Source: Adineta ricciae (Eukaryota; Rotifera; Eurotatoria; Adinetida; Adinetidae). Taken from it: DNA of 64,000 nucleotides. The stretch covers positions 1,364,001 through 1,428,000 of the forward strand of contig CAJNOJ010000001.1 in the NCBI GenBank assembly GCA_905250025.1, written 5' to 3'. A program made the position numbers and the translations under genes. The notes below the pieces were generated by a model, which was given only the letters and a program-made list of their open reading frames with translations, made no database searches and was not told the origin of the DNA. Numbering within the stretch: the stretch's first letter is position 1; every line of letters begins with the position of its first letter. Shown piece after piece: positions 1 through 64,000 of the stretch.

Positions 1-75
1 ATATAAATTATAGTCTTTGCTCCTTAACATTACCGTGAGCTAATAAGATACGTATAGGATATTTCGTGTTTTTCT

Positions 76-3000
76 ATGGCATTGAACAAACCATTCATAC
101 CTACTGATCAGGTATGTTTACTTTTCAGAAAATAAAAACAAGAGAAGAGGTGGAAATTTTTGAAAATGAACTTATCCAAAATTGTTTATTCTTTTAGAAT
201 TATTATCATTATTCAAGTCTAATGGACAATGAACGTGATGAAGACGATGAGATTGATTTAACGGTGAGTCATTCGCTCGATTTTCAAAAGAACTACCTGA
301 AAATAATTTTCTAGTCTGTGCAAAATAAATCAACTATTTCCAATCTGCGTCCAATCGGTGGTTTTCGGCAGTGGGCGAATACACGTGAGGACATTCGTGT
401 TGAAAATTGTTATGCTCTAAGCAATACAGAAGACTCCATTGGTCAAGACACATCGTATATCGTCAATAAAACGAAATCGGATCTGGAAGATGACACAAGT
501 TCCAGCCGAATGGACATTTCGTCCAATCATTTCGATATTCAATTACAAGTTAATAATGGTCACTTAGGACAAGCGCTTCGTTATGAAGTGTTCTCTTCAT
601 CATCACGTAAAGATAACGGTACATTAAAATTGCATCAATCTTCGCAAACAGTTGAACCCGAAATGGATATGGATAGTGGCAATGGACGACGAAATGGAAA
701 TCATAAAGGTTACTCGCAACAATATGGTGGAAATAATAATAATAATAATAATAACTATGGTGATGGTCGAGGAAACCGACGAAACAATGGCTCATCAGGA
801 AATGGTGGTGCTGATGGAAATGGATCAAATCCAAATCGAAATAATAATAATTCAAGACGGTAAGTAAATCCTTGGAAAACTAGTGTTCACATGGGAAGTA
901 TTGTACTTGTTTTTAGACCGAATGGTGGAGGTAATGGGGGCGGTGGTGATGACAATGACGATGATGATAACGATTCCGATGAAACTATTGCGCGTCGTAT
1001 AGGTTTTCGACTTATAGATAGTGAAACAGTTCGTATTATTGGTCGTTTACGTCGTTTGACGAGTAAACAATCATTTGATCGACGAGATTTCGAAAGCGCT
1101 CAGCATTTAATTGACGAACTCATACGCTTACAGCATCTAGAAAATAGTCCGCAAGATCAACTAGAAAAAATCATCCATCATCTTAAACTTCATCGTATCC
1201 TACGCAGTAAATCTCAGGCATTAGAGTTTATACAGAAACGCCTTCCTCAACGTTACTCAAGGTCGTCGACGGAGCAAAATTCGAACGTCTTCGATATTTG
1301 GCGTGAAAGAGAACGCCGTGCAAGATTGGATTCCAAAGATAGTCTTGAAGACGAGACACAGAACACGAATGCACAACATGTTCGAGATGGATCTGAGAGC
1401 AATATCCCATCAACATCGATTCATCTGTCAAATAGCTCTTTAAATGGCTCCAAAGTTCGACAAATGGCTCGGCATATTGATACACGATCTGAATCATCTC
1501 GAACAGGTGATCATGGCGGACGAAGTTCATCTCCATCGCCTGTCAGTTTCAATCGTAGTTATGACAGTTAGTTACGAAAGTTTTTGTCAACATTGAAATC
1601 CTTTATTTTACTTTGTTTTCTGATAGATATTTATCGAGAAACATCAGTGGATGACCGCACGCGATCAAAACGAAACACCTCACCGGGACTGTCGGCCGAG
1701 CATCGTGTTCGACAAATGGTTGATCGTCTAGAATCATCGTCGTCAACAACGAATGCGAAAACTACACGACGAGTGACAACGAGAAAATCCGGTCAAGATG
1801 ATCAATCGGACGGATCGATTAGTATTACAACCTCACCGCCAAATAAACGAGTAACACAACGAGAAAACTTCGAAAGCGGAATTACTAGTAATAATAATGG
1901 TGGTTATATTTTTCGTTATCGAAGTCCAAATGACGACGTCTACTTTCGAGATGAAAATGCCAATGTAACACGATTCGAACTTAATCGAGATGAAATCTTG
2001 AATGGCGGACAACGGTCAGCTATTGGCACAACTGTAAGTAAAACATCTTGTCTTTACATTATAGAATAGTGTATGGTTTTTCTATCTTTGCATAGACCGA
2101 TGACTATCTCACATCATTGGTACCAGGCGCCGAAACATCCATATCGATGGTTCGTGATGTTCGTGCACGTCTTTATGAAGTTGAATCAGGAGTTGCACGT
2201 CCAGGCGTAGAAAACATTCCTGTTAAAGTCGATGTCGAAACATTGTATATATTAGAACAAAAGTCGGATAAGAAATCTCTAACAACCAATGAAAATATTC
2301 AGGTGCATAACTTGGAACAAAACCGTATCGGCGGGTCTGACCGCCATGATTTTGCCATGCAAACACCCATTCCTATAACAACAATCAAAGTATCGAATCG
2401 ACCCATCGGCACACAAGTCGATTCGACTATTGAACGCAGTACGGTAGCTGCTCAAACAACTGATTCGTTACATCGACCGATTAAGGAACGACAACGATTG
2501 GCATCGACATCGCCTCTCGACGAAGGCGAAGTCAGTAAGGTTATTCGAACGACAACAACCACAACAAGATATGAAGTTAAACGGCGACACTCCAGCCATC
2601 ATTCCAGTGGAGATGACGAAGATGGTGCAGGCAGTACAGTTATTTACATTGATGACAAAGAAAACTTTCAAAAGAACCCTCAGCCCATACCGGGACCACA
2701 AATTGAAAATATCGCCGAACATCACACATCTATCAATCAAATTGCATCACGTGTAATCATCGATCAAGGAAATGAAATTAATCGAACTAATGTTCGTCGT
2801 CAGATCGACCGACAAGAACAGGAAGATCACGAGAACCGTTCCTTGGAAGTTTACGAAGTTCATACACGCGGTGCATGTAAATGTCTCGTGGTATCATACG
2901 AAGAAAGAACTCAATATGGTGCAGAAACACGTTTTGAAAAACAATTAAAACGTATCGAACGAACATATACAAATGAAGAGCTCAAATCGACTGAATTGCA

Positions 3001-5420
3001 TGTCATTGTCACTGTACCTGACAATGATTACCAACTAGTTCGTCGTGATTATGGTGCACATGTAAATGTCGCAGATGAAAATGAAATGCAAGATAAAACT
3101 ATTCCACCGACAGTAACTATACATTATTACAGTAAAGAAGGACATCGAGTAAGAACAGAACATGAACGACGATTAGAACATTTACCATTATTTATTCGTT
3201 GTGAAATCGAATATGAACTTAATCATTATGGTACGTTCGTAGAGTGGAAATCGATAACTTTCTTTCGAGATCGTCAATCGAAATGATGTATTCTGTTTTG
3301 TAGGTAGTGCACAGTTAGTATTACTCGCTGCAACAAATACTGAACGTCGGCAAATGAATGTTTCCGTAAAGAAAGAAATCGTCGATGACATTGTCTCACG
3401 TACGAGTGGTCGTTTTAAACCTAACAGTCCCGAATTAGAACATGAAATATCACAACAATTAGCTGAACTAATATCTCTGTTACATCTTGTTGATTATGCG
3501 TCACGTGATGATTATCAACACAGTAATTCGGTTGATGTTCGCCGTGTGTCACGTACTGATGTCACAACATCTCTGCGTATTGTTCAGCGTTATCGAACTG
3601 TTATACATCGACTCTGTCAAATTCATCGTTCTCATCTTCGTCTAACATCTCAAGCAGAAAAACAACGTCATTTAATTCTGGTAGCACGTGATGAATACTA
3701 TCTATTAGATTTAGCATCTCAGACACCGTCGGTAGCGATTAAAAAGACACAACAACAACAACAACAACATCACCAACAAGAGATTATCAAACGAGAAGTT
3801 CCTCAGAAACCATTCGATTATGCGAAATATCGTCGAGAAACTGAACAACAACAGCGCATACTTGAACAGCATTATCGACAAACTCGCACACAACAGCCAC
3901 CACCATCGAAACATCAATCAGAAGCAGAATTTTATCTCGGTTTGATTTTTTTCTCATAGGAAAACATTTGTTCACAATAACTAAATTGTTTCTTTTTCGT
4001 CTTCTTTTTCTAAAACTTAGGTTCAGGACGTCGTGCACTGATCGAACGCGAAATTCATTCCATGCGTGAATCGATTCGTCCACATGAACATGCTCCACCA
4101 CGTTATAAGAATGAGCCAGCACGTCGTTCATTGTCAGTTTCTTATTCTGGCGGACAACGTTATGTTCGTGCACGTATAATTCACGTCAAAGACTATTATG
4201 ATGAAAGTCAACAACAAATCCAACAACAACAGCAGCAGCAACAGAATGCCAAAGAACAAGAATTGTTCGTTCGTGTTGATGATTACATAAATGAATCTGC
4301 AGCGAACTCTTTACGTCGTTCATATTCAACTGACTATTTACAAGAAGATGGACCACGCTCACGAATTCGCTACATTCGTATACCCGGAGAAACGATTAAG
4401 ATTGAAGAAAAAACTACCTACGAATACCAAGGTGTTATGTATACTGATTTACCATATGCATTACGTTATTGGAATATTCTCTATATTCTTGATCGTGAAG
4501 CACGAGAAGGTCGTCCACTTGGTTCATCACTTCCACATGTTATTGTAAATGATCCATACCGAACAGTGATACCACCGTTAACTCAACAAGAGATTCGGCA
4601 AACTGCTCAACAAGTTCTTTCACCACAATATCCGGCGCAATCCTATACTGATCGAACATTACGCTGGTTTCTATCACGCGACAATCGCACTGAAGTCGAA
4701 TCGAATAAGTATTTACAAACGTTACAACAATGCCGCCAACAGCAGCAACATCTCGAAAAGAAACAGGCTGGCGTTAGTGTTAGCGGCGGTGGACAAGCAG
4801 CAACGGCAAAGAAATACTACGTCACCGAAACACTTGTACGCTATGAAAAGATGCCTGATCGCTTGGTACCTGTATCTACTAATGATCGTGCACAATCAAT
4901 CGATAATATTCATCATCGTTCGCCATCGACAAGTCGAACGGTTCAACAATCGTTTCACTCACAAAATCATCTAGATCGTTCTCAATCTCAACCGCGTCCG
5001 CGTATTCAACCTTCACCATCAAATCAGGCACCTACATTTCGTGCACAATTACCCACAATGCATTCGCCCTTATCACGACATCAATCAGTTCATGAATTAC
5101 ATGCTCCTCCAACACTGTCTCATCCACCTTCACCGTCACCTTCACTTCATAGCTTGCATAGTAATCAAAATTACTCACAACAGCATCATCGACGACCTGT
5201 GGCATTCAACAATCGTTATCCGACACCGTGTCCAAGCCAAGGAACGTCACAACAAACACAACAGATTCACCATCAACAGCAACAGCAACAGACAACACAG
5301 CAGAACTCAGTATTCACAGAAATTATCGACAGTCAAACAGGACGAAAGATTATCACGACCAGTCAAGAACAACTACCGACAGAAGTACTGGGACTTTTAA
5401 ATAGATATAATTTACAATAA
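76..5420 (+). CDS. Unrecognised giant low-complexity protein (about 1631 aa)
   Basis: I do not recognise the family. Nine exons join in phase: 76-111, 129-149, 198-263, 315-859, 917-1566, 1627-2033, 2096-3230, 3304-3939 and 4021-5420 (TAA). From the ATG at 222 the product is 1604 aa; the three in-phase 5' exons from ATG 76 would make it 1631 aa, but the second of these uses a weak donor (GTGGAA), so the start is uncertain and the gene could begin further upstream. The protein has an acidic N-terminus, an Asn/Gly-rich stretch (bases 725-860), a run of Asp after 945, many Arg/Ser/Glu-rich segments, and Gln-rich runs near bases 3750, 4205 and 5275. No signal peptide, membrane segment or enzyme motif is visible. 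Several helical charged segments (bases 990-1260 and 3350-3700) may be folded. A poly(A) signal follows at 5429. Probably an intracellular scaffold-like protein, but that is a guess. Confidence 0.7.
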
Positions 5421-5428
5421 TATAGACA

Positions 5429-5434
5429 AATAAA
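5429..5434 (+). terminator. Poly(A) signal AATAAA
   Basis: Canonical AATAAA nine bases after the stop codon of the preceding large gene. Confidence 0.6.
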
Positions 5435-6344
5435 TTCTTTTAGTCTATCTTTTTCTCGTTCATTTGTATTTATTTCGAATATAACATAATAAAATTCTTT
5501 GAGATTCATTCAAATGAGCCGAAAGTTAGCCAGTGCAACATCTTCCGTTGTCAGAGGTGTATCAGTATATGACACATTATTATTTTCTTCTATCTGACGT
5601 CATCATCCATGAATAAGATGATGATGCAACATTCTCTTCTTTTATTTATTTTTTTCATAATTTAGAGTCGATGTACCGAAATTAGACTGTTCGTGCATGT
5701 TACCAACGAACACCTTCAAATGTGAATGGAAATTCATTGAGTAAATATAATCAAACACTATGCATATTTCGAAACTCGTCGTCATGAAAATTTGTGAGAC
5801 ATTCATTTTGAGATTGATCAGAGACAGATAGATAAGCAATTCATGGATAGTTTCATGATCCTCTCGATACAAATTATTCTATGATGAATGTCTTACAATT
5901 GAATTATGATGATGTTGACAATGTGCGTCATGTTCGATTATTTCGACGAATATTCTTTTTTCGCTGATTAGAAATGGTAGAATTTTACTAATTGCCAAAT
6001 AGATGATTCACACAAACAATTCCTATTGTTACGTACGTTTTTTAATACACAAAGATGGTGAGACTTTGAACTGTATAGGTGTCGCTAGTCCATGTACCTA
6101 GCTTTTTCAGTGCATAGATGCTTGGAAAATGTATTCATTTTGTCATTCTATTCTGATCGAAGGACATCGACCGGAGACATGGCTAACATCATCAGATGAA
6201 AGCTTGTGTGTGTTTTGTATATCGAACTCTTTCATGGTCATTTGATTTAACAAATATTTTTTTCACCTTTTCAGATCCTTTTTTCTTTCCTTTCCTTTTC
6301 CATTCCCATCGACGGAAGTCAAAGAAATCTATCAAACTTCAACG
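5435..6344. other. Intergenic, no gene seen
   Basis: AT-rich spacer between the large unknown gene and casein kinase 1. It must hold the kinase 5' UTR and promoter. Short open frames (for example 5642-5872 minus) lack family features or splice partners. Pyrimidine-rich sequence at 6255-6300 directly precedes the kinase start and may contain a 5' UTR acceptor. Confidence 0.5.
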
Positions 6345-7809
6345 ATGGAAGTCAATGCACCAGGCACCGGCTCGTCGTTACATCTTTCAGCAAAAAATGA
6401 ATTTCTCATCGGTGGTAAATACCGTCTCGTTCGTAAAATCGGTTCGGGTTCATTTGGAGACATTTATCTTGGCATAAACATCACAAATGGTGAAGAAGTC
6501 GCAATCAAACTTGAATCAGTCAAAGCACGCCATCCTCAATTATTGTATGAATCAAAATTATACAAAATTCTGCAAGGTGGAATCGGCATTCCACATATTC
6601 GATACTATGCCCAAGAGAAAGATTACAATGTTCTGGTTATGGATCTACTTGGACCATCACTTGAAGATCTCTTTAATTTCTGTTCCCGACGATTTACGAT
6701 GAAAACTGTACTAATGCTTGCTGATCAAGTAGATAAAACTGATTTGAATTGTACGTTTCTTTAACCGAACACGTTTTCTCTCGTTTAGATGATTGGTCGA
6801 ATTGAATTTGTGCATAACAAAAACTTTATACATCGAGAGTCAGTTTTTCTTCAATTGAAAACATTTTCTATGCACTCATATCATTGTTTAGTATTAAACC
6901 CGATAATTTCCTAATGGGTATTGGACGACACTGTAATAAGGTATGATTTGAACATATTCATCGATTGTCTATTTTTCGTTTTCCGCTTTTTTTGTCTAGG
7001 TGTTCTTGATTGATTTTGGTCTAGCAAAGAAATATCGTGACAATCGAACTCGACAACACATTCCCTATCGAGAAGATAAAAACTTAACTGGTACAGCGCG
7101 TTATGCATCTATCAATGCCCATCTTGGTATTGAACAAAGGTAAGTCGGATGAGATGGGAGAGAAAGGTCTATGATTGATATTTTTATGCTGATTTTAGTC
7201 GTCGTGATGATATGGAATCGTTAGGTTATGTTTTGATGTATTTTAATCGTGGTTCATTACCATGGCAAGGTCTTAAAGCAGCAACTAAAAAACAAAAATA
7301 CGAAAAAATATCCGAGAAAAAAATGTCAACTCCTGTCGAAATTCTCTGCAAAGTAAGACGAGCGGAAGCGTCGAGTTCTTATCCACTCACATTCATCTGT
7401 TCGGTTTTAGGGATTTCCAGCCGAATTTGCTATGTATCTAAATTATTGTCGAGGTCTTCGTTTTGAAGAAGCACCCGATTACATGTATTTACGTCAATTG
7501 TTTCGCATTTTGTTTCGAACATTAAACCATCAATATGATTATACATTTGATTGGACGATGCTCAAACAAAAAGCAGCCAATGCGGCATCCTCAACTACGA
7601 CTGCAGCAACTGCTACAGCTGGTAATACCGCGGCAGCAACTGCCGGTACAACAACTGTAGCACAAGCATCTTCAAGCGCGCAAATGGCGATGATAAATAC
7701 GGGCAATAATGGACCGACATCAGGTAAAGGGGGAGGAAAAACTGAAGATGGCACCGATCATGATGAACCGTTCCTTGCCGCCACACATTCATCAAGTGGA
7801 CCCGACTGA
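6345..7809 (+). CDS. CSNK1A1: Casein kinase 1 alpha-like Ser/Thr kinase
   Basis: Cytoplasmic/nuclear acidophilic Ser/Thr kinase of the CK1 family; CK1 alpha primes beta-catenin in Wnt signalling and acts in many other pathways. Six exons join in phase: 6345-6728, 6789-6838, 6892-6940, 7000-7139, 7199-7352, 7411-7809, giving 391 aa. The kinase domain starts near residue 25 with the Gly loop [11 protein letters not shown], then VAIKLES, catalytic [20 protein letters not shown] and the CK1 signature [14 protein letters not shown] in place of APE. The order [20 protein letters not shown] and the C-lobe match vertebrate CK1 alpha almost residue for residue, which is why I prefer alpha over delta/epsilon. 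The tail after the kinase domain is an Ala/Thr-rich low-complexity stretch (about residues 310-340), unlike the short basic tail of vertebrate CK1 alpha. AATAAA lies at 8040. Confidence 0.95.
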
Positions 7810-8820
7810 TAGAAAAAAAAAAGTAGAGAGACCCATAGCCATGCCATTTCATTGTTCACTAACTGCCACACAGAATGCATTTTACGCTTCATTGTTTTTT
7901 TGTCTTCTGCGCGCGTTGTTTTTCTAACGGTGCTGGTCGATCACAATTTTTGATCTTCATTGATTAAGCCCGTTACTTAATCTATTTTTTATTTTGTTTT
8001 AGACATACCAAAAACAAATAACAATGAATAGAAATGTAGAATAAATCACATATACACATGCAACTGCACGTCGTGTCGTTTATCTTCTTTTCTTTCTTCT
8101 CTCTCTTTTTTTCTGTCACTCATTATCTGTACTCGTTCTTGCTCTTCTTTTCTTCTTCTTTTTTGTCTATCCTGATCGAAAGTGTAAATGCCGTCGGCTT
8201 CCTCTACTTTACTTTTTTTTCCTTTTTTTTTCTCATGATTATTATGATGAACATGATCGGCAGCAGTGAATTCTTTCAAAGAATGCAGCTAGACGGATGC
8301 TCTGATATGACTCAAGACAACGAAACAGCCAAGTCTACTTTCGAATTAATGAAATCATGTACAGAAGATTTAATTTTTAAAGATAAATTTCAAACAACGA
8401 TCAAATATTTTCTTTGCAATTATTCAAAGGCCAAATAACTATTTTTCTTGTTACACATCGCTGCATTTCTTTTGCTTACTCGATGCTATCGTCATATACA
8501 TTTTCAAAACAAATCAACAGTAGCAAACCTTGATCTTTGATTTGACAATCAAATCGATTCCTATACACCTTTTTTTTCAATGAAGTACCAAAACAACATT
8601 CGGAAATGATGATATCTTAACAAATACGATCGTGTCGAAAACATCAATCTGAGCATCGTGTGTAACAGAACATAGCTTCACGTGTTGGTATTCGAAGGAA
8701 AGATAGAGAAAATTATTTGAAATGAATATGACTATCGTTGAATTTAGAACTAACAGATCGTACGTAAAAGATGTTCTATTTTTGCATTAATTTATTTGCT
8801 GAAAAGAAAAATTCGATGTT
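7810..8820. other. Kinase 3' UTR and intergenic sequence
   Basis: Contains the AATAAA at 8040-8045 that probably ends the casein kinase transcript, then a long pyrimidine-rich tract (8085-8235). An open frame at 8058-8438 begins in that tract and is mostly Phe/Ser there; its last 60 codons look more normal but I cannot support it as a gene. Nothing else recognised. Confidence 0.5.
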
Positions 8821-9989
8821 TTATGGGAGGGTTTTAACGTATCCTAAAACCCAGTCACGGAAAGCTGAAGTACGAGTGTACACACCACCATCACCACAAC
8901 CATAACCCTAAATAGATGTACATATTCCATGGATATTTCTGTTGATGGAAGAATCACTTACCCATGAAGTTAAACCAACAATGTACCATTTACCATTAGC
9001 ATGTTTAACAACCAATGGACCACCGGAGTCACCTTGGCATGTATCTTTACCTTTTCCAGTATCACCAGCACAGATTTGTGTTGCGGGATTTAACATATTG
9101 TTGGTTCCACCGAATTTTGATTTGCATGCAGCATCGGTTAAGATTGGCATGGCAACTTCCATATGAATGTTTGAAACACTGCCACCAGAGTATGTTGAAC
9201 CCCAGCCAGTAGCCCAACTTTCTTTACCTTCATATGTATCAGTTGCAGCTGGATAGCAAACAGGCATGTTGTAATTGTCAGGAACGATGTCTTTCTAAAC
9301 ACCAAGTTCATCGTTTATGTTAAAGAACTACATGCAGCCTCGGGAGTAAAAGAAACTCACTTCGAGTTCGAAGAGAGCGATATCATTTTGAATCAATCGG
9401 CTGTTGTAGCTTGGATGTTTGATAACAGTGATTGATTTGATATGTTGGGTGTAGGTTTCCTAGAAAAAACGATTTCATTGTCTATAGATTTTCATCTTGT
9501 TTTCTTTTTACGTTTTTGTTTAATTCGTGGCTACCACAGTTCCATTGATAGTTTGCGGCGACTAATGAACTTCTACACAATGCCAAGGGAAAAAATCGTT
9601 AGCATTTCAGAATCACTTCCAACAAATATTAGACTTACACGCAGTGAGCAGCAGTGATGACCCATCTGAGGTTGATCAATGATCCACCACAGATATGACG
9701 ACCGTTGTAACGCATGGAACACTATCAATCGTATAGCACACTCATATATAATCTGTAGCGATGTAACTAGTAATGAATACTTACAGACCATCCCCAATCA
9801 CCACGAGTAGCGACGTTACCACCGACGACTTTGTCGCTGTTAGGTTTAATTGGACGATCACCACATTGAGCTGCAACGTATACGTTGAGCACTCCTATGC
9901 AATGACCGGCATTGAAAGTGAATATATTCGAAACTCAGCCATAAAATCTTACCGAAGAGAACACATACAAGGGTAGTGACAATTTTCAT
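8821..9989 (-). CDS. Secreted trypsin-like serine protease (S1 family)
   Basis: Secreted digestive-type endopeptidase. Seven exons on the minus strand: 9953-9989, 9785-9894, 9639-9721, 9512-9572, 9361-9459, 8962-9294, 8821-8907, giving 269 aa, normal for a trypsin zymogen. The first 20 or so residues (MKIVTTLVCVLFG then a hydrophobic run) form a signal peptide. Activation would follow Lys34 at the junction SDK|VVGG. The catalytic triad is intact: His75 in TAAHC, Asp123 in QNDIALFEL, Ser220 in GDSGGP. Asp214, six residues before the catalytic Ser (chymotrypsin position 189), predicts cleavage after Lys/Arg. The C-terminus has the usual GVYTR. Intron phases all close and introns are 42-88 nt. 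No partner gene is nearby. Confidence 0.93.
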
Positions 9990-11417
9990 GTTGTCTTAAT
10001 CGACGATGTTTGTGAAGAGAATGGAGGTAACGATGCCTATTTATTGTGAAAAACTCTGACTGTAAAAATAGTGCGTGAGCGTGAGAATCCGAACAGCTGA
10101 GTGTCCTTTCTGTGTCTGTTTATTAAAAGAACTATCTATGTGATGATATGGCACTTTGTGAATTTATTATTACTTTATTGTTCTTAGTAATCAAGGACAG
10201 CATTTGACAAGATGCTGAAGTTCGCATCGTATGCTGCAGATATGAAACACGAAACATTTGCATTTTTCCCTTAAAAATCAAAAACCTTTATTTTTAACTA
10301 CGCACATCGAAGTGCAAAACATTGTGTAACGGATAATCGTAAGCCATCCACTAATATTTTTCAGAAGGAGGTCATATTTTCGCAATAGTAACAAAATCAG
10401 ATTTTCACTCTACCGCACGATGCTATTCGAAAAACAAACACGTGTTGTATTGATATTGAACTTCATATGTCGTAAAAGGCAATATACTTTTTAACTCGCT
10501 GAATGTTTATGCGAGTAGTACTTTCTCGAACCTGTATTCTGTTCTGGATTAATACCAGTGTGTGTGGTTTTTGTTCCCAGCGTCATTAAGGTCGTTGACA
10601 AAACGAATAGGATATTATTGGATAAAAAGTACTCCTGTTCTTAACTGTTCGGTGGTATCTTACAGAAATACCAGACGTAGAGTGAATCGAAAAAAGACTT
10701 GTTATATAATGTTCAAACTGCAACATAAAATTCTTTCTCATTTAGAAAACCGAATCTGATCAGATGACGTGAAACGTTTTCGTGATCATTCGTTTCGAAT
10801 GATTGTGTTTGTGGAAGCATGTCACTGTATGTTTCAAGAATATCTGTATGCATTACGATATCTGCAACACATTTTGGTGTGTACAATTCTTCAGTATTAT
10901 GTTTTACAGACACAGAATCGATTGAAATTTCGATCGTTTATTCGTAAAATTACGCAATGGATATCAACTGATAACAAGTGATTGATGACTGTTTCTGTAT
11001 ATACAATAACTGATAAGAAAATCATGATTCTTGAAAATGACTTGTATGATTTTTTTTTCATGTGTAATCATGAAAGAGGGCAAAACAGCTCTGGTATTCT
11101 CATATTCATAATAAAATTTGTCTATTCAGCGACTGTTTACCGTTTTATAGTTGAAAACACACTTCTTTTTCATTCTTTTTGGCAATAGACAAAGAAATAC
11201 TAATATGAATTATGTTTCCATAACAATATGTGCGTTTCGTAAACGATCTTACCCTCTGTTTTGCGAGACACAGTGAGAAAGAAAGTAAAAAAGGTCGAGA
11301 CAGGCTTGAGAGAAAATGACATGGAGAAGAAAAACAAGACTGACGAATGTTGTTGTCACATTTATTATAAAAATTTAAAAACTCAATTCTCTTAAATTTT
11401 CTTTGTTCGAAAATCCA
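9990..11417. other. Intergenic, no gene seen
   Basis: About 1.4 kb between the divergently placed trypsin and NACHT genes. It should contain both promoters. Open frames of 65-103 codons at 10562-11456 have no recognisable motifs and poor codon structure; I see nothing else. Confidence 0.5.
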
Positions 11418-14400
11418 ATGGAAGACGATCAATTGTATCGTGGGCGATTTGACCATGTCGGAAATCGTCAGTTGAATTCAATACGTATATTTGTTAGTTC
11501 AACGTTTACGGGTAAATTGCTAGGAAACAGCGCTTTCACATAAAATACCGTGAGCATTTGCTCTATTCCTGTTGATAGACACTGCCGAGGAACGAAATGG
11601 TCTCATCGATCTTGTTTATCCTCGACTGCGAGATTATTGTTTAGCGACGTACAACGTTCAGTTTCAGGTATGAGTCTTCGCGTTTATCAACATGTCGAAA
11701 GAGATTTCGTTCGTTTTAGTACTCGGATATGCGTTGGGGAATTCAGTCGACTGCAGCGAACACTCATGCAACAGTTGATATGTGTCTGAATGAACTGGAT
11801 ACCTGCTGTCAATTATCCATGGCTACCAACTGTATTGTAAGACTTGCTTTTTGACTGTTTCTCTGTCTTTACCTTTCTCGTCGATTGTAAGGTTTTGTTA
11901 AGTCATCGATATGGAAGTCGTTTTTCACCGGCATGGATTCCTGAACATATTTTTCATTCGTTCGAAAAATGCCTAGCTTCGAATCTCGAAGAGAAAATGC
12001 ATCTCTCTCAAATGTATCGACTGGATGAAAACTTTCTTGAGAAACGGTATTTTCTTCGATCAATTGAAGATCAAGAACAGTGGGACGAATCCGAAAAAAA
12101 ATTACAAAACATCCTACGCAAAGCAGCGGACCTCTGTTATGAACAGAAGTTGATCACGAAAGATGAACGCGACGACTTTCATATCTCAGGTAGATATACA
12201 TTTCAGCAAAACAGGACAGAAATATCATACCATCAAGCATTGATGTTTAGTCACAGCACAGGAAATCTATCGTGCTCTGAAGAATAACAAAGATAAAACT
12301 CGACGAATGATCTGCTTTCTTCGAGAAATTCATGATATTGACCAACTTGATTCGAAATTTCAAGAAACGGGAAATATCACTGAAATTCAACAGTTACTGA
12401 AAAATGTCAAAACTGACCTTCATCAGGCACTTGATCCATCCGATGTTTACACCTACCAAGTCAGTCATAGACTTTCTTACGGTTCTGTGCAATATCCTTA
12501 TTTCGGATTAGGTACGATGGAAAGACGATAGCGATCGAACGAAATATCTCAATCGATTTTTCGAAGAGTTTTATCAAGCTGTGAAAGCACAAGTTGATCT
12601 TCACTTGAAAATCTACGAACGCAAAAGAGACGACAAACTATACAATCAAGTGCTCGAACATGCCATCCAATCGAATCTACTTGCCGAACGATTCTTTCCT
12701 CGACCGGAAATTTTCGAACAAGTAATTGAAAAATAATTCTAATCGATACATCGATGTGTAATTCTATAGATTAAAGCCTATTTGACGTCAACCACAAATG
12801 AACCGTGCGTTTTAGTCGGTGAATCAGGAACTGGAAAGTCATCGATTATGGCCAAGATCGTCAATGAAGTAAGTTACAACATTGCGCTCTTCGAAACTAT
12901 GATCCTGTTCTTCAACGGCTGGTAGATTCCGAAATGGTACCCGCAATCGAATTCTATTTCTGTGATCGTTCGTTTTCTCGGTGCTACTCCTTCTTCAAGT
13001 GACATTCGTCGACCGCTGATATCAATAATTGAACAAATTTGTCTGATTTATCATTTGGATCGACCAATGAGCTCCGATAATGTGAAAGAAACTCTTGAGA
13101 ATATTCTACAATACATTCCTAAAAACGAACATCTTGTTCTACTCCTCGATTCTTTTGATCAACTTCAAATAAGTGACTTGACAGATTTATCCATTTGGTT
13201 ACCTGAAAAGTTTCCGACGAATGTCAAATGCATTCTCTCAACCATTGCCGAAATCGAAATGGACAACAAAACTTATCGAATTTACGACCAAATCAAAGCT
13301 ATCTACAAAAACGAACTCATCGAAATCCAGATCAAACCGTTCAATGAACAAATCGCTCAACAAGCTTTTCAATCCTGGCTTGAAATAGACCGACGTTGTC
13401 TAACCCCAATTCAATACGAATGGATCAAACCGAAATTCAATCTTCGCCATTACGCCACTCCCCTCTTCATCTCATTAATCTACGATCAAACATTAACATG
13501 GCATTCCTATGACGACACACCTGATAAAGCATTTCTATCCATCAAGAATACACGTGATGCGATTGGCTATTTGTATAATCAATTAGGTATCAAACATGGT
13601 CAGATGTTGTTTCGACGTGCGATGCGATACGTTCAGCTAGCTGGTGGGTTGAGTGAACTTGAAATCGAAGATATTCTGTCATTAGACGATGAAGTCTTAC
13701 AATCGGTATTCGTTCATTATTTACCTCCCTTGGGAATATTTCGTTTACCATCGAATCTTTGGATCCGAATTCGAAATGATATGCATAAATATTTGGTTGA
13801 AAAGGATATTGATGGCATTCCATGTATCTATTTGTAAGTTATCGCTTGCATACGATCTGTATTAAATATTCTTGTTTGAGTTTAGCTATCATCGAAGTTT
13901 TCAACATTATCAGCCAATGAATGTCAAACAGCTCATTCTTGACGGTGAAGAAAAAGAGATACTCGAAAAGATTCGTCTGGCTTACTTTTCCAATGAATAT
14001 AAGTCAACGTTTGATATGAGTTATTCGTCGAAATTGGTGAAAAAATACAATTTACCAACAATGATTATCTCCGTGAATCGATGTTTAACTCAACAGAAAC
14101 CGTGGAATTATTCGCACTACAATCTTCGACGTCTACATCAACTGTGTATCAATATAAATCGATATGATTTTGCTCATCGTTTTACCATGTTTGACTACGA
14201 CTTTCTTTCAACTTACCTTCTCTGTCGTGAATTTCAAATGTCTGATTTACTCTACGATTTCTCAGTCGGTGCTCTTGATCCCAACGGTGAATTACGATTT
14301 CTCTTGAAACAATATGAAGCATCTACACAAATACTAAATCAATATCCTACAAATCTATCGTTTGAGCTGATCTATCGTTTGCATTCATTTATTCATCAAC

Positions 14401-16817
14401 TACCTGATTTAACCTTGAATCTTCTCGCACAATGCATCAATCATTGTCCATTACGATTGTTAACAGACAATGAACGACAACAATCGCTTGTCGAACTTTT
14501 GCTATCGGATATAATCGATTTAGCGATCGATGCACATCGCGTGTTTGTTTTGACCTCGAATGATAAGTTATATGTATTCTCTCATCATTACTATGGTTTG
14601 CTACGAACAGGTTACTTTGATATATCGTACAAGAAACGAGGTGGCAAAGAACGATTAGTTTCGTTTTTATGTCAATATCCGTATATATGTTGCCTTTCAT
14701 CGAATTCATCGATGGTTGTGCTAGATTGTGAAGGAAAGCAAGTCACGATGCAAACATCGTGTGGAAAACTAATCTCGTTTCTCGATGATGAACATATTCT
14801 TCTCGCAACAGCAATGAATGACATGTTAGAAATATGGAATTGTTCGAAAAACTGTCTCGTGTCAACCTACGAGTTCCCCGATGATATTATTGTCAATTGT
14901 ACGTATAGAAAGCCCGTTGTCCGAGTGACATTAGAACGAAATGAAATCGTCTCGTATTTGACAATTGATGACGATCACCAATTTCAATTATATCGAGTAA
15001 CGAATGAAAGACTGCCGAATGGTGACCAGGAGATCTTCTTGAATGACCATGCAGAATTCTGCTATTCGTTTAAACATCCCAAAGCAACGTTAATTCTGAC
15101 TGATGAAAATAAAGCTAGACAATTGATTACCAATATTGATTTTCAGTCTCCACCAATATCCGTTGTCTATCTTTCGAATAGCAAATCGATTGCATGGTTG
15201 AATCGAACATCATTGATGATCTTTCATCCGTTGTATGATGAGAGGATCTTCCAGCCCTTTTCTATTTTTAACACAGATGCGGACATAGAATATGATGTTA
15301 TCCATGATAACGCACCGGCAGGAGATTTCGAAGGCCAAAGTTATTTCTTAGTGGGATTTTGTAAAACCAAAGGTTTGATTGATGTATTTGAATGGCGATA
15401 TTTATCAGAAGAGCAACGTCATGAATATCGGCAATTAGTTCATCTTCAACTTCCCATATCGATCGATCAATGTGTGTTCACAGCAGGTAAGCGAAACTCG
15501 ATAGAAGATTACGTCTAGTCTATTCTTTTCGAAATATAAAACATCAGGCTGGTTCGATGGTATCACTCTCTACTGTTCGGACAAGAATTCTATTTACAAA
15601 TATAACGCGACCATGCTAACGTACCTCCATGCATCGAAATCAGTTGTTCCATCCTTGTCAATTGATCATTTGCCAAAGATTTCTTCCGATCAATATTTGA
15701 CGTTTACAAATAAAGACCAGTAAGTTTCAACTGGCAATGCATTCTTTTTCGTAACAATTGCCATTTTCTTAGTTATTTTCAAATTATGACTTTAAATCCA
15801 ACTACTCATACATTCCAGTTATGTCTTTTAATTCATGGTATTAAACAATACCAATTTTCTCAAAATTCTTCATCCATTCTACTGGTCAGTAGAAAGAACA
15901 TTGTATCGGTTTACTCGTTAAAATCATCGAAATTACTATGGACAACGAATGAATTTGAGCATCGACGATTACAAATTCATTCGTTTCAATCATCTTTTCT
16001 TCTAGTTTGTCTCCAAACTAAACAAATCTTCTTGATCGACGGAAGCTCATTCGCTATCCAATGTCTGCAACCACTTCTCATCGAATGCTGCTTAACTACT
16101 CTGGCATCGGATAACCGATTGTATGCATTATCCAACGATCACGACCATCTGGTCGAATTGAATCTGAATAACAAAAACATGAGAACGATTTCGTTGACAT
16201 CTTTGAATGTGGTGAAAATTGCTCAAATGTACTCAGTTGACAACTATCTGATCTTTCATACAGATGATGATCAAGTATTTCTCTGGCACAGAGAAACAGA
16301 AATGATGACACAACTCGAGTCAACTGGACGTTTGTTGATCAAAAATAATCAATTGCTTCTCGTTAGTAAAGATAACAAAAACATCATAATCCATGATCTG
16401 AAGAAGAGTTCTCGTCAAAACATCCAGATCGATGATGAAATTGTCGATTTCTGCATAAAAAATGACGATTCGGAAACCTATCTATTTGTTATTTGTCAAG
16501 ATCGATTATTACGAATGTATCAAGTATCGAATGGCAAACAGATTTTGAAGTTATTCATTCATAAAGATGTGAAACCATTTATTGGCATTCTTCATGATCA
16601 TTTATTATTAAAAGTAGCAAACCATTTATGTTTAATTCAAATTCTGAATAAAAACACTTTACCACCAAAGTAAGATCGATCTTTTCGTGAAGTCGCTTCA
16701 ATTAATCATCGATTGATTTTCAGAAGATCACTTGATACCTGTCTATTGTTTCAAGAATCCATGTGGATGACATGTCACCATCATCATTGTTCTTGGCTGA
16801 ACGCACTTACCGCCTAG
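11418..16817 (+). CDS. DUF4062-NACHT-WD40 STAND ATPase (NWD1/NWD2-like)
   Basis: Predicted cytoplasmic STAND-class signalling ATPase of the NWD/NPHP3/TEP1 group. Twelve exons join in phase: 11418-11511, 11579-11667, 11720-11836, 11892-12189, 12251-12459, 12512-12721, 12770-12868, 12926-13833, 13886-15486, 15548-15719, 15773-16669, 16724-16817; product 1595 aa. The N-terminus carries the DUF4062-type segment IRIFVSSTFTDTAEER and YSDMRWGIQ. The NACHT domain has the P-loop VGESGTGKSS (about residues 355-364) and a Walker B segment LVLLLDSFDQL (about 442-452). After a helical linker (to about residue 840) the C-terminal half is beta-rich with repeated short strands, consistent with divergent WD40 propellers, although classic WD dipeptides are rare. 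Vertebrate NWD1 is reported to control androgen receptor and glial complexes; the partner here is unknown. Could equally be called a TEP1-like ATPase. Confidence 0.85.
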
Positions 16818-17251
16818 AAACATTGAGCGACGCTGATTCGAACTCATTCACAAATCAATTATTCTTTTTCGTTACCATTTATTATTGTAAATCGAAACAG
16901 CGTCCTTGTCTGTCTCGTATTTTTGTCTGGTTGAAAGAAAGTAATGAGTGACAACATATACAATAAAATTTATGAAGAAAAAAGGCCTTATCAAAGGAAA
17001 CAACAGTATAATTATTGATTGTTTCGCTCGACTGCTTCCACAGAATGTCGATCTTTTCTCTTTCTCTCGCATTATTCTTTCGAATTAAACAAGTCACACA
17101 CAGCACTCCATGTGAGTAGCACATACGTAAGTAAATCAAGTGCGAAACATAGTTGATCTTGTTCGTTTGTATATGATAGAATAGTTAATGTGAAGGACAT
17201 AGCAAGTGATCAACAAAAAAAAAGGTTGCTCATATCAATCGCTTATTAATA
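16818..17251. other. Spacer with poly(A) signal
   Basis: Short spacer between the NACHT gene and the phosphatase gene, both on the plus strand. AATAAA at 16962-16967 probably ends the NACHT transcript. No gene seen. Confidence 0.5.
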
Positions 17252-18687
17252 ATGAATGGCCTCAGCTTTAATCATGTTAAACCGGCGCATATTGACAAAT
17301 ATTTTTATACATTATCGGATCTCGATATGAAAAATTTGAAGTGTTATCTGAAAGAACAAAGTCGTTCACTCTCCGACTTGACAAATCTTGAAAACAATGA
17401 TCAAGACGATATATCTTTAGATTATTATGTTAATAGAATATTAGCAGATATGTCGGAGCCTGTTACCGAGAACTATCGATATCATCATCATCACCAACAC
17501 CACCATCATCATCGTCATCAACCGACTACAAAACGCGCATATGATGAATCGATACGATCGCTTCCAACTGATTACAGCGACACGTTTGCAATAGAACTTG
17601 CGACATGTGGACTGCAAAAAAATGTCAAACTTCCGATTCCTTACGAAAACTTCTCTCTTTCGAATGGAACATTTGGTGACGATGCTGGTTTTACGATGCA
17701 ACGTGATCAGTATACTTTTATCGGTAAAATGAAATATTCCTAAACTGAAATGGTTTCGTGTTGTTTTTTCTTTCTTTTCTTTCAGGAATATCTGACGGTG
17801 CTGGTGGTAATTTGATGTATGGCTATGATCCACGCGTATTCTCAGAAGCGCTAATGCGTCATTGTTCTGAATTATCCCAAACCGGAAAATATTCGATATC
17901 GGAACCAAAACGTCTCCTATGCGATGCCTTCGATCGTGTTCAAGCCGAAAAGTGTTTTGGTATGTATAATTTTCCCTTCGATTCTCTTTTCTAAAAGATG
18001 TTCTTTCAAAGGTAGTGCAACAGCATGTGTGCTCAGCATCGATGGTCAGACTGGTCGACTCCATTCAGTGAACATAGGTGATTCAGGTTATGTTATTGTT
18101 CGACAAGGTTATGTTGTTTATCGATCACAATCACAAGAAATGAATGGGGATTGTCCAAGACAATTAGATGTTTATCCATGGACTGCATCATTGAAAGGAC
18201 AAGGTCTTAATTACACGCAAATATCGTATGTTCTAAAGACAATTTTTCTTGTTTAGCCTTGTCTAGTCGATTAAGAGAGCAAAATATTTTGTATTTTTTT
18301 TCCTACTTATTGAGTGTAATTAGTCTTTGTGCAATGTACGATTATTAAGATTGACAAAACAAGTGAATTTTTTCTGTTTTAGTGTCTTTGATGCTATTTG
18401 TCAAACATTTGAGTTGGAATTGAATGATATTATCATTCTATCGACAGATGGTCTTTTCGACAATGTTTCAGATTTTCAAATCGAACAAATTCTGGCACGA
18501 GTTCGTTCAATTGCGTAGTACTGCTGGATTTTGCTATGTTTTTTTTCTCTTTGTTTTCTAGAGTAATTCGTTGAAACAAGCAGCAAAGGAATTGGTAACT
18601 TATGCTGTCCGATACTATGTCAAGCCAGATGATATTCTTGTCCTTATGGCACGTGTGACAACAAACACAAACTTGCTATATGCATAA
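17252..18687 (+). CDS. PPTC7: PPTC7-like PP2C-family protein phosphatase
   Basis: Mn/Mg-dependent Ser/Thr phosphatase of the PPTC7 (TA-PP2C) branch; the animal enzyme acts in mitochondria. Five exons: 17252-17723, 17786-17959, 18012-18225, 18383-18514, 18564-18687, giving 371 aa. The core shows FGDDAGF, then ISDGAGGNLMYGYDP, SATACVLSIDGQTGRLHSVN, IGDSGYVIVR, DIIILSTDGLFDNVSD and KPDDILVLMA, matching the PP2C metal-binding Asp motifs in order. The roughly 150-residue N-terminal extension with a His-rich run (bases 17485-17520) is unlike vertebrate PPTC7 and does not look like a classic mitochondrial presequence. The last splice is ambiguous: donor GTAGTA with acceptor GAG, or donor GTTCGT with TAG, both keep the frame. 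Its last two exons are present again after the N at 25181. Confidence 0.88.
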
Positions 18688-18912
18688 AGAGTCGCTATGC
18701 TTATCTTCAAGATTTTCGTTCTTTTCATTTGTATCACAAAAAAGTTTGAAATATATTTTGAAAGAAACGAATGTGTTCATGATTAGACGGATGTCTCCAT
18801 TAGAATTTCAACGATAGTTTTCAGTTTTATTCGAGTAACAAATAACAAACCTTTTCAAACATAGCAACTTTATAATTTCACATAACTAAATCAACAGAAA
18901 AGAAGAATGCTC

Positions 18913-19506
18913 CTAGAAGGCCTTTTTCAATGCATCGATATTTTTCTTGTAGCTATCTTTCATATTTTGGACTTTTTCAGCATAGATCTTTTCACCTTGA
19001 GCTGCCCATTTTCTCATTAGTTTGCGTTGGCAAGTATTTTGTTCATCGGACAAGTTTCGACTGCAAGCAATTGTCGAGAGTTCTTGTTCAGTACAAAGAT
19101 CAATCATGGCTTGAACATTTTCTTTATCCACATCGGCAGTTTTTTCAACTATGTTCAAGAATTTGAATAAATTCGAATCAGTGATCATTGTAGACAATTG
19201 AATAAAAGGTGAACATGAACTAAAACTTGCGATGACATTCGATGTCATTTTTCCATCGAAACACTTATCCAATACATCATTTGTGTTGCCTGATAAAACT
19301 GTTGCAAATAGATTGGATTGTTTGTGAGGACAGCATTGGGTAATTACGTCACAAGTAGTTCGAATAAAACGACGAGCTATCTCAGGTGTATATTTGAGAA
19401 AATCTTGTTCAAGTTTGTTAATTTCGACTAAATCGGTATCGATAGTTAATGATGCAATAACGATCAAACTTGCAAAGAAAATCACAATGGACGAAAATGT
19501 TCGCAT
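18913..19506 (-). CDS. Secreted 8-Cys protein of unknown function, copy A
   Basis: Single-exon gene. I place the start at the ATG ending at 19506 (MRTFSS), since the open frame upstream opens with TTG; this gives 197 aa. A signal peptide is clear (hydrophobic residues 5-20), followed by a helical, charged mature protein with eight Cys, including the pattern CDVITQCC near residues 53-60 and single Cys near 82, 93, 139, 149 and 159. No family recognised. The C-terminus is Lys-rich. A second copy lies at 25756-26349; 15 of 197 residues differ by my count, most changes conservative, and all eight Cys are kept, which argues for a folded disulfide-bonded secreted protein. Confidence 0.8.
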   Translation of the reverse strand: MRTFSSIVIFFASLIVIASLTIDTDLVEINKLEQDFLKYTPEIARRFIRTTCDVITQCCPHKQSNLFATVLSGNTNDVLDKCFDGKMTSNVIASFSSCSPFIQLSTMITDSNLFKFLNIVEKTADVDKENVQAMIDLCTEQELSTIACSRNLSDEQNTCQRKLMRKWAAQGEKIYAEKVQNMKDSYKKNIDALKKAF

Positions 19507-19958
19507 GGTCTTGTTGTATGTATTCAATAGTGTAATGACGATAATCGATGAATGTAAACGGTGAAGGACAAAGATCGTTGATGTGATTCTGCCTAGTCAA
19601 AGCTCGAAAATTGAATTTCTTTTTCTCTATCCAACATATACGAAAGGAGTGCAAGCACGTGGGAAAAATATACTTCATCAGTTTGTTTGCTAAATGTTTC
19701 TCACCCATCTGATATTTCGGTCAAACATGTGCTTACCGTATCACTATCAAAACATCATTTCATGATTTCTTTCCACTGTAAAGGCACCATTTCGAATCGG
19801 ACGATGCAAAATGTGTCATATAGAACGTCACATCTGTTTCTCGACAGGGGAAATAACGTTGAAATCAAAACTGGGTGTTAGTTAAAGGAAGTAACAGAAA
19901 GTTACTTGTGTGCGCTCGTTGTGGAGCACAAAACAGAACATTTTGAAAAAAAGAATGG
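19507..19958. other. Spacer, no gene seen
   Basis: Promoter-side spacer between the 8-Cys gene and the first tRNA-Ser; closely matched at 26350-26804 in copy B. The open frames across it differ freely between copies, which argues against coding. Confidence 0.5.
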
Positions 19959-20040
19959 CGACGAGAGTGAGATTTGAACTCACGCGGGCAGAGCCCATTA
20001 GATTAGCAGTCTAACGCCTTAACCGCTCGGCCATCTCGTC
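19959..20040 (-). tRNA. tRNA-Ser(GCT), copy A, gene 1
   Basis: 82-nt class II tRNA. Acceptor stem GACGAGA pairs with TCTCGTC, discriminator G. A-box TGGCCGAGCGG, anticodon loop CTGCTAA (anticodon GCT, decoding AGC/AGU), a long variable arm (GGGCTCTGCCC) typical of Ser, and B-box GTTCAAATC. No intron. A T to A/G change in the T-loop (TTCAAAT rather than TTCGAAT) distinguishes it from its neighbour. Confidence 0.96.
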
Positions 20041-20217
20041 GGAATAAGTCACCGGCGACTGATTCCATAAGCTACACAATAAATTATCTGACGCTCTTCA
20101 TCGATAAGATTGATTAAGAATCAATAATTTTCACTCAATTTTGTGAAATTATGGAGAAAAAAAATTATGGTACGTTCTACAGGCGAACACTCGATATGTA
20201 ATATTCAAAAAAAGTGG

Positions 20218-20299
20218 CGACGAGGGTGAGATTCGAACTCACGCGGGCAGAGCCCATTAGATTAGCAGTCTAACGCCTTAACCGCTCGGCCACCTCGTC
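20218..20299 (-). tRNA. tRNA-Ser(GCT), copy A, gene 2
   Basis: 82-nt tRNA with the same body as the gene 178 nt away, but with acceptor stem GACGAGG/CCTCGTC and the more usual T-loop TTCGAAT. Anticodon GCT, long variable arm, no intron. The pair is arranged head to tail on the minus strand. Confidence 0.97.
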
Positions 20300-20391
20300 G
20301 GATTTGACCTAAGGAGAACAAAATTTCAATTTACAATATTATCTATTTTATTTCTAAGGCAGCAATAAATACAAGCAGTGCAACACTTTAT

Positions 20392-20763
20392 TTATCTGAG
20401 AAACAATTCGTTAAATTGCTCATAGCTATTTTCTCTGATATTCTGTTGTTCTGTACTCATATAATCTGGCAGAATTATTTCTTGCTTGTGGTCGGATTCT
20501 TCTGATGATGCTGAGATCAGTTCATTTGCTTCGAGAATCTTCTGTTTGTTTTCGCTTGAATCATCATGTTCTGCAGATTTGCTGTCGTCTACTGAAGCTT
20601 CGATAATGTTATCCAGTGCATTATTTTCGAACAATAGAGCTAAAAGTGACGAAATCAAACGAGATAGGTTTTATACGAAAATTGTCTTCTTACGAGCACA
20701 ATTTATGTGATTGGCAACCATGCAGAGAGATATGAGTATCAGTAGAATCCCGTTGATTTGCAT
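20392..20763 (-). CDS. Small acidic secreted protein, copy A
   Basis: Two exons, 20694-20763 and 20392-20639, phase 1 junction, giving 105 aa. The first exon encodes a signal peptide (MQINGILLILISLCMV...INCA). The mature part is rich in Glu, Asp, Ser and Asn with no Cys, and looks unstructured. No family recognised. Copy B at 27242-27613 has the same structure and length, with scattered replacements. Function unknown. Confidence 0.65.
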
Positions 20764-21257
20764 GATGATTTATGCTGAAATAAGACAAGAAAAAAAGAAA
20801 TTTATATAAGGGGATAAAGGTTTATACTATGACGTCAATGTGAAATGATCACGTTCATGATTTTTCCACAAAAGGCGTAGTCTCTTTTTCCTCTGACGTT
20901 TGTCTTTGCTAATTTTACCAGGAGAAATATTGAACTATGATTAAAAAAGCAGAAGGAGTCAATATTAGTCGGTTTTACCATAATCACGCGTGTGAAAATA
21001 TTAGTTTGTTGATGTCGGACTCCTCTCGCCGTCGACATTCTCGTTTCTTGTTCAATAAAATCAGTCAATGTATTTAGTAATTGGTCACGAATGCCTAAGA
21101 TATCCTTTTATTATAGTCTTTCCGCTAACATGAAAAACGAATAAAAGAAATTAAACATAGCTTATGTGAAAAAAAACGAATGTCTTTGTTCAAAAGAAAG
21201 AAGAAATTAACAATGACGTTAAATCATTATTTCAATGTTAAGCTGTTTCTAATTCAA
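20764..21257. other. Spacer, no gene seen
   Basis: Spacer between two minus-strand genes, matched by 27614-28109. A short minus-strand frame at 20835-21068 is not supported: its copy B counterpart differs at about a quarter of residues. Confidence 0.5.
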
Positions 21258-21596
21258 TTAATATGATGTTACTCCGAAACCAATTGGATAGCCTTGAATT
21301 TGTGGACCATAACCGCCAGCAACTGGTAGACCTGCGCCATAACCACCAGCAACTGGCACACCTGTGCCGAAACCTCCGACTGCTGGTACAGCAGCGCCAT
21401 AACTGCCTAATCCAGTAAGTCCACCAAGTGCACCAACTGGATATCCACCACCATACGATCCGTAGCCACTGTTGACAAATTGTTGATAGGCAAGACCGAA
21501 TTGCTGGGTCCAGGGAACCAAGATGGTTATTGCTGGTCTGCCACCACCAAGGCCAAGACCGGGTCTACGGAAAGCGACTGTAGTTGTGGTATACAT
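21258..21596 (-). CDS. Gly/Tyr-rich repeat protein, copy A (112 aa)
   Basis: Single-exon frame starting at ATG (21594-21596). No signal peptide. After a conserved N-terminal half (MYTTTTVAFRRPGLGLGGG, VPWTQQFGLAYQQF) the C-terminal half is Gly/Tyr/Pro/Val-rich with a 10-residue repeat close to AGLPVAGGYG; copy A has about three units. It ends IQGYPIGFGVTSY. Low-complexity Gly/Tyr repeats of this kind suggest a self-associating or structural protein, but I recognise no family. The copy at 28110-28478 carries one more repeat unit. Confidence 0.7.
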   Translation of the reverse strand: MYTTTTVAFRRPGLGLGGGRPAITILVPWTQQFGLAYQQFVNSGYGSYGGGYPVGALGGLTGLGSYGAAVPAVGGFGTGVPVAGGYGAGLPVAGGYGPQIQGYPIGFGVTSY

Positions 21597-23012
21597 TGTT
21601 TGTTACGATAAATTTCTAAATAAACGTATACTAAATGTTGTTCTTATGATATATTTATTTTCGACTAATGATATATAAATAATAATGCGGTTAAAGAAGG
21701 ACTGATATATGTGATTGGTTACATATTGATAAGGAAGAGAGACACGCGTGCATTCAGCTGGAACATCGAGAAATATATTTGCTAATACATGAATTGCTTT
21801 TTTCCTTGAGAGAGGGATAGAAATAGGTAAGCTTTCGCTAAATCGCTTGAAGATGACGATAAATAAGAGAATAGTAAACATAAGAAAAGTGAGACAAAAA
21901 CCCCAAAGAGAGAGAGAAAGAAATAGTGAGAAAAAGAAAACCAAAATCCAGTCTTGGCGAGTAGTCTTATTCAATAGACAAGCAATAATCTAATAGAATA
22001 GATACAACGTCAATTTTTCCTGACAAGAGAGAAAGAGAGAAAAATAGATATAGTTGTATCAGAAAATATGCACTGGACGATTACATCGTATGAAGAGAAA
22101 AAAATCTTGGCTTGAAAAGAAAATATGTAATTAAGGCTTTGAGGTATTTTTTTCTCCATATTATACGTTTTTGAAGGTTATATGTACAATAAAAATATTC
22201 ATTCGATAAGTGGTATCTAATTAATAGTATCAAGTAATCGAGAGAAACTTTTCGATTATTATGATAAATAAAATTGAGTGAAAGAAATGAAGGAAAACGA
22301 CATAAAGATCAAATTTCTCTAAAATATCATTAAATACATTTCATGTATGTTTATTCGAAGATAACCGTGGAATTATGTAAAGTTTAACGATGACATTCAA
22401 GTAAACATATTATTGGATAATATACTTTCTTTTCGGACTTATCTGATTTATGTGGCTTTTTGCGTTGGAGTGAAAAACAAGTCAAAATAAAACAGGCATC
22501 TCATTAAACATTGATCAGTGCACTGAACCGTAGAAAAGTTTGTTTGAAACAACAATACCGATTTATCGAAAAACCCTATGATGACAATAGAGCTACGTAC
22601 ATCACACAAACAATATGATCGATTCGAATAATATTTCGACAGAATGTTTGCAGGCACATTCGTTTCTTCGTATGATCGTGCACTTAGAGTATACGAACTA
22701 TTCGATTATATTCGTGGGTATCTCGTTTGAACCATTTCTGATGGTGGAATATCTCATTCTTTTTTACCGAACGAAATCGACTGGATTTTTGAAGAGAGAA
22801 TCGAGTTTTTATGATCTTATTCAAAAACGATTCGTATTTGTCGCGATTCTTTCGCAAGACTTGTACTCGTATTAAATATACACTCTAAGTCCTATATGAT
22901 GTGTAAACGTGCAATAATATGTTTGGCTCTCAATGAAGTACATCAATATTCATTCTATATCGAGATTTCTTTCGAAAATGGGTGACAGAGGAATAATCGA
23001 ATTAACATCGTT
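21597..23012. other. 1.4 kb spacer, no gene seen
   Basis: AT-rich, with purine-rich GA tracts near 21905 and 22025. Short frames (21603-21974 and 22448-22657 minus; 22615-22875 plus) are broken or shortened in copy B and look non-coding. Should hold promoter of the Gly/Tyr gene and the 3' UTR of the transporter. Confidence 0.5.
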
Positions 23013-24433
23013 CTAATGAATATGATCAATAGCATCTTTCGCTAATTTGATTATCGGCTCATCTAATGTGTGTCCACGCCGTCTTCGATGTAATACATGT
23101 GCACAGCGATATACAGACATTTGATCTGATTCATTTGATTTAACAAATTCGAATTGTAAAGTAAAATATCGAATGCAATAATTTGTTAGGATCTTTCGTA
23201 TTGTTCGTCCGTATTCATTTGTACATGTACTTAACAGAATGTCTTGATCGCAGACCAAATGCATTGTAGCATAGATTTCTTTAGCTGACGCTCTAGGAAA
23301 GCCATCTTTAAGAGAATTTATTAAAAATATCGAAGTAAACCTACCTCCAAATGTGACAACTATGTATGCTTTTTATTTCCGGAATGGCTTTGACAATCTC
23401 TTCCATTAATATGCGAGTATCAATACCACCGGGCACATTTTCGATTAAAATCGCACTTATCGACCAAATCACCGGGATAGCACGAACAGCAATGATAACA
23501 ACCATAATTAAAGTTAGACATGGATCGATATATTTCAGCCAAATGTTGATATCTTTATGTGTCACTGAATCTTTGTGTGGAATGAAATGAATTAGTAAAC
23601 CGGAGACTACGACAATTAATGATTCCAATAAGACTACCTGCAGAGATACTAGAGAAGATAAGCTACGAAGTGTATTGAATGAAAAATCTTACGAATGAAT
23701 GTAAACATAGGGCATGCAGAGTCGCATAGATTCTTGATTCTTCGATTTGAACATATTCATATGTGAATGCGTCGAGTTCAGGTAGTGGTTTTGTTTTGAT
23801 GTCGACAGTTGTATCCGTGGTGACTTGTTCACTCGATGGGATTTGTGATGCTAGTAATGGTGTTTCTACAATCGTATGTGGCTGTGGCGTATCCGGTGAT
23901 TTCTTTTTCGGTTTCAAGTGCTTACTCGTCCAATGCAGAAAATCGACTTTTTTCTTTGCGTTAATTTCTTCTTCGATATCGTGATCGTGATGGTAACCCC
24001 AGAACATAATCATTCCAAGTATACCAATGAATATTCCGCTTATTCCCAGAATGATCATCAACATAGGATCATTGACATGAATGGGATTGACTAAATGATT
24101 CACCGCATCGACAATAATGCCCAAGGATATCGAGAGAAGAAATACTTCTTGAATTAAACCAAATAATAATTCTAAACGTTCATAGCCAAATGTGTTGTTT
24201 TTCTTCGTATAATTTCCGTACGAATAACGAAGTACTATCATGACTCCAATCAAACATAAACCCTCTGCGAATGAATATAATCCATCGGCGATTAAGGAAT
24301 TCGAATGTGTACGAATGCCATAGATGATTTCAACTATTGCTGTTGAAATGGTTAGGATAAACATAATGAAAACTCGAACATTTTTCGAACAGACGGTATG
24401 CTTGGCTGACCGGAAACACTCAACAACTGACAT
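23013..24433 (-). CDS. SLC30/CDF-type cation efflux transporter, copy A
   Basis: Membrane cation transporter of the CDF superfamily, nearest to SLC30A1/A10 by its C-terminal domain. Three exons: 23693-24433, 23345-23637, 23013-23292; 437 aa. Six hydrophobic segments are visible, with a cytosolic His/Lys-rich loop after TM4 (WGYHHDHDIEEE, then a Ser/Thr/Pro-rich stretch) and a C-terminal domain with SAILIENVPGGID, IPEIKSIHSCHIW and EIYATMHL. CDF proteins move Zn or Mn out of the cytosol by proton exchange. Oddity: the TM2 site, HxxxD in animal ZnTs, reads YSFAE here, and TM5 reads HSFVV where HxxxD is expected, so the canonical metal site is altered. Transport ability or substrate is therefore uncertain. 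Confidence 0.85.
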
Positions 24434-25180
24434 AATAGAAAAAGATCCATCGTTCTAAATGTCGACTTTGGCAAGAAAACTTACTCGATGGCATTATTTA
24501 AGGTTATTCGATGTGAATCAATAGTCATGTAAATGCGATTTCAATGTGAAGAGCGATCGGGAAAAGACGTGTGAGAAGGACAAGTGATTTTTATTGTGCG
24601 ATGTTTATCGAGTGATACGCGCGTGTATATATGTATGAATGCAATTGCAAAAGAATGAATCAATCAGGTCAGTCAAGTATATGTCAAAATCACGGTTTTT
24701 GAATGTTAATCAGCATGTCTTATAGAAGAACGCGTTTTTATTTTGCAATCTGGCAGCTTGTTTTCTCTTTGCTTTGCAAATAGGAACAAGGCAAATATCC
24801 GTTGGATACCCAAACCGTTCTTATTTAGAATTACCCTTGATATCATTTTTCTCTCTATTGTTTTCATTGAATTACGTATGAAAGAATCGCATTATTCGTC
24901 AAGGTTTGCTTTCGTATCGAAGACGCGTTCGGTACCTTATGACATAAGAATGTGAAACAAACATCTCGACGTCGAGTCTGTTTATGTTGTTCAGTATGAA
25001 AAAGTCATTAACCTTTTTGTGATCAATAAAAACAACTATGAATTGATGTCAAGCATAGCAATTAATTTGTATTAAGTTAACAGGTGATTTGCCGTTCAGT
25101 CTTCTTTGGTAATTAACGTACGACAAAGTATGAAATAGTAATGATTTAGTATTTCTCTCTCGTTCTCGACCGATGGAACT
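24434..25180. other. Spacer up to the N, no gene seen
   Basis: Upstream region of the transporter, matched by 31281-32042. The plus-strand frame at 24743-24955 also exists in copy B but with frameshifted N-terminal parts, so I treat it as non-coding. The last bases before the N match copy B just after its CT-rich microsatellite at 32000-32030. Confidence 0.5.
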
Positions 25181-25181
25181 N
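25181..25181. other. Single ambiguous base (N) at the block junction
   Basis: The only N in the window. Copy A ends at the base before it and copy B begins at the base after it, in the middle of a phosphatase intron. This is the place where I think two contigs were joined. Confidence 0.95.
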
Positions 25182-25193
25182 TTTCTGTTTTAG

Positions 25194-25494
25194 TGTCTTT
25201 GATGCTATTTGTCAAACATTTGAGTTGGAATTGAATGATATTATCATTCTATCGACAGATGGTCTTTTCGACAATGTTTCAGATTTTCAAATCGAACAAA
25301 TTTTGGCTCGAGTTCGTTCGATCGCGTAGTACTGCTGGATTTTGCTATGCTTTCGCTTTGTTTTCTAGAGTAATTCGTTGAAACAAGCAGCGAAGGAAAT
25401 GGTAACTTATGCTGTCCGGTACTACGTCAAGCCAGATGATATTCTTGTCCTTATGGCACGTGTAACAACAAACACAAACTTGCTATATGCATAA
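25194..25494 (+). pseudogene. 3' fragment of the PPTC7-like phosphatase gene
   Basis: Exons 25194-25325 and 25371-25494 correspond to the last two exons of the gene at 17252-18687, with the same splice sites and stop. There is no promoter or 5' exon: the sequence starts at the N, inside the preceding intron. Only four bases differ in the first of these exons, and the protein stays open. If the N is a contig join this is the 3' end of the other allele rather than a true pseudogene. Confidence 0.85.
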
Positions 25495-25755
25495 AGAGTC
25501 GCTATGCTTATCTTCAAGATTTTCATTCTTTTCTTTTGTATTACAAAAAAGTTTTCGAAATTGTATATTGTTATATGCTTAATATAAGAAATATATTTTG
25601 AAAGAAACGAATATGTTCATGATGAGACGGATGTCTCCATTAGAATTTCAAAGATAGTTTTCAGTTTTATTCGAGTAACAAATAACAAACGTTTTCAAAC
25701 ATAGCAACTTTATAATTTCACATGACTAAGTCAACAAAAAAGAAAAAGAATGCTT

Positions 25756-26349
25756 CTAGAAGGCCTTTTTGAATGCATCGATATTTTTCTTGTAGCTTTC
25801 TTTGATATTTTGGACTTTTTCAGCATAAATCTTTTCTCCTTGAGCTGCCCATTTTTCCATTATTTTGCGTTGACAAGTGCCTTGTTCATCGGACGAGTTT
25901 CGACTGCAAGCAATTGTTGAGAGTTCTTCTTCAGTACAAAGATCAATCATAGCTTGAACATTTTCTTTATCCACATCGGCAGTTTTTTCAATTATGTTCA
26001 AGAATTTGAATAATTTCGAATCAGTGATCATTGTAGACAATTGAATAAAGGGTGAACATGAACTAAAACTTGCGACAACATTCGATGTCATTTTCCCATC
26101 GAAACACTTCTCCAATACGTCATTTGTGTTGCCTGATAAGACTGTTGCAAATAGATTGGATTGTTTGTGAGGACAGCATTGGTTAATCACGTCGCAAGTA
26201 GTTCGAAGAAAACGACGAGCTATCTCAGGTGTATATTTGAGAAAATCTTGTTCAAGTTTGTTAATTTCGACTAAATCGGTATCGATAGTTAATGATGCAA
26301 TAACGATCAAACTTGTAAAGAAAATCACAATGGATGAGAATGTTCGCAT
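25756..26349 (-). CDS. Secreted 8-Cys protein of unknown function, copy B
   Basis: Counterpart of 18913-19506; 197 aa from the ATG ending at 26349. Same signal peptide and all eight Cys retained. Replacements relative to copy A are spread evenly and mostly conservative (Ile/Leu, Asp/Glu, Asn/Lys), as expected for an allele or a young paralogue under constraint. No family recognised. Confidence 0.8.
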   Translation of the reverse strand: MRTFSSIVIFFTSLIVIASLTIDTDLVEINKLEQDFLKYTPEIARRFLRTTCDVINQCCPHKQSNLFATVLSGNTNDVLEKCFDGKMTSNVVASFSSCSPFIQLSTMITDSKLFKFLNIIEKTADVDKENVQAMIDLCTEEELSTIACSRNSSDEQGTCQRKIMEKWAAQGEKIYAEKVQNIKESYKKNIDAFKKAF

Positions 26350-26804
26350 GGTATTGTTGTGTGTAGTCAATAGTATAATGACGATAATCGATGAATGTAA
26401 ACGGTGAAAGATAAAGATCGTTGATGTGATTCTGCCTAGTCAAAGCTGGAAATTTGAATTTCTTTTTCTCTGTCCAACATATACGAAAGGACAGCAAGCA
26501 CGTGGGAAAAATATACTTCATCAGTTCGTCCGTTCGTTAAACGTTTCTCACACATTTGATATTTTCGTCAAACATGTTGTCTACCTTATCACGATCAAAA
26601 CATCATTTCATGATTTCTTTCGACTGAAGGCAACATTTCGAATCGGATGATGCAAAGTGTGTCATATAGAACGTCATATATGTTCCTCGATAAGGTGAAC
26701 AACGTTGAAATAAAAAACTAGGTGTTAGTTAAAGGAAGTAACAGAAAGTTACTTGTGTGCGCTCGTTACGGAGCACAGAACAGAACATTTTGAAAAAAGA
26801 ATGG

Positions 26805-26886
26805 CGACGAGAGTGAGATTTGAACTCACGCGGGCAGAGCCCATTAGATTAGCAGTCTAACGCCTTAACCGCTCGGCCATCTCGTC
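26805..26886 (-). tRNA. tRNA-Ser(GCT), copy B, gene 1
   Basis: Identical in length and body to 19959-20040: acceptor GACGAGA/TCTCGTC, anticodon GCT, long variable arm, T-loop TTCAAAT. Confidence 0.96.
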
Positions 26887-27062
26887 GAAATAACTCACCG
26901 GAGTCTGATTCCATAAACTAGACAATACGTTGTCTGGCGCTCTTCATCGCTACGATTGATTAAGAATCAATAATTTCCACTAAATTTTGTGAAATTACGT
27001 GGAAAAAATAATGGTAGGTTCTATAGGCGAACACTCGATATATAATACTCAAAAAAAAGTGG

Positions 27063-27144
27063 CGACGAGGGTGAGATTCGAACTCACGCGGGCAGAGCCC
27101 ATTAGATTAGCAGTCTAACGCCTTAACCGCTCGGCCACCTCGTC
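27063..27144 (-). tRNA. tRNA-Ser(GCT), copy B, gene 2
   Basis: Counterpart of 20218-20299: acceptor GACGAGG/CCTCGTC, anticodon GCT, T-loop TTCGAAT. Both tRNAs are kept intact although the DNA between them has changed, consistent with function. Confidence 0.97.
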
Positions 27145-27241
27145 GGATCTGACCTAAGAAGAACAAAATTTCAATTTGTAGTGTTATCTATTTTATTTCT
27201 AATGTAAAGCAGCATTAAATACAAGCAGTGCGACATTTTAT

Positions 27242-27613
27242 TTATCTGAAGAAAAATTCGTTGAGTTGTTCGTCACTATTTTCTCTGATATTCTGTTGTT
27301 CTGTATTCATATAATCTGACAGAATTATTTCTTGCTTATTGTTGGACTCTTCCGATGATGTTGAGATCAGTTCATTTGCTTCGAGAATCTTCTGTTTGTT
27401 TTCGCTTGAATCGCCACGTTCTGCAGATTTGTTGTCGTCTACTAAACCTTCGGCAATGTCATTAAGTGCATTATTTTCGAACAATAGAGCTAAAAGTGAC
27501 GAAATCACACAAGGTTGGTTTCATATGAAAATTGTTTTCTTACGGGCACAATTTATGTGATTGGCAATCATGCAGAAAAATATGAGTATCAGTAGAATCC
27601 AGTTGATTTGCAT
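27242..27613 (-). CDS. Small acidic secreted protein, copy B
   Basis: Exons 27544-27613 and 27242-27489, same phase and lengths as copy A (105 aa). Signal peptide conserved. The mature part differs at a dozen or so positions (for example NDIAEGLVDDN against NIIEASVDDS), as expected of a weakly constrained acidic, disordered segment. Confidence 0.65.
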
Positions 27614-28109
27614 GGCGATTTATGCTGATAGAAGACAAAAAAAAAGCAATTTATATAAGGGAATAAAGGTTTATACTGTGACGTCAATGTGGAAAGATCG
27701 CGTTCATGATTTTTCCACAAAAGACGTAGTCTCTTTTTCCTATGACGCTTGTCTTTGCTAATTTTATCAGGAGAAATATTGAATCATGATTAAAAAAGCG
27801 GAAGGCGTCAATATTAGGCAGCTTTAAAGTAATCACGTGTGTGAAAATATTAGTTTGTTGATGTCGAACTTCTCTCGCCGTCGACACATTCCCGTTTCTT
27901 GTTCAATAGAACCAGTTAATGTATTTACTAATGGATCATGAATACCTAAGATGTCCTTTTATTGTAGTCTTTCCGCTAACATGAAAAACGAATAAAAGAA
28001 ATAAAACATAGCTTATGTGAAAAAAAAACGAATGTCTTTGTTCAAAAGAGAGAAGAAATTAACAATGACGTTAAATCATTATTTCAATGTAAAGCTGTTT
28101 CTAATTCAA

Positions 28110-28478
28110 TTAATATGTTGTTACCCCGAAACCAATTGGATAGCCTTGGATTTGTGGGCCATAACCACCAGCAACTGGTAGGCCTGCGCCATAACCACCA
28201 GCAACTGGTAGACCTGCGCCATAACCACCAGCAACTGGTAGACCTGCGCCATAACCACCAGTAACTGGCACACCAGCGCCATAACTGCCTAGTCCGGTAA
28301 GTCCACCAAGTCCACCAGCTGGATATGCACCACCATAAGATCCGTAACCACTGTTGACAAATTGTTGATAGGCGAGACCGAATTGTTGGGTCCAGGGAAC
28401 CAAGACGGTTATTGCTGGTCTGCCACCACCAAGACCAAGACCGGGTCTGCGGAAAGCGACTGTAGTTGTGGTATACAT
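28110..28478 (-). CDS. Gly/Tyr-rich repeat protein, copy B (122 aa)
   Basis: Counterpart of 21258-21596 with one additional 10-residue unit: three identical AGLPVAGGYG units follow one another (bases 28170-28260). The N-terminal half is nearly unchanged, showing that the repeat array varies in number while the rest is constrained. No family recognised. Confidence 0.7.
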   Translation of the reverse strand: MYTTTTVAFRRPGLGLGGGRPAITVLVPWTQQFGLAYQQFVNSGYGSYGGAYPAGGLGGLTGLGSYGAGVPVTGGYGAGLPVAGGYGAGLPVAGGYGAGLPVAGGYGPQIQGYPIGFGVTTY

Positions 28479-29857
28479 TGTTTGTTACGATAAATTTCTA
28501 AATAAGCGTATACTAAATGTTGTTTTTATGATATATTTATTTTCGACTAATGATATATAAATAATAATGCGGTTAAAGAAGGACTGATATATGTGATTGG
28601 TTACATATCTATAAGGAAAAGAGACACGCGCGCATTCAGCTGTAACATCGAGAAACATATTTGCTAGTGCATGAATCGGTTTTTGACTTGAGAGAGAGAT
28701 AGAAATAGGTAAGCTTTCGCCAAATCGGGTGAAGATGATGATAAATAAGAGAATAATAAACATAAGGAAAGAGAGATAAAAACCCCAAGAGAGAGAGAGA
28801 GAGGTAGAGAAAGGGTGAGAAAGATAAAATCAAAGTCCAGTCTTAGCGACTAGTTTTATTCAATAGACAAGCAATAATCTAATAGAATAGATACAACGTC
28901 AATTTTTCCTGACAGGAGAGAAAGAGAGAAAAAGAGATACAGTCGTATGAGAAAACACATACTGGACGATTACATCGTATGACGAGAAAAAAATCTTGAT
29001 TTGAAAAGAAAATATGTAATTAAGGCTTTGAGGTATTTTTTCTCCATATTAGATGTTTTTGAAGGTTATATGTACAATAAAAAATATTCATTCGATAAGT
29101 GGTGTCTAATTAATAGCATCAAGTAATCAAGAGACATTTTTCGATTATTATGATAAATGAAACTGAGAGGGGAAATGAAGGAAAACGACATAAAGATACA
29201 AATTTCTATAAATTATCATTAAGTACATTTGATGTTTGTTTCTTCGAGGACAGATGTGGAATGATGTAAAGTTTGACAATGATATTCAAGTAAACATATT
29301 ATTGGATAATATATTTTATTTTCAGGTTTATCTGATTTATGTGGTTTTTTGTGTTGGAGTGAAAAACAAGTCAAAATAAAACAGTGCACTGAACCGTAGA
29401 AAAGTTTGTTTGAAAAAATAATACCGATTTATCGAAAACCCTATGATGACAATAGAGCTACGTACATCACACAAACAATATGATCGATTCGAATAATATT
29501 TCGACAGAATGTCTGTAGGCACATTCGTTTCTTTGTATGAACGTATACTTAGAGTACACGAACTAATCGATTGAATTCGTGCGTATCTCGTTTGAAATAT
29601 TTCTGATGGTGGAATAGCTCATTCTTTTATCGAACGAAATCGACTAGTTTTTTGCTTATTCCGTATTTTTGAAGAGAGAATCGAGTTTTTATGATCTTAT
29701 TTTAAAATGATTCGTATTCAATATACACTCTAAATCGTATATGATGAGTAAACGCGCAATAATATGTTTGGCTCTCGATCAAGTAAATCGATATTCATGC
29801 TATGTCGAGATTTCTTTCGAAAATGAATCATAGAGAAATAATCGAATTAGCAGCGTT
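28479..29857. other. 1.4 kb spacer, no gene seen
   Basis: Counterpart of 21597-23012 with several small indels; GA-rich tracts near 28780 and 28915. No coding sequence supported. Confidence 0.5.
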
Positions 29858-31280
29858 CTAATGAATATGATCAATAGCATCTTTCGCTAATTTCATTATC
29901 GGCTCATCTAATGTGTGTCCTCGCCGTCTTCGATGTAATACATGTGCACAGCGATATAGAGACACTTGATCTGATTCATTTGGTGTAACAAATTCGAATT
30001 GTAAAGTAAAATATCGAATGCAATAATTTGCCAAGATTTTTTGTATTGTTCGTCCGTATTCATTCGTGCATGTACTCAATAGAATGTCCTGATCGCAGAC
30101 CAAATGCATTGTAGCGTAGATTTCTTTAGCTGACGCTCTAAGACAAAGCCGTCTTTGAGAAAGTTCATTAAACGAATCGATATAAACCTACCTCCAAATG
30201 TGACAGCTATGTACACTTTTTATTTCCGGAATGGCTTTGACAATTTCTTCCATTAATACGTGAGTATCAATACCACCGGGAACATTTTCGATTAAAATCG
30301 CACTTATCGACCAAATCACCGGAATAGCACGAACAGCAATGATAACAACCATAATTAAAGTTAGACATGGATCGGTATATTTCAGCCAAATGTTGATATC
30401 TTTATGTGTCATTGAGTCTTTGTGTGGAATGAAATGAATCAGTAAACCCGAGACTACGACAATTAGTGATTCCAATAAGACTACCTGCAGAGATACTAGA
30501 GAAGATAAGCTACGTGGTGTATTGAATGAAAAATCTTACGAATGAATGTAAACATAGAGCATGCAGAGTCGCATAGATTCTTGATTCTTCGATTTGGACA
30601 TATTCGTATGTGAATGCGTCGAGTTCAGGTAGTGGTTTTGTTTTAATGTCGATACTTGTATCTGTGGTGACTTGTTCACTCGATGGGCTTTGTGAAGCCA
30701 GTAATGGTGTTTCTACAATCGTATTTGACTGTGGCGTATCCGGTGACTTCCTTTTCGGTTTCAAGTGCTTACTCGTCCAATGCAGAAAATCAACTTTTTT
30801 CTTTGCGTTAATTTCTTCTTCGATATCGTGATCATGATGGTAACCCCAGAACATAAACATGCCAAGTATACCAATAAATATTCCGCCTATTCCCAGAATG
30901 ATCATCAACATAGGATCATTGACATGAATGGGATTGACTAAATGATTCACCGCATCAACAATAATGCCCAAGGATATCGAGAGAAGAAATACTTCTTGGA
31001 TTAAACCAAATAATAATTCTAAACGCTCATAGCCAAATGTATTGTTTTTCTTCGTATAATTTCTGTACGAATAACGAAGGACTAGCATGACCCCAATCAA
31101 ACATAAACCTTCTGCGAATGAATATAATCCATCGGCGATTAAGGAATTCGAATGTGTACGAATGCCATAGATGATTTCAACTATTGCTGTTGAGATGGTT
31201 AGGATAAACATAATGAAAACTCGAACAATCTTCGAACAGACGGCATGTTTGACCGATTGAAAACATTCAACAACTGAAAT
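29858..31280 (-). CDS. SLC30/CDF-type transporter, copy B (start codon changed)
   Basis: Exons 30540-31280 (homologous extent), 30192-30484 and 29858-30137. Splice sites and phases are the same as in copy A. The base change at the homologous start turns ATG into ATT (31278-31280), and the next in-frame Met is at 31209-31211, inside the first membrane segment, so the product would lose about 23 N-terminal residues unless a non-ATG or upstream start is used. The rest of the reading frame is open and close to copy A, including the unusual YSFAE and HSFVV positions. Confidence 0.8.
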
Positions 31281-32894
31281 AATCGAGAAAGATCTATCGT
31301 TCTAAATGTCAACACTGGCAAGAAAATTTACTTGATGGCATTATTTAAGGTTATTTGATGTGAATCAATAGTCATGTAAATGTGATTTCAGTGTGGAGAA
31401 CGATCAGGAAAAGACGTGTGAGAAGGACGAGTGATTTTTATTGTGCGATGTTTATCGATGATACACGCATGTATATACGTATGATTGTTATTACAAAAGG
31501 ATGAATCAATCGGATCAGTCAAATATATGTCAAAATCACGTTTTTTGTGTTAATCAGTATGTCTTATAGAAGAACGGGTTTTTATTTTGCAATCTGGCAG
31601 CATGTTTTTCTCTTTGCTTTGCAAATAGGAACGAGGCAAATATCCGCTCGATACCCAAAGCCTTTCTTATTTAGAGTTACCCTTGATATCAGATTTCTCT
31701 CCATTGTTTTCATTAAGTTACGTATGAAAGAATCGCATTATTCGTCAAGGTTTGCTTTCGTATCGAAGGCGCGTTCCGTACCTTATGACATAAGAATGTG
31801 AAACGAACATCTCGACGTCGAGTCTGTTTATGTTGTTCAGTATGAAAAAGTCATTAACCTTTTTGTGATCAATAAAAACAACTATGAATTGATGTCAAGC
31901 ATAGCAATTAATTTGTATTAAGTTAACAGGTGACTTGCCGTTCATTCTTCTTTGGTAATTAACGTACGATAAAGTATGAAATAGTAATGATTTAGTATTT
32001 CTCTCTCTCTCCCTCTCTCTTTCTTTCTCGACCGATGGAACTTGATATTGTCAATATGTCGAATGGCCTTTAATTAAACAGTTAATTATTTGTTTTTTAA
32101 TTGCTATCGTATATAATTAATCATTGACGTTATTCATGTGAATGTTGAGAAGATCGCCATTTTCGCTAGCCTTGAACAGTGAAAGGTAAATACAAGCAAT
32201 TAATTGAATCTATATTAGATGTAATGTTAAAGATTGTATTAATTATCTTGTTTCCTCTTGAGACGAGTCTAGTGCTTAACCATGACGAATATTTGTATTT
32301 CAAGTATAAGTTTTTCTGTTAATTACCGTTTTCTCGAGATAGAAATCAACCACGATGTGTGCTGTCTGTTTTTATTGGTTAGCAGGCGAGTATCGTACGT
32401 TTCTTTTCTGAAGTTTTTTCTTTACGTCTAGTTCATCAGTGTGCAATTACAAAGAAAGGAAAGGATCAATGATGCATGACAGGACAGGTTAAAAGAAAAG
32501 GAGGACGATAAAAATTAACCATCTTCAATGCAAATATTCGTCTCTGTTCTAGCTCGTTAGAAAGGCACGACTAATCGATTGGACACAACTGTCGTTCTCT
32601 CCAGATGGGCATAGAAAGGAAAAAAAGCGACCGACTGTAAGAAAAAAAGAAGGAGGCAGATATTGCAGCTGATTGTATTACTAACCACAACAAGAGAAGC
32701 AATATACTTGCACGTACTCCGAGAAAATATACTAATAGCATATTATCATTGATTCTTTCTTTTTTTTCTTCTCTCGTACATAGTTGCTTATATTGTATAA
32801 ACCATATCATTAAGATTCGCAATTGCTAAACGATACAAAAAGTAATTTCTTCTGGCTTAGTCTCGTGTTTGTTTTAATCTGATCCGAAACAACG
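31281..32894. other. Spacer, end of copy B and intermediate filament upstream region
   Basis: Copy B homology ends near 32042, just after a CT-rich microsatellite (about 32000-32030). 32043-32894 is unique AT-rich sequence that should contain the intermediate filament promoter and 5' UTR. No gene seen. Confidence 0.5.
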
Positions 32895-34728
32895 ATGAGT
32901 ACCACAGCGAAAACAAATACTCGTGTTTCAAGTGATTCGGAAAGAACCGATACTCAGCGAACTAGTTCTTCCCGATCGCCAGCACAACTCGACGATTCGA
33001 CAATTATTCGTCGAACATTAGTCGAACGTGGCCTACGACCAGCAAATGATGAGAATCGACCAAGTGGACATCTCTCAACTGCAACCGTCATCACAACCAT
33101 TACTAAACAACATCAAGATGAGCAACGTGAATTGCAAGAATTAAACACTAAGTTTGCCGTTTATTTGGATCGCGTACATTACCTTGAAAATCGTAATCAC
33201 AAACTATCATCGGAATTGAACGATTTAAAACAAGCGTGGGGTGGCGATGCAGCACAATTGCAATCCGTTTACAATCCTCAACTGCAAGCCTTACGAGAAC
33301 AGATCGATAATGCCATGCGCGACCGAGCTTTTCAAGATCTTCAATTGAAGCGACATGAATACGAACTTTGGCAAATCCAACAACAAATCGCAACATTCGA
33401 TGATTACGAGGATATCAATCGAATAAATCATTTAAAACAAGAATTAGATAATACACATCTTGAATTAGAACAATTGCGTAATCAATTTGATCAACGCCTT
33501 GGTGATTTAACTCGACAGCGAAGTATAATGGATGATTTACTTAAAGAATTGGAAGGACTGAAAAATGAATTAGATAATCAACAGTTAGAACGTATTGTCA
33601 TTGAAAATGAGTTGCAAACATTACGCGAACATGCCGCATTTCAAGATGCTATACATCAAGCTCAAAGGAATGAATTAGTGTCGCTTGGTACACCCGTACT
33701 CGATGTCTCTGGTTTCTACCGTGCTGAATTAGCGCGAGCTATATCGGATATTCGACAGGATTTCGAAGTTCTGTCTCAATCTCAAGTTAACGAATTGGAA
33801 GAATATTATCGTTTCAAAACTGAACAAGTTCGTGCCGAATTGGAAGCTGAATCGGAACGCAAACGATTATTAGCAAGCGAAGGCGTGATTGAATCGATGG
33901 ATAAAACCCATCTGACGTCGTCACTACGTGATAATCAAGACATGTTTTCAGCATTACAAGCAGAAAATCAAGAATTACAATCGCAATTAGACGCCATTTT
34001 CGAAGATTTAGAACATATTCGACGAGAACGCGCACGTGAAATCGAAGGATACGATCTCGAATCAGCACAAATACGAGCACTTATCGACGGAAAACAAGAA
34101 GCAATCGATGGTCTTCTAGAAAATAATGTTTCATTACGTTTCGAATTATCAACCTACGGACGTTTACTACACGTCGAAGAGCAACATCTTAACCGAATGG
34201 AACAGCAATCACAAAATTTATCATTAACGTCACCGTCATTATTGGCATCCAGCGGTTCGTATCAAAGTCAACCAACAGTTGAACGAGTTCCAAGTGATTT
34301 AGCAACAAAGAAAATGACTGTACAAAAAACAGCACGAGGTCGAGTAGAAGAAAAGAATATGATTACGAATTGAATTCCATTCTTTTTCAGGTCCAATCTC
34401 ATTCGATTCAGTCGATCTGGAACTCGATTGTGTAATCTTAGTCAATGAAAAGTACAGTGGTGACAAACAATCATTTGAAAAATGGATTATTCGCCGGCAA
34501 GTTGATCAACAACCAGAAGTTGTCTATCAATTTCCATCAACATTCTCTTTACGACCGAGACAAACAATACGCATTTTAACGAAAAGTAGTCCGAATACCG
34601 CAAGATCAATCAGCGATACGCTTGTGGCTGATAAGATCGAAACATGGGGTATCGGAAAAAAGATGGTAACGCGTTTAATTGATAATAACAATGAAGAAAA
34701 AGCTATTATCACACAAATATTTCAGTAG
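32895..34728 (+). CDS. Intermediate filament protein with lamin-type tail
   Basis: Structural coiled-coil protein of the invertebrate intermediate filament class. Two exons, 32895-34338 and 34391-34728, joined by a 52-nt intron at phase 1; 593 aa. Ser/Thr-rich head (1-70), rod from about residue 75 (KQHQDEQRELQELNTKFAVY, then LDRVHYLENRN) to about 435, ending with the rod-end signature in the form ELSTYGRLLHVEE. The rod is about 360 residues, the long lamin-like form rather than the shorter vertebrate cytoplasmic one. The tail contains a lamin-tail domain (KWIIRRQVDQQPEVVYQFP, then TWGIGKKMVTRLI). There is no C-terminal CaaX box and no clear nuclear localisation signal, so it is probably cytoplasmic. 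AATAAA at 34810-34815. Confidence 0.93.
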
Positions 34729-34809
34729 ATACAAGCCATTTCCTATTTGCAATGTTCCCTTCTTCGTAGTTGTCAATTTGTTGTCTTCTTGCAAAATTCT
34801 TTTTTTTTA

Positions 34810-34815
34810 AATAAA
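34810..34815 (+). terminator. Poly(A) signal AATAAA
   Basis: Canonical signal about 80 nt after the intermediate filament stop and about 140 nt before the next gene start. Confidence 0.6.
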
Positions 34816-34956
34816 GCCGATAAATAATTCATACGTAATTGATATCAAAGATTAAAGTCGATCGCACTGCAAGATAAAAACATGTGCGATCATTTCTCAT
34901 TGACACCTCGGACATTATAAATACTGTTTGGCAACAAGCATTCAAAACATTTCAAG

Positions 34957-35284
34957 ATGTCTTCAACTCTGACACACGCTCTTATTCTTTTGGTTGTGTT
35001 TGTTAGTCTGATCTACGCTGGATCCAAACAAAGTCAGGATGTAATCGCACATGAAGGTAAGTGTGAACATGAAAATATCCAAACAAATATTTTTAATTGG
35101 ATACTATTCAGGTAAATGTCCGACAAGAAATCCACTCATCCACATCCATTGTCGTCGACGTGTGTGTCGACCAGAAGATATGATTCCCCTCTGCAAATCG
35201 GATGGTGATTGTTCGAGCGTACAAAAATGTTGTCGACCAATGTGTTCGTGCCGAACACGATGTGTCGATGCTGTTAAGGACTAA
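34957..35284 (+). CDS. Small secreted WAP-type four-disulfide protein
   Basis: Two exons, 34957-35056 and 35112-35284, phase 1; 90 aa. Signal peptide MSSTLTHALILLVVFVSLIYA, then one Cys-rich domain: GKCP, HCRRRVCRPEDMIPLC, DGDCSSVQKCCRPMCSCRTRC. The spacing and the DxDC...KCC core fit the whey acidic protein fold. WAP domains are usually protease inhibitors or antimicrobial; the inhibitory loop here is unusually Arg-rich. AATAAA at 35364. Confidence 0.82.
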
Positions 35285-35754
35285 AATCAAATTTCGATTA
35301 GGATCGAATAACACAACAAATTTCGTGTCAATGATAGATTATTGAAAGTCATCGATCATTTCGAATAAAATACGGTTCAAACGATATAATTAAAGAATCA
35401 TAATCATAATCTTGTTGAGATATCATGATAAACGGAGATAGTTCTTATCTTTTCCTATCGATCAATTCGATGTTTACAATGACCATAGCGATCAAACATT
35501 CGATCGGACTAATTCGTTACGAGTGATGTCTCGATCGAAGGTTACGATGTGCGAAAGCAATTTCATCGTTATAAAATGCATTCTTAAGATAAGATGAAGA
35601 AGTGAAAAAACAAAATAACATCGTTTGTTAGTCGATCTGATATCCTCGCACATACTTTCGCGCAAAAGATTAATATTTAATCCAAAAACTAATGTTATCA
35701 TGAGAGAAAGAAGAAACTCAACAATTCGAAGACGGGTTTCATTCTCATTCGAAA
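35285..35754. other. Spacer, no gene seen
   Basis: Contains the WAP gene poly(A) signal (35364-35369) and the upstream region of the hydrolase. Nothing else recognised. Confidence 0.5.
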
Positions 35755-37025
35755 ATGTATCGATTTGTTCTTGTGTTACTCTGTATTGAAATTCTTCAAT
35801 GTCAAAGTCAGCTAAATAAACAAAAAAGTTTTACATTGATGCCAGTGGAACTTCGCGGTTTGTGGTGTATAAGTGAACGGAATCAGAACTATTCTCGACA
35901 AATTGGTCAAGCATTTATGTACAACAATGAAACATTCACGCTGAATTTACTGGATGATATCAAAGACACTTGGGTAGATATGGTGCATTTCTCCTTGAAT
36001 TTCTTCATTCTTTTCGTATAGATCAATAGTCTTGTCGCAATCAACAAGACAGATAACCAAGGCACTTTTCAAGCGTTCACTGATACTTCCAAAGGTAAGT
36101 CATATGCGAACAATAGTTCATTCATGTTTTTCTCGTATTTCAATCAGGTCCTTCGATTTTTGTCAACAAAATATCTTGTTTCTGGCGACGAACGATTCCC
36201 AACGGTGATATTCTATGGGGTCGACAATCGAATGGTACTTGTACGTCGGCGTTTGAACTGGACGACTCTCCGACGTCGGTACGTTATACACGAAATGAAA
36301 TGAATTGTTTATATGTCGATGATGAAAATCCCAATGAAGTACTTTCGAATAGTTCACTGGAACGCGAACTGCTTGCATTTGATCGTTCGTTATCAGATGC
36401 CAAACGACAATCGATTGTTTTCTATGGAAGTTCGTCGATTCGTTTTTGGTCAACGTTGACCGATGATTTTGCTCATACGAAAACAAATCTTATCAATCGA
36501 GGCTTCGGCGGGTCGACATTAAAACAATGCCTCCAACAATTCAAACGAGTTATTCTGCCTTTGGAACCACGCATATTGATTGTCTATGCTGGTGAAAATG
36601 ACATTGCTATCGGTGAGACGCCTGCAAATATCCATGTGATGTTCCGTCAATTGATTTCCGTAATCCGTCGATTTTATCCAACATTACCGGTAGCTTACAT
36701 TTCGGTGAAACCAAGTCCAAGTAAATTGGATAAATTCTCACAAATAAACCTAACAAATCATCTTATCCGAGAAGATATTCGTAACATGTACAATGTTCAT
36801 TACATCGATGTCTTCAGTGAAATGCTAACAGACGATGGTAAACCTCGAAAGGAATTATTTCTGCAGGATGATTTACATATGAACGAACAAGGTTATGCCA
36901 TATGGACACGAGTAGTGGATAATTATTTGACGACGAATGGTTTGATCTCCCAAGGTGTGAATCATACTAACATCTTATATTTAGTAATTGTCGTCGAGTT
37001 TCTGCTAGCAGCTTTCTTTTTTTGA
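35755..37025 (+). CDS. Secreted or GPI-anchored SGNH/GDSL-type hydrolase
   Basis: Three exons: 35755-35973 or 35982 (two in-phase donors, GTAGAT and GTGCAT), 36022-36094, 36148-37025; about 389-392 aa. Signal peptide MYRFVLVLLCIEILQCQ. An N-terminal Cys-containing domain (to about residue 175) of unknown fold is followed by an SGNH esterase domain: block I IVFYGSSSIRFW (nucleophile Ser in GSSS), block II NRGFGGST, block III YAGENDIAIGE, block V DDLHMNEQGY (catalytic Asp/His). The C-terminus ends in a hydrophobic run (NILYLVIVVEFLLAAFFF) after a polar stretch, which looks like a GPI-anchor signal. Likely an acyl or acetyl esterase at the cell surface; the substrate cannot be read from sequence. 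A poly(A) signal at 37042 follows directly. Confidence 0.85.
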
Positions 37026-37041
37026 CATGTATCAGAATTAT

Positions 37042-37047
37042 AATAAA
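37042..37047 (+). terminator. Poly(A) signal AATAAA between hydrolase and MAIP1-like gene
   Basis: Lies 17 nt after the hydrolase stop (37025) and 11 nt before the first ATG of the next gene, so cleavage of the upstream transcript would occur inside the next gene. Confidence 0.55.
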
Positions 37048-37058
37048 ACGTTAAGACC

Positions 37059-37934
37059 ATGAGCGACACCTATTTGAAAAGTTATATCTCTGTTATCCAT
37101 TATGGATTTCGTTTCTTTGAATATCTCCGCGTTGTCTTCTTTCATATTGAAATGGCTTCGATCATCAATCGATGTTTTTCCAATGCCAATTATGTTTTCT
37201 CAATGAAATGTATTCGTTCCATGTCAACTGATCATCATCGTCGTTTGATGCTAATGAACCTCCCTCAGATCGCATCACCAAATCTAATCCAAATGATGAA
37301 AAATATCTTTTCTCGAATGGTCATCAATGGCTCCTTCGATTCCACATTTGCAATCAAACCATTTTGCCAAGGCGCTCGACAAGCACTAATTATCGTTTCG
37401 CATCTGGTTGGCAACGGTCAATTTGATGATCTGCCTGGATTTGTCAGTCAAGAAGTAAAACTATCGCGAACCATGGATTACTGTAAGACATACTATTATT
37501 TAGGCTATTCATGAAGTCAAACAAAATTACATACAATTATCGCATCAACAACGACGACAAATACCTGTTGAAGACAATGAAATCATTTTCTCATATCCCT
37601 ATTCGATTGCCATGCCTTTCAATGAACAGACAAGTAAACAGCCTATTAAGCGTTTTTTACCATGATCGACACCGGAACGAATCTTTTAGATACGCGTATG
37701 ATTGAAATTTCCATGATTTTTCATATTCTCAAAGATCCAGATGCTTATCGAGAAGAAATAATGCAAAGTTCAGATGCTAGTGTGGCTGATTGGTTATCCA
37801 AATTACGGAAAATGCGTAATGAAATCATTGTTTGTAATTATAAATTTTTACGCGACACCAATCGCAATTCGACAGATAATAGTTGGATTATAACCGGTCT
37901 TAATCACTGGTTGCCCAACGAGTATTTTCATTAA
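37059..37934 (+). CDS. MAIP1: MAIP1-like mitochondrial protein
   Basis: Exons 37059-37454, 37504-37633, 37690-37934; 256 aa from the first ATG, or 225 aa from the ATG at 37152. I prefer 37152: MASIINRCFSNANYVFSMKC is a plausible matrix-targeting presequence, and the upstream ATG lies only 11 nt after a poly(A) signal. Motifs match vertebrate MAIP1/C2orf47: FCQGARQALIIVSHLVGNGQ, FDDLPGFVSQE, NEIIFSYPYSIAM, RMIEISMIFHIL, NYKFLRD, NSWIITGLNHW. MAIP1 binds the m-AAA protease of the inner membrane and controls EMRE assembly into the calcium uniporter. The first intron is only 49 nt. It lies 33 nt behind the hydrolase gene. Confidence 0.8.
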
Positions 37935-38086
37935 CAATAAATCTTGTAAAAAATGTCCTACTAAACAAACAACACATTTACCGTTGTCTAAAGATGTCAA
38001 CATCCGGTAACGGTTAGGTGCGATGGAAGAGTCAGGGCGTACAAAGGTAAAATAATTTATAAAGAATGATACAAAAAAATATCGAA

Positions 38087-40545
38087 TCAATTATAATAAG
38101 ATTGACGTCGATGGTCACGTTTCAATATTCGATTAAATGTTCGACGGAAATGTTTGTTTGAAAGCGCATATAAAAATGGATTTATTGTTGAATTGACATA
38201 GCCAAGCCATATCGTTACAGTTAGGAAGCGTTCGGACACGCACGAACCGCAGAAAGCGACGACCATGTAAAGAATAAAATATGGAAGAAAACATACAGTA
38301 AAGCCAAAGACAATAGCAAATAATTGTCGAAATGCTTTTTCTTGTTGATTCCACACCGTTGCCTGCTTCATCTTACTTGCTGAACGTGTACATTGATAAG
38401 AACTCGAATGTGGTATGATATTGGATGCCATGCTATTTCGAGCTAAACTATAACTCGACATGGCACGTTGTCTTCGACTTGTACTAGATGATGCAGATGA
38501 CGCGGATATTTTTCGCGTGTTTTCATATGGGTCAAGATTTGAATCAATTGTTAGCGCTGATGTTGCAGATGAAAAACACTGACATAGATTGAAGACGTTC
38601 GTTTTTGTTGTTGTAGCTGTAGACGCTCGCCTATTGTCAAATGAACAACGATGACAGACTAGCGTCGTTCGATGTGAAGCGGGATAATACTGATAAGAAT
38701 CACGATGATGCTTCGGGGAAAGATCCACCTGCTCATTGGTGTAGATGGGACATGTTGGACAGTTATACGAATGTTTAAAACATCGTTCGTCGACATTTAA
38801 ACGATATTTCGAGCCAGTACGATGAGATCGTGGCGTGGGCATTGGACTTAATGAGGAACGTGACCGTTCATGGTGAGCAAACCAAACTAATTCATCCTAA
38901 ATCGGAGATTTAGCCTGAAGACAAAGGATACATTTTAATTTACCTGAGCACAATGGTTTTTTTCAATGAATGGATAAGAAGTTTTCTTTGGTAGAGGTTG
39001 CGAAATGGACAGGTGTGAAGTAAGTATCGGACGATTTTTCTTTTCCTTGTAGTTGACTCTCAACGTTGGTGTATTATCATAATGATTTGTTGATATTGGT
39101 TTCGTCATGGCCAGCGTGTCAGCATCAATGAAATTGAACGATGTTGGACACAGTTGTTTGTCAGTATCACATATTGCTATTGTTACTGGTATACGAGAAT
39201 TCTTTCGTTGTGAATGCAATTTACACGTATTTGGGGAGTCACTCGTTGACCTACTCGAGTATCTTTGCAAGAGTGCGTTTTTGTAACGTCGCTTGATTTC
39301 AAAATACATTCGACCGTTCAGTGACATTAAAACTAGCAAGGGTAAGTAAAAATTGATGATTGCAGTCGAAACTTTAAACACCTTTGAGTGCGTATACTCG
39401 GGTTCACATTTTGTCGACTAAACAGCGGATTTTCGACTACATTCATTCTTAGAATTGTTTACTTACGTCGATATATCTTGTGTCATGATTAACTAAACGA
39501 TGCCAACCAAAGATTGGAATAACCCAAAGAACTGACAAGCCCCACGCCAAACCGATGAGGAAAAGAGCACGCGTACGCGTTCGTTTACCGAGATATTGTA
39601 GTGGGGATGTGATTGACCAGTAACGATCCAAACTTAACGTGAGTAGATTAAATATCGATGCCGTTGAGGCAGTAAAATCAACGGACAACCAAATCTGACA
39701 AAGAAGAAGACCTAAACAAGATATACAAGATTAATCCAATGTTGTTCTCTTTATGTTAATTTGCGACGTTTCGATGAATCCTTTTAGACAAAACAACATG
39801 AATGTACTTTCACCAAACAAATATCTTCCATCTCAATAAGTAGAACATCAGACAATCACATACTCAAACGGATGGTGTTTCTCCTCCGCAGAAGTCACTT
39901 CAGTTTTCGCAGATTTCATCCTTGTTTATATTTGTTTGTTCTATATAATTCATCGCTAATTAGTAGGAAGAAACGATTATGAAAGTATAGACAGTATGGA
40001 ACTGACAGGAAGTATGTATACATTCAAATAACGTACCCATATTCCAGTTTTCCATAATTGCATAGATTCCAGCGATAGGCATAACAAAACAACCCACAAT
40101 TAAGTCAGCAGTGGCAAGACTGAGTATAAACAAGTTGCCGACCTAAATGAAATCAAGCGAAGTCTTTATGCAGTGGTGATCAAAACGAAACAACACTTGA
40201 ATGTTATTTTTTCTCCTAATCCTAAGCTTATCATAGAGTACTTACTGTTCGTATGCGACGAAATGTAATTAGAACAAGAAGATTACCCGTTATGGTTAAT
40301 AAACAAAGGCAAGCACAAATCAATCCCAAACTGATTTTGAGTATGAGACTTGAATATTGGAAATGTGTCACGATATCAATAGTAGTACTACGATTCGTGT
40401 TTCGTTGCACGATTTCCGTTAGATCGATCTCGGTCATATCATTCAATGGATATGCCTGAATATCAGGACTGACAGACGAGTAGAGACTCTGCTGTTGTTG
40501 TTGAAGCAGATTTTCGTTAACCGGATAGCTGTCGATACTACTCAT
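38087..40545 (-). CDS. Histamine-H1-like aminergic GPCR
   Basis: Seven-transmembrane class A receptor. Five minus-strand exons: 40246-40545, 40037-40142, 39467-39711, 38944-39417, 38087-38896; 644 aa. N-terminus is Gln-rich with Asn sites. TM1 has TGNLLVLITF, TM2 LSLATADLIVG, TM3 WLSVDFTASTASIF with the amine-binding Asp (about 147), then DRYWSI, TM4 WVIPIFGW, TM5 TAIINFYLPLLVLM, TM6 FGFTVCFLPYFILYMVVAFC, TM7 IWLGYVNSTINPFLYAL. The TM3, TM6 and TM7 stretches match vertebrate histamine H1 receptors better than muscarinic or dopamine ones in my reading, but muscarinic-like is the alternative. The third intracellular loop is very long (about 300 residues) and Ser/Thr-rich. Introns between TMs are 80-325 nt. 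Confidence 0.87.
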
Positions 40546-41946
40546 AGGCGATAGGATATAAAATAATAAAATAGTTTCAAGCGAATAATTACATTATTTT
40601 AACTGAAGAAGATTATCGACAGTAGTACGAAAAAAGAAGAAAGCACAGGTTGAGTTTTGTTATTGAAAAAGGAAGTGTCGGAAGGAGACAGAAAGAGAGC
40701 GAGGAGGAAAAAAAAGAGAAACTCAGCTGCGAATATGGAAACGGAGAAAAAAACGATGATAGTTTTTGTTTAAATAATCATGACAAGCAAATGTGTTCCT
40801 GCACAAGTCTACGGTACTCAGTATCTTTAAGAGGTGAATGGAAAACACGATGTGTTGAATGTGATAAAACTTGTTGCTAAAAGCGGCAAATTTAACGACA
40901 ACGATCAGATGGAAAGTTCCTCTAGTCATGAAGAAGAACAGACGTCTCTCACGAAAATTTTGAATACGATTAGGTAAAATGACGTGGGCGTTACAGACTC
41001 ATTTATTGAGGCGCGATGAAGAAAAAGAAATCATGATTGCAGTTTTTGACAAATGATGTACATCTGTTTCTAGTTCTCAGATAAACGAGAAAAAAAACTC
41101 GTCAATGACATCCTTGTTTCTTTGCTTAGTTTTTATGTGTGTAAGTAGTCGTTTGTCGCATAGACAAAGTACACAAACGGATGGAAAGGACATTATTTAT
41201 CTTTAATGTTTCATCAAAATCTATTTGAACAAGCTGATGTGTTGTAAAATGTTAATTAAATATGTTGTACAGATCCGTCGAGAAAAATACACACACAACA
41301 ATGACTATTAGATCAAACACTCAGGAAAGGCTTCTAATGAACTTACACTAAGAGGAATTTCAATACGAAAGCGATTCTTCCCTTCTTCTTTTTCTTCATT
41401 TCGACACTTTATGAACATATTTGTGTTAATGATGGGCAATTCGGCAAGTCCGTTCGTATAGACTATCTGACACGACAGACTCAACTGGTGTTCTCTTCTA
41501 TTTCTTTCGCAATAAGATCCCTGATTATGTACCTGTCGTGTGATAATCATATGTTATCTGATATATAATTCATTAAGCATAATTATAATCAACATCACAT
41601 TATTCTCGCTATCTATTTTTGATGAATTCCTATTGGCTGTATGCCTGTAAAATGCAAAGCAGCACAAGATTTTTATGTTCTTTGATTATCTAATCACAAC
41701 AGTACGTCGGTAGTACAAAAAAAGAATTATACGGATGACATGTCTGACTTTGTTTTTCGCAACAAGTTCCGTAAGTCTTATGATGTACTGCTCTCATGTG
41801 GAACTAAGTAAACTTTTCAACGAGACTAACAATGTAAGGTTGAAATGACATAAGACAATGTTTACTAAAACAACTTTCGTATGAAGGTTCGACTTACAAG
41901 GGATTAATGAACATGAGAAAATAAAACAGTATGCATAACACATTAC
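40546..41946. other. Intergenic; one possible orphan exon
   Basis: Upstream region of the GPCR. A minus-strand open stretch at about 41345-41500 ends at a good donor (GTAAGT) and is hydrophilic, Cys/Glu-rich; it might be an exon of a gene I cannot assemble. Otherwise nothing supported. Confidence 0.4.
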
Positions 41947-42108
41947 CGTTCTCAGATGACGATTAGTTCGTAAAGCATAGATTACAATTGTGTTGCCGAT
42001 AATCGTTAGAATAGCCAGACTGGACATGATTGTTGCCCAAACGATCGTGTAAATTATCGTGAAAACGTCTGGTAAAGTTTGATTCATAGTCTGGTTCGTG
42101 CTGATCAT
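41947..42108 (-). pseudogene. Orphan first exon of a second class A GPCR
   Basis: 54 codons from ATG (42106-42108): a short glycosylatable N-terminus (STNQTMNQT) followed by a TM1-like segment ending GNTIVIYALRTNRHLRT and a donor GTAATG at the same place as the TM1 exon of the neighbouring histamine-like receptor. I searched 40,550-41,946 on the minus strand by eye and found no TM2-TM7 exons, so this is either a truncated remnant or an exon with a very distant partner. Confidence 0.55.
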
Positions 42109-44062
42109 TTTTATAGAAGTCAAATCTGAAATTGCCTACCCACATAGCATAAGAAATCGTTGTAATCTTCGCAAGAATTCTCTCAGTGTGATAGAAAGGG
42201 TCCGATTACCATTATTCTGAAGCATACGACCGACATTTTAGTCATCACATCATTCAGAAAAACATCAGAATTCATCAGACAAATGGGTTTCAGTTCTATC
42301 ATGTGTCAGCAAGTAAAACTCATGACACATGGTAATTAATCATGGTTTTGACTATGCTATCACCTCTGATAGTCGTTCGAAAGGCAAAAGAAAAGATGAA
42401 AAGCAAAACTTTATGGGCCCATTTATCTCTCTTCAGACAAAAGAAAAACCATTCATTATATATTGAGAATGAAAAATCAGATCTACTCACTCGACAACTA
42501 ATCGACGAGAAGTTACAGAAGTTCGATTCGACATGAAAAGAAAACAAATCGCCGAGTCAAACGATAATGCGCTTTTTTTTTCGATCAATCATTTCCTTTT
42601 TCTTGTGTTCTTTCTTCTTCAATAGTTGCCAGTCTGTAATTTTCTGCGTCGACTCGATAATGATAATGATGGCATTCTCTTTTCTCTTCTTTTTTCAAAC
42701 ACGCTACAAAATTTTATTTCTAACACAAATCAACTGAAAGCTTTCATCTTGAAAAATCTGTTACCACTTGTTTCCTCCCCTTACCTAACAAACGAACGAA
42801 CGAAAACAGGCACCAGTTGTATACATAAGTCGCTTCTTTGTGATATCTAAATAACACTGATTTGTTTATTCAATCGTCTATTGACGTTGAAATCGTATGG
42901 AGAAAAACTTGATTGATCAACTTCTCAGATAACACATTCCCATCTAATAGAAATATTCCCTATGCTACCGAATCTCTCAAAGCAAGTTATTTGTCAATCA
43001 ACTGATACCTAAGCACTTGATGTAAATGGTATGTCAACATCATCGAAAACAAAACGTGCGACGTACAAAATTCAGATGACGCGTTCGAAAACATCAATAG
43101 ACAGACCTCATTTCACTCCCGAGATGAAACAGTATACGATTCCCATTGATTATTTAGGATCGTAATGTATGTCGCCTACACATGCACTTGATTGCACGGA
43201 TACACTCAAAATATCTTCCAGATTCGAATTAACACAAGAGCTCCTAATGTATTTGGATTAGAATCATGACTTCGCCGTTTTATGCATGCCTATATGAACT
43301 AAAACTCGATGAGAGGATGTTGTTTTTCTCGCCACATCGAAGAAAATGTTCTTGTTTTCTATTTATGAAGTGCGTGCTATCGAAAAAACTCATCTTAATC
43401 TCTCGAGCATTCCCAATGATCGAAATCTTTTGTAAATGTCTGCTTGATGTTTCACAGCGTGAGAAAAATCCATTTTCTATGTGGGAGTTCAGTGATTACT
43501 AGCAAAACAGGCGCATTAGTCAATAATTTTAATCAATAATATGTGCATGAACACTCTGCGAGATATATTTTGTCCAGGGATAGTATCAACCTGTGAATTT
43601 TCTATGTCAGATGACGACATTGATTCATTTTCAACATCATAGCTAATCTAAACAGGAAGAGGAGGCGGAAATTGAAAATGAATATCATGTTCAAATATAC
43701 AAATTGAACTTATATTAGATTTTACATCTCTACTCTCCATTTATCCGCGCTCGGACTTCTCATTATTTATACATCTAGAAAGATTTTTGTCAGGAGTTCG
43801 TCTTGTTCCACTTAGACTAAACATGTTAACTAGTGACAAAATTACTGTTGACATGGGGATGAAACACATTTATTGCACTGGAAATAATCTTTCCACTATT
43901 CGGTCGAATGCATAAAAAAGACGATCTGAATAAATTTATCATTTTGTCTCGTGTAAATGCGCGGGACGGAATGATACCAAGATATTTTTCGTAATGGAAA
44001 TGCAAATTCTTTTTTTATCAAATAAATGGAAAAAAAACACGAAGAGCCAGTAGAAGTTTTGT
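42109..44062. other. 2 kb with no gene seen
   Basis: AT-rich. Open frames (42342-42536, 42626-42850 and 43266-43502 plus; 42320-42547 minus) are short, lack motifs and have no splice partners. Confidence 0.45.
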
Positions 44063-45464
44063 CTATAAGTTTGATATATGAGCTAGATTATCAACAATCA
44101 CAGCCATATGCTTGAGCTTTACACACAGATAAACATGCATCAAGATCAGAAATCCAAGCCTGGAAGGAAATATTCAAACGTTACTATGTATGAAGAAACA
44201 CTGATACTCACAAAAAGAGAGCGATGCATATGAGTTTATCTGAAGTAGTCGATCCGGCTGGAACGTCATTTAGAACCACTGGTACTAGTAGATTGTCTGG
44301 CCGACTTGAAAGGCTCATTCGTCGGACGTTTTCAGTCGGCGAAACAGGCACTATAGTTTCATTTCGACTCAGACGACGTTGTTCTGGAATTTGGTAGAAA
44401 TAAAAGTAGTCTGAATGAGTTTTCTAAGTTTTCATCTTTACCTATTTTAAAATTTGAAATGAGATCGAGGCGGTTATCTAAACGAGGGAAAAGATTTCCT
44501 TTTTGTTTCTCGATCTTTTTTAGTACACTACTTAGATCCTTTAAACCTTCCAGTGATGCGGAGTACGCATTTCGTTCAATAATTTCTAAACAGCAATAAT
44601 CCCAAAAGTCTTCATCGAGAAAAGAACGACAGTTTTCGAATACAAACGTTTTATAAATCCCATCACTGCTTTGTTGTACACGATATGTGCAGTAACACAT
44701 AGCTTCGTTGTCGTTATCGATGTTTGAACAAGACAAAAACGTATTATCAATGAAAATGTGTCACTAAATTTGACACCTTCGTTAGACACTTCAGTCTCGA
44801 CCATATAGTGCGAACCGGATACTTCATGAAAGAGTATCTAAAAAAGTACACCTCTCAATGGAATTGATTACGTTCGATATCGGCCTTACTTGTCTTTCTC
44901 GAGTACAGATCGTGCCTTTGCCAATGAAAGTCGATTCATATGGGACTTTATAGTTTAACATTCGTTCTCTATAGTTTGTCGCTGGATTTTTCGCCCATTC
45001 AGTGGCGGTATCATCTAAATGAAAAAGAAAACGATGAATCAAATTTTGGTATATATTTGTAACCATAGAATCGCTGAGCTCGTCGATATGTTCGCACGAA
45101 TTCGTTCGAGCCGAAGATTAAGTCGAATAGTTTGTCTACGGTAATTTCGTAATTTCTTTCGATGAGCTCTTTTTCATGATGTGTTTCACAAGGACACCGA
45201 TTCCGGTAGAGAACTGGCTGGTCAGTTGGTATCAAAAGACCATTCGATTGAAATGCATCGTTTGACGGAACGGGGATTTCCTTCGGACGCAATGAATTCT
45301 TATCTTTTTTCTTCGTTTTTGTTGAACGATGCAAAACTTCACCCAACGATTTACTTTGTTCGCTGTCAACTAAAAGGGCCTAAAGGACAAATCGATTGGA
45401 TTTCATTCAATATTTGTCCTACTTGAGATTTTGATCGCGAACGTTTCTTCAACGAAAAAGCCAT
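44063..45464 (-). CDS. VASt-domain membrane protein (GRAMD1/Aster-like), one frameshift
   Basis: Six exons: 45423-45464, 45064-45379, 44890-45014, 44442-44837, 44212-44383, 44063-44159. The product (about 382 aa if the frame is kept) has a basic N-terminus, a VASt domain (YEITVDKLFDLIFGSNEFVR, GTICTRER, YMVETEVSNEGVKFSDTF, GIYKTFVFENC), a linker, then a transmembrane segment (ICIALFLLGFLILMHVYLCV) near the C-terminus. Aster proteins hold the ER to the plasma membrane and move sterol. Here no GRAM domain precedes VASt: exon 1 starts directly at ATG with only 14 codons. Exon 4 is one base short: its two halves are in different frames, changing at an A5 run on the plus strand (44735-44739). Either a sequencing error or an inactivating deletion. 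Confidence 0.78.
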
Positions 45465-46173
45465 CTGGAGATAAAATAACTGAGTTTAACCAAAAAAAAC
45501 CGGTTGCTATTGAGCGTTTATTGACATACAAGTCAGAGCTGTTTGGTCATGTGTGCGTTTTTTTTTACTTCGACAGCGAGTAAAGAAAAAAACACATACT
45601 GCCGCTACTTGTGTACGTCAGAAGTAGGGATGCATGTTACTGTTATAAAACGCTCTAAGTCAGTCAATCAGTATTATATACAACGAAGAAAGAAAGAAAA
45701 AAAAATGGAATTTAACTATTGAATCATTATTTACGAGAGAATTGCAACGTATAATGAAAAATATTTATTTGAAGGAATGATCAACGAAGAAATAACAAGA
45801 AAACTATTATGGGGAATGTAGTGACACAACATTTTCTGCATTTGAGGGTTGTTTGCTTAGTAACATCCGTATATATCGAACATTTCGATTATTCTCGTCG
45901 GCTGACATGTATCGATACGGAAGGACGATGTTTTCAACATCATTAAACAAGCATTGGAAACACGAAAGAAGTTTCTAAAGTAACCTGAAGCAGACCGAGT
46001 TGACATTTTAATATAGTTTCATTTGAAAGGATCAATATTGTTATATGTTATAGAATAGTGACGGTTAAATATTCATTTTATTAACAACAAGAATGTTTCG
46101 CCAGGAGATTCTAGAATGAATCGGGTGCATTTCAAGCGTGGGTGAATGACTGCAGACACGGTCGATGTTGCCG
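45465..46173. other. Spacer, no gene seen
   Basis: Between two minus-strand genes. AT-rich with A/T homopolymers. No GRAM-domain exon found here for the adjoining VASt gene. Confidence 0.45.
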
Positions 46174-47674
46174 TTAAGCATAAATCACTTCGCGAAAGTA
46201 TCGAAAAACATTGGGGTCTGTATGACCGATGAGAAATCGATTAGAATCAATGCGTTGAAATGGATCGAAACACGTTTGAGGTGCTAAGACATTGAAAAGT
46301 ATTGAGCGATTTTGTAGATGATGACGAGCAGAAGGTTCGTCCGTTCCTTTCGAATTCGGATTCGAGTAATCGATGAATTGATTCATCACGGAAACATCAT
46401 CTGTCATGGCAAATATTGATTTAAATATCGTTTTTCTTCAACAACAAGCCCTTTGACATAATACGAAAGATCACGCCATCGACCGTATTCATGCCCAAAC
46501 GAATCTTCATCAGCTTTGCCACCCCGACGAATATACAAACCAGCTAGATCTGCAAAGGGATTCCTCACATTCGGTAAAGAATATTTCTCGACCAGATAAT
46601 TCTACCAATACTCGGCTAAGAATCTATGAGAGATTTTGATTCGTGGCGCATTTCGCGACGTGAAAAATAAGACGAACATATAACGAATAAATCAACCGAA
46701 AACATAATCTTTCCAAGTTAAAACGTATTTACCATGATTTGGTAAGAGATCGGACGAAAATGCATCGGGACGATTTCGATCGGTCCATTGTCCGATAGTA
46801 ACATTTCCCGCTGCGTAGATATGTTCATTCGAATGATTCGATAGAATTTCTACTGGAGAGTCGTATGTTGCCTTCGAGTTCTTTCGATCAAATAACCACT
46901 TTCGAATGGTACATGATGATAAACGTATTTACAATACTCGTTGGAATATATAATATGAGCGCCGTTATTCGCACCACGTAAATGTAAACCATCACTACGC
47001 CTGACTTGACGCCGTTGTCGGAATCGTTCACGTATTGCTCTGCTGACGTTCGTACTGGAATTATCGATATATGCTGGATAGATGGAGAATGGAAGAAAAT
47101 CGTCATGCTGATACAGAACGAACATTGATCGTGCTCGGCAGATATTGATAATATTATCAAAGGTTGGGGATGAGTTTTGATATCGATGTATGCTGGCAAG
47201 CTGTTTCTTTGTTAAATAAGCCAGCACCTCGCGTTCGGCAACTCGATTCCAGCGAACATCATAGTGTTTATCTAACCATAAGATCGGGAAAGAAGCTTAA
47301 CGAAACCTATACTCATTGTAAGACAAAAGCTCTGTTACATATTCACGTCGTGCTGCGGGTCTATCAAGCTCACTTGGAGAACGTCTGAAATCGGAAGATA
47401 TTCAACATTTCCTTTCAGCAATCGGACAACATTGTGTTCTCTATTGCGAATAGTATTACAAAGCGCATAGTTGACTAACCTGATGTGAGGAAGTTGTATT
47501 CGAAGAAGTTCATCTTGCATCGGTGCAGTAACATCGTTTGTGGTATGCTGGTATGAAAACAATGGTCTATCGCGATGGGCTCGATCCTTGTTCGATAGCG
47601 ATGGTTTTGATAAATATGCCAATTGTTTGATAATTATGAAAATAAGCAAGCTAAGATGAATTACAATGAGAAGA
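46174..47674 (-). pseudogene. Golgi fucosyltransferase-like gene, disrupted
   Basis: Exons 47480-47674, 47347-47384, 46733-47271 and 46174-46615; the first coding exon was not found. The N-terminus is a type II signal anchor (LLIVIHLSLLIFIIIKQ) followed by a stem, as in Golgi glycosyltransferases. The C-terminal part has LYIRRGGKADEDSF, a W/Y-rich stretch, and FAMTDDVSVMNQF, resembling the HxRRxDK and TDD motifs of GT-B fucosyltransferases (GT23/O-fucosyltransferase-like). Three lesions: a one-base loss near 46882-46884, an in-frame TAG at 46602-46604 (after EYW), and a one-base loss near 46431-46435. With one base added at each shift, all exon phases close, so the intron structure is intact and decay is recent. 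Family assignment is tentative. Confidence 0.62.
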
Positions 47675-47906
47675 CTAGAAAAGACTGGTTGTCCGAAGAA
47701 ACATTACACTAGCATGAAATGTATCTACCAACGAGAAAAAACATTCAACTTTTTATTCTTTGTCTGTTTTGCATCGAACAGATGAGTGAAAGGTTTTACT
47801 TTCGCTTCAAATGAATCAGATTAATGTTGTCTTCTTCTTTCATTTATTCGAGCTATATATATATATATTTGAATCTGACACATAGGAAAAGTTAAACAGA
47901 TAGAGT

Positions 47907-49999
47907 TTACTGCTCATAAACAAAGACTTCACAAAGTACAGCAGTAAACAATTTATTCCAACGATTACGAACACCATCAGCTTCAATGTAAACAAAACGA
48001 CCATGTAATGAACGTTGACATTGAAAGTGTAGACGAGATGATGATGTCAGTGTTTGATCGGTACGTTTGATAGATGAACATAAATTAGCATTTTTAAAAC
48101 GATATCGACGAGGATAATGATCCACATAAACATTGTATTGATTCAAATTTACTAAGTAATCTCGATACATCGATGAAGATCCATTGGACTCTATTCAAAA
48201 AATAGTTTTCAATTCTATCTTCGCAAATTCTTCTTCTTCTTTCTCTCATACCTAGACCATCATACCATGTTCTGACCAAAACGCCAGCGACATTCGTTGC
48301 TCGTCCGAGATCAACCATCCATACAGGCTTCTCCACGAAATAATTGTCAATAGTTGCACATTTTGCCCAGTCTAGCGGTTCTTCAAAGCCATCTACAGCC
48401 AACGAAGGATCACCGTTTGATTCGCGTGTACTACGAAATTGAAATCCTTCAAGAGAAGTCTTGCGACGATAACGATTTCGGTCATTTGTCCACGTTCGTT
48501 TCCCATAAGCCAGATTTTCCACTAGAACAGCAAATGAAGTAATCGTTAAACAGTTGCTTTCCTTTAACATACCGCACTGTGCTTCACTATTAACACGAAA
48601 ATAACCCGGGAAGCAAGCGCCTATGATAAATACGTAGATCAGCATGATCAAGAAATAGATTCTAGATTTTGCTACTAGTTACCCTGGTGTGGACACCCGA
48701 GAATGGCTGCACGCATACTAACATGATTGTGCCAATCAGTAGGATGAATTCGGACATATCGAGCAACGAACAGTTCGTTAAGAAAATGAATACGTTCGCT
48801 GTCACGATCGTTATTACCGGCAAATTCCTAAAAATTGAAAAAAATTCAAATCAATATTCAAGTGCGGTCATTTTGAATTCGAGTGTCTATGATCAATCGT
48901 TCACATAATTGCGTGTCCTTCAAAACTGAAGTCTCATTTTTGTTCTTTATGAAATCACTTGCCTTTGGTTCGGTTTGTAATTTATCCTTATAGTAAATCC
49001 ACAGACGAGAGTCATTCGAAAACGAAACTCGATATTTCGTCACCCATTGTTCTTGATTCGTATCAGCTCGGCCTTTTGTTATCAATGATGTCACTGTTGA
49101 TGGATGTCCCAAGTCAAATTCTAGCCATTGATCGTATTCTAAACAATCACTCTATCGCTTAAAGGAAACCTTATTCGAAAGAAAAACAAACTGTATTTCT
49201 TTTTTGAACACCATCCTTTGTTACTAAGTAGGTATCCATCTTCTGCTTGGCATGTCGCTCGTCGGCGAGCGGGCCATGTAGTTGATGCGGTGACTTTTCC
49301 ATAAGGTGGTAAGCCCAAATATTGCTTACATTCTACAGTATCAATCAAAAGATAGGACAGAAGTGAAAATTGATCAAACCTTGACAACCAATAATTTCTA
49401 CACGTAATGACGGATGTGAGTACCACTCCATTGGATGAAATTTAATGAAACGAGTGAGAATTGGTTCATCAAAGTAGTTGTTATGCACTGAATACGAATC
49501 TGTATTTGCCGAAAAGATCTAAGGGAAGAAAAAAAAACTAAATTGATCGATGCTACAAGTCTCTCTCGAAATATCCAACCTTTTGATTTCCATACTGGTC
49601 GACCAAGTATTGCCAACGATACGCATCAGTGCTGTATGAAATCATAAATGATGTGACATATTCATCCTTATTTGCTCGACCTTGTGTTAATACACCTGAT
49701 ATCTACGAATAATACGCTAACTAGGAAAAATAAAAACGGCGCTATGGTTTTCGATTTACTTTCGCCGGTATTCCCAGATCGATTTGTAGCCATTCTGAAT
49801 CGGATTTATGTCGAGCACACCAAGCTCGATCAAGTGCTTGATACACTCGTGCATTTTTCTCATGACAATCATAATCCGGATAAGTTGATGATGCTGTTAT
49901 TTGCCAATCGCGTATTTCCCCGCTAATCATTCCTAATGGACCATTACATACTTGAGCATTTGCATTGATCGCGAACAGAACTAGTACACAGATGAACAT
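47907..49999 (-). CDS. Secreted protein with two F5/8C and one fucolectin-like domain
   Basis: Nine exons: 49760-49999, 49580-49702, 49380-49518, 49192-49332, 48963-49138, 48683-48827, 48573-48620, 48252-48521, 47907-48190; 521 aa. Signal peptide MFICVLVLFAINANAQ. First F5/8 type C (discoidin) domain about 18-167 (ITASSTYP, WLQIDLG, GVLTQGR, FIKFHP, EIIGCQ), second about 168-322 (VTASTTWP, WLEFDLG, LITKGR, YVRIHPTDWHNH, AAILGC), then a fucolectin-like galactose-binding domain (NLAYGKRTW, SLAVDGF, VWMVDLGRATNVAGVLVRT). These beta-barrel domains bind carbohydrate or lipid outside cells. Oddity: the intron after exon 5 (48962 downwards) uses a GC-AG donor, GCAAGT, required by the frame. Likely a secreted lectin or adhesion protein. 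Confidence 0.87.
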
Positions 50000-51420
50000 T
50001 TTCAATCTTATTCGTATTTTAAAACATCTAAAAATGAAGTTCATCTCAACAAGGAATCTTAACAGACAAACATCAATTGAGAAACAAGCTTACATCATCG
50101 ACGTATACAATGATAGTGTCAAGTGAAGTATATAATCATTAAGTGAATTACTCTATAGCAAGTGTTTAGAAGAAGAAGAAACAACAACTTCAACCGCAGG
50201 AAGTCGAATGACTTCCAACCTGGTGTGTACATGTTCGGTGAATGATGATTACATCATTGAGATGCAATTCAAATGAACATATCGAAGAGAGAAAGAGAGA
50301 GAAATTTTCTTACTGTATACAAATGACCTTTGAATAAAGTTTAGAGGTGATTTTATGCAAAATAAAACAGATTGTCATTGGGTGTCTCTGATCGCCTTAA
50401 GTCAATTTCATCTGGTATTGATCATATATCGTCTAGTGTAGTTATGCTTCATTTGTTACAATATACAATAAAGAAAAAGAGAGAGAGAGAGAGCTCATTA
50501 AAAACGAATCCTGAGACGTACTTTGATTTCTATTTTTATCAAGTAATCCTCACATATATTTCGATTTGACGATGTGTAAAAAAAGAAGTAAACGTACTTG
50601 ATAATGATAATAATTGACGGATGTAGTCTCGCGTATGCATTATTAGATGTGATCATCTTGGCAGAAATATCCTTTCGAAAACAATTATCAATTAATGAAT
50701 AGACAAGCATAGAAGAAAACGAACACACATCTACCTATTTGTGTCAATGATGTTGTGAGATATGTGCTTATATTCGTGAAGGAAGAAAAGAAATATGCTC
50801 AATCAGTGACCTGCTATTGATATTCTCCTAATATCGATCGTATTGAAAGAGAGAATATGTGTAGGCGATGAAGTCATCTAACATTAATCACTGAATACGT
50901 ACGATTTGAAAGTTATTGTCAGCAAATCGTCTCGAAAGGCAGAAAGAAAATATTGAACATTGATGATTAACAAGAAACACCTGCAGAATTGATTTCGATT
51001 GAACAACAAATGACATCATCATGTAAGCCTTAAGAAGTTTAATTCTTGCTTTGAATTAGTAGAAATATAAACAAGAGGATGAAATAGGCGTCGAAAGGTC
51101 ATCGGCTCTGTCAATCCGATGGGATTTTCGATGATACATAAAAGAAGGTAGTGTTATTTTCAATCAGTCGAATGATTCAAATTCAGATATAATGTTTTTA
51201 TGTGTAAATTTTCGAATTGTCGAATAGCGTCATCTAGACTACCTGTCAGGTAATAGGTGCACAAGTGAATATCATATTTTAATCGAAATAAACTACGGAT
51301 GTCTATCTGAACTTCGTCAATAACAAAAAAAATACAAGAGAAAGAAGATAATCGGATGGGAATATTATTAATCATCAGTATTAGACAAAGAGTATATTTT
51401 TATTAATATTAAACAATAAG
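50000..51420. other. Intergenic with GA microsatellites
   Basis: Contains short GA tracts near 50285 and 50480. No coding sequence or RNA gene recognised. Confidence 0.45.
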
Positions 51421-52019
51421 ATGTCTATGACGCGTTCAATTAGCGTTGGTTCGTCTGCATCGACAGCGACAATGACGACGATTTCGCCAAATGACCTTGC
51501 TGCAGATACATCTAATGATCTCTATGAAAATCGCGAACATTTCCAAGCAATCTTTACGAATGATTCTCGATTTTTCGATACCAGTCTTCATCTTTTCAAA
51601 TCTTATTATGCATTGGGATATATCCATCCAGAAGAGGAGAAATCTGACCGACTGAGTGTGCCTAGTCTCACAACATCCAATGGACGTAGACATCGTTGGA
51701 AAACACGCTTCTTAGGATCCAATTATTATCAGCATGATGATCATCATCACAATGGAACGTTAAAAAGTTTCTTAACGCCGATTTTACTACGAAAAAATGG
51801 TAAATGATTCGAAAGCATCCCTTCTCTTACATAAGATTTCCTTTCTTAGATCACATCAATCAAACGCGTGGAGAATCAGGCAATCCGACTAAAGATATTA
51901 ATAATTCGTATAAAAGCAATTCATTCGCTGTTCATTATCAACCAACTTCTATACCAAGTATTAGTGTATCTGATGAGATGAAGTCCGATGAATCTGAAGT
52001 AACAATCACCAGATTATAA
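51421..52019 (+). CDS. Hypothetical 182-aa protein
   Basis: Two exons, 51421-51799 and 51850-52019, joined by a 50-nt intron at phase 1. Ser/Thr-rich N-terminus, a more ordered stretch around residues 35-70 (YENREHFQAIFTND, SLHLFKSYYALGYIHPEE), a His-rich patch (HDDHHHNG) and a polar C-terminus. No signal peptide or membrane segment. I do not recognise a family. Support comes from the clean splice, coding-like composition in both exons and AATAAA at 52116-52121. Confidence 0.6.
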
Positions 52020-52519
52020 TTGTTCATTAAACATCACGATTCTCTCTTTGTTTCTCAAGTATATCACTTTGTGAGCCCACAAGTCTTTCCATTCTTTCTC
52101 ATTAAATATGTTGTGAATAAATATTCAATTTATCTTTCGTCTATTTCTATGCATTTTGTTTACTAATTCAAGTGTTGATTTAATTCTCAAATGAACTTCT
52201 ATGTACAGTTTATTAGTTCTGTTTTTCTCGAGCACATCTATTGTTTTTTTTTCTCATTTGTTGTTGCACATCAAAGAAAATATAATACTGAATGTGTGTG
52301 TGTGGAGAGGATATTCTATCGCTACAATTATTCAAAATCGAGGAACGCACACTTTATTGATGTTGATCGACTTTTTTATTTGATGAAGAACATCTGTCGA
52401 CAGGAGCTATTTTTCGCAACATCGAGATCAATGAATATATTTTAATAGGCCAAATTTTATGATTATACTAGATAAATAATGACAAATTGACTTGCTTTCA
52501 ATGTTGATCTAAGTCTTAA

Positions 52520-53000
52520 CCCTTTCGAGGTAATATGCGCCATCGATGATTTGCACCATAGTTTACAGCGTTTAGTCAGCTATAACAACAAAAGATTTGT
52601 CTTATCTAGCTGATTTTATACAGCTAACTGTGGTGCATATTTTCACAAAAATATATTCATAGTTTGCCCAATAAATAGCTATGCTGTGTTGAAAACACTA
52701 AAATGCTTTTCACGTAGAAGTGCTTGAAATTTTTCAGTACTTTGGTCGTAGAATGAAGATTTCTCGAACAAAATCTCCAGCAATGATAGACGAGGACACT
52801 TTAAAACAACCTCTTGTTTCTATATTTGACCATCCATAAAAGTGCGCTAGCAATACTTCTATAATTTGTGAAAATTTCCATGATTCTATAGGCTCTTGCC
52901 GTCCTATGAATAATTAGTTATATTGTTAAATCCCATTTTTAATGGACTTTCATTCAGTATAAAAGACAATCATATGCTTCAGAAAACATGTGTGAAAAGG
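52520..53000. mobile_element. Candidate piggyBac-type MITE (481 bp)
   Basis: Flanked on both sides by TTAA (52516-52519 and 53001-53004), the target duplicated by piggyBac elements. The ends are CCCTTTCGAGG at the left and, read inward on the other strand, CCTTTTCACAC at the right, matching at six of the first seven bases. No transposase frame inside. A nested internal inverted repeat lies near the left end (arms 52553-52563 and 52626-52636, ten of eleven bases). The short and imperfect terminal repeat keeps this tentative. Confidence 0.4.
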
Positions 53001-53005
53001 TTAAG

Positions 53006-53263
53006 TTAACAGCCATCGACTGAGTCACCTTCTTGATAACGACCAAAACGAGCAAAACTTGGACATCCTTGAATCGAATCTGTTTTCTTCGATTTCGAAC
53101 ATATTGGAAGACATGAGTAGTGTCGACGATGGTGACGCTTCACTTGAGGATACGCTGCTTCATAGCCTGTTCGATGTTTGTGAACCGAATTCGATCTCAA
53201 AGAAATTGGAACATGAACACGAAACCAGTCGGATAGAAGCGTCACATATGAAACAGTTGCCAT
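53006..53263 (-). CDS. Possible small Cys-containing peptide gene
   Basis: Open frame of 85 codons from ATG (53261-53263). The C-terminal part is basic with four Cys and contains YSCLPICSKSKK and GCPSFARFGR, the latter ending like an amidated RF-type peptide (Gly-Arg). The N-terminus is not a clear signal peptide, so a spliced first exon might exist upstream. The stop lies two bases from the TTAA of the candidate MITE. Could be a chance frame. Confidence 0.3.
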   Translation of the reverse strand: MATVSYVTLLSDWFRVHVPISLRSNSVHKHRTGYEAAYPQVKRHHRRHYSCLPICSKSKKTDSIQGCPSFARFGRYQEGDSVDGC

Positions 53264-53784
53264 ATTGATGAGTGAATATTCGAAACGATAGATATTAGGA
53301 GAGAGAGAGATCCTATGCGCAATTACGGATAATTACTTTGTTTTTATTCAATGGAATGAATTCAGGCTAACGTGTGCAAAAGAACGTTTTTGTTAATTAT
53401 TTTCATGTTTAAATACGTTGTTTGTTCTTGAAATGAGTACATACAGATGTGTATCAGATCATTTGCTTTTGTCTTTGTCAAATATTTGTTCAGTTGATCG
53501 TACAGATTTTTTAAAGAAAGGATATAATAGAACATTGAGTTATCACGTGTGAACAACGAGAGAGAGAGAGAGAGAGAGAGGGAGGAAGATTTGATTTCAT
53601 CTTATTCATTTTACTATGTAACCTTCTGTTGACAAATATGACAGAACGCGCAAGTTTTCTTTTGATTCTTCTTCATGAAAGCAAAGTTTACGGGACTTTT
53701 TCTTTTCTTTTTCTGTATGTGTACTTTAGTTACTAACACCACACGTTTTTACTTCATACACTCGCGCGTACATCAATAGTGAAG
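53264..53784. repeat. Spacer with (GA)n microsatellite
   Basis: (GA)n at about 53559-53582 within the upstream region of the first lipid phosphatase gene. No gene seen. Confidence 0.6.
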
Positions 53785-54828
53785 ATGAACAAAACTGCAG
53801 ATTCTGTCCTTGTCATGCAACCAACAAATAACCACACTGTTCCAAATGGTCTAACACAGCATCGACGAGAAGTCATGACACCATTAGTATACTTTCGAAC
53901 TTTCTGGATGGATTATCTCGCCATGGCTGTACTGGGCGCACTGGGCTTAGGGATTTACTTTTTGCGACCAGCACCGAATCGTGTATTTCCAGTTTACTTT
54001 CGTGATGGAGAAGTCGTTAATCCAGAATTTACTTATCCGTATCAAAAAGATATTATACCTATCTGGCTAGCTGCTCTCTTAGCATTTATTATTCCATTTA
54101 TATTTATAATGTTAATGCAAATACGTACGCGGAGTTTCAACGATGTGAATACAGGAACGATGGGTTTATTATTTTCGCTTATAACTGCTGCTGTTTTTCA
54201 AGTATTTATTAAATGGTTAATTGGTGGTTTGCGACCACATTTTTTCTCAGTATGTAAACCGAATATTAACGCATCATTTGTTGGGACAGGACAAGGTTTT
54301 GATGGTCTTCTATTTGATCGATCGATTTGTACAGGCGACGAGAAACAAATTAACGACGCCTTGGAATCGATGCCATCAGGACATTCAACTGCAGCTTTTG
54401 CTGGTTTGGTCTACTGTTCACTGTATTTAAATGGAAAACTGAAAATCTTTGCCAACTATCGACCTCAATACTGGAAATTCGTTCTCTTCTATGCTCCACT
54501 TCTCGGTGCTGTTCTTATTGCTGCATCTTTGACGATAGATCATTACCACCATTGGTACGATATTCTAGCTGGTGCAGTCATTGGAACCATACACGCATTT
54601 GGGTCGTATCGTTTCCAGTATGCAAGTGTTTGGGACTATCGTTTCAATCACATTCCATTGCCAAGAGTCGACGCTGAACATGGCTTTGATTATCATCTTG
54701 ATCATTTGGAAGAGTCGTTGAGTGGATCGAGAAAAGGCGGATGGCGAAACGGACAAATTCATGGTGCGCCATTTGATGCAACAGCGACATTATCGATGGT
54801 GGAAATGGATAGACAATTAAGAGTATAA
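53785..54828 (+). CDS. PAP2 lipid phosphatase (DPP1/PLPP4-5-like), paralogue 1
   Basis: Single-exon gene, 347 aa. Integral membrane phosphatase that removes phosphate from phosphatidate, diacylglycerol pyrophosphate or related lipids. Six hydrophobic segments. PAP2 motifs: C1 KWLIGGLRP (K-x6-RP), C2 PSGHSTAAF, C3 SLTIDHYHHWYD (catalytic His in the HxxxD part; Ser lacks the usual following Arg). A soluble C-terminal tail of about 70 residues (DYRFNHIPLPRVDAEHGFDY onward) is outside the family core and ends TLSMVEMDRQLRV. AATAAA at 54872. A tandem paralogue follows 435 nt downstream. Substrate inferred only from family. Confidence 0.9.
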   Translation: MNKTADSVLVMQPTNNHTVPNGLTQHRREVMTPLVYFRTFWMDYLAMAVLGALGLGIYFLRPAPNRVFPVYFRDGEVVNPEFTYPYQKDIIPIWLAALLAFIIPFIFIMLMQIRTRSFNDVNTGTMGLLFSLITAAVFQVFIKWLIGGLRPHFFSVCKPNINASFVGTGQGFDGLLFDRSICTGDEKQINDALESMPSGHSTAAFAGLVYCSLYLNGKLKIFANYRPQYWKFVLFYAPLLGAVLIAASLTIDHYHHWYDILAGAVIGTIHAFGSYRFQYASVWDYRFNHIPLPRVDAEHGFDYHLDHLEESLSGSRKGGWRNGQIHGAPFDATATLSMVEMDRQLRV

Positions 54829-55263
54829 AACTGTTTGTAAAAACGAAATTTTTATAAAGAAATATTTGTTCAATAAATTCAAAATGATTTGCATTGTCTT
54901 TAAACTTCTCTTTCTTTCGTTGATGTAGTGACTAAATCTAATTGGTAGTTGGAATAGCTTCTTTTTCGTCCGACGCTATAATGTATCTAATTCTCTGCAG
55001 TATTACGTAAGAGCCAGAGAAGGAGAGGAAGCAAATGAACTAAAGAAAAAGAAAAAAACTTGTATCTTTCTACATTTTACTATATAACCCTTGACAGTTT
55101 CATACTACGAAGAAAGAAGCAGAATAAATGGCTTTTTCTATTCTTACATGAAGCAGTAGATTTTACAAAAAAAAAACTTCCGTTTCTTCTGTCATAACAT
55201 ATTTTCATACAACATCAGGAACACTCGTTTAATTATTTGATTTTTTTAGCTCTGTCAGAAACA
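54829..55263. other. Spacer between tandem phosphatases
   Basis: Contains poly(A) signal AATAAA (54872-54877) of the first gene and the promoter of the second. The first exon of the second gene may lie here, since a TTTTTTTAG acceptor-like site precedes its ATG at about 55228. Confidence 0.5.
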
Positions 55264-56280
55264 ATGAAAGTACCTCGCAATGATCTTATTGCCATGGAAC
55301 AATCAACTATGAATGTACAACAAAGAACGATGTATCGGCCCCAACAAGATGTTCTCACTTTTCGAATCTATATTCGAACTTTCTGGATGGATTATCTTGT
55401 CTTAGTTATATTAGGTATTATTGGCATTGAGGCAAATATGCTTCGACCGATTCCCAACCGTCTCTTTCCCATCTATTTTCGCAATGGTGAAATTGTTAAT
55501 CCAGAGTTTACGTATCCTCTCGAGAAAAATATCATTCCAACATGGTTATCTGGTTTGTTGGCATTTCTTATCCCGTTTATATTTATAATGTTAATGCAAA
55601 TACGTATACGAAGTTTTAATGACGTTAATGCAGCTACGATGGGTCTATTATACGCAATAGTATCTGGAGCTGCTTTTCAAGTACTTATTAAATGGTTGAT
55701 TGGCGGTTTCAGACCACATTTTCTTTCCGTTTGCAAACCAAATATTAATGCAGCAAGTATCGGCAAAGGAAAAGGCTTCGATGGTCTTCTATTTGATCGA
55801 TCTATATGTACAGGTAATGAAAAAGATATTAATTTTGCATTACAGTCAATGCCATCGGGGCATTCAACTGCGGCGTTCGCTAGTCTTGTTTATTGCTCAT
55901 TGTATCTCAACGCAAAACTGAAAATTTTCGCTAATTATCGACCACAATATTGGAAATTCGTTCTCTTCTATGCTCCACTTCTCGGTGCTGTTCTTATTGC
56001 TGCATCTTTGACGATAGATCATTACCACAATTGGTATGATGTTCTAGCTGGCTCAATCATCGGAACGATGTTTGCTTTTGGATCATACCGTTTCCAGTAT
56101 GCAAGTGTTTGGGACTATCGTTTCAATCACATTCCATTGCCGAGAGTCGACGCTGAACACGGCTTTGATTATCATCTTGATCATTTAGAAGAGTCGTTGA
56201 GTGGATCGAGAAAAGGCGGATGGCGAAACGGACAAATTCATGGTGCGCCATTTGATGCAACAGCGACATTACCAATTTGA
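55264..56280 (+). CDS. PAP2 lipid phosphatase, paralogue 2
   Basis: 338 aa from ATG 55264. Same architecture as paralogue 1: KWLIGGFRP, PSGHSTAAF, SLTIDHYHNWYD, six membrane segments and the same C-terminal tail, which ends sooner (TATLPI). The N-terminal 35 residues are unrelated to paralogue 1. Protein identity is high across the core. At DNA level the upstream two thirds has drifted at many synonymous sites, whereas 55951-56028 is identical to 54472-54549 and 56089-56271 differs from 54610-54792 at three positions. Confidence 0.9.
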   Translation: MKVPRNDLIAMEQSTMNVQQRTMYRPQQDVLTFRIYIRTFWMDYLVLVILGIIGIEANMLRPIPNRLFPIYFRNGEIVNPEFTYPLEKNIIPTWLSGLLAFLIPFIFIMLMQIRIRSFNDVNAATMGLLYAIVSGAAFQVLIKWLIGGFRPHFLSVCKPNINAASIGKGKGFDGLLFDRSICTGNEKDINFALQSMPSGHSTAAFASLVYCSLYLNAKLKIFANYRPQYWKFVLFYAPLLGAVLIAASLTIDHYHNWYDVLAGSIIGTMFAFGSYRFQYASVWDYRFNHIPLPRVDAEHGFDYHLDHLEESLSGSRKGGWRNGQIHGAPFDATATLPI

Positions 56281-58411
56281 TCAATATAGTTTGATAAACG
56301 AGTGCAGATAGAAGCGAAAATGAATGTTGTAAACGTTTTTGTATATACCTTGAAGAATCTCATATGCTGTTTATTTGTAAAGTATGTTTCACAGATATGT
56401 CGATTTTTGCAGAAAATACATTTATAGAATTCAAAAGAATATGCTGCTTAAAATAAGGATAAGACGAATCTAGAGACTATTTGTGTAAAAAATAAGTAAT
56501 CTCAAGACATGACATTTTTTTGCGTGTAATCTCCAGATTAGAATGTAGAAAAACTAAAACTCATTAATTTTTCATACTCAGATATTAGGTCGGAAAACAA
56601 TCCAACCTAATAAACAAACGTGCGACAAGTGTGAGAAAGCTCTTGTATGTTAACTTGAAGTCTTTCACAAGTAGAACTGTTAGGAAGTGAAGTTCGTAGC
56701 TCCGGTTAATAACTTCCTTTTTTTAATCAATTGTATTTGATACTATACATGTTGGGCTCGAATAGGAAATCGTTTGTATTCCCTATTTTCCATGCAAAAC
56801 ACTCTCAACACGTTCCTTTTCGATCTCGCTTGATTTTGATCGCTACACATCACCGGAGAAATCTGGTAAATATAATATCGTTCTGACGGTATTTCAATAA
56901 GCTACTTATACAATTCAAGATGACGTCACAAAAACACGAAATTGAGTAAAAGTAATCATAAATTCACCTTTCTATAGAATGACGAGTGTTGTCAATAAGA
57001 AATGAATCATTGAATGGCAAAGAGATTTTGCTTCGAAACAAGAGAGAAAAATATATTATCATCATTTTTCGTTTTCTCCATCGAAGCCACGACACAATCA
57101 TATTTGCTCTGATATCAAACTGAAAAGCTTGAAATGATTGATACTTTTCCTTTTTCTTGTCTCAGACAATATAATTAAATATTTCTTCCTCTTAGGTCAG
57201 AATGGCATGTTTAACTGATATATAATTTCGTTTTTTCTCTTTTGTATCTCAAACCCTTAAGTGTTCATTACTGGACTAGTCGTTTCTGTTTTCTTTTCTT
57301 TCTTTCTTCGTCGTCTTCTGCTTGTAGTTTCTCTTGTTATTCTACTCGTTGATTGATTAGTGAAAGACAGTAGCAGAGTTTTTTTCCCTTGTAACGTAGA
57401 AAACCTTCTTTACATTGAGTATTTGGAAAGAAAAAGACTCGTTTTTCTCGTTTCTGCAAATATTTTAGCTCTCGCGGTCCTATTCTCCTCCTTCCATTCG
57501 TATGGAAATGCGAGAAAAAAAATCAGTCATGCTGGTTGAACATTAGACTATCGGCTACAGACGACGTTGTCGACTATAGAACGTTCAGTTCTTGCTCCAA
57601 CTTACTGCTACGACAAGAAAACAGGGAGAGAGGAAAAAAAACTCCGATGACGACTTTCTCCATTTCTTCTTCCGCCTTCAAGTAATTGTGGATGCGTGCT
57701 ATGACGAGCAGAGAGACTGGCAAAGAAAACGTCAATACTAAGAACAAACATTCGCTCCGGCGATGAGCGGCATCGTCGTCGTCGTCGTTTTACTTCCATG
57801 TTTGGAACGAACGAGAAACGAAGAAAAAGAGGTTCATTCATTTTTTCCTCTTTCATCGGCTACTACTATTAGTGAAGAAAAAGAGCGAAGAGAGAGAGAG
57901 AGAGACAAAAGCAGAAAAATGAGAAAAACTTGCTTGTTGTTGTTGTCGTTATTGTGAACTGCTCGTCAGAACTACTATCATCTTTATCCTTCGTGTTTTG
58001 TGAGCATCGCACACTGACAAAAAAAGTAAGCCAAACATCAGATCGCTCTCGAAACGTGTCTAAGCATACTTTGTAGTCGAGTCGACGATAGTGCAAACCT
58101 TAGCAGATAAATGATGATTTTTCTCATCATGTTGATCATTTGATGATAAAAAAAAGTACAAAGAATGTAAAATCTCGCATTAATCTTCCTGTGATTTTTT
58201 TCCTTTTCTCTCGACATTTCCATCGCTGTTTTTCCACATTTCATCGCATCATATATAACTATATCTAACTAGCTACTGACAAAAACACATCATATACCAT
58301 TTATGAAAATAAATAATAAAAAAAAAGTTCATCATCAACGATTTCTTTTCTATTATTTTTCTTCTTCTTCTAGACATCAGTAGTTTTGAATAGTCTTATC
58401 AAATAAATCAG
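56281..58411. other. 2.1 kb upstream region of synaptotagmin, no gene seen
   Basis: Pyrimidine-rich on the plus strand from 57200 on, with frequent CTTTCTTT. Probably promoter and 5' UTR exons of synaptotagmin. The frames at 57608-57957 are short, low complexity and overlapping on both strands. Confidence 0.45.
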
Positions 58412-60919
58412 ATGGGTATTTTACGACATCGTCGTTTTCGTCGTCAAGAATTGCCACCAGCTAATGATGATGGAGAAGATGAATATGACGAAGATGGTGA
58501 AGAAGGCGACGACGACGACGATTCAGCGACTACTCCAGCGGGTGCAGGTCTTCCACTGACAACTACTGAAAATCAATTTGAAAAGGCTAAAGCAATTGGA
58601 AAAGACGTCATCGAAAAAGTACCGAGTGAGTCTACATATATATATATACCTTTTGCTATTCGGTGCGACCTTCGCTATCCTACATTCTTTTTTTTTCACC
58701 TATCGGCATAAGTCAAAAATGAAAAGTATGATTGTGTTCTTCGTGAATATGTTTATATGTATGAGTGGGAGTGATTGGCAACACTAGCATACCGAAAATC
58801 GATGCATATGATGTAACGTGGGCAGACTGAAACATTTTCTCTGACGATTCTTCTCTTTGCGCGAATGAAACGAACGAATCAAAATCCTCACGTTTCTTAT
58901 AAACTGTTAACTGTACAAAGCAGACCAAAATGTGTACGTGGGCGATTATTTACCGTGTCACTCTTAACTATGGCAATCGATGATATACATAAAAAGCATT
59001 ACAACAAGAGAAAAAAGATTTTTTCATTCCTTCTATTCGCTTTTTTTCGTGTTATTCGATCAGTAAAATAGTGTATGTCGTGTCTATTCGAAAATACGTT
59101 GGTGTGAAAGGATACTTACAAGCGTTGGCATACATATGCCTTTACCATAAAGGCTTAGATAATGACGAGTACTATGACAAAACAGAACTATACCATCCAT
59201 AAAGAAAAACGATCAGTTTTCAATATAATACCAGGTAAAAGATCACGTATGCACACAACTAAATGTTTGTTGTTCAATATACGATAGATGTCTGTAGAAC
59301 GAAGAACTCTCGTGAGACTACGAATAATTGATAATGAAATTTTGCTTATTCAATTACTTTTTATATTTCTTACCACAGTAGCTTAGCCGAGAGAGCGTCC
59401 ATCTCGTTAATAGAACGTCCACCGTTCGAGACGGTGTCTAAGCAGCGAATAACTTTTCTTTGAATTTCACTTTTCAGTGCCACCTTGGGCTACAATTATC
59501 CTCGTTATTATTGTTCTTCTTGCATTATGTGCGTGTATCGCATGTTGTATACGTCGAACGTGCCGAAAGTTATGGAAGAAGAAAGGAGTCAAAGGAGGCA
59601 AAGGTATTGATTTGCAAGCTGTCAAAACTTTCGGCTTACACAAAGAAAAGGTAAATATTATAATAGAAGAGGAGTTTTTCTTAATTCATACGTTTCCTAA
59701 TCTTTCAGGTTCAACCTGACATTGAAGAACTAACACCGAATATGGAAGATAATGAAGATGCCGATTCGAAGAAAAGTGAAGCACCTAATTTAGGGAAATT
59801 AGAATACTCGCTTGACTACGACTTTCAAAAACAAGAAGTAAAAGAATAACAAACTAAATTGTTCGAAAAGAGAATTCGTCTTGGTGTCATTTAGCTTAAA
59901 GTTGAAGTCATCCAAGCTCAAGAATTACCGGCAATGGATATGAGTGGTACCTCGGATCCATATGTGAAAGTTTATGTTCTACCCGATAAGAAGAAAAAAT
60001 TCGAAACGAAAGTTTATCGCAAAACACTAAATCCTGTTTTCAATGAGACCTTCATATTTAAAGTAAAAGACATTCGGCGGGAAAGAAAGCAACGCACTAT
60101 GTTTTGATTATGAATAGAATTTGGCTTATGGTGAAATTGGCGGAAAAACATTGGTCTTTGCTGTGTACGACTTCGATCGATTTTCAAGGCATGATCAAAT
60201 TGGTGAAGTACAAATTGCGTTGAATACAGTCGATTTAGGCAAAGTTATACGCGAGATAAAGGATTTATCACCTCCACCAGGAGATAAAGAAGCAGTGAGT
60301 TGACCATTAGAATTCGGCCATTTATTTATTGTATCATTCTTTTCAGGAAAATAAATTAGGTGACATTTGCTTTTCACTTCGATATGTACCAACAGCTGGT
60401 AAATTAACCATTACTATACTCGAAGCAAAGAACTTGAAAAAGATGGATGTCGGTGGCCTTTCTGGTAAGTAACAGTATTCTAATTCATTCGACTCTTGTA
60501 AGAATTGTATATTTTTCATTACTGTTTAGATCCATACGTTAAACTATCGTTAATGATGAATGGTAAACGGTTGAAAAAGAAGAAAACATCGATTAAAAAA
60601 TGTACATTAAATCCATATTATAACGAATCATTTACATTTGAAGTACCCTTTGAGCAAATTCAAGTATGTCGCCTAATCTTGTCAGCATGATGCTGATCTT
60701 GAGAGACACGAATGATTTTTCGTTTAGAAAGTACAATTAGTCGTTACTGTTGTCGATTATGATCGTATCGGCACATCTGAACCGATTGGTAAAGTTGTTT
60801 TGGGTTGTAATGCGACCGGCACTGAATTACGGCATTGGTCTGATATGCTCGCATCACCGCGACGACCGATCGCCCAATGGCATTCTTTGAAAGATCCGGA
60901 AGACGGCAAACCATCATAA
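58412..60919 (+). CDS. SYT1: Synaptotagmin 1-like vesicle calcium sensor
   Basis: Synaptic-vesicle membrane protein that senses Ca2+ and triggers SNARE-driven exocytosis. Eight exons: 58412-58625, 59478-59650, 59709-59837, 59895-60062, 60118-60294, 60347-60464, 60530-60663, 60728-60919; 434 aa. Acidic intravesicular N-terminus, one TM segment ([20 protein letters not shown]) followed by Cys and Lys, a linker, then C2A ([13 protein letters not shown] to PPPGDKEA) and C2B ([16 protein letters not shown] to the end). C2A Ca2+ ligands are present (MDMSGTSD and [10 protein letters not shown]); C2B has KMDVGGLSD and [10 protein letters not shown], where the last ligand is Glu instead of Asp. The polybasic KRLKKKKT and [17 protein letters not shown] are conserved. 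First intron is unusually long (852 nt). Confidence 0.95.
59372..59443 (+). pseudogene. tRNA-like relic in synaptotagmin intron 1
   Basis: Has an A-box-like TAGCTTAGCCGAGAGAGCG, a 7-base anticodon loop CTCGTTA on an imperfect stem (would read CGT, Thr) and a perfect T-arm CACCG-TTCGAGA-CGGTG. The acceptor stem does not pair (ACCACAG against TCTAAGC), so it is not a functional tRNA. Probably a tRNA fragment or tRNA-derived SINE head. Confidence 0.45.
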
Positions 60920-61930
60920 ATGATCATTCCTATTTTTTATTGTCCTACACATGAAGTTTTTTTTCTTCTTTTACTTGCTGTGCAATACTAAACTTATTGT
61001 TGTTGTTGTCGTTCGTGTTGTTTTGTCGTTGAGACTGATTAATATTAATGTCTTTATTTATTTTCTCTTCTCTTTTTTTTCTTGTTTTTTATATGTATTT
61101 TGTCACCGTTGTTCGTATCACACTTTCACTCCTATTTTTGCCCCATTGACCGACACATACTATCGTTATTGTTGTTTGTGTATGTATACTTATATTCCTT
61201 TCTTTCTCTTTTGTTTCACTAGGGAACAGTCGTTTTTTTCCAGCTACCGGTTATCTTGTGTCGGTGTAAATAAAAAGAAAAAAACCCTACTTGGATTTAT
61301 CGAAACTCAGTGCAGGAGACGATACGCTCAAGCTTGAGTCCATTATGCACAAAGTGTGCCACACGATGAGAATTCCTGCATGATCATTGTGTCAACGATG
61401 ATCTTTATTGTTTGATTTACTGCATCAGTGCTTTCGTAATATGAATCTTGAGAAAAAGTCATTTTCAATTATTAAGTTTACATACCGAAGGCGCTAATAG
61501 TATTCTAAGATCAAGTCATTTTTTCTGACTTGTATGAACTATGCTAGTGTAATTTTTCGTAGATCATCTGAATTATTGATATGTAACTTGTATATTCTTA
61601 TTTTGACATATAAAATTAATTGATTATGAGTTGTTATGCTTTGGAACTGAATAATTGGTATTCAATGAAAAATAATATTTAGTTTCTCATGGTTTCGGCA
61701 ATCACATATTCTTTCAATGATATAAAAACACAAATTATTTAGTGATGACGACATAACGAACAAACGACCGATGTCGCTTTTCCTCTATTTTTTCTCCCTA
61801 CACGTGTTGTTTTTCTCTTCATTTAAACTGAAAGACACTGTCGATTGATTACATTTTTCGAAATAAATATCATTTTCGATTATTTTTGTTTTGTCAATAG
61901 CACCACCTATTTGACTATTGCCGAAGAAGA
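60920..61930. other. Synaptotagmin 3' UTR and spacer
   Basis: AATAAA at 61269-61274 probably ends the synaptotagmin transcript. T-rich. The frame at 60951-61337 is Phe/Tyr/Cys-rich low complexity within this UTR. No gene seen. Confidence 0.5.
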
Positions 61931-62710
61931 ATGTTTCAATTAATTCTTTTAACATGTTTATTCCCATTGTGTAGTAAGTGATTGTGTCGTTGCAACGATC
62001 AAACTTTAGTCTCTATTCATATTTTAGTCGGTAATAGTATTCATGGTCAAATTCTTTTGGATGGCGATGCGAATAAATCGGTGCGTGTTTCATCAGGTTC
62101 AACAACGACCATTTCTCTTCAAGACACGTCACTGGCTGATGCAGGAGCAGTGATGATCAAACAGATGCAAGTAGAGAATGTATTTGCACTTCCGTTTGCA
62201 TTTGAAATGGAAATACCCGATGATCTCTCGTCACACAATACGTATACACTGTCCGTTCGAATTACCAAAGGCGTCAATCTTTTGTATATTAACGATCAGC
62301 AGATCCGAGTAAACGTCAACAGCAAAAATCCAATCACACAGGACATCCCTGTTGTTCGTGTTAGCCAAGGTTCGAAGATGTTTTATACAGAAAATACTGA
62401 TAGAAATAAAATGATATTTAGATGAAATTAATGCTGCTGAGAAAGTAATCTCCAATGACGATGCAAAACAGACATCCTGGCCAGAAATGGTCGGCAAAGA
62501 AGGTTCGTATGCTGTTCAATATATAAAAGAAAAAACCGGTTCGTTTATTTATTAATCATTAGCAATACATGAACCTTCTCTGTGTTAGGTCTAACGAATG
62601 TTTTTACAATTAGACAAAACTCAGCAATGACAATGGATTATCGCCAAGATCGTGTACGTATTCCTGTTGATGATAATGGAATTGTCAGTGCAACGCCAAT
62701 CATCGCATAA
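61931..62710 (+). CDS. Secreted YbaY-like domain fused to potato-inhibitor-I domain
   Basis: Four exons: 61931-61973, 62028-62369, 62422-62538, 62589-62710; introns 54, 52 and 50 nt, all GT-AG, phase 1; 207 aa. Signal peptide MFQLILLTCLFPLC. Residues about 19-127 resemble the bacterial YbaY/YscW lipoprotein domain: TTTISLQDTSLADAGAVMIK, LPFAFEMEIP, YTLSVRITKG, LLYINDQQ, DIPVVRV. Residues about 146-207 are a potato inhibitor I (eglin-type) serine protease inhibitor: SWPEMVGKEGSYAVQYIKEK, then the binding loop NSAMTMDYRQDRVRI and VDDNGIVSATPIIA. By family analogy P1 is Met183 and P1' Asp184, predicting chymotrypsin/elastase/subtilisin-type targets. YbaY proteins are otherwise bacterial, so horizontal transfer followed by intron gain and fusion is inferred. 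No disulfides are predicted in either domain. Confidence 0.85.
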
Positions 62711-62939
62711 ACTATGAACCTTGTCTTGTTCTACTTATAAAAACTTCTATTTTTGTGGATAAAGTCATGTAATGAAGCATGCCTCACGTAAAGACCCTTA
62801 AACACATCGATTTAATTAAACGATGTAAACAGCGCAATAATAAAGAGCTTATTATCATAAGTATAAACTTAGAGGTACAGTTTGTAATGTCATGTTCTGA
62901 ACAACAGATGGAAATATAACAAGAAAAACATATTGACGA
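62711..62939. other. Convergent spacer
   Basis: Short region between convergently transcribed genes. No further feature seen. Confidence 0.5.
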
Positions 62940-63290
62940 TTATCCCTTGGCCACACAGTACCGACCACGTTTAGCATTGCCATCATAACACATTAGACCG
63001 GCACAACACGGCGGTAGACCTACTCCACATGTCCATACTTGTGGTAGACATATTGGATTTTGATTTTGCTGCTGCTGCTGTTGTTGTAGTTGTTGTTGTT
63101 GATAATGTAATGGCATTATTCGGTATAACTGCTGTCTTGGAGAACCAAATTTTCTGTGAGATTCATCTAAATCGGCATCATGTTGTTGGATGTATCTTTG
63201 AAGAAGATGATTCAGATTATAGGCCGATCGGCGTGGGTACGAGATGGAACATGGGATGAGTAACAAGAATAGGCAGAATAGGAGATTCAT
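62940..63290 (-). CDS. Small secreted cystine-knot-like peptide precursor
   Basis: Single exon, 116 aa, ATG at 63288-63290. Signal peptide (MNLLFCLFLLLIPCSIS), a propeptide-like middle with a Gln run (bases 63066-63110), and a C-terminal six-Cys domain with spacing C-x6-C-x6-CC-x4-C-x9-C, the inhibitor-cystine-knot arrangement seen in many small secreted ligands and defence peptides. There is no dibasic site immediately before the knot. Function cannot be told from sequence; a neuropeptide/agouti-like signal or a defence peptide are both possible. Confidence 0.7.
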   Translation of the reverse strand: MNLLFCLFLLLIPCSISYPRRSAYNLNHLLQRYIQQHDADLDESHRKFGSPRQQLYRIMPLHYQQQQLQQQQQQQNQNPICLPQVWTCGVGLPPCCAGLMCYDGNAKRGRYCVAKG

Positions 63291-63792
63291 TTCATACGCT
63301 TTAAATTTGTTTTATGTATGTAAGGTTGTGTTAAAATAATTTACCATATAAATATGTACAAAGAGTTATTCATATACACGGAGGAGGCGGGTTTCACAAT
63401 TACTGTGTATTGACCTATGACGAAGTGTAAAGAAAATACGATATTGGCATTTTGTTGTCAGACTAATCCAGGGAAGAACATAGTATACTCAACGGAAAGT
63501 TTACCGATTTCGTCACTGAATTATAGGCCAGTAATAAAACATTCGATGACGTCGGTAAAGTTCTGAATATCAACGATGCCATAAATGTGATATGATCATT
63601 TAATAGTAACGTTCTTTTCATCTCGTACACACTCCTTCGTTTCGCTTTGCTTCTTTACAACGGTCGAAAACGGTCAAAATTTCATGTGGTTTATGTAATT
63701 ACAAGTGATATTGAAAAAATGTGAAAGTGATACTCGTTATGTGTAGACAGTGTGTATATGTAACCGAAAACGACAAACAAAACGCAATTCTA
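63291..63792. other. Spacer, no gene seen
   Basis: Upstream of the cystine-knot gene and downstream of the gene cut by the window end. Nothing recognised. Confidence 0.45.
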
Positions 63793-64000
63793 TTAAGATG
63801 TAGTAGTATTCAGTGACACATTTGAAACATTATCTTGCGTAGCATCTAAGATATTATTGATATCATTCACTGCTAACTAAAAATAGAGGCGAACGTGAGC
63901 ATAGTCTTTTGATCAACGAAATAACCGAACATACCATAAAATTGTGTTGACCTTGTGCCTCTGTTGTTTTTATTAGCTCTCGCTCTATGGCATTTAGATT
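63793..64000 (-). CDS. 3' end of a gene that continues past the window
   Basis: Two minus-strand exons: 63935-64000 (open at the window edge) and 63793-63876 with TAA, joined in phase 0 across a 58-nt intron (GTATGT...TTTTTAG). The 49 visible residues are helical and polar (NAIERELIKTTEAQGQHNFM, then LAVNDINNILDATQDN) and end in a Ser/Thr tail. Family not recognisable from this fragment. Confidence 0.55.

Follow-up and report, generated by a model that had tools for sequence, protein, structure and literature searches.

Known inhibitors and YscW proteins

Potato inhibitor I (MEROPS family I13) is known from barley CI-2, leech eglin c and flax LUTI, and its PDB relatives among the matches listed are small single-domain chains of 64-92 residues. 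In CI-2, arginines brace the reactive loop. YscW/YbaY proteins (PF09619; PDB 5wec and 2yjl) are pilotin-like lipoproteins of bacteria. Among five bacterial YscW relatives that we scanned, META was found in four, leucine-rich repeats in one and an inhibitor in none, and META was found in one of the 120 matches listed from one protein search. A 939-aa open frame from Chloroflexi (L045, 2-2818, +) combines leucine-rich repeats, a cadherin-like part and a C-terminal YscW domain. Multidomain Kunitz and antistasin inhibitors of animals are modular and consist of phase-1 exon modules, and symmetrical phase-1 flanks are expected for a shuffled extracellular module. Discussions of horizontally acquired genes in animals usually concern whole enzymes. 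We found no description of a YscW-inhibitor architecture among the open-licence papers listed, and the word "inhibitor" is absent from the main text of two bdelloid papers (PMC11258130, which has an A. ricciae experiment with fungal challenge, and PMC5916493).

Here we describe YscW-inhibitor proteins of bdelloid rotifers, which are a new architecture made from known domain families. They are probably secreted modular serine-protease inhibitors, in which a constant YscW module of bacterial type is combined with exchangeable warheads.

Structure of the fusion gene

The window, the whole stretch of 64,000 nucleotides of Adineta ricciae DNA that was analysed, carries a real fusion gene at 61931-62710 (+). 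As the first-pass annotation had read it, four exons join in frame to encode 207 amino acids and a stop, and all three introns have GT..AG ends and are in phase 1. The phase was computed from the exon lengths and was also given by the splice aligner on a second copy of the gene, on C27. Exon 1 (61931-61973, +) contains the start codon and a hydrophobic leader, judged by eye to be a putative signal peptide, and ends in phase 1. Intron 1 (61974-62027, +; 54 nt, GTAAGT...TTTTAG) has a counterpart at the identical position in the C27 copy, likewise in phase 1. Exon 2 (62028-62369, +) encodes the whole YscW/YbaY domain. Intron 2 (62370-62421, +; 52 nt, GTTCGA...TTTAG) sits at the domain boundary and is followed by exon 3 (62422-62538, +), which encodes a linker and the N-terminal half of the potato-inhibitor-I domain (WPEMVGKEG...KTG). 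Intron 3 (62539-62588, +; 50 nt, GTTCGT...GTTAG) lies after KEKT, within a Gly codon, and exon 4 (62589-62710, +) encodes the second half of the inhibitor with its loop and the stop. These intron lengths fit the median of 55 bp given in the first data column, taken here as A. ricciae, of a published table (PMC5916493). An alternative donor of intron 3 (GTTCGTATGC) keeps the frame open but costs the inhibitor domain 12 residues, and it was rejected.

The database protein closest to the window protein is P0001 of A. ricciae (93% identity across the whole length), and the C27 copy, spliced like the window gene, equals P0001 (207 aa; NCBI/UniRef) letter for letter. The model of the paralogue C81b equals P0006 (215 aa). 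The DNA of the window and C27 copies aligns over 4.2 kb at 93.1%, non-coding DNA included, and the alignment reaches the end of the stretches compared. Between the two coding sequences there are 21 synonymous and 16 non-synonymous steps and no stop (dN 0.034, dS 0.167, ratio 0.20). This indicates that an encoded protein is under selection and speaks against a chance open reading frame. The coding difference, about 37 of 624 bases (5.9%), is near the median divergence of 4.55% reported for homologous copies in this species (PMC5916493), and thus the C27 copy is probably the homologous partner of the window gene. A six-frame search, which is independent of splicing, recovered both the YscW part (43.7 bits, unspliced) and the potato_inhibit part. 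Chance or artefact as the source of the window gene was ruled out by two independent Pfam matches, by the exact match of the C27 and C81b models to proteins predicted at NCBI, and by dN/dS.

Upstream of the fusion gene, at 59895-60916 (+), lies a C2-domain gene that looks synaptotagmin-like by eye; C2 (PF00168) scores 79.1 bits at 59895-60104 and 18.6 bits, under the cut-off, at 60728-60916. At 62940-63311 (-) there is a small protein that looks secreted and contains a run of glutamines, and whose C-terminus (C-x6-C-x6-CC-x4-C-x10-C) resembles an inhibitor cystine knot by eye; it has no Pfam match over the cut-off.

Domains and predicted fold of the protein

Pfam places YscW/YbaY (PF09619) at residues 32-113 with 42.5 bits (curated cut-off 22.6, E 9e-11) and potato_inhibit (PF00280) at residues 146-206 with 61.2 bits (curated cut-off 24.5, E 1.5e-16). 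Both domains had been proposed earlier, for residues 19-127 and 146-207, respectively, and the profiles agree with both assignments. Inhibitor_I78 was tried for the C-terminal half and rejected, because the window protein has 18.2 bits, below the cut-off of 23.6; the paralogue C81a is barely over that cut-off (23.7) but scores 75.5 with potato_inhibit. META has no Pfam match in the window protein or in the eight proteins that were profile-scanned. The AlphaFold2 model of the C27 copy predicts a pilotin-like beta-sandwich, as in YscW/YbaY, and a domain of CI-2/eglin fold that presents a canonical loop, as in potato inhibitor I. Checked by eye against the lipobox consensus, the leader MFQLILLTCLFPLCIGN is negative, with Cys14 preceded by Pro-Leu. 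The putative reactive loop, assigned by motif, is TM/DYRQDRVR with P1 Met183 and Arg186, Arg189 and Arg191. The P1 residue is not constant and differs among relatives; in the paralogue C81b it is Lys.

YscW-inhibitor loci in the genome and in other species

Profile counts in the 130 Mb assembly are lower bounds and gave at least 21 YscW places, at least 29 potato_inhibit pieces, at least 37 Kunitz and at least 36 antistasin matches. An inhibitor is joined at 10 of the 21 YscW places. Splice-aware alignment and hand models gave six YscW-potato loci (the window on C1, C27, two on C81, C82 and C120), three YscW-Kunitz loci (C120, C82 and C81) and, on C10, one YscW gene that has both an antistasin-like part and a Kunitz domain. 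For the Kunitz genes on C81 and C82 and the potato gene on C120, the join was deduced from position, frame and likeness. No inhibitor was found at the other 11 places (C143, C140, C110, C84, C80, two on C305, two on C4, C21 and C133), and thus the domain has other uses. In Pfam, the C120 YscW-Kunitz model has E 7.5e-18 for Kunitz and 1.6e-16 for YscW, the C10 model has 2.4e-20 and 2.9e-17, and Kunitz scores well over the cut-off in the YscW-Kunitz sisters. The antistasin-like parts of C10 (17.2 bits) and of P0081 (21.0 bits), which has YscW and this part in one frame, are both under the cut-off of 21.2.

Three further arrangements were observed. On C21 (L043, 5685-8459, +), an open frame of 925 aa resembles YscW in sequence; taken as a whole it scores 64.1 bits with PF09619, a single stretch of it also passes by itself, and by eye there are possibly tandem repeats. 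Four tandem potato-inhibitor genes, apparently leaderless and with one phase-1 intron each, lie on C235 at 114987-116827 (L028). P0059, an A. ricciae database protein, is predicted to have CD225, YscW and Kunitz, but its CD225 part may stem from an adjacent gene that was joined to it during annotation.

Protein searches gave 5, 76 and 132 matches (120 of the 132 listed); because they rely on shared 5-residue words, distant animal homologues could escape them. Most matches are nameless, and the organisms named are the bdelloids Adineta, Rotaria and Didymodactylos and one Pseudomonas. YscW-potato proteins are also present in A. steineri, A. vaga and Rotaria sp. Silwood1 (P0082 and P0083). YscW-Kunitz was seen in 21 database proteins, of which 11 bear an organism name, in every case Adineta (A. 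ricciae, A. vaga, A. steineri) or Rotaria (R. sordida, R. magnacalcarata, R. socialis, Rotaria sp. Silwood2). The database models A. vaga P0007 and Rotaria P0082 and P0083 start without a leader and may be cut short. The first-pass annotation knew of no protein combining the YscW and potato-inhibitor domains; the combination is present at six loci in this genome and in proteins of other bdelloids.

It might be argued that the joins are artefacts of gene prediction, in which neighbouring single-domain genes were merged, and P0082 and P0083 do show apparent retained introns. However, the domain exons of the window gene are 52 nt apart with matching phases, the arrangement is repeated at six loci and in A. 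steineri, A. vaga and Rotaria, P0004 reads through YscW and on to WPEMVG... without a change of frame, and P0081 continues likewise into its antistasin-like part. We therefore regard merging as highly improbable.

The YscW domain as an exon module

The YscW exon is flanked by phase-1 introns in all seven fully modelled genes (window, C27, C81a, C81b, C82 potato, C120 Kunitz and C10), and thus it looks like a shuffled exon module. In the YscW-potato gene on C120, the 3' intron of the YscW exon, the sole one modelled, is also phase 1. One phase-1 intron at the place of window intron 3 was found in 17 of 20 modelled stand-alone potato-inhibitor pieces; one of the other three has, by the aligner used, a phase 2 intron elsewhere, and two are intronless. 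Judging from this common place, the potato-inhibitor half is probably native to rotifers. Among the fused genes, C81a lacks the intron within the potato domain.

The YscW part could be merely an aid to folding, solubility or secretion of small inhibitors, that is, an intramolecular chaperone. PF09619 is named as a lipoprotein chaperone in Pfam, in the seven fully modelled genes no other domain comes between the leader and YscW, and stand-alone potato inhibitors look leaderless by eye, so that secreted ones might need YscW. On the other hand, 33 of the 37 Kunitz pieces are found elsewhere than at the four YscW-Kunitz places, and stand-alone YscW genes exist as well. We consider such an aid unlikely and prefer a constant module on exchangeable inhibitors.

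Both fusions may be old. The YscW-Kunitz and YscW-potato genes are about 72, 91 and 96 kb apart on C81, C82 and C120, respectively. Over 5 kb at the two genes, C82 matches C120 with 93.9% and 91.2% identity. C81 has diverged; it shares a neighbouring reading frame beside the Kunitz gene (57% over 61 residues) but no neighbour beside the potato gene within the stretch compared, and the strand of its potato gene relative to the Kunitz gene is unlike that on C82 and C120. We infer that the three regions are homologous and ohnologous copies, in which case the YscW-Kunitz and YscW-potato fusions may predate the bdelloid genome doubling; their presence in Rotaria agrees with this.

Trees and origin

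The trees of 113 and 62 columns are compatible with differing origins, numbers of transfers and numbers of fusions. In a quick tree of 104 rows, out of 230 with the YscW domain (mostly nameless metagenomic proteins and duplicate loci were omitted), stand-alone rotifer YscW domains require 4 changes, and the groups joined to potato, to Kunitz and in C10 are separated from one another. A 76-row tree (113 columns) was made after removal of 16 Chloroflexota rows and the 12 longest-branched rows (Ar_C110, Ar_C4_510, Ar_C133 and nine bacterial). In this tree, YscW-Kunitz forms one clade (100/100), as do the remaining 11 stand-alone rotifer rows (100/99), and the 22 inhibitor-joined rows lie with 8 relatives on one side of a weak branch (73/55); no inhibitor was seen in seven of these 8. 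A potato group of 14 rows (p-AU 0.255) and a single clade of all 41 rotifer rows (p-AU 0.232) were not rejected. The potato-domain tree (30 rows, 62 columns) excludes the C120 copy and two of the 20 stand-alone pieces, which have no first half; in the best tree the fused domains do not group together (5 changes), but one group was not rejected (p-AU 0.083).

YscW could instead be an old animal domain that was lost from most lineages. The same genome contains the 925-aa frame on C21 with YscW-like sequence (64.1 bits), and the rotifer YscW set is diverse, with trees that allow one clade or several. However, the named non-bacterial matches are all bdelloids (Adineta, Rotaria and Didymodactylos) among the matches listed, and two stand-alone rotifer forms (C305 and C143) appear to be single exons with no visible leader. 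Ancient inheritance thus appears improbable, and the YscW domain is probably of bacterial origin, as judged from distribution and fold and not from a rooted tree. In a genome scan, 35 of the 40 loci returned came from Chloroflexota, but the query contained bacterial sequences including at least one from Chloroflexota, and because of this bias we name no donor phylum. Among 120 genomes sampled from the phylum to which G001 belongs, G001 included, 14 had the domain. The first-pass annotation had suggested transfer, domestication and fusion, which is supported in part: the fusion was confirmed, and the bdelloid restriction of the named non-bacterial matches listed makes transfer probable.

Proposed function

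We propose that bdelloids acquired the YscW domain, probably from bacteria, that it then gained flanking phase-1 introns, and that exon shuffling would have joined it to at least three inhibitor types, namely potato I, Kunitz and antistasin-like. We infer that the gene is expressed and that its product is secreted and inhibitory, and likewise the direction of transfer, the shuffling and the task of YscW. The C-terminal potato-inhibitor-I domain would be the warhead that blocks a serine protease via a substrate-like loop, and the loop with P1 Met183 may be offered to chymotrypsin-, elastase- or subtilisin-like proteases, which could be microbial or the animal's own. As a first guess, the N-terminal YscW domain would be the constant beta-sandwich module that binds or positions something. 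As a functional class, pilotins bind a partner secretin, which would not be expected in an animal. EpsS/AspS pilotins hold a secretin helix (PMC6532946), but they are structurally distinct from type III pilotins (PMC3542185), and thus the binding step is applied to the YscW fold by analogy. It is doubtful that YscW is itself an inhibitor or a protease-binding domain, which would make the proteins double-headed inhibitors. More tentatively than a constant module with exchangeable warheads, one might imagine a single ancient bacterial gift of a pilotin-like domain, which as a phase-1 exon was shuffled repeatedly onto potato-I, Kunitz and antistasin inhibitors; bdelloids would then have an antiprotease system with a constant foreign part that does the targeting, perhaps to a microbial surface or protease, and a variable warhead.

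An apparently foreign domain with the gene structure of exon shuffling is thus found on several unrelated inhibitor folds. If our proposal is true, transferred DNA has entered the modular repertoire of secreted proteins of an animal, and intron gain and shuffling after transfer can be tested in a clade with several sequenced species. It would also mean that bdelloids have an antiprotease family with varied predicted targets, possibly used in digestion, in defence against fungi attacking bdelloids, or in desiccation.

Comparison with known systems

Compared with the single-domain chains of the potato inhibitor I family, the inhibitor of the window protein makes up the second half of a chain that has two domains and a leader. 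The window gene also differs from bacterial YscW/YbaY genes, because it belongs to an animal, has introns, encodes a leader without a lipobox and is joined to a protease inhibitor, as are its relatives. The rotifer YscW fusions are like the Kunitz and antistasin inhibitors of animals in being modular and built from phase-1 exons, but unlike them they have one module of bacterial type that recurs on unrelated inhibitor folds.
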